64,000 nt of DNA from Massospora cicadina (Eukaryota; Entomophthoromycota; Entomophthoromycetes; Entomophthorales; Entomophthoraceae): contig JAKSZP010000004.1 of the NCBI GenBank assembly GCA_022478985.1, positions 62,001-126,000 of the forward strand, written 5' to 3'. Numbering within the stretch: position 1 is the stretch's first letter; each line of letters begins with the position of its first letter. Position numbers and translations under genes: made by a program. The notes under the pieces were generated by a model. That model saw only the letters and a program-made list of their open reading frames with translations, was not told the DNA's origin and did not search any database. Below are positions 1 to 64,000 of this stretch, in pieces.

Positions 1-860
1 GAGTGACTGCAGCTAGAGAGATATAACAATAGCGATGGAGAATGGACATAGGATTAATTTTGGTAGGTAAGCTGCAGTGGACTTTGAAGCGCAAAGTTTA
101 TAATAGGGTTTGATCCTTTGATTAAACAGTACAAAGCTGCTTTTAATAATTAAGATTATTTTTCAGAATCGCTTGGCTTCTATTTCTTACATTTTACTAC
201 CTTTGCTCAAGTAACATTGATCTTCATATCATTTTTCCATTGTATCAGTGGTATTAACCTCTATACAACTATCCGCCAGATCTTAAACAATTTCAAAAGA
301 AGAACAACAGAAATATTGTAAAGGTATACATTGACAAATTGGTTCAACAGTTCACAGGAGCTTGTCCATGACTTTCTGGAAGATGCGCAGTGCAATGGTA
401 AGTCCAAAGAGCATTCAGGTGTACTCAAATTATTCAAAGTTATCACAAAGAAAAACTTGGGGATATATTCTTTAAATCCCAGTTGATAGTATCCAGAGAA
501 AAGGTAAATGTGGTAAAATATTTTGTACCCCCATGAGTTCAATATGTCTGAGATAAGTGGTAAGTGTTATGCATCCTTTTTAGTTACTTAGTTGAGTGGA
601 ATATATTCATTGCACATTTTTAGATTGCCATTTTTCTTAGGTACGATGAAAATAGAAAAGGCTCAGGGTGACTGAGAGGGCTGGATGTCTCCAATGACTA
701 ATACTTTCTGAATTTCCTCCAGAAAGAATTTTTTAAGATCTTGGGGAAGTTGATAGGGCATTTGGCTATGTTTTCTGCATTTCCTGCATATATGTGGTGT
801 GATCCTAGGGTCAAGGGGGTATGTTATCACCCTCATAACAAATAAATCCATGGTACTATT
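1..860 (-). pseudogene. Element J reverse transcriptase, decayed
   Basis: Minus-strand fragments give the order expected of a gypsy RT. A pre-RT segment lies at 851-663 (RVITYPLDPRITPHIC). The fingers region is at about 660-545 and reads IFIVPKKNGNLKMCNEYIP, followed by VTKKDA and LPLISDIL. The palm A block is at about 510-440 (HIYLFSGYYQLGFKEYIPK), where the usual catalytic Asp is replaced by Tyr in the IYLFSGYYQ context. Stops and shifts occur between these blocks, so no functional enzyme is made. The domain continues beyond the left edge of the window. Confidence 0.75.
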
Positions 861-1071
861 ATAAGCGTTGGGTTAACTGAGTTTTATGAGGGTTTGTTAA
901 TCTCAAGGTCTGAATTTGGTTATCTAATTCAAAACAGAGGTATGTTGCAATTTGGGCAGGGCATTCTTGTTAGGCATCAGCATTAAAGTAGGAGATCTTA
1001 TTGAGTTTCATTCTTCTATAAGTCTTTTATACCACTGATCACTCTCACAGTTCATGTGGATGCTAATTCTC

Positions 1072-1344
1072 TCAGGGCCTAGTGGGGCAGTAACATAGGT
1101 AAATGGTCATAGTCAAAGATAACAGCATTGATTTATCTGATTTTTCTAGCAATCTCAACAGGTAGGCTAAAAACTTGTCCATAGCAGGCTTATTGGGTGC
1201 CTCCAGCCATAAAAAGCACCAGGTTGCTGTGTAGTATATCATATAGCTAATATCTAGAAAGAATTTCTTTGTAACAATGTTGGCTGATGAGCCAGTGTCT
1301 AAGATAATTGGAAAGGTGTAACCAAAAAGGGAACAACAGTGCAT
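1072..1344 (-). pseudogene. Element J aspartic protease fragment
   Basis: A 90-codon minus-strand open stretch holds the retropepsin signature ILDTGSSANIVTKKF near its start. The same block in element I reads LDSGSP then ANIVTKKF on either side of the B insertion, which links the two elements. The second half does not resemble known protease sequence, and the frame is closed on both sides by stops. Activity is not expected. Confidence 0.7.
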
Positions 1345-1777
1345 GATGCACCAGTACTACTAAACATAGTTTCTTGGGGTTTTACTGCACAAGATTTGAG
1401 TCAGGTCATTCCAATTGCTTGATGATGGTCTTGATGGAGCACTGGATTGGATTTGGACAGGTCTCCAAGGCTGTGGAAATCATGATATTTTTAGGATTTT
1501 TTGTAGCAGAATCTTATTTAGGCTGATATAAGGGAGGTACAGGTCAATTTTTCATAAGTTACTATAGTAGATGAAAATAAAATAGATGCTGAATTCTTCT
1601 GCAGAGTGTGCACACCAAGGTGTGGATTAATTAATAATACAGGATCAATAAACATTTCAGTTGCAGGTTGAGTTTCTAATAGACATGTTGGTGAATTTTA
1701 ATGTGAAGTGGTACCCTTAATGGGTTGCTCATGGGGCAAGCAATTTTGGTCTAGCTTAAAATTCTTGGTAAAGTCAG

Positions 1778-2338
1778 TGTCGCAATTTCGAAATGACTGG
1801 ATGATAATCTTGGGACAGCTGGGCGGAATCTACCAACATAGTATCAGTTACAAGTATTTGAGTGCCTTGAGATGAGGCGATATTGGGATATAACGGGTTT
1901 TATTGGATATAATGAGTTTATTGGATCGCCTCTATATAAGGCAATAAGGCGATGTTGATATTTGACAAATATGAAGTAAATTGCCTACAAATAGGGAGAC
2001 AGCGGATTAAAAATAACAAGCCAAATTCAAGGAAAGTTGGCAAAATAGAATAACCCAAGCAATGAGAAATAGTATCATCTGAAGCTGATGTATATAAGTG
2101 AAATGGGCAATTAAGAGAGGTTTAGGTTTTTAAGTGCATATGAGAAGGAACAGTAAAAGATGCTATGTTTATAAATATAAATAAAAGATCTTATTGGGGC
2201 AATTGCTCCTATTTTTTAATTTATTTTCAAGTGCGTCTAAAGGACTGACAATCCTCACATCATCTGTCTATTACTCAGAGGGATCGACCTGTGTGAATAG
2301 CCCAGCGGATCCTAGAAATACCGTTCAAAGTTACAACA
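1778..2338 (+). repeat. 5' LTR of element A
   Basis: 561 bp, starting TGTCGCAATTTC and ending TTACAACA. It pairs with 8713-9274. It contains AATAAA near 2180 and the block TTGGGGCAATTGCTCC near 2194-2210, which is shared with the LTRs of C and D and probably lies in R-U5. Confidence 0.85.
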
Positions 2339-2360
2339 GTGGTGCTCACTACAGGGGGCC
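2339..2360 (+). promoter_or_regulatory. Primer-binding site of element A
   Basis: Immediately after the LTR comes G then TGGTGCTCACTAC, a TGG-type site expected to pair with a tRNA 3' CCA end. The same site follows the LTRs of C (36073) and, with changes, D (54062), and lies in reverse at E (63592-63603). The tRNA was not identified. Confidence 0.65.
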
Positions 2361-2393
2361 AATTGATCAACCACCCAACACTACAGAACTCAG

Positions 2394-4740
2394 TTGCCAA
2401 CCATGCTTTACCCAAGTCATGTCATTGGGGAGTCTTCCCAAAACCCCATATCAGCCTCATATAAGGAAATCAAAGTTTCCTTGGACGTGGTACTCAAAAA
2501 CCAAGCCAAACTCCTTCAAGAATGTAACGTGGTCATGCATCAACTTGATAGTATGTTTAGTCAAATGCGAATCTTGGGACAACAAAACAAAGAACTTGAT
2601 AAATGACTGAATGATACCACCCAGCGGCTGCAATACACAGAAAAAAGATTCTCTACTCCTTCTCAGTCATCACGATGGGAGGATGATGACTATTAAGAAG
2701 AAGCATCCTATGTAGGAGAAAACAGCGCTTGTCATAGCTATGACACTCATGATAATAGCACCAGATATTCCTATGAGTCAGAACACCACTTACCTCCAGT
2801 AATGGCTGTACCACCTACAACTGACGGTCATGCTACCCCTGAAGTTACAAATATCCTGACTTCCACTAATCCCACTCCTCATCAAGAATCTGCTTTCAGG
2901 TCTCATTCCATTCCTCAGTGCAGACCTAATAACTGTGAATGAAAGGAGGAAATTAATATTGAAAAGATACCCCCATTTGACCACAATGGAACATCCATAG
3001 GTTCTTTAAACAATTTGAGTTTGCTGTGGAAGGAGCCTCTGATAAATAGAAGGCTAAGTTGCTAATATCTGCCCTGGATGTAGAAAGCACCAATCAGGTC
3101 ACTTGTTACCTCCCAAATAGTTCTGTTTCCTATAAGGATGTAAAGGACACGTAATCCACTTGTTTGGGGAAAACTCAAAAATGTTGCAACAGAAAACAGA
3201 ATTCTTAACAATCAGATTCCATCAAAATGAGACTCTCATTGAGTTTGCTGATCAATTCACAACAGAAGCCCATGTACTGATTGGAGCTGGGTACTTAGCA
3301 GAAGCCTATGTGTGCTTTGCCATGTCTGCCATGGTGAAGCCATATTGTGAAATTTCTAATGTTATTTCGCCGCTTCTGGAAAATGATTTACCTCTGCTTA
3401 AAATTGTACAGTTTTTATGTCAGGTATCCCCTAACTTTTTGCCACCAAATTTGGATCATAAGACTACCGCTGCCATGGCACCCTCTTATTCCAAAGAATA
3501 CTATTGACCACCTCCAGCTTTGTTTAGTAATCCTTGGCCTTACTATAACTCTGCGCCTCGTCCTCAGCCAAAATATAATCAACAGTACAATCAGTGTCAT
3601 GGTTAGATGACATGATAGTAGGCATTGATGCTAGGAACAAGGCTGGGTGACAGGAGGCCCAGAAAATGAAGCTTCAGGCTCTGCCTGACTTGAACACACA
3701 CACCTTAGATCGACGCTGGGTGCAAGCCAAGCAAGCCCAGGTTGATACTAAGGGCGTGCAAAACGCCCAGCCTCCTATTTCTGCTCAGGCTTTAAAATGA
3801 ACAATTTACATTTTAATTGAAGATGGTTCAATTAGCTTGGTTGGAGAACAAGGGTTCGAGTCCCATTCCAGTTATGAGATTTTGATTTCTGGTAAAATAA
3901 GGCTTCAATCAATTACTTGAGTGAAGGCCATTTTGGTGTATTTTTCAAAACAGATGGAAGTGTCTGTTTATTGGAACGTCAAGGCTTGGGTGCATGGCCG
4001 CAGAACCCTAATTTCCCCAATTTATTTTAAATATGTTTTTGTGATCAACACTCCTTGTTGATTGACTTGCTTAATAAAAAACACCCCATTATTTTACTTT
4101 TTTTAATGGTTCCTTGGGCAACCCTGGTGGTGGACCTCTTTGGGGAGGTCTCCAACCATGTAGGCCACTACCTTATCTCGCAATTTTACTAAGATCCCAG
4201 GGGCACCTGTGGGCCGCCCAGGTTCCCTCCAGATTGAGGCACCCAAAGCCCCTGACGTCAAGCCGCACTTGATTATGGATGCCCCTCTGGGGTCCACTCA
4301 AGCGGTGTTGTTTCTTACTTACCTGGTATTTTATGTTGCTGTTTATATACTTGCCAGGGGTACCTTTTGTACTGGCACTGCTCGAGGTGCTTGTATTCCC
4401 ATTCTTTTAATGGCTAGTTTCCTAGCAATGTGGGTTTGCATCCCACATCATCTTGCTGGGAACAAGAGAGTTACAGATACTCTCTTGACAATCAGCGTCA
4501 ATGGGCTGTCCATGACAACTGCCAACAACCTAGTTATCAACCTGGACCCAATTACACTGACCGTCAACACTTGGCTTACCAACCTGGAACTGGGTATACC
4601 AAATGACCCCAACCCTTTTGGTCTGGACCTGCTTATGATAACACAGGACGTGGTTCTTATGGGGTTAACTGCTATGAATGTGGTCACCCTAATCATTTGG
4701 AAAAATTCTGCCACAATCGCCGCATGAATTATGTACAAGA
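2394..4740 (+). pseudogene. Element A gag with CCHC zinc knuckle
   Basis: The N-terminal piece 2394-2606 (VIGESSQNPISASYKEIKV onward) is heptad-like and ends in a stop. Capsid-like pieces follow, including 3160-3507 (IRFHQNETLIEFADQFTTEA). The segment is interrupted by K3 at 3595-4427. After it, proline-, tyrosine- and glutamine-rich linker sequence leads to a clear knuckle at 4670-4711, C-Y-E-C-G-H-P-N-H-L-E-K-F-C (CX2CX4HX4C). Element C shows the same order without K3, which supports K3 being an insertion. Several frameshifts make it non-functional. Confidence 0.75.
3595..4427 (+). repeat. K3: LTR-like insertion in element A gag
   Basis: Sequence with no counterpart in the gag of element C. 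It starts TGTCATGG and ends near CCTAGCA. Flanks ATCAG and ATGTG match at only 3 of 5 positions, so the ends are tentative. Near its 5' end it encodes LDRRWVQAKQ, resembling the D-x-RWV block of the G and K1 LTRs. Near its 3' end an ATG at 4275 opens a hydrophobic ORF (STQAVLFLTYLVFYVAVYIL). Both features suit a solo LTR of the B/G type. A tRNA-like piece (TTAGCTTGGTTGG, then GGGTTCGAGTCCC) lies at about 3830-3865. Confidence 0.5.
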
Positions 4741-5025
4741 CCAATACTATCAGGAAAAAGATGGAGCGGAGTAGAGATCGGACCTTCTATCTCCATGATA
4801 CCAACTAAAAACGTTCTGAATCAATAGTAGTATACCCTGTGAAAATTCCTCAGTATGATGATGGAGTTTTATACCAGCAGCTGGTTGAAGGAGTAAATGT
4901 AGTAACCCAAGCTCAAGCTAAGGCAGCGTCAGAAGAAGAGCCCCTCAAACAACCAAAGCCTTATGCCTGTCAAATGCTTGATTAAGCTTCCTCAGACCAA
5001 CTTGATCCTGCCGCAGATGCACCAA

Positions 5026-8000
5026 CTCTGAAAAGAGTAAACGTCGCCCTTCTGGTAAATGCCATTGTCAGAGAATACCCCCAAGTCGGAGAGGGGATTA
5101 AGAGTTTTCTTGGGAAAAGAGAGCCCGTAAATGTTTACATATTAAACAGTCATTATTCTCCTTATTCTAAGTGTACATACTGTGATACTTTTGTAGTGAA
5201 AAATAGAGTTTGCGCTATAATAGATACTGGTGCTCCAGTCAACATAGTTTCCACTAAGTTAATGCAAAAATTGACGTTGAAACATGATGTGGACCATCAC
5301 ATGGTTTATGGAACTGCTGGAGCTGTAAGCACTGTCTCTTAGGGAGCTTATAGTGCACTGCCTCTGTGCTTTGGGTCCATTGTCATTGTGGCTCCAGCAA
5401 TTGTGTTACCAAATGAACACTATGACATATTAATTGGAACCACTTTTCTGCATCATTTTGGGGCTATCATTGATATGATGGAGGAGACCCTTGACATCCT
5501 GGGTCAGCGGATCACAATTTACTTTACCACTAGTGGAGTACCAAAGGATCCAGTGCATACAAGTCATATCATCCTCGTCTATAGTGGCGGGGTATGGCCT
5601 GTTCACTACCATTGACTGAAGCGCAAAACTCGGACCCTTCCTCAGCAGATCTATGAATATCAAGGGATACCTCTTTGAGCGGCAGGGCCCATATCCATCC
5701 CTTCTGGCCATCAAGTCTTAGTGAATACTGAGTTAGAGGTAGAAGTGCTGAGTGGGTTATACAGGGAAGTTATTGGGCTTCTATCATCAAACATGGACTG
5801 AGTTGCATGTGGCTCCAGAAATTATACTCCCAGGACATGGGGAGATAAAGATTTTGTTAGCAAACCTGTAGAGCAAACCAATGCAAATCCGCTGCCACCA
5901 AACTATAGCATATCTACATCTGATTCCCATAGATGAGGTCCATAAGGTTCATGATTTTAGATCATTGGATGAATTTGGACTACCACTCAAACCATCAGTC
6001 AATGTACTAATGGTGGTACCGTGGAGTAATTTAACAGGATTAATGGATGAACAAAAAGTTAAGCAATGGCTTTATTTCAGAAATACAAGGGGATTTTCAC
6101 TGTTGATGATCACGATTTAGGGTGTGCTTGGGGGGTGGTCCATTGATTGGATGCCGGTGATCATCCTCCAATAAGGTCTCAGCCAATCTGCCACTCTCGG
6201 GCAGCGGAAGATGTGGTTACTGAAGAAATTGACAAGTTATTACAACAAGGGATGCTTGAGCCATCCAAGAGCCTGTGGGCTTCACCTGTTCTGATAGTAA
6301 AAAAGAAGGACGGCACCAACTGGGTAGTAATAGATTATCAGAAGCTCAACAGTATTACAAAAAAGGATTTGTACCCCTTGCTAAGAATTGATGATACCCT
6401 GGACCGATTAGGGGGTGCCCGCTACTTTTCTGCAATGAAAATAATATCAGGCTACTGGCAAATTGAGTTACCCTTGGTGGAACAGGAAAAATGTGCTGTG
6501 GTCACCTCTAAAGGCCTTTATAACCAACATGGATGCCTCAAGGATTGTGTAATGCTCCTGCTACATTTCAGCGAGCCATGGACACTATTCTTGGTGACCT
6601 GAAACTATCATGCATCCTAGTATACCTTGATGATATTAACGTTTTCTCTCGGACCTTTTTGGAGCACCTCGACCACCTTTGAAGCAGTATTCCGCTAGCT
6701 AGATGAGGTGAACATTAAGATTAAGCCTCAAAAGTGTAACTTTTTTAAAGATTTGCTTGAATACCTGGGCTTTGTGGTAGACTCAACTGAGCTGCAGCCA
6801 CAACCAGCTAAGGTGGAGGCCATCAGCAAGATGGCTACACCTAATAGTAATCACGACATACAGGTATTTCTGGGGATGGTCAGTTACTAGCAACGCTTTA
6901 TCCCTAATTTTAGCTGTATTGGGGGCCCGCTATTTGAGTTGTTGAAAAAAGATGCTGTGTTTGAGTGGATGGAACGTCATCAATCCACTTTCAATGCACT
7001 CCATATGGCGCTGAGCAGTGCACCAGTGTTGCAATATCCAAACTTCAACTGGGAGTTTATCGTTCAGACAGATATGTCCCTTTCTGCTGTTGGAGCAGTA
7101 CTTTCTCAGAAAGATGATGAGGGAGAAGAACATCCTGTTGCATTCTGTAGTCATAGTCTGAACTGTCATGAGCGTAACTATACTGTGACTGAGTGAGAGT
7201 GCTTAGCAGTAATCTATGCATATAACAATTCAGAGTCTATCTGCATGGGGTAAAGTTCAAAGTCATAACCAATCATGCATCATTATGCTAGTTGCAGAAT
7301 CTCAAAGAACCAGAAGGATGGTTGGCTCAATGGGCTCTCAAGTTACAGGCTTATGATTTTGAGATTCTCCATCAGCTGGGAGCAAAGCACCAGAATGCTG
7401 ACTGTTTATCCCAGTTACCAACTATTGCAGTGACATTGGACCTTAGTGACATGATGTATGATAAGATGCTTAGCAGAAAATATGATGACAAACTGCCCCA
7501 AGTAATCAAAGTATTAAATTAATTATGCACGAACACCTTTAAATGGAATGGAGAACTGTACAAAAAAATTGGTGATACTATGGTGAATTTCCCGCAGCCC
7601 TCTGCATGGCTGGAAATCATTATGAGCACTCACAGGGCAGTTGGGCATGGTGGCATGCATAAGACTATGAAGTTGTTATGCCCACAATACTATTGGGAAA
7701 GTATGAGTTTTGATGTGCTCAAAACTATTTCCTGTTGCCATCAGTGCCAAGTGGAGAAACTGTTCCACCATATGATATCATATCAGTTAGTAAAAATAAC
7801 ATTTTGCTTGGCATACAGTCTCCCTCAATGTTGTTGGCCCCTTGCCAACAGGAGCTAACTGTTGTAAGTACATTCTAGTAGCTATTGACCACTTGGACCT
7901 GGTGGGTTGAAGCAAGGGCAATACAAGATATGGGGGCAGTGACGGTGGCTAAATTTGTGTTGGAATGCATTATTCAGCGGCACGTTGCCCTCAGTTTATT

Positions 8001-8651
8001 CTCACTGATAATAGCACCAACTTCACCTCACACATCCTTCCCAAGTTGAATGAGCTTATGGGAATTCGCAGAGTTCTGATGACCCCATACCAATCTGAGT
8101 CCAATGGAATGGTCAAACAAGTGAATGGAACTCTGGTGAACATACTCCAAAAATTAGTAATGGATCACCCTTCTGATTGGATCTCTCTTCTTTCCACCGC
8201 CATACTCACTTATAACATTAGTTACCATTCTGCCATGGGGAAGAGCCCTTTCCAATTACTATATGGCTGACACCTGGCTCTTCCAGCGCTGCTTTATGTG
8301 TGTGTAGAAAAAACTTGTGGACTAGAACCCCACCGCTATTTGACTAATCTCATGAATATTCTGATCAAGCTACAAACCAAAGCATATTCCTTCAGCTTGG
8401 CTAAGAAGATTAGAAATCAGGCTGCTGATCAGGTATGCTGTAGTAGGTTGTTGCCATTCAAGGAAGGTGATATGGTTCTCTTTTACGATCATCATGGATT
8501 CAGGTGGAAGCATAAGCTGGCTAGTATCTGGATCAGCATATTTGAAGTAATAGAGAAGACTGGAGTTGACACATATACAATTAAGGATCCTACAAGTGGT
8601 CAGATCATTAACCAAGTACACATGAAGTTTCTCAGACCTTACAAACAATAG
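5026..8651 (+). pseudogene. Element A pol (protease, RT, RNase H, integrase)
   Basis: Order as in gypsy elements. Protease: DTGA at 5223-5234, then the flap-side block VVAPAIVLPNEHYDILIGTT. RT: VLIVKKKDGTNWVVIDYQKL near 6290-6345, and YLDD at 6623-6634. RNase H: about 6939-7290 (QTDMSLSAVGAVLSQK). Integrase: HHCC zinc block in 7620-7755 (HRAVGHGGMHK to CCHQCQ), the second Asp in LTDNSTNF near 7999, and the end VHMKFLRPYKQ at 8651. The usual integrase catalytic Glu lies where SNGMVKQVNG is read, so it is Lys here. About ten stops or shifts separate the blocks. Confidence 0.85.
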
Positions 8652-8698
8652 GATCTTTTTTTAGTACTAGATCAAACAATAGGATCTTATCATTCAGT

Positions 8699-8712
8699 AA
8701 AGGAGGGGGTAA
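8699..8712 (+). other. Polypurine tract of element A
   Basis: AAAGGAGGGGGTAA directly precedes the 3' LTR start TGTTGCAATT. This is the expected plus-strand priming site. Confidence 0.75.
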
Positions 8713-9274
8713 TGTTGCAATTTTGATATGAATGGACAATAATCTTGGGACAGTTGGGTGGAATCTGCCAACATAGTATCAGTTACAAATATTTGAGTGC
8801 CTTGAGATGAGGCAATATTGGGATATAACAGGTCTTATTGGATATAATGAATTTATTGGATTGCCTCTATATAAGGTGATAAGGCGATGTTGATATTTGA
8901 TGAATATGAAGTAAATCACCTACAAATAGGGTGACAGTGGATTAAGAATAACAAGCCAAATTCGAGGAAAATCAGTGAAATAGAATAACCCAAGCAATGA
9001 GAATTAATATCACCTGAAGCTGATATATATAAGAAAAATAGGTAATTAAGAGATGTTTAGATTATAAAGTGCAGATGAGAAGGAACAGCAAAAGAAATTG
9101 TATCTATAAAAAATAAATAAAAGAACTGATTGGGGCAATTGCTCCTATTTTTTAGTATATTTTTAAGTGCATCTGAAGGACCGACGATCCTCACATCATC
9201 CATCCGTTGCTCAGAGGGCTTGACCTGTGTGAATAGCCCAGCGGATCTTAGCAATACTGTTCAAAATTACAACA
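8713..9274 (+). repeat. 3' LTR of element A
   Basis: 562 bp, TGTTGCAATT to TTACAACA. Homologous along its whole length to 1778-2338, with many single differences concentrated at CG/TG/CA positions. Confidence 0.87.
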
Positions 9275-10590
9275 GTCATAAAGATGCAACTGGTCCCAGT
9301 TCTGGGTTTGAGGGCTTGGCTCATCATTCTCTTTCATGGGTACTCCAGCAGATACTTGCTGAATTTCTTTTACTATATTAAGAACATCTTTGTTTTTTAT
9401 TTTTTAACAGGTTCTGCAGTACATGGTTGAGTATCTTGTTCTTTTCTTTTTTTCAGTGGTTTAAGTTTTCATTAGGAGAAATATTTAATTCTGGTCAAGC
9501 TCCTGAAATAGAGCCTTAATATAATATATAGGGCTTTGTTGGATAGTATGGGTATTGCAGCAATGAGGTTTTTGCTGCAAATAGTTTGCTTGCTGGGGTT
9601 GATTTGTAGCTGCTTTATTTCAGTAAGGTGGCCAGTTTGGGCATGGGCTGTTCAGGTGAATAACTTTATAATAGAAACATGGTGCACAGTACTGGTAAGA
9701 ATAGTGGACAGGCTCATTGCAGTTGTGGAAACACATGTTTTAGGGAGCCTGGATCTTGACCATCATTGTAAAATTCTTTAGCTGAGCTGAAAGGGTATAA
9801 ATCTCAGAATCCATTTTAGAAGGTGAGGCAATCAGCTTCATCTTGGGGATTACCTTATCACAAGAGCTTTTCTTGGTTAACTGGTAAACTTCAGGTTCCT
9901 AAAACTCATTTTGGTGATGAGATGCTAGGCAGGCATAGTTTCAGCAGGCATAAATAGTATCATCAATATTTATAGGCTGTGCAATTAGCATAGTATTCAG
10001 ATAGGGTTCCTCAAAGGCATTTAGGAACCAGTCAAGGAGTTGGAGATTCATATCCTCAGTGTAGCACTGGCTATCCTGGTACCACTGTCCTACCAAGTCT
10101 TCAAAGTTGTCCAAGAACTGGCTCAAGTTTAGGTAGTTCTTTAGATGGATATGGCAAACTTCTTATATAGCTAAATCTTGAAGAAATAAAACTTGGCATA
10201 TATGTGGTCTTGCATATCAACCCATGAGTTGAATGGTGCATTGGCACTGTGCCGGTATTAAGTGGTCCAGTAAGGAAGGAGTAGATATCCTGGAGTTGTT
10301 GATGGGGATGGACTTCACAATCATCCCCCTATGCATTGTAGGCTGTAAGCCATTGTTCAATTAGGCCATTATCAAACTTAGCCAAAGACTGGCAAGTACA
10401 CATCTGTATGATAGCTATTGCAGTTTTCTCAGATAAGGCTGCCCCCATAGAATGTGGAGAGTTCTGGTTTTTATTGGACAGGATTACCAATTTGGCATAG
10501 AGGTTGACTATCTTCAGGTTTTTCATAACAAGGGGCACTTACAGTGCATGGTAAACTGTTGTTTTCAAGGTCAGCCATCAACAGAGAGAA
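9275..10590 (-). pseudogene. Element J gag remnant
   Basis: Two open minus-strand pieces (10538-10329 and 10126-9941) plus short broken segments. The end of the first piece reads FDNGLIEQWLTAYNA, which matches in style the FDQRPINDWLDNHNAWGDEY-like block in the gag of element I near 17800. This is the N-terminal capsid-like part of a gypsy Gag. No zinc knuckle is visible. The left end is cut by the 3' LTR of element A. Confidence 0.5.
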
Positions 10591-10611
10591 TTTGGTATAA
10601 TTGGATATAAT

Positions 10612-10892
10612 TGTTGCAATTCTAGGTTGGCATAATAAAATGGTATAATGAAATAGAAGTCAATTTAAATATGAAGAACTTAAGCTTATTGTAGATTCAA
10701 GGGGTTTTATATTAGGTGACATGCAATAATTAATTGAGGTTCTGGTAGCTTTCAGAGAACCAGCAAATTGGGACAAATTGGATTAAATTTGAGGTGCAGA
10801 TATTTGGTTTTTGAGATATCTGCATGTACCATCTATTCTCATGACACTACTCAACGTCTATTAATTACTTATGAGGTAAGGGCTGTGACAAC
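10612..10892 (-). repeat. Possible 5' LTR of element J
   Basis: On the minus strand the segment would end TTGCAACA, the same end as the element I LTR (ATTGCAACA at 17684), followed inward by gag remnants of J. The outer edge near 10892 is guessed from GTGACAA, which resembles the reverse of the I LTR start. No second LTR is in the window to confirm it. Confidence 0.3.
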
Positions 10893-12573
10893 GTTATGGG
10901 AGTGGGGTTTCCTTGAATAAATCATGATACGGAGCGCTTACAGCACTTCGAATCTCCTAAATTATCTCCGTACTCATCTAAACAAAACTTTTGATCCCAA
11001 TGGGCAATCTGGCCAAAATCCTAGATCCCAGGATCCAAACAAAAACATAATAAATCAGACATTGGAAGAGACCAAGATACTTGAAGCCCCACTTTATAAG
11101 TGACCTGGATAAAGCTATTTATACCCGCTTTATCTAGAAAAATCAATAAGGGGGATAAGATCACGTGAGGGATCTACTTCGGAAAGATGAATAAAAAGGG
11201 TGAAACGGTAGGATCGGAACATATGGTTATTCCAATGATCCCTAGTTTTATGACAACTTTCATAAAAGCCAAACCCTTTTAAAAAGGTGACGTATTTCCT
11301 CTCAAACCAAATAGTTAACCTTAAAAAGGTGTTGCACACATCCCACCAATAGTCTTTATTAGCGCTTGGTTAGTAACCTTATTGATTTATCATCGCTTAC
11401 GTTAAAATCGCCGTGTGAGGTAAATAGTTTGTACTAGAGGCAAAATCCTAATCATACCTTAGCAAGCTAAGGTTATGCATAAGCTAGGTTAAAGTTTGCA
11501 GCCGTGCCACACAAGCTTGGTTGGGGTTGATTTTGCTCCCCCATACCTAATTCACTACAGCATGAAAATGCTTTGTCGAAAGAAAAATCTTATCGTATAA
11601 AAGTTATGTTAAACCTGTTGCATTTATATGCTTAGTATATCTTCTTTTTATATGAACGTTCAGATTACAAATTGAATTTTTATCATATAAAGACTTTGTA
11701 GTTACAAACACTTGAATTAAGGATAGCGGTCCGGGCATAGTTTAAGCTGGAGCAAACCTATGTTTTTTGGTAGTATATGGCCTTGAAACGGGAGGGTTCG
11801 CATCGTGTACGCTTTTATTGCTTTTAAAAGCTTGGAAAACTCAAGTTAATCAACTACTGCAGCCGTGCATCCTATAAGATCAGTTTCTAAAGAGCTTATT
11901 CTTAGACAGTTAACCCTAGCCTATTATTCCCCTTATATAAATTGCAACAGCTTTATCATTTACTACTATGGAGAAAAATACCCACATCGAGGTAGGCTGT
12001 ATTTTTAACCAAACTGAAGGCACGATTAAAAAGCTATCAAATTCTAAACGTTGAAAAATGCTAATTCTTCTATTGACTAAAGTGTCCATCTTTAACTAAA
12101 CCTTAATACCTGCCTTACACTTTTCATGATAAAATAAAAAATATCATATTTTAAAGCATGCTTGATATCCTTAACAACCTAAGCAGAGCTTAAATCATAT
12201 CGCGAGCGTGTGCCTTTTGTCTTAAATATAGGTGGTTCGCTTATAGTATAAAAACTTCGCTAACGCTTTGAGATAATGTAGATATAGGCAGGCTACCCTG
12301 TAATGTTTGGAAACTAAGGCATGCGGCTAAACTTCCATCCTATTTGTGATTTAAATAAAAAAGCAAATATAAGAATAAATTGGGCTTATGCGATAAAAAT
12401 TTTAGAAGAAAAACAATTCATAAAGCACGATCTTGTACAGATAAGCAATATTATAAATGCCAAAAAGATTTAATAGCTACACGTGAATATAAGAAAGCAA
12501 ACAATAACCAAGTAGACTTAAAGCTAGGAAATATGTACCAACTCAGAAGCCATAGAGAGACAGAATGGCCACC
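10893..12573. other. AT-rich intergenic DNA between element J and the TCP11 gene
   Basis: I see no convincing gene, LTR or SINE here. Short open stretches (for example 11130-11339 and 12380-12577) have no recognisable content. The segment is immediately downstream of the TCP11-like gene and should contain its 3' UTR and terminator. It is less repeat-like than the rest of the window. Confidence 0.5.
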
Positions 12574-15281
12574 TTAGTCGGTAAAAGCAGCAGTGGCTTT
12601 TGATAAAATAAAGTTGTAATGAGAAGCGTATACTCGTCGATTATAATGTACCAATCTAGCTAAACGAGACCCAACTGAAGCCACTTCATCAGCAACGATC
12701 CCAAGACCATGAGAAGTTAAACTATTAGAATTAATAGCAGCCTTTTCCTCTCCAGAAATAAGCAGTTGGCGCAGAATCCTTTGCAGCCTGCGAGACAGGA
12801 CTAAGTAAAGGGAGTCGCGATAGGATACCGTCTTTCGCACCATGTTGGTGAGAAATATCTGCTGCTCAGAAGATAGTTTATGAGCGCCAGATGATAGTTG
12901 GCTAACTAGATAAGAAGAAAGGTCTTCAAGTGTAGTGGTGCCATCACGGAGAATGGCTATGAGATTGTTTTTTAGCTCGGCCTGAGTTTGGAGGTCATAA
13001 CGAAGCTGCTCGCTTGCGACATTTTTGCAAATCATGAATAGTGCCGCCACAATAGTAATTAGCTGAACTTCATTCTGCAAATCAAAAAGCCGCTTTGCAT
13101 CAAGCTCTAAAGTTTCAGGGCATTCTTCAGGGCCAATAGGAGTATTGGAGAATATTATCGAAAGAAAAGCATCAAAGATGAGGGCTTCAAAGTTAGGCCA
13201 AGAACGTGAAGGGGTGTTTTCTGGATTGCGTGAATCAAGCAGATTACGCGCTTCCCGAATGCTGGCCATCAACCAAGAACTCGTTCGAGTTAGCTTAACT
13301 TCCCCCTTCTCCAAAAGCTGATTAAATTTGGTGGCTTCATATTCCACTGCATGATTCAAGAGAGTCGGGCGGACACTAGCAATCTGATGATTGAGGTGAT
13401 CGATCAACATTAGGTCAAGGACTTCAAAGATGAACTGTAATGTCTCAAAAGGATCGGGAATAGTCACAATTTTTCTGACCATATCATCTCTCACAGGTGC
13501 ACACATCAACTTCAAGGTGGTTGAAATGTATGAAACCCACTCCTTAAAGTCAAACGTTTTTTGCTCAATCTGTTGCCGAAGGATGTCCATATCAAACTCT
13601 GAAATAAACTTGGTGTAAAAATGGCTGCTCGATGGCAAAAGCTTGATGACGCACAAACGAACCTCGTTTAAAAGGTCTAAAAGTAAAGAATCAGCGTCAC
13701 CGGCATTTTCTTTTTCCTTAAAGTTGTCAAAGAAGGCTTGCGTGGCAACTTTTCGGACCTTTTGAAAAGTAGTATTACTTTCAGAAGAGAGCTTAAAATT
13801 TGGATTCATAATTATCTCGTGGGCTAGTTCGCGCGCTGAAAATTTAACACTTTGCCCTTGAACAGCTTCGAGAGGAAAACTTGGTAACATAAAAGCTTCC
13901 TCAATTTTTTGCTCCAAAAGTAACGAAGAAAGATCTACGGCGCTTGAGGATTGGTCGCTTGAGATATCTGAAGAGAACCTTGGAGACATGGGTTCAACAA
14001 AACCAGTGGTTGGTGAGGAAAGAGGTTCCGAACTGGCTTGCTTGGCAAGGCGATGCTTGTTAATCAGCTCCGCAACAGCACCCTCACCCGCTATATTCCG
14101 AACCTGTTCTTTAATCTCCTCGCGCTGTCTTAGAATTTCTTCTCTCCAGTCCTGTTCCGAGTCTTTGCCGCCACGAAACTTTTCCCAGATAAGATCCAAT
14201 TCAATAAAGTGTTGTGTCATACTTTCTACCAATTCTCTTATATCCAGTGATTTCCACGCTTCAAAGTTGTAATAGTATTCGTCCCAAAGGGCAAGAAATT
14301 GGTGTAGGTCATTATAAAGCATTTTTCCTGTCCGGAATCGATATCCACGACTCAAAAGCAAGGAGCATCTTTTTGGCAGAACACCAAAGTTGGTGAGGCT
14401 AAAAAGAGCGTTAGCTTGCCATCGAAATATTTAAAGGCGAATGCCCTTGAAACTTACTAGCCCCTTGCTGTCAGTAGTTCCAAGGATTTCCGAAGGGTGG
14501 GCTGAAATAAGATAGGCCGTCATGAAAACCTTGACGGAATTTTTATACTTACCAGGCTTTGAATAAAGAGAGAGATGCTTCGGGCCCTACTAAGAAGGAG
14601 GGAAGCAGCCTTTAGCAAAGGTTTAGATTTAAGCCTTGCTGCAAGGACATTAAATTCGAGACCGCGAGATACTTCGAAGGTGAGCTCGTATCTCTTGAAG
14701 GAATTTATCAGAGGGAGAAACTTTAGATTGCGCCACCAGCTCTGAATGATTATTGTTGCTTCAAGGGGAGTTAGAGAAAGTTGTTCGGAAGAAGGGGCGA
14801 ACTTTCTGCGTGTAGTTCGCAAAATCTGATTGCGACGTTGTGAGGAGTGGTTAATACGTAGCTCGAGTTCAACACGGCGACACTCACGCTCTTTCTCGAT
14901 GCGCAAGTTGTGAAGGCGTGCCACCTCCTTGGCTCTTTTAACCGCGAGTGAGCAGTTTTTGGTCTGGTTTGAAATTAATAGTCGCCTCTTAGCATCAGCG
15001 GACTCCAGGAGCCTACTTAGCTGGGTTCGCTTCAGCTTTTTCTGGATCTGAGCTCTCTGGCAATGTTGATCATGCAATTGGCGGCCGGTGAGGTACCGCT
15101 TCGCAAGTTTCTTACGGCGTTCCTCAAGAAAGGCATTTCGGTTGAGCTCTGCAGCCTTAACTGTAAGCCTTGCCTGCAACTTGCGAAATTGCATGCGCTG
15201 TTCTAAATGAAAAGGGCGGTTGCTTGAGTGCTGTAAAGCTCGAATATCAATGTCAAAAACATATGGCTCTTGGTTCGGCAT
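12574..15281 (-). CDS. TCP11/Sok1-like protein, three exons
   Basis: Exons on the minus strand: 15281-14553, 14501-14458 (44 nt) and 14398-12574, joining in frame to about 865 residues. The ATG at 15281 is the first in frame. The N-terminal 150 residues are rich in Arg/Lys and Leu, likely coiled coil (RRKLAKRYLTGRQLHDQH). Near residue 180 comes an IQ-like block, IIIQSWWRNLKFLPLINSFK, as in the TCP11 family. The C-terminal 600 residues carry family blocks such as FSARELAHEIIMNPNFKL and LRYDLQTQAELKNN. TCP11-family proteins (yeast Sok1, sperm TCP11) are linked to cAMP/PKA signalling; that role here is inferred from family only. The frame is intact and no other host gene lies nearby. Confidence 0.85.
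14399..14457 (-). other. Intron 2 of the TCP11-like gene
   Basis: 59 nt, donor GTAAGT, branch-like GCTAAC near the 3' end and acceptor CTTTTTAG. Splicing restores a Tyr codon across the junction and links the 44-nt exon to the long exon in frame. Confidence 0.8.
14502..14552 (-). other. Intron 1 of the TCP11-like gene
   Basis: 51 nt, donor GTAAGT directly after codon CTG, acceptor TATTTCAG. Removing it keeps phase 0. The length is typical of fungi. Confidence 0.8.
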
Positions 15282-16390
15282 TTTCAATCACAGTTTTGAA
15301 AATTGAAAATCTTGTCAAAAAATGTAAGACGTCCCAGCAACTCACGACTCTTATAAAGTTCGTTTGAAACTGCGCACTAACCCACGCGAGCTTTTAGGAT
15401 AACCGCAGCTAAAGTTGTAGATTAAATTGCAGCAGTTGTGAACCATCGGCTCCAATTGGGTAGAACTGGGACGGTAAATTTAAGAGGAACTAATCGAATT
15501 AACTGATCTTTCTATCCATTCAATCCTACATTCTTAATTTATTTAAAGCTTTCACTGCATTTAAAAAGCTTCTTGATCCAGTAACATTTACTTTCAGGTT
15601 ATTAACCGACTTTGGAAAAGGAGAAGGTTCTCAATTCGACCTGTATATTTTTTTTTATTTTTTCCTATGTTTGTTCACGTATAACTCTGAAACTACTGGA
15701 ACAATTTGGATGATTTTTTTCGAAAAAAGAGGATGCTCAAACTTAGGTCCCATTTCACTTTTGTAAGTATTGGTCCAGCATCTGATCGGTAATTTAGTAA
15801 GTATATTAAAATGGACTTGGAAGCAATGGATCTTAATTGTGAGTATGTTCACCGCTGGATAAACTTTATTCCGGCATTGGTGAAGCGATAGCTTCGAAGC
15901 AACTTTTGACATGTCCTAGGCTGAGGTTATTCAAAATCCAGGCAAGTATGAGATCATAGCAGGATGAGCTTAAATCATTATAGTTGGCTATCATTTTGCA
16001 TATTTTGACCAAAAAAATCAACTAAATTTGATAAACTGAATTATTTTATATGGCGAACAGTAAATTTAGCATGGATTGACCAATAAAATCAATTAAAGTT
16101 AAAAAAAGAATTATTGTGGATGGTGATCAATAAATTTAGCATAGATTGACCAATAAATCAACTAAATTTAATTTAAAAGTTATTATAATATTCGTTTATG
16201 AGATAACATATAATATATAATGTTTTTATTTTTTATATAGAAAGAGTGAGTTTCAAAAAATGATATATAGAGATAATAATTTTTTAAATTAAAATTGGGA
16301 AAAAGAAACACTTTTAAAAATATACTAGAATTATTTTGGAAAAAAACTGCCTTTAATTTTTTGGGGGAAAACTAGTTTCAAAAAAATAGA

Positions 16391-17016
16391 AAAAAGAACC
16401 TTATTTAAAAAAAGGCTCTAAAAAGTATAATCAATCAAGAAATTATGAATACTCAATAAAACCTTTTTTGAAGTTAGTACCAAATTTTTATTTATTTGAG
16501 GCAAGCCAACCAGGGATGGACATTACCAAAAGAGAGAAAGAAAGTATTGACATGAAACCTGAGCTGGTCAACTCCATCAAAGAAAGTTTCCACCTCCTGA
16601 TTGGGACTCATATTTTTTGGTTACATCATGGGTAAGATTTTCATATTTTTAGACCTACTAACCACCAGTAGTTTCCTTTGGCTGGCACCCCAATCAATGT
16701 GTGAAGGGCAGGAATCAAACCCACAACCTTCAGGTTGGTAGCCATATGCCCTAATGACTTGCCTTCCACCCCCTTCAGTATCATTTTAAACTGACTTATA
16801 ATAGGCATTTATAATATATACCCAGCACTATACCTCTAAGTTGCTTATAGTTTACACTTGGACCTAATCTAATATAAGCTTTAATTTGTATTTGTGAGCA
16901 AAATTCTATAAGTCAGGTTGGAAGATGACACCAACTTCAAAAAGAGTTTTTATTGAGTATTCATAATTTCTCAATCATTTCATCCTTTTTAGAGTTTTTT
17001 AAAGAAGGTTCTTTCC
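16391..17016. repeat. Inverted repeat with about 90-bp arms around a SINE
   Basis: The left arm at 16391-16480 and the right arm at 16927-17016 are reverse complements along most of their length. The core AAATTATGAATACTCAATAA on the left matches TTATTGAGTATTCATAATTT on the right, and both outer ends carry AAAGAACCTT / AAGGTTCTTT. The 446-bp centre includes a minus-strand SINE. This could be a terminal-inverted-repeat mini-element into which a SINE inserted, or a fold-back repeat. No flanking duplication was established. Confidence 0.65.
16485..16776 (-). repeat. tRNA-derived SINE, minus strand
   Basis: Read on the minus strand the head at about 16760-16680 looks like a tRNA: TTAGGGCATATGG (A-box-like), an anticodon-arm-like CCAACCTGAAGGTTG, then GGGTTTGATTCC (B box). 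The body ends in GGTTGGCTTGCCTCAAATAAA, the same tail type as the other SINEs here. Flanks AGTACCAAATTTT and AGTATCATTTT may be a decayed target duplication. Confidence 0.6.
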
Positions 17017-17305
17017 CCCTGAAATTAATTATTTAAATTTAAACAAAGTTGGCACCCTTTAGCAAAATCCATTGGATATAACTTTGGTTTTTTATTTAAA
17101 ATTAGTTTGAACTTAAATGCATCATCTACTGTCATTGCCCATTCCTATAACACTGGCCATCTCTTTCAAAAATGGTTTACATAAAAACATTTGTGGATAT
17201 TTTCAGTAAGTCAACTCAAATCTCAGGCTACTTTATACTACCTAAAGAAATTCCATATTAAGTATAATTATAGTCCATCCACCCCACCCTCTTAGTTTAC
17301 CCAAC

Positions 17306-17684
17306 TAGTATCACTTTAATGATGAGATCACCACTCAATTGATGGATATCTCCTCCCTTGTCTTATCCCTATCACCACTTATTTATTTTTTATCTGTTTT
17401 CCCTTTAAAACCCTTCAAACCCTTTTTTCTTTGCAAATTTTCAATAGATTATATATATAAACCTGCTCTCAATTCTCAATATACTATCAAAATTCCCTCC
17501 TTTATATTTTTTCTGTTGTTATTTATCATGATTTATCCACAATATGCTGTTTTGGATAATTTGGGCAGAGTACCTCTTGCACACATAAACAACCACCTAC
17601 TGAAATGATTGATCAAACTGAAACTGGGGGTGTTGCCTGAACTATAGGTTATGATCAACCCAGCATTTCTAAGCCATTGCAACA
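17306..17684 (+). repeat. 5' LTR of element I
   Basis: 379 bp, TAGTATCACT to TTGCAACA (TG changed to TA at the start). A TATA-like TATATATAAA lies near 17452. It is followed by AAG and TGGTGATCATACC, the likely primer-binding site at 17688-17700. Confidence 0.78.
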
Positions 17685-17749
17685 AAGTGGTGATCATACC
17701 AGGGATGACACCCCAAAACTTATAACTAATATACTGACAGAATATGTTA

Positions 17750-19788
17750 CTGCTGTTCAATTTATATGAGCATGTGTAAAATAGAATCCAAAAAAATTTG
17801 ACCAGAGACCTATCAATGATTGGTTAGATAACCATAATGCTTGGGGAGATGAATATAGGTTTAGCTCCCAGCAATGTTTTTAGAAGTGATTGGCTTTCTC
17901 ACTGAAACCACAAAAAATAGTATAATGCTAACCTAACTTTAAATCCTGGAACCAATGGAAAGCTCATGCCTGAACAAATTTTGAATTTGCCTCTCAACTC
18001 TGAAAAAAGCTCCATCAGCTTCACCTCTAGAATTTTTTTAAGCATTATCAAATTTCTCACCAAATTTGAAGAATTTATGGAACTATAGGGACATATTACT
18101 TACTACTACTACAAGGAAGTCAATCAGAAGCTCCTCAACTGCTTCATCAATGCCCTTGAAACCCTTACCTTAATGCCATATACTTAGCGCAACTGACTTG
18201 TGTAGATCAGGCTATTGCTTTTTCCAAAATTATGTGAGAATGGTGACCCACCACCACAAATCAACCCTAAAATTCCAATATTGCACATCCAGTTACCAAA
18301 GAGTTGGATGCCTCCAACATAGAAGATATTCTGAAAATCTCCAATATTAAGCTACCATCAGAATTCAACCAACAGATTCACACTCTCACCAAACAAGTCT
18401 AGTAGTTGACCATATTGGTTTAGGGGCAGCAGCCCTATAATAACCTTCAATACTTTAATTGCAGTCAGACCAGCTACCACTTATGACAATGTTGCACCCC
18501 TTGTGCTCTGTGCATATAGTTCATCCAGGTAGAAATTTCCCTTATTGAGGAGAGCAACAGGCCTGGCCAAAACACCTATCTTGTTATCTGCCAATTTTCC
18601 CCTCCAGTTTGCCCATCCAATCCTCCTCACCCCAGAATGTCCACACAACTTAAGATTGGGGATATACCAACTCAAAAACCCTTATGAAAATCCAGTATGT
18701 GGGTGAAGCTCCCTCAGACAAAGATGATCAGTTGGCCTTACTTTTGGGGAATACGCTGCTGAAAACTAAAGAATTGAAGAAACTAAAAGCTCAAGTGCTA
18801 CTCCTAATTATTAGAAGAAAATGAAGATTGAAGAATAATTGAACTCCAAATCCCTGAAAGCACCCGAGCCCAAAATTGCTGCCCCTGAATTCCCAACAAA
18901 AGTGAAAGATGATTTACTGAATGCTACCTAGTGCTAAAAAGATGATTTAATGAATGCTGGGTCCACAATGATGACTGAACCCTATGGAATCTTGATGGAT
19001 GAATATGATGAGAATTCAAGGGAGGATACCCCAGTGGTAGAGTATGGACCCTCTACCACTGCCTCCTGAGTTTGATCCCGGTAATGGACTTTGGGTAGGG
19101 GACGATTTTGACTGTGTTGGTTTTGCGCGCCAATGCCCCAAACTGAGATAGCGAATAGCAAAGGTGGTCCATGGAGTTCCTGGCCTATCATACGCCGCGC
19201 ATGGAGGTTTTCTGGGTTTTATCCTCCTTTCCCATTTTCTTCACTTCCCTAATCAGTGCGGTATTATCCCCAAGTCAGCCCACCTCAAATAAAATTGTTA
19301 AATATGATGAGAATTCACAAGTCTAATCAACCATCTAGGAATTGCCTCAACCCAATTTTGTCCTCAGACATCAAAACAAATCAAAAGGAAATGAAAACCC
19401 ACAATCCCAACCCATATTGTCAAAAAAGCATCAACTGCCCATATTGCATCAACCTGAACTGGTCAACCAGTTTATGGAAAATTTGCCTGCTCAGTATCCC
19501 CTTACATTGCCTTTGAAAATAGCCCCAGTCTGACCAGTTCCCCATATCAACTAAAGGAATTACCACTGTTTGAATTTTGAAGAATACTTTTATTTCAGTA
19601 TCCCTTAGTAATTTATGCAAGTTGAGTCCTGTCTTATATCAAGAGCTATACCAAAGCATTGGCCATGCGCAACTCTGATATTTTTACCAGAATCCTAAAA
19701 CTCTGTTTACAAACCAAGGAGTGCCACACACTCAAGAATCCCTTTTCAGATATTCCTCCTCAAGTTATTTTGGATTCAGGATCACCTG
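17750..19788 (+). pseudogene. Element I gag and protease start
   Basis: Broken plus-strand frames. Near 17800 a capsid-like block is rich in Asp, Trp and Asn (FDQRPINDWLDNHNAWGDEY). Proline- and glutamine-rich linker pieces follow to about 19560. The protease begins just before 19788 with VILDSGSP. The SINE at 19019-19300 splits a stretch that otherwise reads DEYDENS then ELPQPN. Element B breaks the protease after DSGSP. Confidence 0.65.
19019..19300 (+). repeat. tRNA-derived SINE, copy 1
   Basis: 282 bp, flanked by a perfect 17-bp duplication AATATGATGAGAATTCA (19002-19018 and 19301-19317). The head GGAGGATACCCCAGTGGTAG has an A-box-like start, and the B box is GAGTTTGATCCCGG. The tail ends GTCAGCCCACCTCAAATAAA. 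Closely similar to 27474-27758. Inserted in the gag of element I. Confidence 0.9.
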
Positions 19789-20611
19789 TGTGACAGTTGA
19801 GGTCTATACTCACATCACATTGCCCTGATCTTTGGTAAGACAGGGCAGGCTGTGTCTGTATGTATGGAGGAGGAGGGGGCGTTGGTTCTGGCAAGGATGC
19901 CTAAGGGGCCGGAGCTTGGAGTAGGCCAAGGAGCAAGATGGGCGTCCAAGTTGGAACAAAACAGAAAACGAGAAAAATGGGTAGTTTCGAGATTTGATTT
20001 GGATTCGAATTGAGAATGGAATGAAATGGGTGCTTGGGAGTTTCACAGTTCGATTGGAATTTGAAATGGAACTGGCGCGGAACCATTGAGGATCAGAACT
20101 GGCATGGAATCTTTGAGTAAAGATTCCGCGATCCTGCTGTAAAGTTTACACCAAACATCATTCAAGTTGGCACCATAAGCTTATATTATATTATATTTTA
20201 GCTTTTAGCCTGTGTATATAGGGAAGGAACTGGGAGCTGGAGGCTCCTCAGTTCTGTTTTCTATCAACTTGGCTAAATATTAAATAAAAGAACCTAAAAT
20301 TCATATATTTATAATTTGGGTTTATTTTAAGATATTGCCTAACTGCAGCCATGTTTGGCTTAAATCAACAAGAGTTGGACTTTGAGAGTGAGCTTGGGAG
20401 GGCTATTGCCTCCCTCTATACCTTGTCTTGGAGTCAAGGCATGTTGCTGGGGTTAAGTATATTTGCAACTGTCTTCAGGGGATGCTTGTCCAATCTTGTA
20501 GCGCGCGCACCAGGAGAGTAGTATCAGGAGTCCTGTCAGCCCTATGGTCTTTAACATGGATCCTGTTGCCTAACTCATTCGTGGCTCATTGGAAGGAGCC
20601 AGTGCGTTACA
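19789..20611 (+). repeat. 5' LTR of element B
   Basis: 823 bp, TGTGACAGTT to GCGTTACA. Contains a TATA box at 20215-20220, the inferred RNA start at 20250, AATAAA near 20282 and the ORF1 start codon at 20351. A one-base deletion near 20475-20482, relative to the 3' LTR, shifts the ORF1 frame. Confidence 0.92.
20215..20259 (+). promoter_or_regulatory. Element B promoter and inferred RNA 5' end
   Basis: TATATA at 20215-20220 stands 30 bases before A20250. The ten bases from there, AGTTCTGTTT, are the exact complement of the primer site at 20614-20623, which supports A20250 as the first base of the transcript. The same arrangement is kept in the 3' LTR near 25150. Confidence 0.65.
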
Positions 20612-20991
20612 TTAAACAGAACTCATTTACTTTACTGCCATTGTGGTGGCAAGCAAAAGAGGTGCCAGAAGAAGTTGTGTTTCCAAAGTGGTATAACCAT
20701 ACTGCAACACTCTTGATGGTGATATTCTCCACCGCCTTTTTGCTTCATGAATTATACCAGGTTTTAGAGTGTGTGTCCCGGGATGGTGGGAAAGTGGTAG
20801 GGCCTGGGAAGGAAAAAGGAAGAATTCCCACGGTTTTAAAATTGGAAGACTTGGAACTGATCCACCAGATGTTTAGCCGGGTTCAGTTTCAAGGACGTTT
20901 GACAAAGGCAGCGGGTAGAGAGGATTCGTTTGCCTTGCAGTTAAGTCAGGTTCTGTTGGTACTTCCAGTAAAGCAGTCAAACTGGGTGTGA
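20351..20991 (+). pseudogene. Element B ORF1: hydrophobic protein starting within the LTR
   Basis: ATG at 20351 (GCAGCCATGT) lies inside the 5' LTR. In the 3' LTR the equivalent frame (25254-25515) is open for 87 codons plus one base, ending in KEPVRY at the LTR end. In the 5' copy a one-base deletion shifts the frame, after which it continues to a stop at 20989-20991. The unbroken form would have about 213 residues, with hydrophobic segments near residues 30-48 (GMLLGLSIFATVFKGVLV), 57-73 (VVSGVLSALWSLTWILL) and 118-132 (TATLLMVIFSTAFLL). It occupies the place of Gag but has no capsid or CCHC motif. The primer site is read as codons KQN. Function unknown. Confidence 0.65.
20614..20623 (+). 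promoter_or_regulatory. Self-complementary primer-binding site of element B
   Basis: AAACAGAACT, two bases after the LTR end, is the reverse complement of AGTTCTGTTT at 20250-20259 in R of the LTR. No TGG-type tRNA site is present. In Tf1/sushi-type elements the 5' end of the RNA folds onto such a site to prime reverse transcription. Confidence 0.7.
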
Positions 20992-21263
20992 GAAATTTTA
21001 GAAGAGCATTCAGGGTTACCCGTATCAGTGGAGGAATGTCTGGATTGGATTGACCGTGCAGCATGTCCAGATGAGGTGCAGGAGCGGTGAAACCTGCAGC
21101 GACGTTGGAGGAAGAGGTAGGTTTAGCCTTGCAGGTAGAGCGACAATTGAGTTTGGTATGGGCCCGTCAGGAATTTGTGCGACCCCCAGGGGGATTCTGA
21201 GGACAGAGTGGTGGAAGAAGGGCAGGTTCAGAGCCCATACATGGTTCTAAGGGGTTTAGCTAT

Positions 21264-24200
21264 GTGGAGGAAGGAAAGAAGAGTCAAGGAAATCCTGAGG
21301 GTATGGTTGAGGTGCGGGAGACAGGGATTCCCATCGAGATTACCGCTCAGGATCCTGAGGCTCAGAATAAGAAGGCTCCTTATAATTTTTGCAAGAAGCC
21401 AGTGAATCTGGTGCCTCAAAATAAACCGCTTACTTCATCTTATCCTTATCTGATTTTGCCCATCAATGTGCTTGTGGGGGATGAAGGAAGGGATTGCGGT
21501 GAAGTTCTAGCTTTAATTGACACTGGAGCTGGGGAAAATTGTGTTGAGGAGAAGTGGGCAAGAAGCCATGGATTGTCATTACAGAAGGATGGATGGGTGA
21601 CGTTGGCAGACGCCTCCAAAAAAATGGCGGTATGGCGAGTGCAGGCCAAGGTCCTGTTGAGGCAAGGCCCAGAGGTATTCAGGGAGGAGTTTCACGCCAT
21701 AGCTCACCTGCCACATTCGGTGGTGTTGGGGATGAGATGGTGGCACCATTTCTGCCCACAGTTTGATATGAAGAGAGAGAGGGTTCTGTTGTCGCCTAGA
21801 GGTCAGGAGATGTGTGAATGGACGTTTCAGTCCCTGTGGAGGTGTTTGAGCCTAAAGGTGATGCGCCTTTTTCGCCTACAGGGGATTTTTGCATTTGGAT
21901 TCCAGTTCAAGGAAGGCTCTGAGTTACCAAAGGGCTTTCCAGTCTATTCGTTGAATCCATGGGCCCGAGAGGCATTGGAGGATTATGTCCATAAGATGCT
22001 GGATATGGGTTTGATTGTGCCTTCCAAGTCGCCGGTGGTTTCGCCAGTCCTGTTGGTTCCCAAGTCAGGGGGAGTTACGTCCTTGTGTTGATTTCCGACG
22101 CCTTAATGAGGTGACAGAACCTGACCCCTATCCAATGCCACTCATGGAGAACATTCTGCCCATGATCTATGGGTGTGGGGTGTTCACCAAATTGGATTTG
22201 GTGGACGCTTTCAATCAAATTCCTGTTCGCCCTGAGCACCAGTGGTATACGGCATTCAAATGTCATCTGGGAAACTTTGAGTACAGGGTTATGCCATTTG
22301 GGCTATGCAATGCCCCTGCAGTTTTCCAGCGCATGATTGATCATGTATTGGGAGACTTAGTGGGTAGGTGTTGTGTTGCTTATATGGATGACATCCTGGT
22401 GTTTTCCAGATCGGCACAGGACCATGTGAGGGATGTGAGAAGTGTGTTGGAGGTGATTAGGAACGCGGGCTTGAAGTTGAAGCCATCCAAGTGCGAGTTC
22501 AATAAGGAATCAGTGTCCTTTCTAGGGAACGTGGTCCTCCAAGAAGGGATAGCAATCTGTCCTGATAAGTTGCAGGCGGTGCGGGAATGGAAGGCTCCTG
22601 GGAATAGGACTGAAGTGCGAAGTTTTTTGGGGTGGTGAATTTTGTGCGGAGGTTTTCAAGGGATCTGGCCCAATGGGCTGTGCCGTTGACAAGACTGACG
22701 GAAACGTGCCGTTCATTTGGGGGAGGCTGAGGAGAGGGCATTTCAGCAAGTGAAGACGAGTCTGCTGACAGCCCCAGTTCTGGCACACCCTGACCCAAAC
22801 AAACCATTCGTGGTAGAGACTGACGCGTCAAATTTTGCACTTGGAGCCATGTTGTTGCAGGAGGGTAAAGATGGGGTTGAACATCCTGTCTGTTACTTCA
22901 GTTGGAAGATGGCACCAGCTGAAACCAACTATCCAGTTTATGATAAGGAACTTTTGGCAATAGTTGCAGCTTTAGGGGAGTGGCAACACCACCTATTGTA
23001 TGCCAGGCACCCAGTTGTCATCTGAACGGACCATTGAGCCTTAGAATACTATAAGTCCCCACGCCTGATGAACCAGAGGCAGGCCTGGTGGCACTTAGAG
23101 TTGGTTCAATATGACCTGCGGATTGAATACAAGCTGGGAAAACAAAATATCTTGCCAGATTTATTGAGCCGTGATTCTGGACTGGTGTTTTCCAATGAGG
23201 AGTTGAGGAAGTTCAATACAGCCACGATGTTGCCACAGAACCTGTTTGCAACGATCCAGGGCTGGAGAGAAGGAATGGCAGGAAGAATCCGGACTGCACA
23301 GCAAAGATGTGAGCTGGGCCAACGGATAAGAGAAGAGACAGGAGAAGGTGAGGCAAGCAGGGGGCATGCAGGATTCTCAGTTTGGGGTGGTATCATATGC
23401 CATGAGGGAAGGATTTGGGTCCCTGTGAAGAGTCTGCAACAAGAGGTAATGGCAGCTAATCACGACCATCTTCTGGCAGGTCATCCCGGTCAAGAGAAGA
23501 TGTTAGATCTTGTTCGCCGTCACTATTCGTGGAGAGGTGTGGGTGCAGCGGTGCGGAAGTATGTTTTGCGTTGTGTGGTTTGCGCCAGGGCAAAGGCCCA
23601 ACGGGTGGCACCAGGGGGGAAATTGAAGCCGCTTCAAATTCCTTCTAGGCCATGGTCCTCAGTGAGTGTGGACTTCATCACAGGACTGCCCAAGTCACAG
23701 GGGATGGATGCCTTGATGGTGGTGGTGGATCGCCTGACTAAATATGCAGAGTTTTTCCCTTGTCAGTCAACCATTTCTGCAAAGGTGGCAGGACAGATTT
23801 TTGTAAATGAGGTTTTCTCCAGACATGGGGTGCCTGAAGAGATTGTGTCAGATCGTGGTCCGCAATTTACATCTAAATTTTGGCTCCACATGTTGGGGAA
23901 TCTAAAGATCAAGGCTTGCCATTCGTCAGCATACCATCCTCAGTCAGACGGCCAAACTGAGAGAGTAAATCAGATATTGGAGCAATATTTGAGGTGCTAT
24001 GTCTCAGGGCGGCAGGATGACTGGGTATATTGGGTGAAGCTGGCTCAATTTGCTTATAACAATCATAAGCATTCATCCATGGGTATGACCCCATTTTTCG
24101 CAAATCATGGCCAACACCCAGAGGGTATGGGGCCCAGGGAGCAAGGTCAGAATCCAGTGGCAGATGAGCTGTCGCAAGATACCCGGGACACCCTGGAGCT

Positions 24201-24696
24201 CCTGAAGAAGGATTTGGTGGTGGCGGTTGTGGCTCAGAAGAGGAAGGCGGACCAGCATAGATCTGAAGGTAGAGTTTTCAAGAGAGGTGATTGGGTCTTG
24301 GTGAATGCTCAGAACTATGCCTTGCCTGTAAGGAGCCAGAAATTGGGGCCGGTGGCGTTGGGCCCATATCAGGTAGTGAGGGCGGTGAACGAGGTGGCAT
24401 TTGAGCTGAAGCTCCCAGAAGGGTCAAGAGCCCATCCAGTGTTGCATGTATCGCAGCTCAAGCCATTCTTTGGCCAGCCTCCTGAAAGGGTTTCTCCTTT
24501 ATTTCCAGCTGGAGGAGGAGCTGAAGAGTATGAAGTTGAGGAGATTCTTGACACCAAAGTGGTGCAAGGACGTCGTTCATTCTTGGTACGTTGGGTGGGT
24601 CATCCTATTGAGGAGTCCACATGGCAGTCAGCTAGGGATTGTGCCAGATGTCCTGAGAAAATCCAAGAGTTCTTCCTGTCTAGGGGGGTGATGTGA
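21264..24696 (+). pseudogene. Element B pol: protease, RT, RNase H, integrase, chromodomain
   Basis: Protease: DTGA at 21519-21530. RT: KLDLVDAFNQI near 22190, MPFGLCNAPAVFQRM near 22290, and YMDD at 22381-22392. RNase H: ETDASNFALGAMLLQE near 22820. Integrase in 23068-24696: zinc block (HDHLLAGHP to CVVCARAK), SDRGPQF near 23850 and HPQSDGQTERVNQ with its catalytic Glu near 23960. The chromodomain covers the last 55 residues (EEILDTKVVQGRRSFLVRW). Breaks are a +1 shift near 22080, two shifts at 22628-22715, and TGA codons at 23023 and 23035 that probably arose from CGA. Otherwise all catalytic residues are present. Between 20992 and 21263 only broken frames are seen. Confidence 0.92.
24681..24691 (+). 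other. Polypurine tract of element B
   Basis: TAGGGGGGTGA ends directly at the 3' LTR. The stop codon of pol (TGA, 24694-24696) lies just inside the LTR. Confidence 0.7.
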
Positions 24697-25515
24697 CGGT
24701 TGAGGTCTATCCTCAGCATCACATTGCCCTGATCTTTGGTAAGACAGGGCAGGCTGTGTCTGTATGTATGGAGGAGGAGGGGGCGTTGGTTCTGGCAAGG
24801 ACGCCTAAGGGGCCAGAGCTTGGAGTAGGCCAAGGAGCAAGATGGGCGTCCAAGTCAGAACAAAATGGAAAACGAGAAAAATGGGTAGTTTGAGATTTGA
24901 TTTGAATTCAAATCGAGAATGGAATGAAATGGGTGCTTGGGAGTTTCGCGGTTTGATTGGAATTCGAAATGGAACTGGCGCGGAACCATTGAGGATCAGA
25001 ACTGGCATGGAATCATTGAGTAAAGATTCCGCGATCCTGCTGTAAAGTTTACACCAAACATCATTCAAGTTGGCACCATAAGCTTATATTATATTTTATT
25101 TTAGCTTTTAGCCTGTGTATATAGGGAAGGAACTGGGAGCTGGAGGCTCCTCAGTTCTGTTTTCTATCAACTTGGCTAAATATTAAATAAAAGAACCTAA
25201 AATTCATATATTTATAATTTGGGTTTATTTTAAGATATTGCCTAACTGCAGCCATGTTTGGCTTAAATCAACAAGAGTTGGACTTTAAGAGTGAGCTTGG
25301 GAGGGCTATTGCCTCCCTCTATACCTTGTCTTGGAGTCAAGGCATGTTGCTGGGGTTAAGTATATTTGCAACTGTCTTCAAGGGGGTGCTTGTTCAATCT
25401 TGTAGCGCGCACACCAGGAGAGTAGTATCAGGAGTCCTGTCAGCCCTATGGTCTTTAACATGGATCCTGTTGCCTAACTCATTCGTGGCTCATTGGAAGG
25501 AGCCAGTGCGTTACA
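24692..25515 (+). repeat. 3' LTR of element B
   Basis: 824 bp, TGTGACGGTT to GCGTTACA. Differences from the 5' LTR include several CG/CA and CG/TG pairs. It keeps the ORF1 N-terminal frame (25254-25515) and, from its first bases, an open U3 frame of 66 codons (24693-24893). Confidence 0.92.
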
Positions 25516-25800
25516 ACCTGCCAATATCGTCACTAAGAAGTTCTTGCTCAATATCAACTATAAAGATATCCTCCAAAGGGACCTTGTATTCCTGATAGCT
25601 GGCAGCTCCCAACAACCCTGTTGCAGCCAGGTGTTTATTTTGCCTGTTGAGGTTACTGGCAAAGTATAATAAATTGATGCCATCATCTTTGACCTCAGTT
25701 ATTTCCTGATGCTGATATCCTTCTAAGCTTATAAAGAATTTGTAATCATTGCCATCTTCAAAAGTTCCCAGTGGTATATATGAACTAATCAAGGGTTAAA
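25516..25800 (+). pseudogene. Element I protease, continuation after element B
   Basis: Directly after the duplicated ACCTG the frame reads ANIVTKKFLLNINYKDI, which continues DSGSP at 19774-19788 in phase and matches the protease of element J. It decays into stops after about 40 codons. Confidence 0.75.
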
Positions 25801-26915
25801 AAATTGTCTATGCAATATACCTGCGCTCCCCAACCTTGGACAACCCCCTGCCCAGATTGTTTTCTATCTCTTCACTAAAGTTTTCCAGTGAGCCTGAGGT
25901 TCTGAGCATTTACCAGATCCTAAAAATGGGGAGTTACCCTAGTTAACACAAGATTATGAGGATGTGTTTAGAATTAGATGATGATACCACTATATAACTG
26001 AACGAGTACTAGTTGCCTTCAATTGTTGATGTCCTAGAGCCCTAGGTGGAGTCAAAGTACTCTCCACTACTGATTTCTTTTGAATGCTACCAACTTGGAA
26101 TGCCTGATGATTTGAATGTACTGATTAATAACTGTTGCACCAATCAAGTTTTTGGGTATCATACCTGACACTATAAAAATGAGTTTGTCTCAATCATTGC
26201 GTTCCAACTTGGATTTAGATTTTTCAAATCTGAATCAGATCGCTTTATAAAATGCTTTTAGTTCAGTCATTTTGGGTGAGGCCCCCAAAGAGCGGCCTTT
26301 ATAAGGTGCACCTGCCCATTCCAAAGCTCACTTTGGAATAATTCTTACCATAGCATTCCCTTCCTGGGGAGCATTGTTGGTTGCTCCCCAGACAAGATCT
26401 GGTCATGGGCCCCTTTTTATTATCCTGAATAAAAATAAGAGTTGTTTCAGGGTTTGCATACCTTGCATACCTGTTGATCTTTTTCAGGTGTTCAACAATT
26501 GAGGAGCTTTTTGAGTTGGTTGGGATGAACCAACTCCACCAGAGAACTTTGCATAACCAATCAGTAGTAGGCAATGTTTGGCACTGTCAGTGCCCCAAAC
26601 CTCTCCCTACTTACTTAGGCTGCTTCAGTTGCTTGTTAGTGCGCCAAAAAATTATTTAGATATATATGGCAGTTGGAACTGGGGTTTTTCTGGTCCATGA
26701 TAGACACCTCTCTCTTTAAATTTAAGTTAGATATAAGGATCTACATAATAATATTTAGACCTCCCAACACATGACTTCAAAAGAACCCACTCAAGCAACA
26801 GCCAAAGAAACTCCACAGAACTTCAATTTTACTGTGGACAACATGGTCTTAATTGTCCAAAACCCCCAATACCAATTTTAAGAGAATCAGCATGAAAATG
26901 AATAGGGGAGTGTCA
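25801..26915 (+). other. Remaining internal sequence of element I, unrecognised
   Basis: No RT, RNase H or integrase block is seen where pol should continue. Between about 26330 and 26460 there are short inverted motifs around CCTGGGGAGCATTG...CTCCCCAG. It may be a foreign insertion or pol decayed past recognition. AGGGGAGTGTCA just before the LTR is a possible polypurine tract. Confidence 0.4.
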
Positions 26916-27278
26916 TGTTATCACTGAGATCACCATTCCATCAATAGATATTCCTCCCTAGTCTTATCCCTGTCACCAATTATTCATTTTTATCTGTTTT
27001 TCCTTTGAACCCCTCAAAAACTTTTTTCTTTGTAAATTTTTGATAATCAGGTATATAAGTTTGCTCTTGATCTTAAATAAACTATCAAAATCCCTCTTTT
27101 ATATTTTCCTGTTGTTTTTTAGTCTTTATATCCAATATGCTGTTTTGGGTAATGTTAGTGGAATGCCCTCTACCATGCACCAACACCTGACTACTGAAAT
27201 GTCTGATCAAATTTAAACTAGAGGATTCACCCAAACCGTAGGTCATGATTAAACTGGGATACCTGAGCCATTGTAACA
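26916..27278 (+). repeat. 3' LTR of element I
   Basis: 363 bp, TGTTATCACT to TTGTAACA. Aligns along its length with 17306-17684, with scattered changes and small gaps. Confidence 0.78.
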
Positions 27279-27473
27279 CCAATCAATACATTGTAGCTTA
27301 TATATTAAGTATGAAGAACTTTTTCAAATGTAAGGTTGAAATTAGACACCATAGTATTTGGAAAAGTTGGCTTTATTGACCTTTGCCCTTACAAGAGGTA
27401 TTCTAAATTTAAAATTTTCTTTTTTATAATGTAGTCAAGATTATAGATTATAAATTATAAAATCTGTTCTGAA

Positions 27474-27758
27474 GGGAGGATACCCCAGTGGTAGAGTATG
27501 GACCCTCTACCACTGCCTCCCGAGTTCGATCCCGGTAATGGACTTTGAGTAGGGGACAATTTTGACTGTGTTGGTTTTGCGCGCCAATGCCCCAAACTGA
27601 GATAGCAAATAGCAAAGGCGGTCCATGGAGTTCCTGGCCTATCATACGCCGCGCATGGAGGTTTTCCAGGTTTTATCCTCCTTTCCCATTTTCTTCACTT
27701 TCCTAATTGGTGCGGTATCATCCTCAGGTCGACCCACCTCGAATAAAATTTAAAATTT
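27474..27758 (+). repeat. tRNA-derived SINE, copy 2
   Basis: 285 bp, flanked by a perfect 15-bp duplication AAAATCTGTTCTGAA (27459-27473 and 27759-27773). The head holds the A-box-like CCAGTGGTAGAGTATGG and B box GAGTTCGATCCCGG. The 3' end is GGTCGACCCACCTCGAATAA plus an AT-rich tail. A close relative of 19019-19300, and it keeps CpGs lost there, so it may be younger. Confidence 0.92.
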
Positions 27759-27773
27759 AAAATCTGTTCTGAA

Positions 27774-29430
27774 AATTGAAAACTGCTTGCATATTAATGC
27801 TATAGTAGCTATTAATTTGATAATATAGTTAATTAGCTATTATTATTCTCTATAACTAAACTAATAATTTTGGTAATGTCTGTCACCTGGCTAGCTTGCC
27901 TTGAATAAATATAAGAAAAATGATAATGAGATTTTTTAGTATGTCTTAGCAGTAGTGATATGAGTTATTGTTCCTTAAAGATAATTCCTTGTAAAGCATA
28001 ATTTACAGTATCAAATTACAAATCCTAAACTAGTATTGTATATTAATTCTAATTCTAATATAATCCTATCAGCTGCAAATACTCTGTTTAAAATTGTTAA
28101 AGTAGTAGTAATATATGAATTCATTTCTTTTCACATAAAAAAGGTCAAATTATAGCGACCTATTTTCTAAAACTATTACCTTAGTTTTATAGCAGAACTC
28201 TTAGTTTTCACTACCTCACTCCAATATAAGTTTAGCTATATCAATTAACCTATAGAATATAATCAGCTAATATAGTGATATATTAAGTAGTCAATATATT
28301 GAAGATAAGTTTACTGGGTTTGTCTTACAGCTATTGTGTTTTACAAATATAGCTAATGTTAGTTTATATTTTATTATTGATACATATCTTCTAAGTCTGA
28401 GGGAACAGTTATACATGAGAATTCTATAGTGTATGAGTTTTTTTGATAAAGTGTTACATTTACAGTTACTATTTTAAGCATCTAATGTTTTCCATCTTGG
28501 AATTTTAAGAGCTTATAATCTTATAGATTTTAATAATACTTATCATATGCTTTCAATTGTATATGAAATAAACCAAATTAACTCTTAAGTATGCCAGTTT
28601 AAGAAAAAGTTAAGCTTGTTTAGAGCTATCTTAAAAATCAGATTAATTAGCTTGGATGGTAAAATGTAGGCACAATTGCTTTGGACATTCCCTTCAATGA
28701 GTTATATTAACTATAACACAACGAATTGTAAGAAGAACATTAGGGGATGTCAGGAAGGTTATCAAAAATTATGCATATAAAGCCCCAAGACCCAATTGAG
28801 ATAAGAAAGGTAATTTAGCTGAGTTGGGTTATCTTATTGCTTATTTATTTAAATTTAGTATAATAGAGATTTATAAGAAGTCTATTAAGAATTAGGCCAT
28901 GTTGGGATGCAGAAGAAGTGTATGATTTCAATCCATAAAGAATTCCAAAGTTCTTCAGAAAGACTTAAACTGGTAAGTATAAAATTAGTGGCAACAGCAG
29001 GAGAGCCACAGATAGTGGTAAAATCCTTAGTAAACAAGGTAATAGATAAAGATGACAAGGAACACTAATATTATAATTTAAGAAGGAATAAGATGTTATG
29101 AAGGACTCCTAAAAAGGAAGATATAAAAGTATAAAATCAACAAGAAAATTATTGAATTAGTATTGAGTTACATATAGGCCTAAGTGGCAGTCATTTTCAC
29201 ATGGAATATTGGGATAGGGTTCCTGCATTGTAAAGATCTTCCATTTTCACTAGAATAGCCTTTTATTTTGCATCTGTACTCTTCTCATTTTGGCATCATA
29301 AGTTGTGGAGTAAAAAATTTAAGAATAATACCATGCATTAGCTCATTAACCTTTTAAAGAGTAAACTGGATTTATTACTTATTTATGTGGTTGAAGGCTA
29401 ATTTTTGTTGATTTATACTTAAATATTTGA
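27774..29430. other. AT-rich DNA, no gene recognised
   Basis: Very AT-rich with many stops in all frames. A minus- or plus-strand transposase remnant was considered near 28650-29170 but no motif could be supported. Confidence 0.5.
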
Positions 29431-29432
29431 GG

Positions 29433-29548
29433 TGGGTCGACATTGGGACAAATATACCACACCAAGATTTTTCTAGCCAATACATGTTTTAAACTCAAAA
29501 CCTGTACTAGGGTGGAAAGCAGTTTTAACTGCCAGGCTAACTATACTT
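29433..29548 (-). repeat. SINE-like repeat, minus strand
   Basis: The minus strand ends CTTGGTGTGGTATATTTGTC then GTCGACCCACCTCAAATA, the tail shared with the other SINEs here. The head near 29548 has TTAGCCTGGCAGTT (A-box-like), followed by a weak B box AGGTTTTGAGTTT. Old copy. Confidence 0.55.
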
Positions 29549-29946
29549 TTTTTGTAAACCTCCATTGCCTAACCATCCTTTTGATTTTAAATTTTGTATA
29601 TATGATTTTTTAGTGCTGAGATTTGTATTGACTAGATATGACCACCCACTAATTTTATTTTTATAAAATTAAGTATTTACTAAAGAGGCTTTTAATTAAT
29701 ACTTCACCTCCATGATGGTATATATTAGTATCATTAATATAATATCAATCACCTTGCTTCACATCTTCATATGCTTGTATCAAAGCTATTACCATCACAT
29801 TCCTAATCCCTGTACTGATGTAAACTTATCATTAATATCTTTAATTACTACTTGCAGCAAAATCCCATCATATCAATAATGTCAGGCCTATCAATACTAA
29901 TATGTAGTGCATTGAGGCCTATTACACCATGGCATTATGAATATTT

Positions 29947-30870
29947 TGTCTCATGGCATGATTTATAGTGTAGTTTTTGGAAATAATGAGGAGATGAAGA
30001 AGGCCAAAGGAGTAAAGTTGGCCGCTCTTTTTGACCTCAGATATTGTATATCAATGTGAGTTAAGGCTAAGCAAGACCAGGTTAATCCCCAGATACTGAA
30101 TGATGCAGCTCTGGATGTTACATCAATAGTACTAAAGATACCCCTATATAGTTAAGTTGATGATAGTTAATTATATTTGATTTCCAAATGGAGATTTGAT
30201 TCATTTAATAAGATTTTTACCAAAAAGGTAATATTCAATTAAAATCAAAGTCTAGAGTTTACAAATACTTGAGCTATAGAACTACCATCAATGGTAACAG
30301 TGTTTTTAGCCAAAGTCAATTCTAAGCCTCAGCAAGGGGATACAGACTCATCATTCCAATCTACTTTAAAATAGTGTTTATCTGATTATTCTATCTGCTG
30401 GAGATCTCCATTTTATTCTAAAAAATTATTTTATACTTTGAGTATTCCAATCCTACCCTTTGCAGTCCTTGTAATTTGCCTCCTTGTTGAAGCATTATGG
30501 ATTTTATCTATAAGCCATAGGGTATTGGCGCCTTACAAAGAATAGTTTCTTTAATTTTTTGATGGTATTTCTTTGGAGAGTTAGAGAACTCTCCTCACAT
30601 TAGATGACTAACCATATTGTTATACTTATGGGAATTTTTTATATGTGGGGCTCTTTAATAGCTGTAATTAAGTGCATTGGCTGTTTGCCATGTTTACTAT
30701 TTTTCTAACCATGGCGTTATCATTTGTTTTGGATGTGGCCAAGATCAGTGTTACTTTTTCTTTTCTATGGGAGGGCTCTCACCCTTCCTGCAATTACTTG
30801 ATGAATTTGAAACATTTGAGGTTTTACTACCTGGGCTTCCATTTTTTTAGCTTCTATCAATTATAATAAA
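29947..30870 (+). repeat. K4: possible degraded LTR related to K3
   Basis: Weak. Its start (TGTCTCATGGCATGAT) resembles that of K3 (TGTCATGGTTAGATGACATG). About 110 bases on, GGCTAAGCAAGACCAGGTTAAT matches GCCAAGCAAGCCCAGGTTGA of K3. Near the other end, 30690-30866 encodes a hydrophobic stretch (MFTIFLTMALSFVLDVA). This would be the B/G/K3 LTR layout, but no ends or duplications were found. Confidence 0.3.
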
Positions 30871-31419
30871 ACAGTCCTCACTCTCCCTCTCTTGCGTTTA
30901 GTGGCTGCGTTGTGTTTCACCTAGTGTCTTCAACTGGGTTTTTATAGTTTTTGGAGCTGTTTCTAAGGTTTGAAAGGCAATAGAGTGTTTGGAACGCCTT
31001 TTGGAAGTTCAGCAACCCATGTTCCCTTACTTACAAACCTTCTATGTGGGCTTTGCACCCAGTCAGTTAGAATGACTTTGGGTGTTATTTATATGATTAT
31101 TTTTTATAAAGTCCAGGCCCTAGTTTGGCTTGAAATCAGGTTGTCATTAACCCTTAGAAATGTGATCATCCAGTCAGTGGACACTTGGATAGGGCGGGCT
31201 CCACTTGCCTCCTCTGGTCCTATGATTAATTCTCTTCTTTTTTTAAATTCCCCACCCAAATTGAAGGGGGTTTAGTAATTTGTCTGCTAATGGTTCACTA
31301 GTGGAAACCCATATAAATACCGCCCTTAAAAATCCTCTTTTGAAAAAGAGGCTTCTTTACCTTCCATACCTTCTTTTTTGGGAGAACCTTGATGGTTGGA
31401 AGGTTTCTAAAAAGTAAAT

Positions 31420-31552
31420 GAGGCAGGTCGACCTTGGGACAAGTACCACGCCAAGTTTTTTAGCTTGTTCTGGTTTTGAACCTGTTTCAATCAAAACTCG
31501 ACCCAGAGTGGAGCAGGAACTACCCCACTATGCTACCACTCCTTGTTAGAAT
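31420..31552 (-). repeat. SINE-like repeat, minus strand
   Basis: On the minus strand: head GTGGTAGCATAGTGGGGTAG, possible B box GGTTCAAAACC, end TTGGCGTGGTACTTGTCCCA then AGGTCGACCTGCCTCA. The tail is the same type as in the SINEs at 19019 and 27474, but the head differs. Confidence 0.6.
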
Positions 31553-31699
31553 GGTCCTAAGATCAAGATATTGAGAAATGTATCAGTAGTGTAGTGAGAG
31601 TTGTTTCACTCACAGCCACATCTATGAATACTTCTCCTAAAAAGCCAAAATATCTTTTAAATAAAGTTTGCTTCCATTGTTGGGCCTTCAGTCATGGGG

Positions 31700-33380
31700 A
31701 AATTTGTGAGTAGGTAGGGGTTTAGCCTAAAGGTTAATTAAATGTTTTAAATATTTGGCCAGACTTGTCTCAACTGCAGATACCCCTATAAATACCGCTC
31801 CCACCAAACAAAATTCTCTTTTATAAATGGCAGCATCTTCCAGTGCCACGCCTTTGCTCTCAGGAAAACTCAAGGGTCAGCATGGGTCTATCCCCAAAAA
31901 TTCTGTTTAATGATTTATTTGATAACTTTCTCATTTTAGAACACCATTTCCATAACAATGTAACCCCTCAGTAGAAGTGAGTCATTATATTGGTGATGGA
32001 TGGAAATATTAGCTTGTTATCAAATTAGATACGGTGCCTTTGCAACCAGGAAATGGTATTTTTGACAGAATATATATATATTTATATATATGGTTTAGCC
32101 CTTTATAAGCTCTTGCAGGTCTGTTATGAGCCAATTTCTGTATATTATATCACCCCTGGGATTCCTTAGCTGACCCTTAACATGATTCACTACACTCAGG
32201 AGCTAGAAAATTATATTAAAAATTTTGACATTAGGTGTGCTTTTGCAAAAGATGCCTTGGGCATGTCCCATAGGTCATAAGTGTGGAAAAATATCTTAGT
32301 TCCTTATTTTTATGAAAAAACATATCCTGATGGCATATTTTTGCCTGAAGCTGATCCCACCTTTAATTAGTGGCATTATCTGCACTAAATAATGAATATT
32401 CTAGATATTTTTTTTCTTTCTGCTACTATTTATTCCCTTCAGAGAAGTTTAGGACAAAAATTTTGGTGGGTACTGGTGCCTTTGAGAACTTTATTGATCT
32501 ATAACTAGCTGATTATCTTGAGTTATGCTACTTACCTGGTGGTATGATCAGAAATGGTGCTTTTTAAGGTAAACCACATTAGAGGTTCAGGGTCTGGTTG
32601 ATTATCAAGTGGTAAGTACCTATTGGTGATCACTTCTTTGCTGTCAAAAACTGGCTGTACCCAATCACCTTGGGAGTGAACTGTTGGCTAAAATTTGATA
32701 TCAAACCCATTTCAAGGCCAATACCTTGACTTCATCCTTGGAAAATGGCCAAGAATTAATAAGAACCATGTCTGACAGCATCACTATGAGTATCTTGCCA
32801 AAGTGGCCCAATGTACATAAGTTTAGTCTTGCACCCCTACCAAAGTTTGCTCCAGAAGCTTCCCTACTCTCATGTTTGGAGGGGTTGGTGCCTTCATTTT
32901 GATACGGCTTTAGAAAATTCCCTATCTAGCCATTCAGAGTTTAATTGTGATTATAAACTCACAGTTGACCTGGGTTGCATTTCATCCTCAATATACCCTT
33001 TGACTCTGCGTGAAGAGGCAGAAATAGTTGTTTGGGTTACAAAGCAACTCGCAAAAGGTATCATCTTTCAGCATAACTTCCAATATGTTCACCAATGCTC
33101 TTTGTGGAAAAAGCAGATTGTACTTTACGCCCTAGCGTAGATTATGGTAACTTAAACAATGCAACCATACCAATATGCGTCCCATTCCTATGGAGCACAA
33201 ATTTCCCACTATATGAAGAAAGCTAGAGTCTTCTTCATACTATGTTGCTTGAACGCCTTTAACTAGATCCATATAAAAAAGGGAAGGATTGGCTCACTGC
33301 AATCTGTACCATAAAGAGGGTTATCTAATTCTACTCAAGCCTTTTGGTATTAAGAATGTAACCACAGTTTTCTAACATTA
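31700..33380 (+). mobile_element. Degraded gypsy element H, gag start to RT
   Basis: Plus-strand remnants. A TATAAATACC box lies near 31785, with ATG at about 31848 (MAASSSATPLLSGKLKG) as a possible gag start. A protease-like TGAFENFID is near 32475. RT pieces at 32940-33110 (IYPLTLREEAEIVVWVTKQL) resemble the RT start of element G. Further RT-like fragments reach about 33380, where the LTR of element F begins. No intact frame remains, and the rest of pol is absent from the window. Confidence 0.5.
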
Positions 33381-33394
33381 TACTATTGGCGTAA

Positions 33395-33850
33395 CAGTTC
33401 TCTTGACTGCAGCCAAGGTTCAAAAATAGGCTCAAAGCTGTAAACTAGTGGTGAGGTTGGTAAACGAAAATATGGGGCCTAACTACTTTATTGATTTAAA
33501 AAGCGTTGATTTTTATAGGATGTGTGGGGATGTGGTGCCTAGTGGACCTTCATGGCCCTGTATGATCAGGATCTTTCACAGTCTTCTAGATCAACTGCCT
33601 GGTCAGCAGCCTTATTGTTATGCATCATCCTTGTGACTGCAATGATAAGGGTCACGCCTCTTGTTGTTCAGTAAGTGGGGATGAAACTCCAGAAGACAAA
33701 CAATTTTATCTCATGCGCGTGATGCTTCCTGATCAAAACTCCTATTGGCGCTCAGGGACAGGTTTCATTCATACTGGCTTAAGAGTTGACTTGATGTGGC
33801 TCAATATGGGAATAGGGATTTTGACTCGCTCATCATCTCAAATAATGACA
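33395..33850 (-). repeat. 3' LTR of element F
   Basis: On the minus strand TTTTGAGGGGGTCAT (polypurine tract, about 33865-33851) is followed by TGTCATTATTTGAG. Further in, AATAAAGTAGTTAGGCCCCAT near 33480 recalls the R-U5 block of the A-lineage LTRs. The inner end is not fixed, since the partner LTR is absent. Confidence 0.45.
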
Positions 33851-33869
33851 ATGACCCCCTCAAAATCCT

Positions 33870-35280
33870 GTCAGAGGGGGTATAGGGCTGAATGAATTGG
33901 CCATGTACTTGGTTCACCAATGTCCCTATTTGATATCAGAAATAGAGTACTCTTAGTTCACCTTATGAGTGACCTTACAAAATCTGGACCATAGAATGTC
34001 AATCTTGTTCTGTCAACCTCTGAATTGATGGAGATAAAAGAGAATGAGGTCACCTAATTGAATGGGGTAAGGAGGGTCAGCTGACATTAAATCAGGATGT
34101 CTCAGTGGTAATAACAATTCCTTTCATGTCTAGGGCTTAAAACCAGACAATTTCATTGGCTTATTCCATCATGGTTAAATTTGAGTTCTCATGAATAAAG
34201 GTATCAAACAGAGACTGAACACTAATCGGTAATTGGGGAGCACGCCTATATAGAGCTTCAAAGGGGGACATCCTGATTATATAATGGTAGTTTATTTGGT
34301 AAACGAGCAAAGTGATGGATAAATAATGATTCCAGTGGGTAGGGTGGAGGTGGACATCTTCCTCAGGATAGAGATTAGGGTTCCATTAGCATGCACTACT
34401 ACCACATTGGTTGATAGGTTTGTAAGGGTGGTGAAATTCTGGTTAGTTCCAAAAAGCAAACTTAGTTGTTGGACTTTCTACAAAGTAAAATTTAGTCCAT
34501 TGTCTGAAAGTAAAGTTTGTGTGCATCCATGCTAAGTGAAAATGGATCATATGGAGGAACAAGGTAATGGCTTTTGCGATGGCAGTGGGGAAAGAAATGA
34601 CTTTATATCATTTGGTCAAATGGTCCATGAGTAAGAGGATATATTTATGGCCTTGCAACCTGGTGGGTAAAGTACCCAATACATTGATGCTAATGAAATT
34701 AAACATGACCTACTGGAGACATGAATGAGTGCTGATATTGGGGGCAGGCCTGATCTTAGGAATGGCAAGTTATACAAGCCTCCAGAATTTCTTGGATAGT
34801 CTCAACCGTTCAGTCCCAATATTATCATTTCTCTAGCAATATGTGGGTCTTCTTCACTGCCCTGTGTACCACAGTTTTATGCCATTTTAGGATAATATTG
34901 GTCTGAGAAGAAGGATGGATATAAAGGAGCCATTTCTAATTGACTTTCTTATAATACATTCTTTCCTTAATCTTGGTGTCTCAGGTCATTTTTTAGAGCT
35001 TGGCTCGGATATCAAGATTCTATAACTCCCATCATTTGGCTAGCTGATTAGATCGTACAGTCAGTCCTCCTTAGGGGTCAAAGCAGCCAGTACCACATCC
35101 TAGAGAGACCATCGGCATTCTGATAAATCACTTCTGTGAAATATGCTATAGTGAAATCATAGTTCTGCAGCAATAGAGCCCATCTGACTAACTGGCCATT
35201 TGGGTCCTTCAACTGCTGCAGCCACAAAGTGAGGAATGGTCAGTGATAACGACAAAATGAGTTGTAAGCTTTGCCCTGGT
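33870..35280 (-). pseudogene. Element F integrase and RNase H end, decayed
   Basis: Minus-strand frames give, in order: RNase H end (VITDHSSL near 35230), integrase zinc-block pieces (WHKTVVHRAVKKTH near 34880, then EACITCHS near 34760), a core block (FTHQVARPYIYPL-like, 34670-34600) and the C-terminal GPY/F-like block FCKVTHKVN near 33960. Stops separate all of them. Reading it from sequence needs frequent frame changes, but the order is clear. Confidence 0.55.
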
Positions 35281-35511
35281 CTAGATTAAGACTTGAGTTT
35301 AGGGTTATATTTAGTTGTTAGTTTTAATCAACGTCAACTTATCTTTATCACTGTTAACATTGGTTTATATTTAACATTAATATAAAAACTTATTTTATTG
35401 GGCTTAAAGCCCAAATAACTAATAAACTATTTTAAAGAACTGACAATTTTCCCATAATAATGCTGAGTTCACAACACAAACAAATTCTGGATAAATTGCC
35501 CTGTCAAGATT
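35281..35511. other. Unexplained AT-rich segment left of element C
   Basis: With 44106-44560 on the other side of C, it forms about 680 bp lying inside the RNase H of element F but not coding for it. This could be another insertion, for example a solo LTR, that C later entered. No ends were identified. Confidence 0.35.
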
Positions 35512-36071
35512 TTGATATTACTGAACAATAAGCCCTAAATAGCCACAGCAGATTGACTAGAATCCATCAACCATGATTACTAGTGTACAAATATATGAGT
35601 GCCTTGGGATAAGGCGATATTGGGTCTGGAAGGATACTTATTGGATCACCTCCAATTAAGGTGATAAGGCAATGTTGACATATGACAAATATTTAGTAGA
35701 TCGCCTTGAAATAAGGCAATAATAAATTTAGAAACAGTAGACTTTGCCAGAGCCAATGAGAATACAGTGGAACCAAACAGTCTAAGCAAAAGGGTCAGTT
35801 TTGACCAAAGTTGCTGATATATAGGGGAGATATGAAGATTGAAACAAGAGGATTGTTAGTAGAGAAGAAAGAGCGGATCAGAGAGTATCTGATGTTATAT
35901 ATTAAAAGTAATAAAGTAGTGTCGTTGGAGCAATTTCTCTGTATTTTTTATATTATTAAGTGTGTCCCAAGGATCAGCAATATCCATATTGTTCGTCCTA
36001 TTGCTCAGTGGGCTTGAGCCTGCACAAAGCTCTTCTGGCGTATAACAAGTATGTTGCACAAAATTATAACA
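35512..36071 (+). repeat. 5' LTR of element C
   Basis: 560 bp, TGTCAAGATTTT to ATTATAACA. AATAAA near 35910, then TTGGAGCAATTTCTC, the shared R-U5 block. The primer site TGGTGCTCACTACAGGGGGC follows at 36073. Confidence 0.85.
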
Positions 36072-36129
36072 GTGGTGCTCACTACAGGGGGCCCATTGAA
36101 CAACCACTAATAAATTAAAAATTCTCTAA

Positions 36130-37790
36130 TCAATGGTCATGGCATATCAGGCCTGCACTGAAGGGGAATCATCTTGAACTGCTGCGCTTGCAGCAACTGT
36201 GGAGATCAAACTTGTTGTGGACGCAGTGCTCAGAAAAAAGGAGCTCCATCAGGAGCGTGACAATATAAAAATCCAACTTGAAATTGCAGTTAGTCAGCTG
36301 TGAATACTTGGACAACAGAACATGCAACTTGCCAATTGCCTGGATGATGCTACCAATTGGCTACACTGCACGGAACAGAAGTTGGAACCTACCTTTTACC
36401 CACCCCATCACCATTGAAAATCAGAAGAACAAGGGGTTGTGCGGGAAGGATCACTTTATAACAAATATGAGACTGGATACACAGCTAAGGAGCGTTTCAA
36501 TGAACATGCATGCAGCATGAGCTGCCTGACTCGTGATGGAAGCTCTGGGGATGATTTTGTTTCAACCCAACGAAACCCCCATGTGATGGCAGTCCTGCCC
36601 ACTGAAGAGACCTACGCTACCCCTAGAGCTGCTGACCCTTCCAATCCAGCTTCTTGCTGAGACCCCAGCTATGGGTCTCAATCAAATCCTCAGTACACTC
36701 CTAAGGCTCGCAGTTATGAGCAGGAGGAGGATATCTGCATTGACAAGCTAGTTTCGTTCAACTGCAATGGAAACATCCACAGGTTCTTCAAATGATTTGA
36801 ATTCACAGTGGAATGAGCCTCCAATTGGCTTAAGGCTAAGTTTGCTAATATCCGCCTTGGATGTTGGGAGTGCCAACCAGTTTACCTGCTTTCTTCCAAG
36901 CAGTTCTTTTGCATATCAAGAAGTGAAGGATACTGTGCTATGATTGTTTGGAGGTACCACAAAGATGTCGCAGTGGAAGGCTGAATTCTTGACCAATAGA
37001 TTCTAACATAATGTGACCCTCACTGCATTTGCTAACTAATTTACAATGGAAGCCAAACATGTTAATTGGGCGGGGCTTTATCCAAATCTGATGTGTTTTC
37101 GCAATGACCTCCGCAGTGAAGCCATACCATGAGCTTTACAACGTCATGACTCCCATTTTCGGAGGATGATGTGCCCCTGCTCAAAGTTGTCCAGTTTTTG
37201 CACCAGTTATCTGCTACATTTCCTCCGCCCAATAACAAGTGGAAACATACCACCACTGTTGCCAGACCATCTTATTTGGGGGAATTCTCTTGTCCTGTTC
37301 AGATTCCGCCTAGTAACCCCTGACCTTATTATAATTATGTACCTCGTCCTCAGCTAAGTTACTTCAGCAGTCTAACTTCCAATCTGGATCTGTTTATAAT
37401 AATTGTTTGCATCCCAACTACCAACCTGGTCCTATTTATGTTGACTGTCAGCTGTCAAACTAACGCCCTGGCCCTGGCTACGCCGATCATCAACAGTCAA
37501 CCTATTGACATGGCCCATCTTACAAGAACCAAGGACGTGGAACATATGGGATAAATTGTTTTGAGTGCGGTTGCCCTGGCCACCTTGCCAGGAGTTGCCT
37601 CAACCGTTGGGTTTATTACATACAGAAGTATCAGTACTACCAGGGAAAAGAGGGTTTAGAGCAGAGATGGGACTCTCTACCTCTGCTATCCCAACCCAAA
37701 ACTTCCCACCTGAACTTGTCAAAGTATATTCAGCGGAAGTCACTCAGTATAATGAGGGGTTTTATATCAGCAGTCTTTCAGAGGAGTAAA
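36130..37790 (+). pseudogene. Element C gag with CCHC zinc knuckle
   Basis: Broken capsid-like frames. The zinc knuckle at 37557-37598 reads C-F-E-C-G-C-P-G-H-L-A-R-S-C (CX2CX4HX4C). A Pro/Tyr/Asn-rich linker precedes it, as in A, and shows what the gag of A looked like without K3. In-frame TGA and TAA codons and frameshifts are frequent. Confidence 0.75.
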
Positions 37791-39215
37791 TATGGTGACA
37801 TGAGTGCAAGCTAAGGCCATGGAAGAAGAAGGACTTCAGGAGCAGCTGAAGCCTAATGACTGTCAAATGTTGAACAGATTTCTGCAGAAGATCCAGGATT
37901 GGCTGCAGTCACGCCTTCCCTGAAAGGAGTAAACGTCACCCTCTTAGTGGACGCTATTGCTAAAGAATACCCTAAAGTTGGCGAGGGGATTATGGGCTTA
38001 TTGGCAAAAAGAGATCCTTTAAATTCCATGTATCAAACATCCAAATTTTTTCTTATTCTGAATATATATACTGTGAAATTTTTGTAGCAAAAAATGCATC
38101 TGCACTATAATAGATATTGGCACCCCGGTCAACATAGTTCTCACTAAGTTGGTGAAAAAGTTTACGTTAAAGCCTGATATAGAACATCACATGTGTATGG
38201 GACTGCTGGCGCAGAAAGCATGGTCTCCACGGGAGCGTACAGTGCGCTACCTTTGAGTTTGGGTCAATTGTAGTTGTAGCACCAGCAATAGTATTGCCAA
38301 ACAATAATTATGACCTGTTAATTGAAAATGCTTTTATACGACACTTTGGTGCTGTCATTAACATGACAGAGGAGACGTTCAAACTTTTAGGGCAGTGTAT
38401 CTCAACTTTTTACCTCCAGCGGAGTTCTGAAGGATCTGGTGCATATGGGACATATCAAACTTGCATATAGTGATGGGGTGATTCCAGTTTACAACTCTTG
38501 ACTAAAGAACAAGACTTGGGCCCTTCCCCAGCAGATATATGAATACCAAGGACTGCCTCTCAGAGCTGCCAGGCCTATATCCATCCCCTCCGGTCACCAA
38601 GTAATAGTGAACACAAAATTGGAAGTGGAAGTGCCAGATGGACTCTATGGGGAAGTTATTGGCCCTTATCAGCAATCACAGCTTGAGCCCCACGTGGCTC
38701 CAGGAATTATACTACTGGGACATGGAAAGATCAAGGTTTTAATAACAAATCTACAACAGGAACCATTGCAAATCGACTGACACCAGATAGTGGCGTATTT
38801 ATACTTGACCCCTGTAGAGGAGGTCCTTCAGGTTCACAAGTTTAAGTCATTTAACGACTTTGGTCTACCCATCATATTGCAGCCCAGCATAATGGCGGTG
38901 GTACTGCATGAAAATTTAATGGGGTTATTGGGAGATCAGAAGGATCATGTAATAGCTTTATTTCAAAATCTTAAAAAGATTTTTGCTGTTGATGACCTCA
39001 ATTTAGGGTGTGCTCAGGGGGTGGTACATCAGTTGAACACTGGGGATCATCCCCCATCAGGTCTCAGCTGATTCGCTGATCTAGGGCAGATGTGGAAGTA
39101 ATAACCAAGAAAATTGAAAAGCTTCTGGAGCAAGTGATTCTCAAACTATCAAAGAGTCCGTGGGATTTGCCCATTCTAATTGTCAAAAAGAAGGACAGTG
39201 CAATTGAGCAGTAAT

Positions 39216-40585
39216 TGTCATGGAAATGGCAGAAGAAGTTTAGACCGGCCTGCCAGTCAGAATGCATAAGCATCCAGAAAGCAAGCCAGAATGCCAGAGG
39301 CATTGCCAACCATACGACTTGATATGGAGCCAGGAAATAGGATACAACAAAATAGTGGCGGAATGTCAGGGTTAGGAATATCCCAGCGGCAAACCACACT
39401 GAATAGACTTCAGACCCAGGAGTTCTGGTAACAGGGGTGAAAACTACTGGGATAGTTTCTGCGAGATTCTTGGTTGTTAAAACTATTTCGTTGGGGTAGA
39501 AGAGAGGCGAATTTTCTCTTGTAGTTGGCAAACATAGGGCCATAAAATCCCTGTATAAGGCTGCCGGAAGGTCATGAGAACTGGGTTTAGAACCAAAAAT
39601 TTTAGACTTGTTGAGCCTAATTGGTGATAGAGGGAATCATGGTAACCAAGAGATATGGTAAGGACCACCCAGAGTGTGGAGCGGTGGACCACCAGGTGAA
39701 TGTCATATGGAATGTGGTCAAAAGGAAGGAGATAAAAATTTGGGGTTTTAATAAAATTTTAATTGGGAAATAAGGTAAGAAAATCGACCAACAATTTTCT
39801 CAGTGCCATGCAACTGATTAAATAGTGGTCAGTTGGGTAGTGACAATGACGTGGGCAGGATCCACAAATTCAGCCTAACCAGCGAATTGGATGGTAGTGG
39901 GGGAGTTTATTCTTTGAGAACTGACATCGCAAAATTTGGTGGCAGGCTGAGACTCTGTCAGTTTGACCTCAAATGTCTGAACCAGGGGTCGATTATGTTT
40001 CTAATGGTTAGCATGATGGCATTAGGCCTGACGAACGACGGGAATCCCCCAAGGCCATCCCATATAGGGATGGGACCATTTGGTTGGGAACGGGTTTGGG
40101 ATGGCCAACCCACCCGCGCTCAGTCATTTAACCATTCATTTGGTCAATAGTAGCTCATCAGACACGACGCCCAAATTACTATCAGAGGGCTTCAAACTCT
40201 CATTGATGTCACCTGATATTTGTTTTACTGATTTAGGGATCAAATTGGAACCGTTGGGCAATCTGGCTGATATCTCATTCTTCATACTTTTACAGCCATT
40301 CAAATTTCAGCCATCAGCCCGATTGCCACCTGAATTAGATCTGACTAATAGAAGTTTGATAATCTTGGCACAGATTTCACTAATTCCCCACAACAGTTCT
40401 GCTGAGGTGAGTGAGGGAATTGGGGGTGGGATCCAAAGTGGACGGGCTACCACCCATCGCTCATCAACTATGTGGGTGAGATCGCCCTGGGTGATGAGGG
40501 GTACCACCATCCTCTTTAGTGTTTTCTTATTTGGGAACAGAAAGATAGCTCGATTGAGAGCCAAAGGACACTCCTGAGACTTACA
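39216..40585 (-). repeat. K1: solo LTR (minus) of the G-type family
   Basis: Flanked by perfect GTAAT (39211-39215 and 40586-40590). On the minus strand it begins TGTAAGTCTCAG and ends CCATGACA, like the LTR of element G (TGTAAGTATCAG to CCATGACA). 1370 bp. It encodes a U3 frame (40597-40307) with GDLTHIVDERWVVARP, homologous to the G LTR. A second, hydrophobic frame starts at ATG 39543 and stays open to the LTR end (AMPLAFWLAFWMLM), 109 codons plus one base. Removing K1 rejoins the RT of C (GCAGTAAT then AGACCA). Confidence 0.9.
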
Positions 40586-40712
40586 GTAATAGACCAATGG
40601 AAGATTAACAGTATCACCAAGAAGGACTATAACCTTGCCGCAGATTGACGATGCTTTGGATTAATTAGGGGGAGCTTGTTACTTCTTGGTGATGGATTTG
40701 ATATTGGGTTAC

Positions 40713-41325
40713 TGTAATGGATCAGGTGGCACCTGATCTGTACATTGCTTTGGATCAGTCAGTACTGGATCTGAATATTGGATTCATAGGAAGGAACCCA
40801 AATTTGAGGGAATCAGAGCAAGGAAAATCAACTGTTTGAAGCTGAAATGCATCCAAGTTGATATGACAGAGACTTACAAGCGGCATGTACAATGATTCAG
40901 TGGGATATGGAATCTTTGCCTGAGATGTGCTGGTCAGTTCAGGAGAGCCTAGCGTAGGAGAAAGCTTATTTAATATTAGCAAAATACTATCTATTTGGAC
41001 TATAGGCTGTCCTGAATGGCCAGTTGAGCCTTCTACAAAACCACAGAAATTCAATAAAGAATTGCTTGCATAATAAAATATTATTTTAAGTAATATAATC
41101 AGATCGAAGACATGAGCTCCACTAGTGAGCTCAGAGTGGCATTGGCGTGGATCTTGGTATTCTCCTACAGCGTGTGGACAGTGATCCAAGGGTGTGTGGC
41201 AATGACGAAACTTGGCAGATGGGTTTGAGGATTGGCTCCAGCAGGCTGGTCCCTAGTAGAGTCAGCTATGAGGCTCTTACTTCCCAATTTCCTCATGGAA
41301 TATTGGCACAAACCCGTTCGTTACA
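40713..41325 (+). repeat. K2: solo LTR related to the element B LTR
   Basis: 613 bp, TGTAATGGATCAGG to CCGTTCGTTACA, with perfect GTTAC duplications (40708-40712 and 41326-41330). An ATG at 41112 opens a frame of 71 codons plus one base to the LTR end, with one TGA. Its last part LLLPNFLMEYWHKPVRY matches LLPNSFVAHWKEPVRY of the element B LTR in the same phase. AATAAA lies near 41055. Confidence 0.9.
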
Positions 41326-43538
41326 GTTACTGGCAAATTGAGTTGCCCATGGCAGAACAGGAGAAATGCGCCACTATCAATGCAAGGGGTTTCCAACTGA
41401 CCCTTATGCCACAAGGGCAATTTAATGCCCCAGCTACATTCTAACGGACCATGGACACCATTCCTAGCGGTATGAAGCTTTTGCATCCTTGTATACCTTA
41501 ATGATATTAATGCCTTTTCACATACGTTCTCCAAGCAGCTTGCCCATCTGGAGGAGGTCTTCCGCCGGCTTGCTGAGGCCAACATCAAGGTCAAGCCCCA
41601 TAGATGCCACTTTTTTAAGGACCAACTGGAGTACCTTGGATTTGTGGTAGATGCGACTGGGCTGAAGCCTCAACCAGTCAAGGTGGAGGCCATCTGAAAT
41701 TTGACTATACCAAACAGTAAGTATGACATACAAGTATTTTTGGGGATGGTCAGCTACTACTGCTTTATATTTAACTTCATCTGTATTGGAGGTCCAATGT
41801 TTAAGTTATTAGATAAGGATGCCACATTTAAATGATCACAATGCTGACAATGCTCTTTCAATAATTTGAATGGTGTTAATTAGTGCACCAGTGCTGCGCA
41901 ACTCAAATTTTGATAAAGAATTTATTGTCCAGACGGATGCTTCTATTTCTGCTGTAGGGGAGGTCCTATCCCAAAAAGACGATAAGGGGAGGAGCACCCA
42001 TTACCATACTTCAGTCAGAGCCTAAATTGCTATGAACGTAATTATACCGTGACCAAGTGGGAGTGCTTAGTAGTGATATAAGCTTATAAGCAATTTAGGG
42101 TGTATCTTCATGGAGTGAAGTTTAAAGTTGTAACGGATCATGCTTTGTTACGCTGGTCACAGAACCTCAAGGAGCCTGAAGGGCGTCTAGCCTGATGGAA
42201 CCTCAAACTGAAGGCTTATGACTTTGAGATCCTCTACTGACTTGGAGCAAAACAACAGAACGCCAATTGCTTGTTGAGACTTCCAATGGTTGCTGTCACA
42301 GTGGATCTGAGCGATGTGATGTATGATAAAATGCTCAGTGAAAAATATGATGACAAACTGCCTCAAGTCATAAAAGCATCAAATGAGATGTAACCTAATA
42401 CCTTCCACTGGAATGGTGAGTTGTATAAGCAGATTGGAGATCCTATGGTGAACTTTCCGTGACCCTCAGCACAGCCAAGCATTCTTATGACTGCACATAA
42501 AGCAGTCGTACATGGTGGAGTGCGCAAGATGTTGGAATTATTGCAGCCTTATGTTACTGGGAAAGCATGTTTTTTGATGTTCTTGAAACAAATTCCTGCT
42601 GCCACCAGTGCCAAGTGGAAAAGACACTCCACCAGAAGACCTCATACCAAGTTTTGTAACCACATTTTGCTCGGCATATGTTTCCATTAATGTTGTTGGC
42701 CCTATGCCAATGGGAGATAACCAGTCCAAATACATTGTGGTGGCAATCGACCACTTGACCAGGTGATCTGAAGCATGGCCATACAGGATTTGGTGGCAGT
42801 CACAGTGGTTAAGTTAATAAGGGAATGTATTATCCAGAAACTCAGCTGCCATCAGTTCATCCTTACTGATACTGGAACCAACTTCACCTCCCGCATCTTC
42901 TAAAGCTAAATGAGCTTATGTCCATTCACAGACTTTTGATGACCCCATATCATCCTGAGTCCAGCGGTATGGTTGAGTGAGTTAATGGAACCTTGGTGTA
43001 CATAATCCAGAAATTAGTAACAGACCGACCTTCAGAGTGGAGTTCCCTCCTCTTCACTGCTTTCTTTACATACAACATTAGCTACCATTTGGCAATGGGA
43101 AAGAGTCCCTTTCAATTACTATATGGATGGCACTCAGCTCTTCCTGCACTACTCTATGCCTGCATAGAGGACACTGGAGGAATGGATCCTCAATGTTACT
43201 TGACCAACCTGGTTAACAATTTAATTAAGATAAAAACCAAAGCATACTCTTTCAGCTTAGCCAAGAAGATAAGGAATAAGGTGGTCAATCAGGAGTAGCG
43301 TAGCAGGCTAGCTCAGTTAAAAGTTGGAGAGCTGGTTCTATTCCATAACCAGCACAGGTTCAGTCAGAAACACAAATTGGCCAGCATATGGATTGGTTTA
43401 TCTGAAATCATCTAGAAAACAGGTGTTGACGCCTACACTATAAAAGGACCCTGAGAGCTGTCAGATTTAATCAAGTGCATGTAAAATTCCTTTGGACGTA
43501 TAAACAATAGAAGACTTATCATCCAGTCACGGGGGTAA

Positions 43539-44105
43539 TGTTGAGATTATGCTATGACTGGACAATAAGCCCTAAATAGCACAACGGATTGGCTAGGATC
43601 CATCAACCATGATTACTAGTGTACAAATATTTGAGCGCCTTGGGATAGGCAATATTGGGTCTGAAGGATAATTATTAAAATGGCTCCAAATAAGGCAATA
43701 AGGCAATATCAACGTGCAACAAATATTAAGTAGATCTTCTCAAACTAAGGCAATAGTGAATTTAGGAATAGTAGACTCTGCCAGAGCCAATGAGAAATGG
43801 CGGAACCAAACAGTCTAAGTAAAAGGGTCAGTATTGACCAAATTCGCTGATATATAAGAAAGATATAAAGATTGAAATGAGTGGATTTTTAGTAGAGAAG
43901 AAAGAGCGGAGCAGAGAGTATTGCTGATATATATTAGAATTAATAAAGAAGTGTCATTGGAGCAATTGTTCCATATTTTATTATATTTATTAAGTGTGTC
44001 CCAAGGACTGTAAATATCCATATCATCCGTCCTATTGCTCAGTGAGCTTGCCCCTGCGCAAAACTCTTCTGGCGTAAAGCATGTATATCACCCAAAATTA
44101 TAACA
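43539..44105 (+). repeat. 3' LTR of element C
   Basis: 567 bp, TGTTGAGATTAT to ATTATAACA, preceded by the purine tract ACGGGGGTAA. Aligns throughout with 35512-36071. Confidence 0.85.
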
Positions 44106-44560
44106 CGCCCCATTGATGCTCCACTGGCTGATGAGATAGAGAAGAATGCTACTTCTGACTTAATATTCTCTTGATACGAGGCCTGAGGTTATATTAAGTA
44201 TCTATCTCCTCTAGTCAACCACCTTATTCCACCTATTATGCCTTACTCTTTATTTGTCTCCTAATGGCAGATGATGGATACACTTGACTGTGTAACCCAT
44301 TATTTGACCTCAGTTCAGCCTTCAATGACGAATCCTGATCTAATCTTACTCTGAACCTGGACTGTGCCATTGCCTCCTACCTTCTGAGATTTACTTCCAT
44401 CTTTACACATGGTAATCTCTTATATCTCATCATAACCCTGATTTCCTCCTAGTACTTTAAATAATATAATATTTACATAGTAAAATTAACTAATTATGAC
44501 TCAATCCATGTTAATGATTAATGTTCCTTTGAGCTAGTTAAGACCATTATATCACGTTAG
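44106..44560. other. Unexplained segment right of element C
   Basis: No coding motif on either strand. See 35281-35511: together these form a non-coding interruption of element F that C later entered. Confidence 0.35.
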
Positions 44561-45485
44561 ATACTGAGGAAAGCATCCAACTACTCGTTGTCAGCCTTGT
44601 CCATTGGCAGAAATGCTGAGTGGTGCCATATAGTTAGAGGTTAAATTTTTGATTGCCAATAAAACAGCCAGGATATGTGCACAGTAATGCTAAGCTCCAT
44701 TTGGCCTTGGTCAAGCTCTTGCTGAAGTAAGACAATGGCTAATTGACCTGATCCTCCTTATGCTGAGCCGAGATGGCCCTGAAAGCAATATCACTAGCAT
44801 CTGTGAATAGCAAAAAGGGGCAATCAAAATTTGGAAGGATAAAATAGATTCAGAAAAAGAGTATTACACAACACATTAAACTTTTGTTCCTGTTTAAGCC
44901 GCCACTTAAAGGCACATTCTTATCTCGGAGATAGACCATGAGTTCAGCCATGTCAGTGAAATGAGGAATGAACTGATGATAATAGCCTATTATTCCTAGG
45001 AATACTTGAATATCCATAAGGCTCTGAGGGAGCAACATCATCTCAATGCCATCAACTTTGTCTGGGATGGACTGGAAACCATCTTTTGAGACCTTGTGTC
45101 CAAGAAATTCCATTTTTGATTGGAAGAAAGAGCACTTCAAAGGCTCAAGTTTTATTGAAGCCATTCTAAGATAGGTAAAGGCTCCCAGAAATGTTCCACA
45201 TGACCATTGAAGGTTTTCAAAAAGACAGTGATGTTGTTGAGGTAAATGAGGACATTGAATAGCTTCACTTCCCCTAGGATTCCATCTATGGCACGTTGAA
45301 AGGTGACTGGCGCGTTGCAAAGGACCTGGTACATTTCTTGAGCTTATAAAAAACCTCATTGGCTATAAGTGCACATTTGGCTTGATCTTCAGAGGCAAGC
45401 TCTACTTTCCAACAATTAAAAAGTGAGATCCATAGGTAAAAAGTATTGAAATCCTGCAAGCAAGTGGAAAGAGTAATCAATATGG
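44560..45485 (-). pseudogene. Element F RT and RNase H, middle part
   Basis: Minus strand from 45480: ITLSTCLQDFNTFYLWISLF and ELASEDQAKCALIANE (RT palm), then CNAPVTFQRAIDGILGEV, VLIYLNNITVFLKTF (YxDD read as YLNN), LEPLKCSFFQSKMEFLGHKV near 45130, and RNase H FTDASDIAFRAISAQH near 44790 and PLSYFSKSLTKA. It joins 50977 onward once G is removed (KKD before, SYP after). Confidence 0.7.
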
Positions 45486-45491
45486 GGCAAG

Positions 45492-46374
45492 GGTAAGTTT
45501 CAGACAGGAACCACTCCATTTGGATCAGGAGCAATTCCCATTCCTTGAAAAAAAGGGGCGGAGGCCATAACCTGTGCCTCTCACCACCCAGGGCAATATG
45601 GCCCATGTGGTAGATAAGAGGTGGGTCACGGCGTACACCCTGAGGGTTGCAGTGCCTCCCCCAGCATTATCCTCCACCAAGCTGGTGGAAAACATTTGGA
45701 GGGTTTGCTAGGAGGTGGTAAAATTGCGCAAAACACCTCAAACCTCCTGAGATCCCGCCATTGTGTCAATGTCACACCCACCCCCAACAGGTATGGGGGT
45801 GATCAACCCCTTCCCCACCAACTGGGTCCAGCCCTATGTGGCTTGGCCTTGGGTGCAACCTGCTGAATGCCCAAAATGTCACCAACATAGTAAATGCATG
45901 CACTCAATGGATAAATTAAATTTGAGTAATGAGCCCATAAAGGATTTGGATAAGAAGTTCAGACTGGAGTCAGTCGCAAATTAGGTCTGGGAACCCAATC
46001 TGACAGCTTGTTTCGAATCTATTCCCATCAGTAGTTGTGCTTACATCCCAATTTTCTCCAGTGGGCTTATAAGCAGTGGTCCCCAACAGGTACTTCTGTC
46101 ACTCCATTTTTTGTTTTCCCCATTTTATATTTAAATTAATAATCTTTACAAAACAACCAAACCAATCCGGAATATTAGTCTCCAACCATTACTTTAATAA
46201 AGAAGAGATGTTTCCGCTTTTAGGCACTACATGGCTGGTATTCATGGCCGGTATTTTTATCTTTAAGTGTCATTTTGGACGGCTGTGCCCGTGGCATTCT
46301 GGCTTGGGTTTTTTGTGGTAACTAACCTTGAGTTCCATGTCAGTCTAATATAACTATCAGCACGCTACATGACA
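45492..46374 (+). repeat. 5' LTR of element G
   Basis: About 883 bp. The start is altered (GGTAAG for TGTAAG) and the end is CATGACA. Contains the U3 coding-like stretch with MAHVVDKRWVTAYT, a Trp/Cys-rich piece (45763-45984) and, at 46210, an ATG opening a short hydrophobic frame (TTWLVFMAGIFIFKC). After the LTR, TGGAGCGACC (46379 onward) is a possible primer site. Confidence 0.82.
45763..45984 (+). pseudogene. U3 coding stretch in the G LTR, Trp/Cys-rich part
   Basis: 73 open codons inside the LTR with WVQPYVAWPWVQPAECPKC and a Cys/His cluster (CPKCHQHSKCMH). The K1 LTR has a similar but broken stretch on its own sense strand (PNQMVPSLYGMAWGIPVV), so this is an old coding piece of this LTR family. 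It continues the frame region of MAHVVDKRWV upstream. No known family is recognised. Confidence 0.45.
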
Positions 46375-46376
46375 TA

Positions 46377-46709
46377 ATGGAGCGACCTATAGTTCTGGCC
46401 CTCTCCATCTCACCCTCTGGGTGGGGTGTTGCATGGGTTTCCCAAACAACATTCAACCTCTTTCCAGCTGGCAGAGTACAGCTCAGCTCTGGCCCCGTAG
46501 GTCAGGAAGTTCAGGATTCAAATTCTTTCTTAATGTTGTCTGCCAATGACACAAAAATGAGCCATAACAAGTTTATATCAGAAATCCCCCTCCTTCCATT
46601 GGTTACTGCCATTAGTTCAACAATACAAAAACACTCACCTATAAGCAGGATCACGCCTATTTCCTGCTACCAGTGGAAATCCATCTACCGGGTACTGGGT
46701 GTCATTTGA
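46377..46709 (+). pseudogene. Element G first internal ORF
   Basis: 110 open codons starting just after the LTR (ATGGAGCGACCT). The frame entering from the LTR end (CAT GAC A) has the same phase as K1. No capsid or zinc knuckle. It ends before the protease-like motif near 46715. Possibly the rest of an ORF1 equivalent to that of B. Confidence 0.45.
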
Positions 46710-49700
46710 GGCCCTGGTAGACAAAGGGCGGTAGGGAATTTCATGAATTTGAAGTTGGCGCATCAGCTGGTATTGGACTTGGAGGTTGGGACAGAGGTGT
46801 TGGGTTGCATCTTCTGCTATACATTCATCTTTTAAGATTCGTCATCAGGTTCCATTCCAAGTGAGCAATTTTCAATTCTGTGAATATTTCTCAGTCATGT
46901 CTGACTTAGTATTCCAAGTTATCTTTGTGTGGATTAGAGGAGAGGATAACAAGTGAAGGTTAACTTGGATTCAAACATGCTACTCTTTAAAAATGCTCAT
47001 GGTGGTGGTGAGCTCCCACTCCTCGACACTTTAGGTAAAGCGCAGAATAGAGGTACCATTTCCACACTCGCTACACCCATGGACTTGCCTCCTGATTTTC
47101 CCACCTCTGATAGCGTATAAGTGGAGCTTTGATATGAAAAAGCTTCCCAACTTCCGCCACATTCACAGTATGATCTTAAGTTCTGCACAACAGTGGAGGT
47201 GGTTAACATCAATTATCCACTATATCCCCAAACAGTGGAAGAAACTGCGGCCTTGAATGTTTGGATTGAAGACATGCTTGCAAAGGGATGGCTCTTCAAG
47301 GAGACCTCTCCAACTGTATCTCCCATTGTGTTCGTGAAGAAGGCTGACACCACACTGCTCCCATGTGTGAATTATGGTCACCTCAACAATATCACAGTCC
47401 ACAACCCCTACCCACTTCCATTATAAAAATTGCCCAAGCAATAGTGCAGTCATGAGTTTTTTTAAAACTCGTTTTGGTGAACACCTTCAACCAAATATAG
47501 TAGCCAAAGATCAGGAATGGGTTGCCACTATCTAAATGAGGTTGGGCATATTCCAGTTCTGTGTCATGGCTTTTAGGCTAAATAAAGCTCCTGCCACATT
47601 CCAGTGGATGATCAATGATTTGCTGAGTAATCTGCGTAACATGTGAGCGGTTGCTTACATTGACAATATCTTTGTTCACTCCCCAATCCCTTAACAGCAC
47701 GCCATAGATTTGGAGGCTGTGCTTGCAGCTCTGCACAAGCCGGACCTATTTGTGAAGCCATTAAAGTTCAAGTTCTTTCACAATGAGGTTAACTTCTTGG
47801 GTAACTTGATCTTAAAAAGATGATTATGTGATTCCGCCCTACAAACTTGAAGCCATCCTTGAGTGGCCCACCTCAATGACCCAGAAGCAGTTGTGGAGCT
47901 TTTTTTCACCATCATTTTTTTAAAAAATTTCCCTGGCCCTTTCACAATTGTCTGTGCCGTTGCACCCCTCACTGGCAATAATGTCCCATTCTGTTAGACC
48001 GCAGAATGCCAGACGGCATTTGACGCTATCAAATAGTTATTTGTGTTGCCGCTAGAGCTTAAGAATGCAGATGAAGCCAAACCCTTCATTGTCAGATGTG
48101 ACGCCTCTTCCACGGCGGTGGGAGTGGGCTTGTTGAAGGACCACAAGGGAGTGGATCACCCAGTAGCATATTTCTCCCACAAATTTACAACCACAGAGCA
48201 GAACTTGGATATTTTTGATAAGGAGTTGGTGGCTGTATCATGGGCGTTAACCCATTGGCGATACCTCCTGTAGGATGCTACACATGAGGTGACAGTGTGG
48301 ACAGACTACCAAGCTCTTATGTATTTCCTTAGACTGCAGAAGTTGGCACACCATCAGGCACAGATGTACCGTGACCTATGCAGTTTTAACTTCAAGTATG
48401 AATTTGTAAAGGTGTCACTGAAAGTTCCCTAACTTTATGAGCCGCAACCCGCCTTATGTCCCACAGAGGTGGAGGAGCAAGAGCTCACCACAGTGATTCC
48501 GCCAACCCAAATCTTATGCATTACTCCACCTGTAATTCTATCAGCAGATCCAGATCCATCTGCCCCCTGTCAGCTCAGGTTTTGGATCACCAGTTGAATT
48601 GTCCTGAAGGCTTGGAGCTGTTGGTACAGCTTGCGGATCTGGTGCACAATTGTTACCACTACTTGATAGAAATGGGAGGAATTATGTTTTGGGCTCAGTT
48701 GTGGGTGCCTCCCCGGCTTTGCACCAAAGCAATCCAGGCTCATCATGATCCACCTGCGGTTGGTCACCATAGAGTGAAAAAGTGCATCAACTTGGTGAAA
48801 AGAACATAAAATTGGCCTGGGATCCTAAAAGACATCCTTGCGTGGATAGTGATTTGTGTAACCTGCGCAAGGGCAAAATCAGACCGTTCTGGGTGAAACA
48901 TTCTTCTACACCCACTGCAACAGGCCAAGGGTCCATGGTCATTGGTGTCCGTTGACTTTATAGTTGAGCTCCCTACTTCAAATGGCCACAATGAAATCAT
49001 GGTCGTTGTAGACTGGTCCACCAAATTTGCTTTGTATATCTTTGCTCAAGATCTAATACTTCAGAGGAAACCGCTCATCTTTTTGTCCGCCACAACTTTT
49101 CTATGTTTGGCTTACCTTAGGGGGTCATGAGTGATAGGGGCCCACAGTTCACTGCATGCTTTTGGACGGCCCTTCTGGCCATCCTGAAAATACAACCATG
49201 CTGGTCCTCTGCATACCATCCCCAATCAGATGGTAAGATGAAATGCATTAATTAAATCCTGAAGCAGTACCATCATTGTTACATCATGGATGTACAGGAC
49301 ACCTGGGCGGACAATCTTCCATTGGCTCAGCTTGCCTAAAATAATGCCTCACACGTCTCCACAGAGTTTTCTGCGTTTGAATCAACGTTAAGGTATAACC
49401 CTTCCTTCTCTCCTGGCCCCCGTTTTCATCCTGAGGTTCCTGCAGTGGCTGAGCATGCTCAAAAAGTCTAGGCTACTCACTCCCTGGTCCGCGAACACCT
49501 TACTAGAGTGTTTGATGATAATAAGCAATTTTCTGACCAAAAGCGCCTGCCCGCTCCCAATTCCAAAATAGGTTTGAAGGTTATGCTCAACACCTGCCAC
49601 CTGCGCATCAAGGGCCCCTCACAGAAATTTGCAAGTAAAAAATCAGGTCCCCATGAGGTTATTGAAGACTTGGGCAATGGCTCCTTCCGTTTGGTGCTCC

Positions 49701-49930
49701 CTCCCCACTGGAAACAGAATATGGTTTTCTATGCCTCCCAACTGTCTCCCTTTACTGCTACCCCCCAATGATCCTGAACCCATCGTTTTTGATGAGTCAG
49801 TTAAATCTGAGGTGTATGCAGTTTTGGCGTTGCATAAGACCCACTACCTGGTTCAGTACCTGGTGGCGTGAAAGGATTTCCCTTTGTATAAAAACAGCTG
49901 GGTCAGTGCTTGTGATTGTATCAACTTTTG
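46690..49930 (+). pseudogene. Element G pol with chromodomain, decayed
   Basis: Protease-like FEALVDKGAVGNFMN near 46710 (DSG changed to DKG). RT: YPLYPQTVEETAALNVWIED (47217 on), SPIVFVKKAD, and YIDN at 47656-47667 for YxDD. RNase H: VRCDASSTAVGVGLL near 48090. Integrase: VSVDFIVELPT near 48945 and SDRGPQF near 49130; the Glu block reads SDGKMKC, so Glu is Lys. The C-terminal block GPHEVIEDLGNGSFRLVLPP is followed by a chromodomain-like EVYAVLALHKTHYLVQYLV near 49810. Confidence 0.8.
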
Positions 49931-50094
49931 AAAATTTGGCGGAAACATTCCATATGGCACACCCTGAAGCCCCATGTCCTCCTCTTAAGATTGCTGCACG
50001 TATCGCCATCAAACGCCCCAAGGCCCTACAAGAATATCGCATTGGATCAGTTCCCCAGTGGCAGTGCTTCACCCCTTCCTAAAGGGAAGGGTAA

Positions 50095-50971
50095 TGTAAG
50101 TATCAGACAGGAACCACTCCATTTGGATCAGGAGAAATTCCCATTCCTTGAAAAAAGGGCGGAGGCCAGAACATGTGCCTCTCACCACCCAGGGCAATAT
50201 GGCCCATGTGGTAGATAAGAGGTGGGTCACGGCGTACACCCTGAGGGTTGCAGTGACTCTCCCAGCATTATCCTCCACCGAGCTGGTGGAAAACATTTGG
50301 AGGGTTTGCTGGGAGGTGGTAAAATTGCGCAAAACACCTCAAACCTCCTGAGATCCCTCCATTGTGCCAATGTCACACCTACCCCCAATAGTATGGGGGT
50401 GATCAACCCCTCCCCACTAACTGGATCCAGCCCTATGTGGCTTGTCCTTGGCCAACCTGCTGACTGCCCAAAATATCACCACCATATTAAATGCATGTGC
50501 ATGATGGAAAAATTGAATTTGAGTAATAAGCCCAAAAAGGATTTGGATAAGAAGTTCAGACCCAAGTCAGTCGCAAATTAGGTCTGGGAATTCAATCTGA
50601 CAGCTTGTTTCGAATTTATTTCCATCAGTAGTTGTGCTTACATCCCAATTTCCCCGGTGGGCTTATAAGCAGTGGTCCCAACAGGTACTTCTGTCACTCC
50701 ATTTTTTTGTTTTCCCCATTTTATATTCAAATTAATAATCTTTACAAAACAACCAAACCAATTTGGAACAATAGTCTCCAACCATTACAATTAATAAAGA
50801 AGAGATGTTCCCGCTTTTAGGCACCACATGGCTGGTCTTCATGGCCGGTATTTTTATCTTTAAGTGTCATTTTGGACGGCTGTGCCCGCAACATCCTAGC
50901 TTGGTTTTTGGGTGGTAACTAACCTGGAGTTCCAGGTCAGTCTAATATAATTATCAGTACTCTCCATGACA
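50095..50971 (+). repeat. 3' LTR of element G
   Basis: 877 bp, TGTAAGTATCAG to CCATGACA, preceded by the purine tract AAAGGGAAGGGTAA. Contains an open frame 50148-50351 in U3 with PLTTQGNMAHVVDKRWVTA. Confidence 0.87.
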
Positions 50972-50976
50972 TATGG

Positions 50977-53565
50977 GGTAACTGTCCTTCTTTACAATTG
51001 AGTTAAGCCAGAGATAGTTTATGATTATATGATAGCTGCCATTCTTCTTCCAAACTAAAAAGAGAGGGGAGGCCCAAGGACTAAGTGAAGGCACCAAGAT
51101 CCTAATTTTAAGTAGTTTCTAGAGCTTAACAGCCTTGGCTTCTTTACCTTACTTTTTTGGTAGAGATGGGAACAAATGTGGGGGTGCCCCCATCTCCTTG
51201 TGATGCAAAACGCCATTCAATCTCCTGAAATCATAGATAGAGTTAAGAAGAGGTCTGAGCACTCCTCCAATAATCTTTAAACCTAATTCTGTTGCTCACT
51301 AGTGAGCTCTTGTCCAATACAGGCGTTGACTAGAGCTACCAATGGGGCTGTTTTTAACCTAAGATCCTTTAAACTTCAAAAGCTACAGACATCATTGAGG
51401 GTCTCTACAGGAAGGTGGAAAACATAAGCAACCAAATTATTGGGTCCCACTATCCTAGGCTTGTCAGTGATATTAGCCAGCAACATTGATATGAACCATA
51501 ATAAGTGGGATCTTAAATCCTGGACAGGTTATGAACTACTTTACCAGTGGGTATCTAGGCCTCAGATCTCCAGCAGGTATCTGGAGGGGGTATTGACGTG
51601 AACCCAGGTATCAACAATAACCCGGGGCTTAGGCATTATAGTTGTTGTCTCAAAAAAATAGAATGACATGTCTTCTTGAATATAAACAGCAGGAGGGGGC
51701 ATCCTTACGCAAAAGCCTTTACATGATACTTAAGCTGGGTAATTTGGCTTTCACTCTCTAATAGGCAAGCCTGTGCTTTGACCTCCCTTTTGTCATCATG
51801 TGAGGTTTTGAAAACCAGTGGGACCCGGTGCCCCAGCAGGGATAAAAATTCATCATCATAGTGCATTATGGAAGAATATTACGGAGAAACTGAGTTCCAA
51901 GGGGGTCATAGCTCAGGTTGTCTAATGTGATGGCAGGGGTATTCACAGAAAGCCTCCCAAAGAAAATGGTTAAGTAATAGGCCCCAATGGACTGAGCGCA
52001 TTGTGTCTCAGACGTACCATATTCCATGTGATGTGGAAATACCAGAGCAATTTTGATGCGTTTCATTAGTTTAGATGAGATGATATTCATGGAAAACTAC
52101 ACTATCAACAATGGCGTGGACAGGAATTTTATGGACTCAAACAGTGACGCATGTAACCAAACTTTCAAACTGAGGGTTTTACATAAGACCCTAGAATAAT
52201 TGCAAGAAAAGTAAGCATTATCAAGTTCTTTATCATCAATGGGTACTGAAAATTATTTTTCTGGTATGACAACTTTAAACTCATTAGAGTTCACAGTTTG
52301 TTATTGAAGCGGTACAGGGATTTCATCATGAAGTGCCTCGTCCTTTATGATGTCAGCCCTTTCCTGCCTCCTCAGAAATTCTTTTACAACAAGTCTTGGT
52401 GCTGTGGCTGAATTTATTTTAGTAGGTGCACTGAGTTTTGGGATTTTTCTGGTTCTTGAAATTGTGGACCTGAGGATGGCTGGAGGTAATGGACGTGGTA
52501 GACTTGAGGTGTAGGGTAGATGAAAGTATTTCATCTAGCACTAACTTAATTTCCCAAATGCAAGTAAAACTATTCTTCAGGCCGACCATATGCATCTGGG
52601 CCTCAGGATAAGATCCCAACATGGAGATGACTGCATTTATAACATTGCCCAAGTAATGCAGTTAGTGGTTACTAAGGTCTGTGCTTGGGCATACAATCAT
52701 CTGGCAAACTCCCTGGGCTTTCTCCAATGTTAAAATTAATACCAATGCACGCCTGCTTTTGGTTGACTAAGGTTTGGATGCTTCTGAATTCCTGGATTAG
52801 GGCGATACAGACTTGTTCTCAGGTGCGGCATTCTTTTATGTGGGGAGTCATAATCTCCCAAGCTGTGCTATTCAGACAAAAGTTGATGTATTTCACCTTA
52901 TGTTGGTCAGTATCCTCTTCCTAATAACTCTCATAAGCATATGGTAATGAGGAAATGCTTTCCTGGCTGGGGGTAGACTTCTCCTTGAAACTAGGATTAA
53001 AGTTATTCACAATATGAGTGTAAAGAGTTTTGACGCCAGGAACTGGTGAAGGTTCAGAAATCTCAGTTTCTGCATAATTATGAGGGGGCTGTTGATACAG
53101 TCGCCATCTCAAACCCTTAGGTCTTCTTATATGTCAACCCAGTTTCAATTTAAATATGTAATGGAGGCTTAATGAGCAACCTGCTCCTTTAATGCTTAAT
53201 TTTTCAGCGCATTGGAGAAGCATCTGGCTATCAGATCTATTGAAGCATGTTTCAACCCCTTAAAAAGTTTGCCCAAGTTGAGTGACGTGGTTATCAATGA
53301 GCTTGGTGAAGGCGCTGATACCTCTAACTCATCTGGCATGGACTCAATAAAGACCCTAAGGTTTAGAGGGACTCCATCCACCTCAACTTCCACCCTGAGA
53401 CACATTGCATACATGATCCTGTAAAGCAGCAAGGGCAGTTAAAACGTCCTTTTTTCAGGAATTGTCAGGGTCATCAGGAGTAGCACCATGGGACCAGAAG
53501 GTCCTTGAGGCCCATGGGGACCTTCAGGCTCTTCAGGGCCTTCAGGACCTTCTAGCCTTGGGGCC
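50977..53565 (-). pseudogene. Element F gag, protease and RT start, decayed
   Basis: Minus strand: gag pieces 53565-52300, starting with a Gly-Pro-rich run (GPEGPEEPEGPHGPQGPSGP) and then 53432-53196 (VEVEVDGVPLNLRVFIESMP). A degraded zinc-knuckle-like CITWAML...SSPC is near 52660-52620. Protease: VHAIVDSVVF then, at 52045-51870, YGTSETQCAQSIGAYY and NTPAITLDNLSYD, matching the protease tail of D and A. RT start near 51040-50977 (LNCKEGQLPH-like). No LTR is seen at the right end. Confidence 0.6.
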
Positions 53566-54060
53566 TGTCATAAAATTGATATGACTGGATGTTATGTCAC
53601 CTATCTGGCTGATTGTAATTCTGAGTCAAGGTGAGCCTTAAGATTGAAAATAGATTATATCAATGTGAAGTGAATTGATTGAAGTAATGATGGTCTGACG
53701 AATTGATGGAATTTCGACAAAGCCTTGATGATAGAATAAAACACCAAAATTAGTAGGGAATAGAGAAATACCAAGTGGAAGGGGTGAAAATGACTAGGAA
53801 TACTAAGGATTAATAGTTGAGCGTGAGAATGATAATGGGGAGGTCTTTTGAAGAGTAAGAAGAGGGAAAGGTTAACAGAATTAGCCATTAGTTTATAAAT
53901 ATCATAATTTGTATCGTTGGGACAATAGCTCCTTATTAGGTACTTTATTAATAAAATTTATCAAGGGCCAGCGATCCCAATATTGCTCATCCATTGCTCA
54001 GTGGGGTTTACCCTGTGCAACTAGTTTGGCGGAAACAACCAAATATGCCAAAAGTTAACA
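53566..54060 (+). repeat. 5' LTR of element D
   Basis: 495 bp, TGTCATAAAATTG to AAAGTTAACA. Contains TTGGGACAATAGCTCC near 53915. The primer site TGATGCTCACTAAAGGGGCC follows at 54062. Confidence 0.85.
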
Positions 54061-54189
54061 GTGATGCTCACTAAAGGGGCCCATTGCTCAACACATTAAA
54101 AGTTTTATATTCGCCAAAGCCATGGTGCAACTGGCTCATCTTGACGGGGTACTACCCAGCTTATTGAGTTATCTCATTACGCGGAACAG

Positions 54190-55170
54190 AGGCTTGCCTT
54201 GAATATACTACTACATGCTCAAAAGATGCCTTTCCAAGAGAATAAAAGTATAACAGATTAGCTCGCCAAGGCCTTTCACCAACTGCACCTGGTGGGTGGC
54301 CAAACTAACCAACTTGCCAACCACTTGGGTGACACTACTGAGTGGCTATACTGTGCAGAGCATAAATGGAATAGTTGTGCTGGGGAGGAAGGGGTCTGCA
54401 TTGACAAGATGCCCCCATTTGACCATAATGGAAACATACTCAGATTTTTTAAGTGGTTTAAATTTGCAGTAGAAGGGGCTTCCGATTGGTGGAAAGCTAA
54501 ACTGTTGTTATCCGCTTTGGATTAAGAGTGCCGACCAGGTCACCTGTTACCTTAATAGTAGTACTGTAATGTATAAAGAGGTGAAGGAGACCATGATCCA
54601 GATGTTTGAGGGGGTGGCGAAAATGTCACAATGCAAGGCAGAGTTTTTGACTATAAAGTTACAAAATAACTATCAATGGTGGAGTTTGCTGAGCATTTCA
54701 TAGCTGAGGCTCATGTGTTGTTGATAGCAAATAACTTAACTAACAAGGAGGTGGGCATACCAATGATGGTGGCTGTCAAGCCATATCAATAACTGTATAA
54801 TACTATAAATCACATTCTTCAAGATGACGCGGAGCTATTAAAAATCAATAATTGTTTATGCTGTCTACCTATTGAATTTAATTCCTTCAATGTGGAACGA
54901 AAAGCCCCTAAAGTGCTACTGAACCCCCATCGGAAAATGGACACCAATGACTCAAGTACAATATGTTGGTTAATCACCATCCACTTAATTCTCTGGTGGT
55001 TCCTTTCAACACCCTATATGCAATTACCTTGTCATTGGCCAAATTATAATCAATCAATTGATTTCCGACCTGGACCTGTGGGTGTGATACAGAGACAAGT
55101 GCCGCTTACAAATGCTTTTTCTTGTGCGGTCAAAGAGGCCATTATGTGGTTAGCTTTCTGGGCAAAATGA
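54190..55170 (+). pseudogene. Element D gag, decayed
   Basis: Open pieces with ICIDKMPPFDHNGNILRFF (54390-54455), a block shared with A (MPPFDHNG / IPPFDHNG near 2960). Near 55115, a knuckle-like CFFLCGQRGHYVV has an extra residue and lacks the last Cys. Frames shift several times. Confidence 0.7.
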
Positions 55171-55479
55171 ATGTTCATGCACTACCCATTGCCCCAAATG
55201 AACAGGGAAAAGATGAGCGGAGCAGAGACAGGATACTTTACTTCTGTAAATTTAAACTTGTTTGTCCCTGATGATATTATGAGTCGCTTTGTGTTGTTCC
55301 CAGTACTCACCCTGATAAATTATTATATCAACAAGTCCCCTACGATATCTTGGCTTCAAACCAAGGGAGAGACCCCAATAATGCAGACTTGGAGTTCTGC
55401 TGAGAGGCACAAAAACTGCAAGCCTGGAAAATCTTTGAGTGGAATGATACAGTCTAATTCAGACCCTCAACAAAGATCA

Positions 55480-58400
55480 CAGCCCTAGAGGGGGTGAGCG
55501 TGGCGATTCCCATAAGGAAAATTGCCCGGGCGTACCCACATGTTGGCGCCAATATTATCATTTTCCTGAATAACCAAAAGCCCTTTGATGTTCATGCAGT
55601 AAACACCAATGGTTCCTCTTATTTGGAGTGTACATACTATGATTTTTATGTTCAGAACACAAAAATCTGTGCGATTATAGATACTGGCGCTTCTGTCAAC
55701 ATTGCATCCACCAAACTCGTGGCTAAGCTTAAACTGAAGCCTGATGTGGAACACAGAGTAGTTTATGGGACTGCGGAGACACAGAGCACTGTGCCAGAGG
55801 GCACTTACAGTGTGTTGCTCTAAGTTTCAGTTCAGTTGGAGCATCTGCTCTAGCGGTTATTGCCCAATAAACACTAAAATATGTTGATTGGGGCCACGTT
55901 CATGCAGCAATTTGGAGCAGTGATTGATATTTTGGAGGTAACATTCAATATTCTGGGACAACGGATCCCCATTTACTTTACCTCCAGTGAAGTCTCAAAG
56001 GACCCAATCTGCTCCAGTCAGATCAATCTATCTTACAGTGATGGGGTAATTTCTGCACAATATCAGCAGATGAAGAAGAGGACCCAAGCCCTTCCTAGAC
56101 AGATTTATGAGTACAATGGTATTCCGCTATGAGCGGTGAGCGCTTTAAGCATACCTTCTGGGCATCAGATCATAATATGGACAGTGCATGAGATATATAT
56201 CCCTAAAGGGATATACAGGGAAATTGTGGTGCCCTACCAGCAGTTGCGGCTTGAACCCCATGAGGCTCCAGGGCTACTGTTACCAGGACATGGGGAGGTG
56301 AAGATATTTCTAGAAACCCTACAGAAGGAGTCTATGACAATCCAAAGGCACTAAGTGGTGGCTTATTTACACTTGATTCCTATTGATGAAGTCCACAATA
56401 TTCATGATTTTAGGTCTTAGGATGACCTCAGCCTACTTGTAAAAACCACATTTGGCATAATGACAGCAGCCCCATGAGAAGCTCTAATTGGATTGTCGGA
56501 GGAACAGAAGGATATGGCAATGGCCCTGTTTGAAAAATACCAAGATATTTTCACATCCAATGACTACGATTTGGGATGTGCACGCAGGGTGGTGCATTAG
56601 GTAGACACGGGAGATCACCCTCCCATTTGGTCATGGCCCATCTGGTGCTCTAAAGTGGTGGAAGAAGTTGTCTCTGATGAGGTAGATAAATTGCTCAAAC
56701 AAGGGATGTTAGAGATTTCCAAGAGTCCGTGAGCGTTGCTGGTGCTCATTGTTAAGAAAAGATGTCACAAACTGAGTGGTCATTGACTACCAAAAGCTTG
56801 ATAATGTCATGAAGAATTACTTCTATTTTCTACCACAGATTGAAAACGCTTTAGATCATCTGGGAGGCGCGAAATACTTCTCTTCCATGGACTTGATATT
56901 GGAGTACTGGCAGATTGAGTTGTCAGCGGTGAAATGTGAGAAATGTGCTATAATCACCTCGAAGAGATTGTTTCATCCTACACATATGCCACAGGGTTTG
57001 TGCAGCGCCCCAGCTATGTTCCAGCATGCTATGGATACGATTTTGGGTGACCTGAGAATGTTTTTGTTCTAGGCTACCTTGATTATATCAACATGTTCTC
57101 AAAGACATTCATAATGTAGCTTGACCACTTAAAACAAGTGTTCCACCAACTCCTGATGCTAATGTCAAGATCAAGCCTTGAGAGTGCCACTTTTTTTCAA
57201 GGAGCAATTAGAATATTTCAGGTTTGTGATAGACTCAAAAGGGCTTAGTCCTCAGCTGGCAAAGGTGGAAGCTATACACAAGATGACTCTACCAAGTAAT
57301 AAGTAAGATATCCATGTACTTTTAGGGATGGTCAGTTAATACTGGCAGTTCATTCCCAACTTCAGCTGTATTGGGGATCCATTTTTCGAGTTATTAAAGA
57401 AAAATGCCACCTTTAACTGTAACTGACTGTTGTCAAAAAGCTTTTAATGTTCCATGAACTGCATTGGTTAGTGCGCCCATTTTACAATACCCTAATTATC
57501 AAAAAAGAATTTATTGCGCAAATGGACGCTTCACTTTCCGCCATAGGGGCGGTATTATCCCAGAAGGATGACAATGGTGTGGAGCATCCTATAACATTTT
57601 GTAGCTGAAGCCTATTTTGTCATGAACGTAATTATACCATGGCTGAGCAGGAGTGCTTAGCGGTGATATATGCATATAAACGATTCTGGGTCTACTCCAT
57701 GAGGTTAGATTCAAAGTGGTCACAGACCATGCATCCTTGCGGTGGCTGCAGAATCTGCAGATGCCTGAAGGGCGGCTTGTGCAATAGGCCCTGAAGCTCC
57801 AAGCATATGACTTTGAGTTTGCAAACCATCCAGGGGCGAAACACCAGAATGTGGACTGTCTCTCACGGTTAACGACAGTTGCCAATATGTCAGATTTGGC
57901 AGACATCATCTATGAGAAGATGGTAATGGCAAATATCACAATGAGCCTCCCAGGTCATCAAAGTACTGGATGGCTGCTATGGGATACATTTTTTGTACGA
58001 TGGGGAACTATATTAAGCAAATGGGAGAATTGACGGTGTGTTTCTTGAAAAACCTTCTGCTATGCCAGCAATTATTGTGGATGCTCAAAAGGTGGTAGGT
58101 CATGGAGGGTTGCAGAAAACATTAGAGTTTTTGTGACCACACTACTATTGGGAGAGCATGCATCATAACGTGCTTGAGACAGGTGCATGTTGTCATCAAT
58201 GCCAAGTGAATACCTTTCCACAAGAAGACCACCTACAGCTGGTAAAGCCTCGTTTCACATGGCATAATGTTTTTCTAGATGTGGTGGGATCTCTGCCAAC
58301 TGGCGCAGACCGCTCTAAGTATATAGTAGTAGCCACTGATCATTTGACAAGATGGTTGGAAGCAAATGTGATAAACGATTTAAGGGCTGCCACTACCGCT

Positions 58401-59090
58401 AAGTTCATCATGGAGTGTATCATACAATGTCATGGCTGTCCGCAATTTATCCTCATATAAAATGAAACCAATTTCACGCCAGATACCTGTCCATGTTGAA
58501 TGAACTAATGACAATCCGCGGGGTCTTGACTTACGCCCTACCACCCTTTGAATGGAATGGTGGAATGGGTCAACGGAACATTGGTAGCAATTATTTGTAA
58601 GCTTGTAAAGGATTAGCCCTCTGAATGGAGCAACCTACTATCCACCTCTGTTTTCACGTACAATATTAGCTATCACATGTTGACAGGGAAAAGTCCCTTA
58701 CAATTACTTTATGGAAGACGTTTATCCTTGCCAGTATTGACTCACTTCTGTGTGGAGGATACCGGCGGAGTAGAACCTCAACTTATTTGATTACCTTATT
58801 AGACATGATGATTAAACTCCAATTGAAGCGTATTCCACTAGTTTAGCTAAGAAGACTTGGGATCAGGCGGCTGACCAATGAAGCAGCCACCCACAGTTTG
58901 GGGTAGGAGATCTTTTTCTGTTCCATGACCAACATGAGTTTGGAAGAAGGAACAAGCTTACCAGCATATGTCTCAGACCGTTTGAGATAATTTGGAAGAC
59001 TGGTGTTGACACCTACACTAATAATGAACCCATGGGTGGTTGGATTATCAACTGAGTACATGCAGAGTTCCTTCAGGCATACAAGCAATA
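55480..59090 (+). pseudogene. Element D pol, decayed
   Basis: Protease: IIDTGASVNIASTKLVAKL near 55675. RT: VIDYQKLDNV at 56778, YFSSMDLILEYWQIELS near 56875, MPQGLCSAPAMFQHAMD near 56990; the YxDD block reads YLDY near 57075. RNase H: QMDASLSAIGAVLSQKDD near 57520. Integrase: zinc block in 58100-58210 (CCHQCQVN) and core VFLDVVGSLPTG near 58270. It ends VHAEFLQAYKQ near 59088, then the purine tract AAGGAGGGGGTAA (59109-59121). Confidence 0.82.
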
Positions 59091-59121
59091 GGAGCTTATC
59101 ATCCAGTCAAGGAGGGGGTAA

Positions 59122-59615
59122 TATTATTAAATTGATATGACTGGACGATAAATCACCTATCTGGCAGATCATAGTTATAAGTTGAGGTGAGCCTTGAGAT
59201 GGAGCGATAGATTATATCAATGCTAAGCAAAATGATCAAAGTAAAATTAGTTTAGTAAACCAAGGGTTCCATTGAAGCCTCAATGATAGAGCACATCACT
59301 TACAATTGTAGCAAATAGAGATTTACTAAGCGGAAGGGTTAAAACCTGACGAGGAATACTGAGAATTAAATGATGAGCGTGGGAACTAGAAGGGGTAGGT
59401 TTTTTGGAAGTAAGAAAGTAGGGAAGATTAATGGAAGTAGCTGTTAGTGATATATTAGATAAAAATGTATTGTTGGGGCAATAGCTCCTTATAAATTTAT
59501 CTTTTTATTATTTTATTGATGATCAGCAATCATCTTATTGCTCATATGTTGCTCAGTGGGTACTAGCCTGTGCAACCAGATCAGAAGAATCAACCAAATC
59601 CGCCAAAAGAAAACA
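59122..59615 (+). repeat. 3' LTR of element D
   Basis: 494 bp, TATTATTAAATTG (TG lost) to AAGAAAACA. Aligns with 53566-54060. Confidence 0.85.
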
Positions 59616-61000
59616 GGCCCTCTTGAGTTATTATTGCACATTTCTTGTGCTCCTCTTTGGGAATATCAATCTGCCAATATCAGCTTATTAGTTCCATAGT
59701 GGAGAAAAAATTTGCGCCTTTTAGTCGATCCAAGGCGTCATCAGTTTGTGAAAGGAGAAAAAAATCCTACTTAATGATATTATTCAGCTTCTGATAATTG
59801 ACGACAACTCAATTGCACCCCATCCTTATTTTTTACTATTAAAATTGGGGAGACCCAAGGGCTTTTCAATGGGGCCAACATGCCACGATCCAGGAGCTTT
59901 AATCCCTTTTAAAATAAATTTTTCTGTTGCTTTTGAGTGTCTAATTGGGCGTAATTGGATGGGGACTTGGTCACCAGTATTGATTGTGTGTATCATGTTC
60001 CTAGCACAACTTAGGTCGAAATCATCCTTTGTGAATATTTATTGGGATTTTCATAAATAGAGAACTTGAGCTTTTTCCCGTTCAGTCAGGTTCCATAGTT
60101 AAGCCATTGGGATGGCAATAAAAAACTGATTTTCTCTTCGTTGGGAAGACCTATCTCATCTAGGGTCCCAAATTTATAAAAAGTTTGAATTTCTGTAGTT
60201 GGGAATAAATGCAAGAAGACAATAAATTGATGAATCCTTATAAATTGGACCAATCCTGTAGGTTTTCACATAAGATGTGAATCTCTTTGTATCCAGTAAT
60301 GACTATACCAGGTGCAATACTGGTCTAATCAGAATCCAAACTATGGATGAAATATTTCCCCATAAAGCCCTTCTGGATTTCAATAGTCAGCCCAGTAGGG
60401 GACAGCTACTTGAGTTCCAGGAATCATATTAACTTGCTGATTTGAGCGTATTGAAATTCCTTTCAACTCACAAATCTGCATTGGTAGAGGTTTAATTATT
60501 GAACGAGATTTGGTGTACTCAATCTAGAGTATATTATCCCTTATAGGCCAGGTTAGAAATAAATTAAAGTTCTTTTTTCAGATTTTCCGCTTTTGTTATA
60601 GTATAATGGGATACTTTGCCCCAGGATGGTGAAGCTGTCCTCCTTGTGGTTTGTGACAACACCAAAGCTTCTCAATAAAGTGGTCCCAATCAGGATGTTA
60701 TAGCTTGTATTTTGTAATACTATGGCTGGTACAGTCACTAATATAGATCTGAGACGCAAGTGTAGCGTGCTTTATGCCCCAAGCGACTTAGTGGTGTGTG
60801 CTCTTTCCATGTCATACTCTTAGCAGTGGGAAACATCTGGCACAATTTTCAGCTTCTTGAATAGTTTGGTGCTGACAATGTTGATAAGTACTCCACTATC
60901 AATGATGGCCCATACCCAAACCTTATTCACTAATATACCCACATATACACATTCAAAATAGATTTCAGAACTTGTTACTAGATTAATATTGTGATGGTTG
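59616..61000 (-). pseudogene. Element E protease and RT start, decayed
   Basis: Protease tail at 60759-60553: VPAIVLQNTSYNILIGTTLL and SFTILGQSIPLYYNKSG. RT start at about 59890-59620: PLGSPILIVKNKDG, DDALDRLKGANFFSTMELIS, YWQIDIPKEEHKKCAIITQE. The frame then meets element D. Confidence 0.7.
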
Positions 61001-61350
61001 TTTGTTTTAAGTTGTACTTCAAACTTGAGCAGATTTATGGAAAATTCTTTACTAAAGTCTTCATCAGAATAGCCACCCGTATGTCATGTAGAGAGGGCAG
61101 GTCAAAGGAACATTTGGGATGACGTTTAACCCTCTATCATTGATCTGTTTGGCATAGGGTTTCTGATACTTTGGCCTGAACTTCTTAAGTAGCTTCTAGC
61201 TGCTTTGACTCTTTACCTTAGCTCAGGTAGTAACCATATAGACATCATCAGCCACAATGTGATGCAGGATTCCTTCAGCCACCTAATCAGCCAAAAAAGC
61301 TTGTCTTGTCAGGTGGAATGTGTGGTAGGACATTGATGGAGGTAGAGCAT

Positions 61351-63590
61351 TCAGCCTCTACTCCACCTGCTCTTTTCAGCTTTTAACTCATTATTAACAT
61401 TCAGGGCCACAAACACCCCAGGTTTCTTGTCTGCCCATCTATAGCATTGACTGGTAAAATGTCCTTTTTGACCACAATTATGACATGTAATTGGACCTGT
61501 TTGATGATACATTTTTTGGTTTGCAGGGCGTTTATTCTTTACTTGATCATTTGAATCAGTAATTTTTGGTCCCAAAAATCGGAATCTGACTGATCTTTGA
61601 GCTGACTAGGGGCGCCAAAGATACTAGCTCACTTTTTCAAATAGTCCGTGAGCTTCAAAGCTCCCATGGTACAATTAAAGACTGGAATATTAACAAGCTA
61701 CAAGTCATGATATGGTTTAACTGCATGCTCCATGACAATTTTCGCGTCAAATTCTTCTATAGCATTAGACCCAAGTAGGACTTTAGCCTCATGATAGAAC
61801 CTATCAGTAAAGTTCTAATGGACTCGTTTCTCTGGAATTCTTTTCTTAAGTAAAACTGTTTTTGGGTCAATAGCCTTTCAGTCCCTCCTAATTGCTTTGT
61901 CACTACGTTTTTTGCATCCAAATAGTACCAATCGTCACCTAAATAGGGCATAACAGGGTCAATAATGTGTGAGTCCAAGCAATTGATAAGATCTGTTGAC
62001 TTTGCTTGATCATATGCTCCTTGCATGGTTTTTTAAATGATTTTAGGAATAAAGTTACATTCCCATATCTGTCAAATTTTGGCAAGTTTAAGGATGTGAG
62101 GTCATTGTGCCCAGATTTGGACAGAGGATTCCACTTCATCTATAGCTCAAACATCATGTAGAATACCCGTTAAAATTGGCCTACGTTTGGACAAGTGTTG
62201 TCTTAAGTTAGGATTTTCACCAAACCTTTAGTCATGGAATGAACGTCTGAAATCTTAATTTCAGCATCCTTGTCAATCCCAGATGACCCTGCTTCATGGA
62301 ATTGTTCTAAACTGCTAGATTCAGACTCTTGAATTTGGGCCTTGGGTAGTTTCCCTAGTCGTTCTCTGCCCAAATATTTAGAGAGTCCACTACTCTCCCC
62401 CCTCAAAGACTGGTCAAACAATGGCAGCTTTTCTCCTTGAGGGTATCAATTTCCTTTCTAAGGCTCTCAAGTTTTTCTGTATGCAACTGAAAAGCTAAAA
62501 TATATATTTGACATCATTAGTCAGATCAGCCACGCAGCCATTTGTTGCAGATAGCTGAGTTTGGATCTCCTGATTCTCCTTGAAGAGCTCAAAATCCTTG
62601 GCTTGCACAGATGACACTGTTGACCAAAGATTTAAAATTCATAATGGATTTGGTCAAAATCCTCCTCATTTTTCAGCCCTGCTGGTAGTGCAGCAAGATC
62701 CTCAATGTTCTTTTGTGGAATACCCAGCTCAGCTTAGACATATTAATAAAACCAAAAGTGCATTTATTTTAAATCCAGATGATTCCTGTGAGCATAGGTG
62801 GCATCTTTGGTCAGACAATCGGTATGAGAAGACGGAAATCCTTAGTGAGTTTCCAATTCTGGCAGCATTTATTGACATTTTGTACCCACGATTAGTCAAT
62901 CCATTTTGAGTGAGGACTTCAGCTGCAATCTTAAGAACTCCAATATTGAGCTGTTCTTCTAAAGTATTCAGTCTTCTATGAGCATCGTTGACATGCTCTG
63001 TATTGGCGACAATGGACTTTTTGACTTCCATAAAGCTGAAGAATAACATTTCAAGCAGATTAGATTGGGAAGATCGCTCTTCCTCTTGAACTTGGTAAAT
63101 CTCTGTAAGCTCTATATTCAGCAAGCCAGAATTACCTAAGTATGCTTGATTGATGGCTTTAAAAGACTGAACAAAAACTCATTGGCTACATATGTACTGG
63201 TAAAACTTCTGGCTAGAGTTGCCATGGTTGTCTCTTGGTATTTCATGAACATCTACATCTTGAAGAGCTGGTCCTTGAGTTAGTAAAATAGACCAAAAGA
63301 TGGTTTCATTTGAGATGTACCAATTCTGTAGCTATGACAGAGGGTCTCCTTCATCTCTTTTACACTGTTTTAGTGAAACTCAATAGGGCCTGATGACTCC
63401 GCATGCCCTCCTTCTGCCGTGGTAAGATTTAAGGAGTATGAAATACTATCTTTAGTGTTTTGGAGATCAGTGTTAAAGTACTCTGTGATCTTTTAAAACT
63501 GGTTTTCAAATTGTTATTGTCAAATCTTCTGAATGCTCCTGCCTGGTATCCAGATTGGTTGTTCATATTAAGTTGTGTACTGTAGTTTTT
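61351..63590 (-). pseudogene. Element E gag with intact CCHC motif
   Basis: Minus-strand pieces 63124-62729 (heptad-rich, LNTLEEQLNIGVLK), 62421-62203, 62139-61757 (SLNLPKFDRYGNVTLFLKSF; FYLRKEFQRNESIRTLL) and 61575-61351. The last contains C-H-N-C-G-Q-K-G-H-F-T-S-Q-C at 61485-61444, a perfect CX2CX4HX4C. The capsid-like middle resembles IRFHQNETLIEF of A. Confidence 0.7.
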
Positions 63591-63591
63591 A

Positions 63592-63603
63592 GTGAGCACC
63601 ACC
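63592..63603 (-). promoter_or_regulatory. Primer-binding site of element E
   Basis: The minus strand reads GGTGGTGCTCAC directly after the LTR end CTTAACA. Same site as elements A and C. Confidence 0.6.
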
Positions 63604-64000
63604 TGTTAAGTTTAAGGATCTACTCGCTTACTAAATATATTCCTGCTTTGATAGTCAGGCAGAGTTTTAGGCCAATATATCATCGATTTTGCTAGGTGCC
63701 TTACGGTGTTTCCTAATCGTTATGAAGCTCACAAAGCTTAAACAATAATAATTGATTCTTTTGGTCTTCTCTAGGTAATGTTTCCCTCTATAATTGGGAA
63801 ATCTCCTGACGAAGGTAACAATGACAAGCTCCTCTTAACGCTTTTCTACATTCTTAATATGAAGATAGAAACAAATGAAGATGATATAAGATGATCAGAT
63901 ATAAGATGGAAGGATGATGATTTATTAGTAGGCCAGGCGCTGGTATTTTATACCTTTAAGGAATCTCCTGGCCATACTCATTTATTAGATTAGTTCATTA
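63604..64000 (-). repeat. 5' LTR of element E, partial
   Basis: The inner end is TGTTAAG on the plus strand (CTTAACA on the minus). 397 bp are visible; by analogy with A, C and D about 100 to 170 bp more lie outside. The partner LTR is not in the window. Confidence 0.55.

Follow-up and report, generated by a model that had tools for sequence, protein, structure and literature searches.

Reading frames that start inside the LTR place a hydrophobic domain ahead of Gag in retrotransposons of Massospora cicadina

Gag of an LTR retrotransposon is generally taken to be a soluble protein of the cytosol. In the intracisternal A particles, which are vertebrate, retrovirus-like and tRNA-primed and whose Gag starts outside the LTR, an N-terminal hydrophobic signal directs Gag to the ER. 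In yeast Ty1, GAG starts in the LTR, which holds just a short N-terminal piece of it. The primer-binding site (PBS) of Ty1 lies within the GAG ORF (PMC4974528), and Ty1 is a precedent for SRP-linked localisation of Gag and RNA (PMC3945221). Self-priming, in which the PBS pairs with the 5′ end of the RNA itself, is described for the Tf1/sushi group (PMC4600332, PMC6317226), and insect elements of the MDG1 group carry a transmembrane protein of their own, encoded by sORF2 (PMC11952523).

Massospora cicadina is a cicada-infecting fungus with a published assembly of 1.488 Gb in 19,694 scaffolds; transposable elements make up 92% of the genome, Ty3 LTR elements account for 73% of those, and the gene set was built to avoid calling transposons (PMC9584336). 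Here, we analysed a window of 64,000 nucleotides (C4:62001-126000) and searched an assembly of 1.47 Gb (16,968 contigs) for relatives of its elements. The window holds a complete pair of LTRs of one family, B, and solo LTRs of two others, K1 and K2 (Table 1). In B, reverse transcriptase (RT) precedes integrase and a chromodomain sits at the integrase C-terminus (Pfam), which is the chromovirus arrangement; this order and the self-primer set B apart from Ty1-like elements, which are defined by the order PR-IN-RT-RH and a tRNA primer. B shares the chromodomain integrase, the SH3_Tf2-1 domain and a self-primer PBS with the Tf1/sushi chromoviruses (Tf1, Tj1, sushi-ichi, Tcn1-like). Unlike in that group, the start codon of B and K1 lies in the LTR, the PBS falls in the coding frame and a hydrophobic domain precedes Gag.

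Table 1. Features of the window, with positions counted from its first letter.
Feature	Position	Strand	Remarks
Host Tcp11 protein gene	12577-14322		100% match to Massospora cicadina protein L0F63_000113
B 5′ LTR, TG...CA	19789-20611	+	TSD ACCTG at 19784-19788
Candidate TATA box TATATA	20215-20220	+	30-35 bases 5′ of inferred RNA start
Inferred RNA 5′ end and self-primer AGTTCTGTTT	20250-20259	+	exact complement of PBS
ATG and first 56 codons of TM-Gag frame	20351-20518	+	frameshift, then stop 20519-20521
Same protein from about residue 45 on (hydrophobic stretches 2 and 3, Gag start)	20482-20991	+	
Primer-binding site AAACAGAACT	20614-20623	+	complementary to 20250-20259; within coding frame
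Rest of Gag	20992-21200	+	163 bp absent at about 21083/21084
B protease region	21303-22091	+	gag-asp_proteas E 2.4e-5, 25.2 bits (curated cut-off 28.2)
B reverse transcriptase piece	22135-22638	+	RVT_1 E 3.7e-32
B integrase, Tf2-1-like SH3 domain, chromodomain	23068-24696	+	rve, SH3_Tf2-1, Chromo above cut-off
B 3′ LTR	24692-25515	+	ATG 25254, frame open, 262 bases to LTR end; TSD 25516-25520
K1 solo LTR	39216-40590	-	TSD ATTAC; family start codon at 39706; frame broken here
K2 solo LTR	40713-41325	+	TSD GTTAC; ATG 41112; one in-frame stop

An earlier note on this DNA had described in B an ATG at 20351, 101 bases past an inferred RNA start at A20250, opening a hydrophobic frame that crosses the LTR end. 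Position and distance were confirmed in the sequence, and the inferred RNA start fits the priming: AGTTCTGTTT, which begins at 20250, is exactly complementary in the window copy to the sequence two bases past the LTR end. The string was found in 21/21 B copies (window included), and in three other copies its complement sits at the start of the internal part. The exact self-primer match was 10 nt in 4/4 B copies tested, 11 nt in one of two K1 copies (L043; L048 is without an exact match) and 8 nt in one of five K2 copies. Judged from these matches, B and K1 look self-primed, with the PBS inside the coding frame. The ORF start is the first ATG after the primer in 20 of the 21 B copies, the exception being L022, with one ATG 19 bases 5′ of it.

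The window copy of B is broken, with a frameshift in the LTR, a stop at 20989 and the loss of 163 bp of Gag that are present in most other listed copies, as seen from the spacing of match pieces. The crossing of the LTR end holds for other B copies, 17/20 of which cross it from the same ATG (the frame stops before it in L018, L019 and L028), but not for the window 5′ LTR, where a stop follows after 56 codons and the ATG lies 261 bases from the LTR end, versus 262 in the 3′ LTR. Positions 20482-20991, which had been assigned to the ORF, do encode the same protein but belong to the frame that follows a frameshift. The ORF of the family does not end at the stop at 20989-20991: this stop is absent in 16 of 19 fetched copies (L018 omitted) and present in L012, L020 and L023. 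The early end of the LTR frame (window 20351-20521) is common to the window copy, L018 and L019, and the window copy and L018 are also without some Gag sequence; early-ending B copies are possibly a non-autonomous sub-lineage carried by others.

The 20 fetched B copies were the best-matching of 39 other places scored. Their frame is open for at least 290 aa in 11/20 (L021, among these, ends out of frame), and in 10/20 it passes about 140 largely hydrophobic residues and then a stretch that in L009 matches Retrotrans_gag (PF03732) at residues 210-290 (E 1.9e-4; 22.0 bits, just below the curated 24.1), consistent in position with the downstream protease. Four of the 20 (L011, L013, L014 and L015) continue into the protease. 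Since the LTR frame runs on into Gag and protease, ORF1 of B reads as the N-terminus of a Gag-protease polyprotein; what had been proposed to stand in place of Gag is an N-terminal extension of it. Tf1/sushi elements have a single Gag-Pol frame; in B, L011, L013 and L014 (3/20) are open for 660 aa through Gag and protease, and one further copy for 979 aa (length only). The closure of those three at one common point before RT may reflect a shared defect, a recoding site or a sequencing error. Moreover, 119/119 B matches, many with stops, keep one frame across the LTR-end position; these were the best-scoring of 19,597 first-look candidates and are biased towards intact frames. In the 20 copies that have both LTRs the pairs differ by a K2P of 0.006-0.049, which makes B a young family. 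Identical 5-bp flanks were seen in just 7/20 of these copies (L009-L028 set), and the others, with unlike flanks, may be recombinant despite their young LTRs.

The plan of K1, with an LTR of about 1.38 kb, is like that of B: the frame opens with codons in the LTR, then come hydrophobic segments (two to five), a stretch of Gag size without a Pfam Gag match, and a protease. In L043, a single frame opens 493 bases before the LTR end with the ATG that comes first after the 11-nt self-primer, includes the protease (RVP_2 at residues 523-621) and closes beyond it after 643 aa. The K1 start had been placed at 39543, an internal ATG in a copy that carries a frameshift; read from there, the first ~17 residues fall outside the frame used by intact copies, which begins further upstream (window equivalent 39706). 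The LTR-end position is spanned in one frame by 145/146 K1 matches (71-100% identity, many with stops), the matches coming from the 145 best-scoring of 50,123 first-look candidates and being biased towards intact frames. The distance of 3n+1 bases from ATG to LTR end, stressed in the earlier note, is indeed found in the B 3′ LTR (262), K1 (493 in L043) and K2 (214), but it matters less than the running of the B and K1 frames past the LTR. An LTR-start reading frame in B and K1 is well supported, the LTR-encoded part comprising 87 to 164 codons across families (164 in K1), with several hydrophobic stretches. No homology was detectable between the B and K1 N-termini (hhalign, probability 0.2). 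A look-alike motif, ELGxAxxxLY, is present in L043 at residues 180-191 and in L009 at residues 14-25 and is not significant; the likeness might point to a shared ancestry in which the LTR end has moved with respect to the coding sequence.

Three membrane-like segments had been predicted in the B frame, and by hydropathy three hydrophobic stretches were found, with Kyte-Doolittle peaks at residues 32-50, 61-79 and 121-139 (1.74, 1.49 and 1.68). Two to five segments, each above 1.3, were found in 17 K1 copies, and none in two B Pol pieces; the scale also scores one segment in the K1 protease stretch (580-598) and two in the host Tcp11 protein. When the residues were shuffled, the segment number was reached in 68/1000 (B) and 237/1000 (K1) cases with Kyte-Doolittle and in 607 and 998 of 1000 with an octanol scale; what is unusual is therefore the composition and not the pattern. 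A single-sequence AlphaFold model was helical with a pLDDT of 46, worthless as a fold.

Segment counts within the shuffle range would suit a frame that is hydrophobic by chance, the real Gag coming from an internal start or a spliced RNA; the broken window copy and the neutral, stop-bearing K2 frame described below point the same way. Against this reading stands the in-frame continuity into Gag in B and into protease in both B and K1. In addition, the only methionines of L009 are at positions 1, 31, 123, 267, 285 and 298; as none lies between its third hydrophobic stretch and its Gag match, no start codon in that interval would yield Gag without the hydrophobic part. In L043 a methionine (residue 262) does follow the hydrophobic segments, and a shorter K1 Gag may start from it.

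The chance-frame reading also bears on selection. Nei-Gojobori dN/dS for 16 K1 copies was 0.38 (0.30-0.49) in the LTR part and 0.37 (0.25-0.56) in the internal part. The non-coding U3 of K2, read as coding, gives 0.54, which shows the plain ratio to be biased; we set it aside as proof and replaced it by placement shuffles that kept the base and CpG context of the changed sites, counting each change once over 400 placements (L065, with a one-codon deletion, was left out of the K1 site counts). The K1 LTR part had 171 amino-acid changes versus 199.8±7.1 expected (0/400 shuffles as low) and the internal part 83 versus 94.1±5.0 (9/400), a similar degree of constraint within and outside the LTR. 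For the pair L043-L068 alone, the LTR part had 60 versus 75.3±4.7 expected (0/400). The deficit was specific to the true frame: wrong K1 frames had none, one even having an excess, and the three frames of the K1 U3 gave 45/41.9, 41/40.6 and 38/42.6, none significant (48/400 for the last). The K1 copies were chosen by protein similarity (13/16 fetched as stop-free in the table), a choice that favours constraint and that the wrong-frame control shares. Eleven K1 LTRs chosen by DNA similarity had no significant deficit (76 versus 79.1; 110/400), as expected of mostly decaying copies. These counts support selection on the LTR-encoded K1 frame. Hydropathy is also kept within the K1 segments, where the mean change was 1.18 versus 1.75 expected (0/1000), with 1.63 versus 1.82 outside them (61/1000); with L068 as reference the values were 1.23 versus 1.71 (1/1000) and 1.57 versus 1.78 (46/1000). 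Gained charged residues were not depleted in the segments (11 versus 12.0; 13 versus 12.5).

No signal of selection was seen in B, in line with a chance frame: its LTR part has 17 distinct changes, 12 of them amino-acid changes versus 11.6 expected (11 versus 10.8 without L018), and its Gag 33 changes, 19 amino-acid versus 21.3±2.5 (91/400), leaving out the deletion copy L018, which inflates the changes to 168. The B copies are young and their changes few. The K2 ORF frame is neutral, with 72 changes versus 73.4 expected. The outcomes that the earlier note had named as telling against it, stops or neutral change in other copies, thus apply to K2; the frame of K1 is preserved and under constraint, and B is too young to tell. 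An LTR-initiated hydrophobic ORF stands for B and K1, with selection in K1, but not as a substitute for Gag. Given the continuity of both frames and the K1 deficit, we regard a chance frame as very unlikely.

For K2, the ATG at 41112, its 214 bases to the LTR end and a frame reading LLPNFLMEYWHKPVRY were found as described, and its N-terminus resembles B at LLPN..W..PVRY; the layout does not persist as an intact frame, with at least one real in-frame stop in 13/13 distinct LTRs examined. The best 39 relatives listed are 84-90% identical, with one further inverted match at 80%, and in L030, L033 and L037 pairs of K2 LTRs enclose about 0.75-0.9 kb. K2 is apparently a small, high-copy, non-autonomous family. 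Two other elements of the window were considered and not counted. The hydrophobic ORF of element A (4275-4727, 150 aa) overlaps the frame of a zinc-knuckle-like motif and is likely an off-frame reading. Element E (45493-50973) is a decayed relative of K1, each of whose LTRs contains a short hydrophobic frame (at 46208 and 50805).

What the domain does can be read in more than one way. As proposed for Ty1, where translation is SRP-linked and Gag passes into the lumen of the ER ahead of assembly (PMC3945221), and where the PBS also falls within GAG (PMC4974528), the domain might be a cleavable or looped signal that takes Gag through the ER with no stable anchoring. The presence of several hydrophobic stretches suits an anchor with multiple passes better than a single signal, and the B charges, -3 at the N-terminus and +3 in loop 1, would fit an arrangement with the N-terminus outside and Gag inside, the 34 residues after the third segment being neutral; we consider such an ER signal rather unlikely. 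Alternatively, the domain could be chiefly a fusion or pore-forming device that moves capsids between cells, like sORF2 of the MDG1 group, with anchoring for assembly at most a secondary role. Capsid transfer without Envelope has been described for retrotransposons that encode a short, fusogen-like transmembrane protein (PMC11952523), and entomophthoralean fungi have a wall-less protoplast stage in the insect (PMC11105155). The domain is here joined to Gag and not carried on a separate ORF, and a fusion device seems unlikely to us, slightly more so than the ER signal.

The best explanation, which we consider probable, is that B and K1 are self-primed Ty3/gypsy-type elements whose Gag-Pol starts in the LTR and whose N-terminal domain serves as a membrane signal anchor. 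Transcription would begin at the inferred RNA start and translation at the first AUG, inside the LTR, about 90-100 nt downstream. The frame would span the LTR end and the PBS and run in the order hydrophobic domain, Gag, protease and RT (the last by open length in one copy). The hydrophobic segments would emerge first and recruit SRP, so that the polysome with the genomic RNA docks on the ER and the precursor is inserted co-translationally, leaving Gag on the cytosolic side. The RNA being translated would then gather together with Gag and Pol on the cytosolic face of one membrane, where particles would assemble, and the protease may later cut Gag/capsid free. With the start codon in the LTR, the LTR end and PBS double as codons, and each solo LTR would have a promoter, a leader and the beginning of the hydrophobic segment. 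This anchor reading suggests that some very abundant Massospora retrotransposons assemble on membranes. A far broader version, in which a whole lineage, one of the abundant ones in this 1.5-Gb genome, has a multi-pass, partly LTR-written anchor on all its Gag-Pol, assembles on membranes and passes without an envelope between wall-less fungal cells, with a promoter, a start codon and the first portion of a membrane protein in each of its solo LTRs, strikes us as highly improbable.

Searches for relatives gave little. With the B protein, no relative was found at E<=0.01 among 7997 candidates scored in the protein database, nor with the K1 protein among 7996. In the same search the host Tcp11 protein of the window retrieved its own record and relatives, and the database therefore contains this fungus. 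An IMG/VR scan with the B piece gave four pattern matches and no confirmed one, in a collection from which records near this genome are possibly absent. Intracisternal A particles are like B and K1 in the N-terminal hydrophobic part of Gag and differ in primer and start site. Ty1 shares the PBS in the GAG ORF (PMC4974528) and the route of Gag via the ER by SRP (PMC3945221); it differs as a member of the Ty1/copia superfamily with a tRNA primer, the elements here having several hydrophobic stretches and 87 to 164 LTR codons. The MDG1-group elements have a transmembrane protein too, and differ in that sORF2 is a separate small ORF, the domain here being fused to Gag and partly LTR-encoded. Within the titles and abstract openings covered (subscription papers lying outside this scope), no transmembrane Gag is named, except for the separate sORF2 (PMC11952523), and the word "transmembrane" is absent from the main text of a fungal and plant Tcn1 survey (PMC2864245) and of a plant survey (PMC6317226). 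Each of these features has a precedent, be it self-priming, a start in the LTR or ER-linked Gag; a chromovirus that combines them was not found in this literature.

If true, a built-in hydrophobic Gag domain under selection would alter views of how these elements assemble and possibly spread. An annotation that starts Gag past the LTR would miss the LTR-encoded part. In a genome that is 92% transposable elements (PMC9584336), the anchor reading would offer a concrete, testable claim about membranes.
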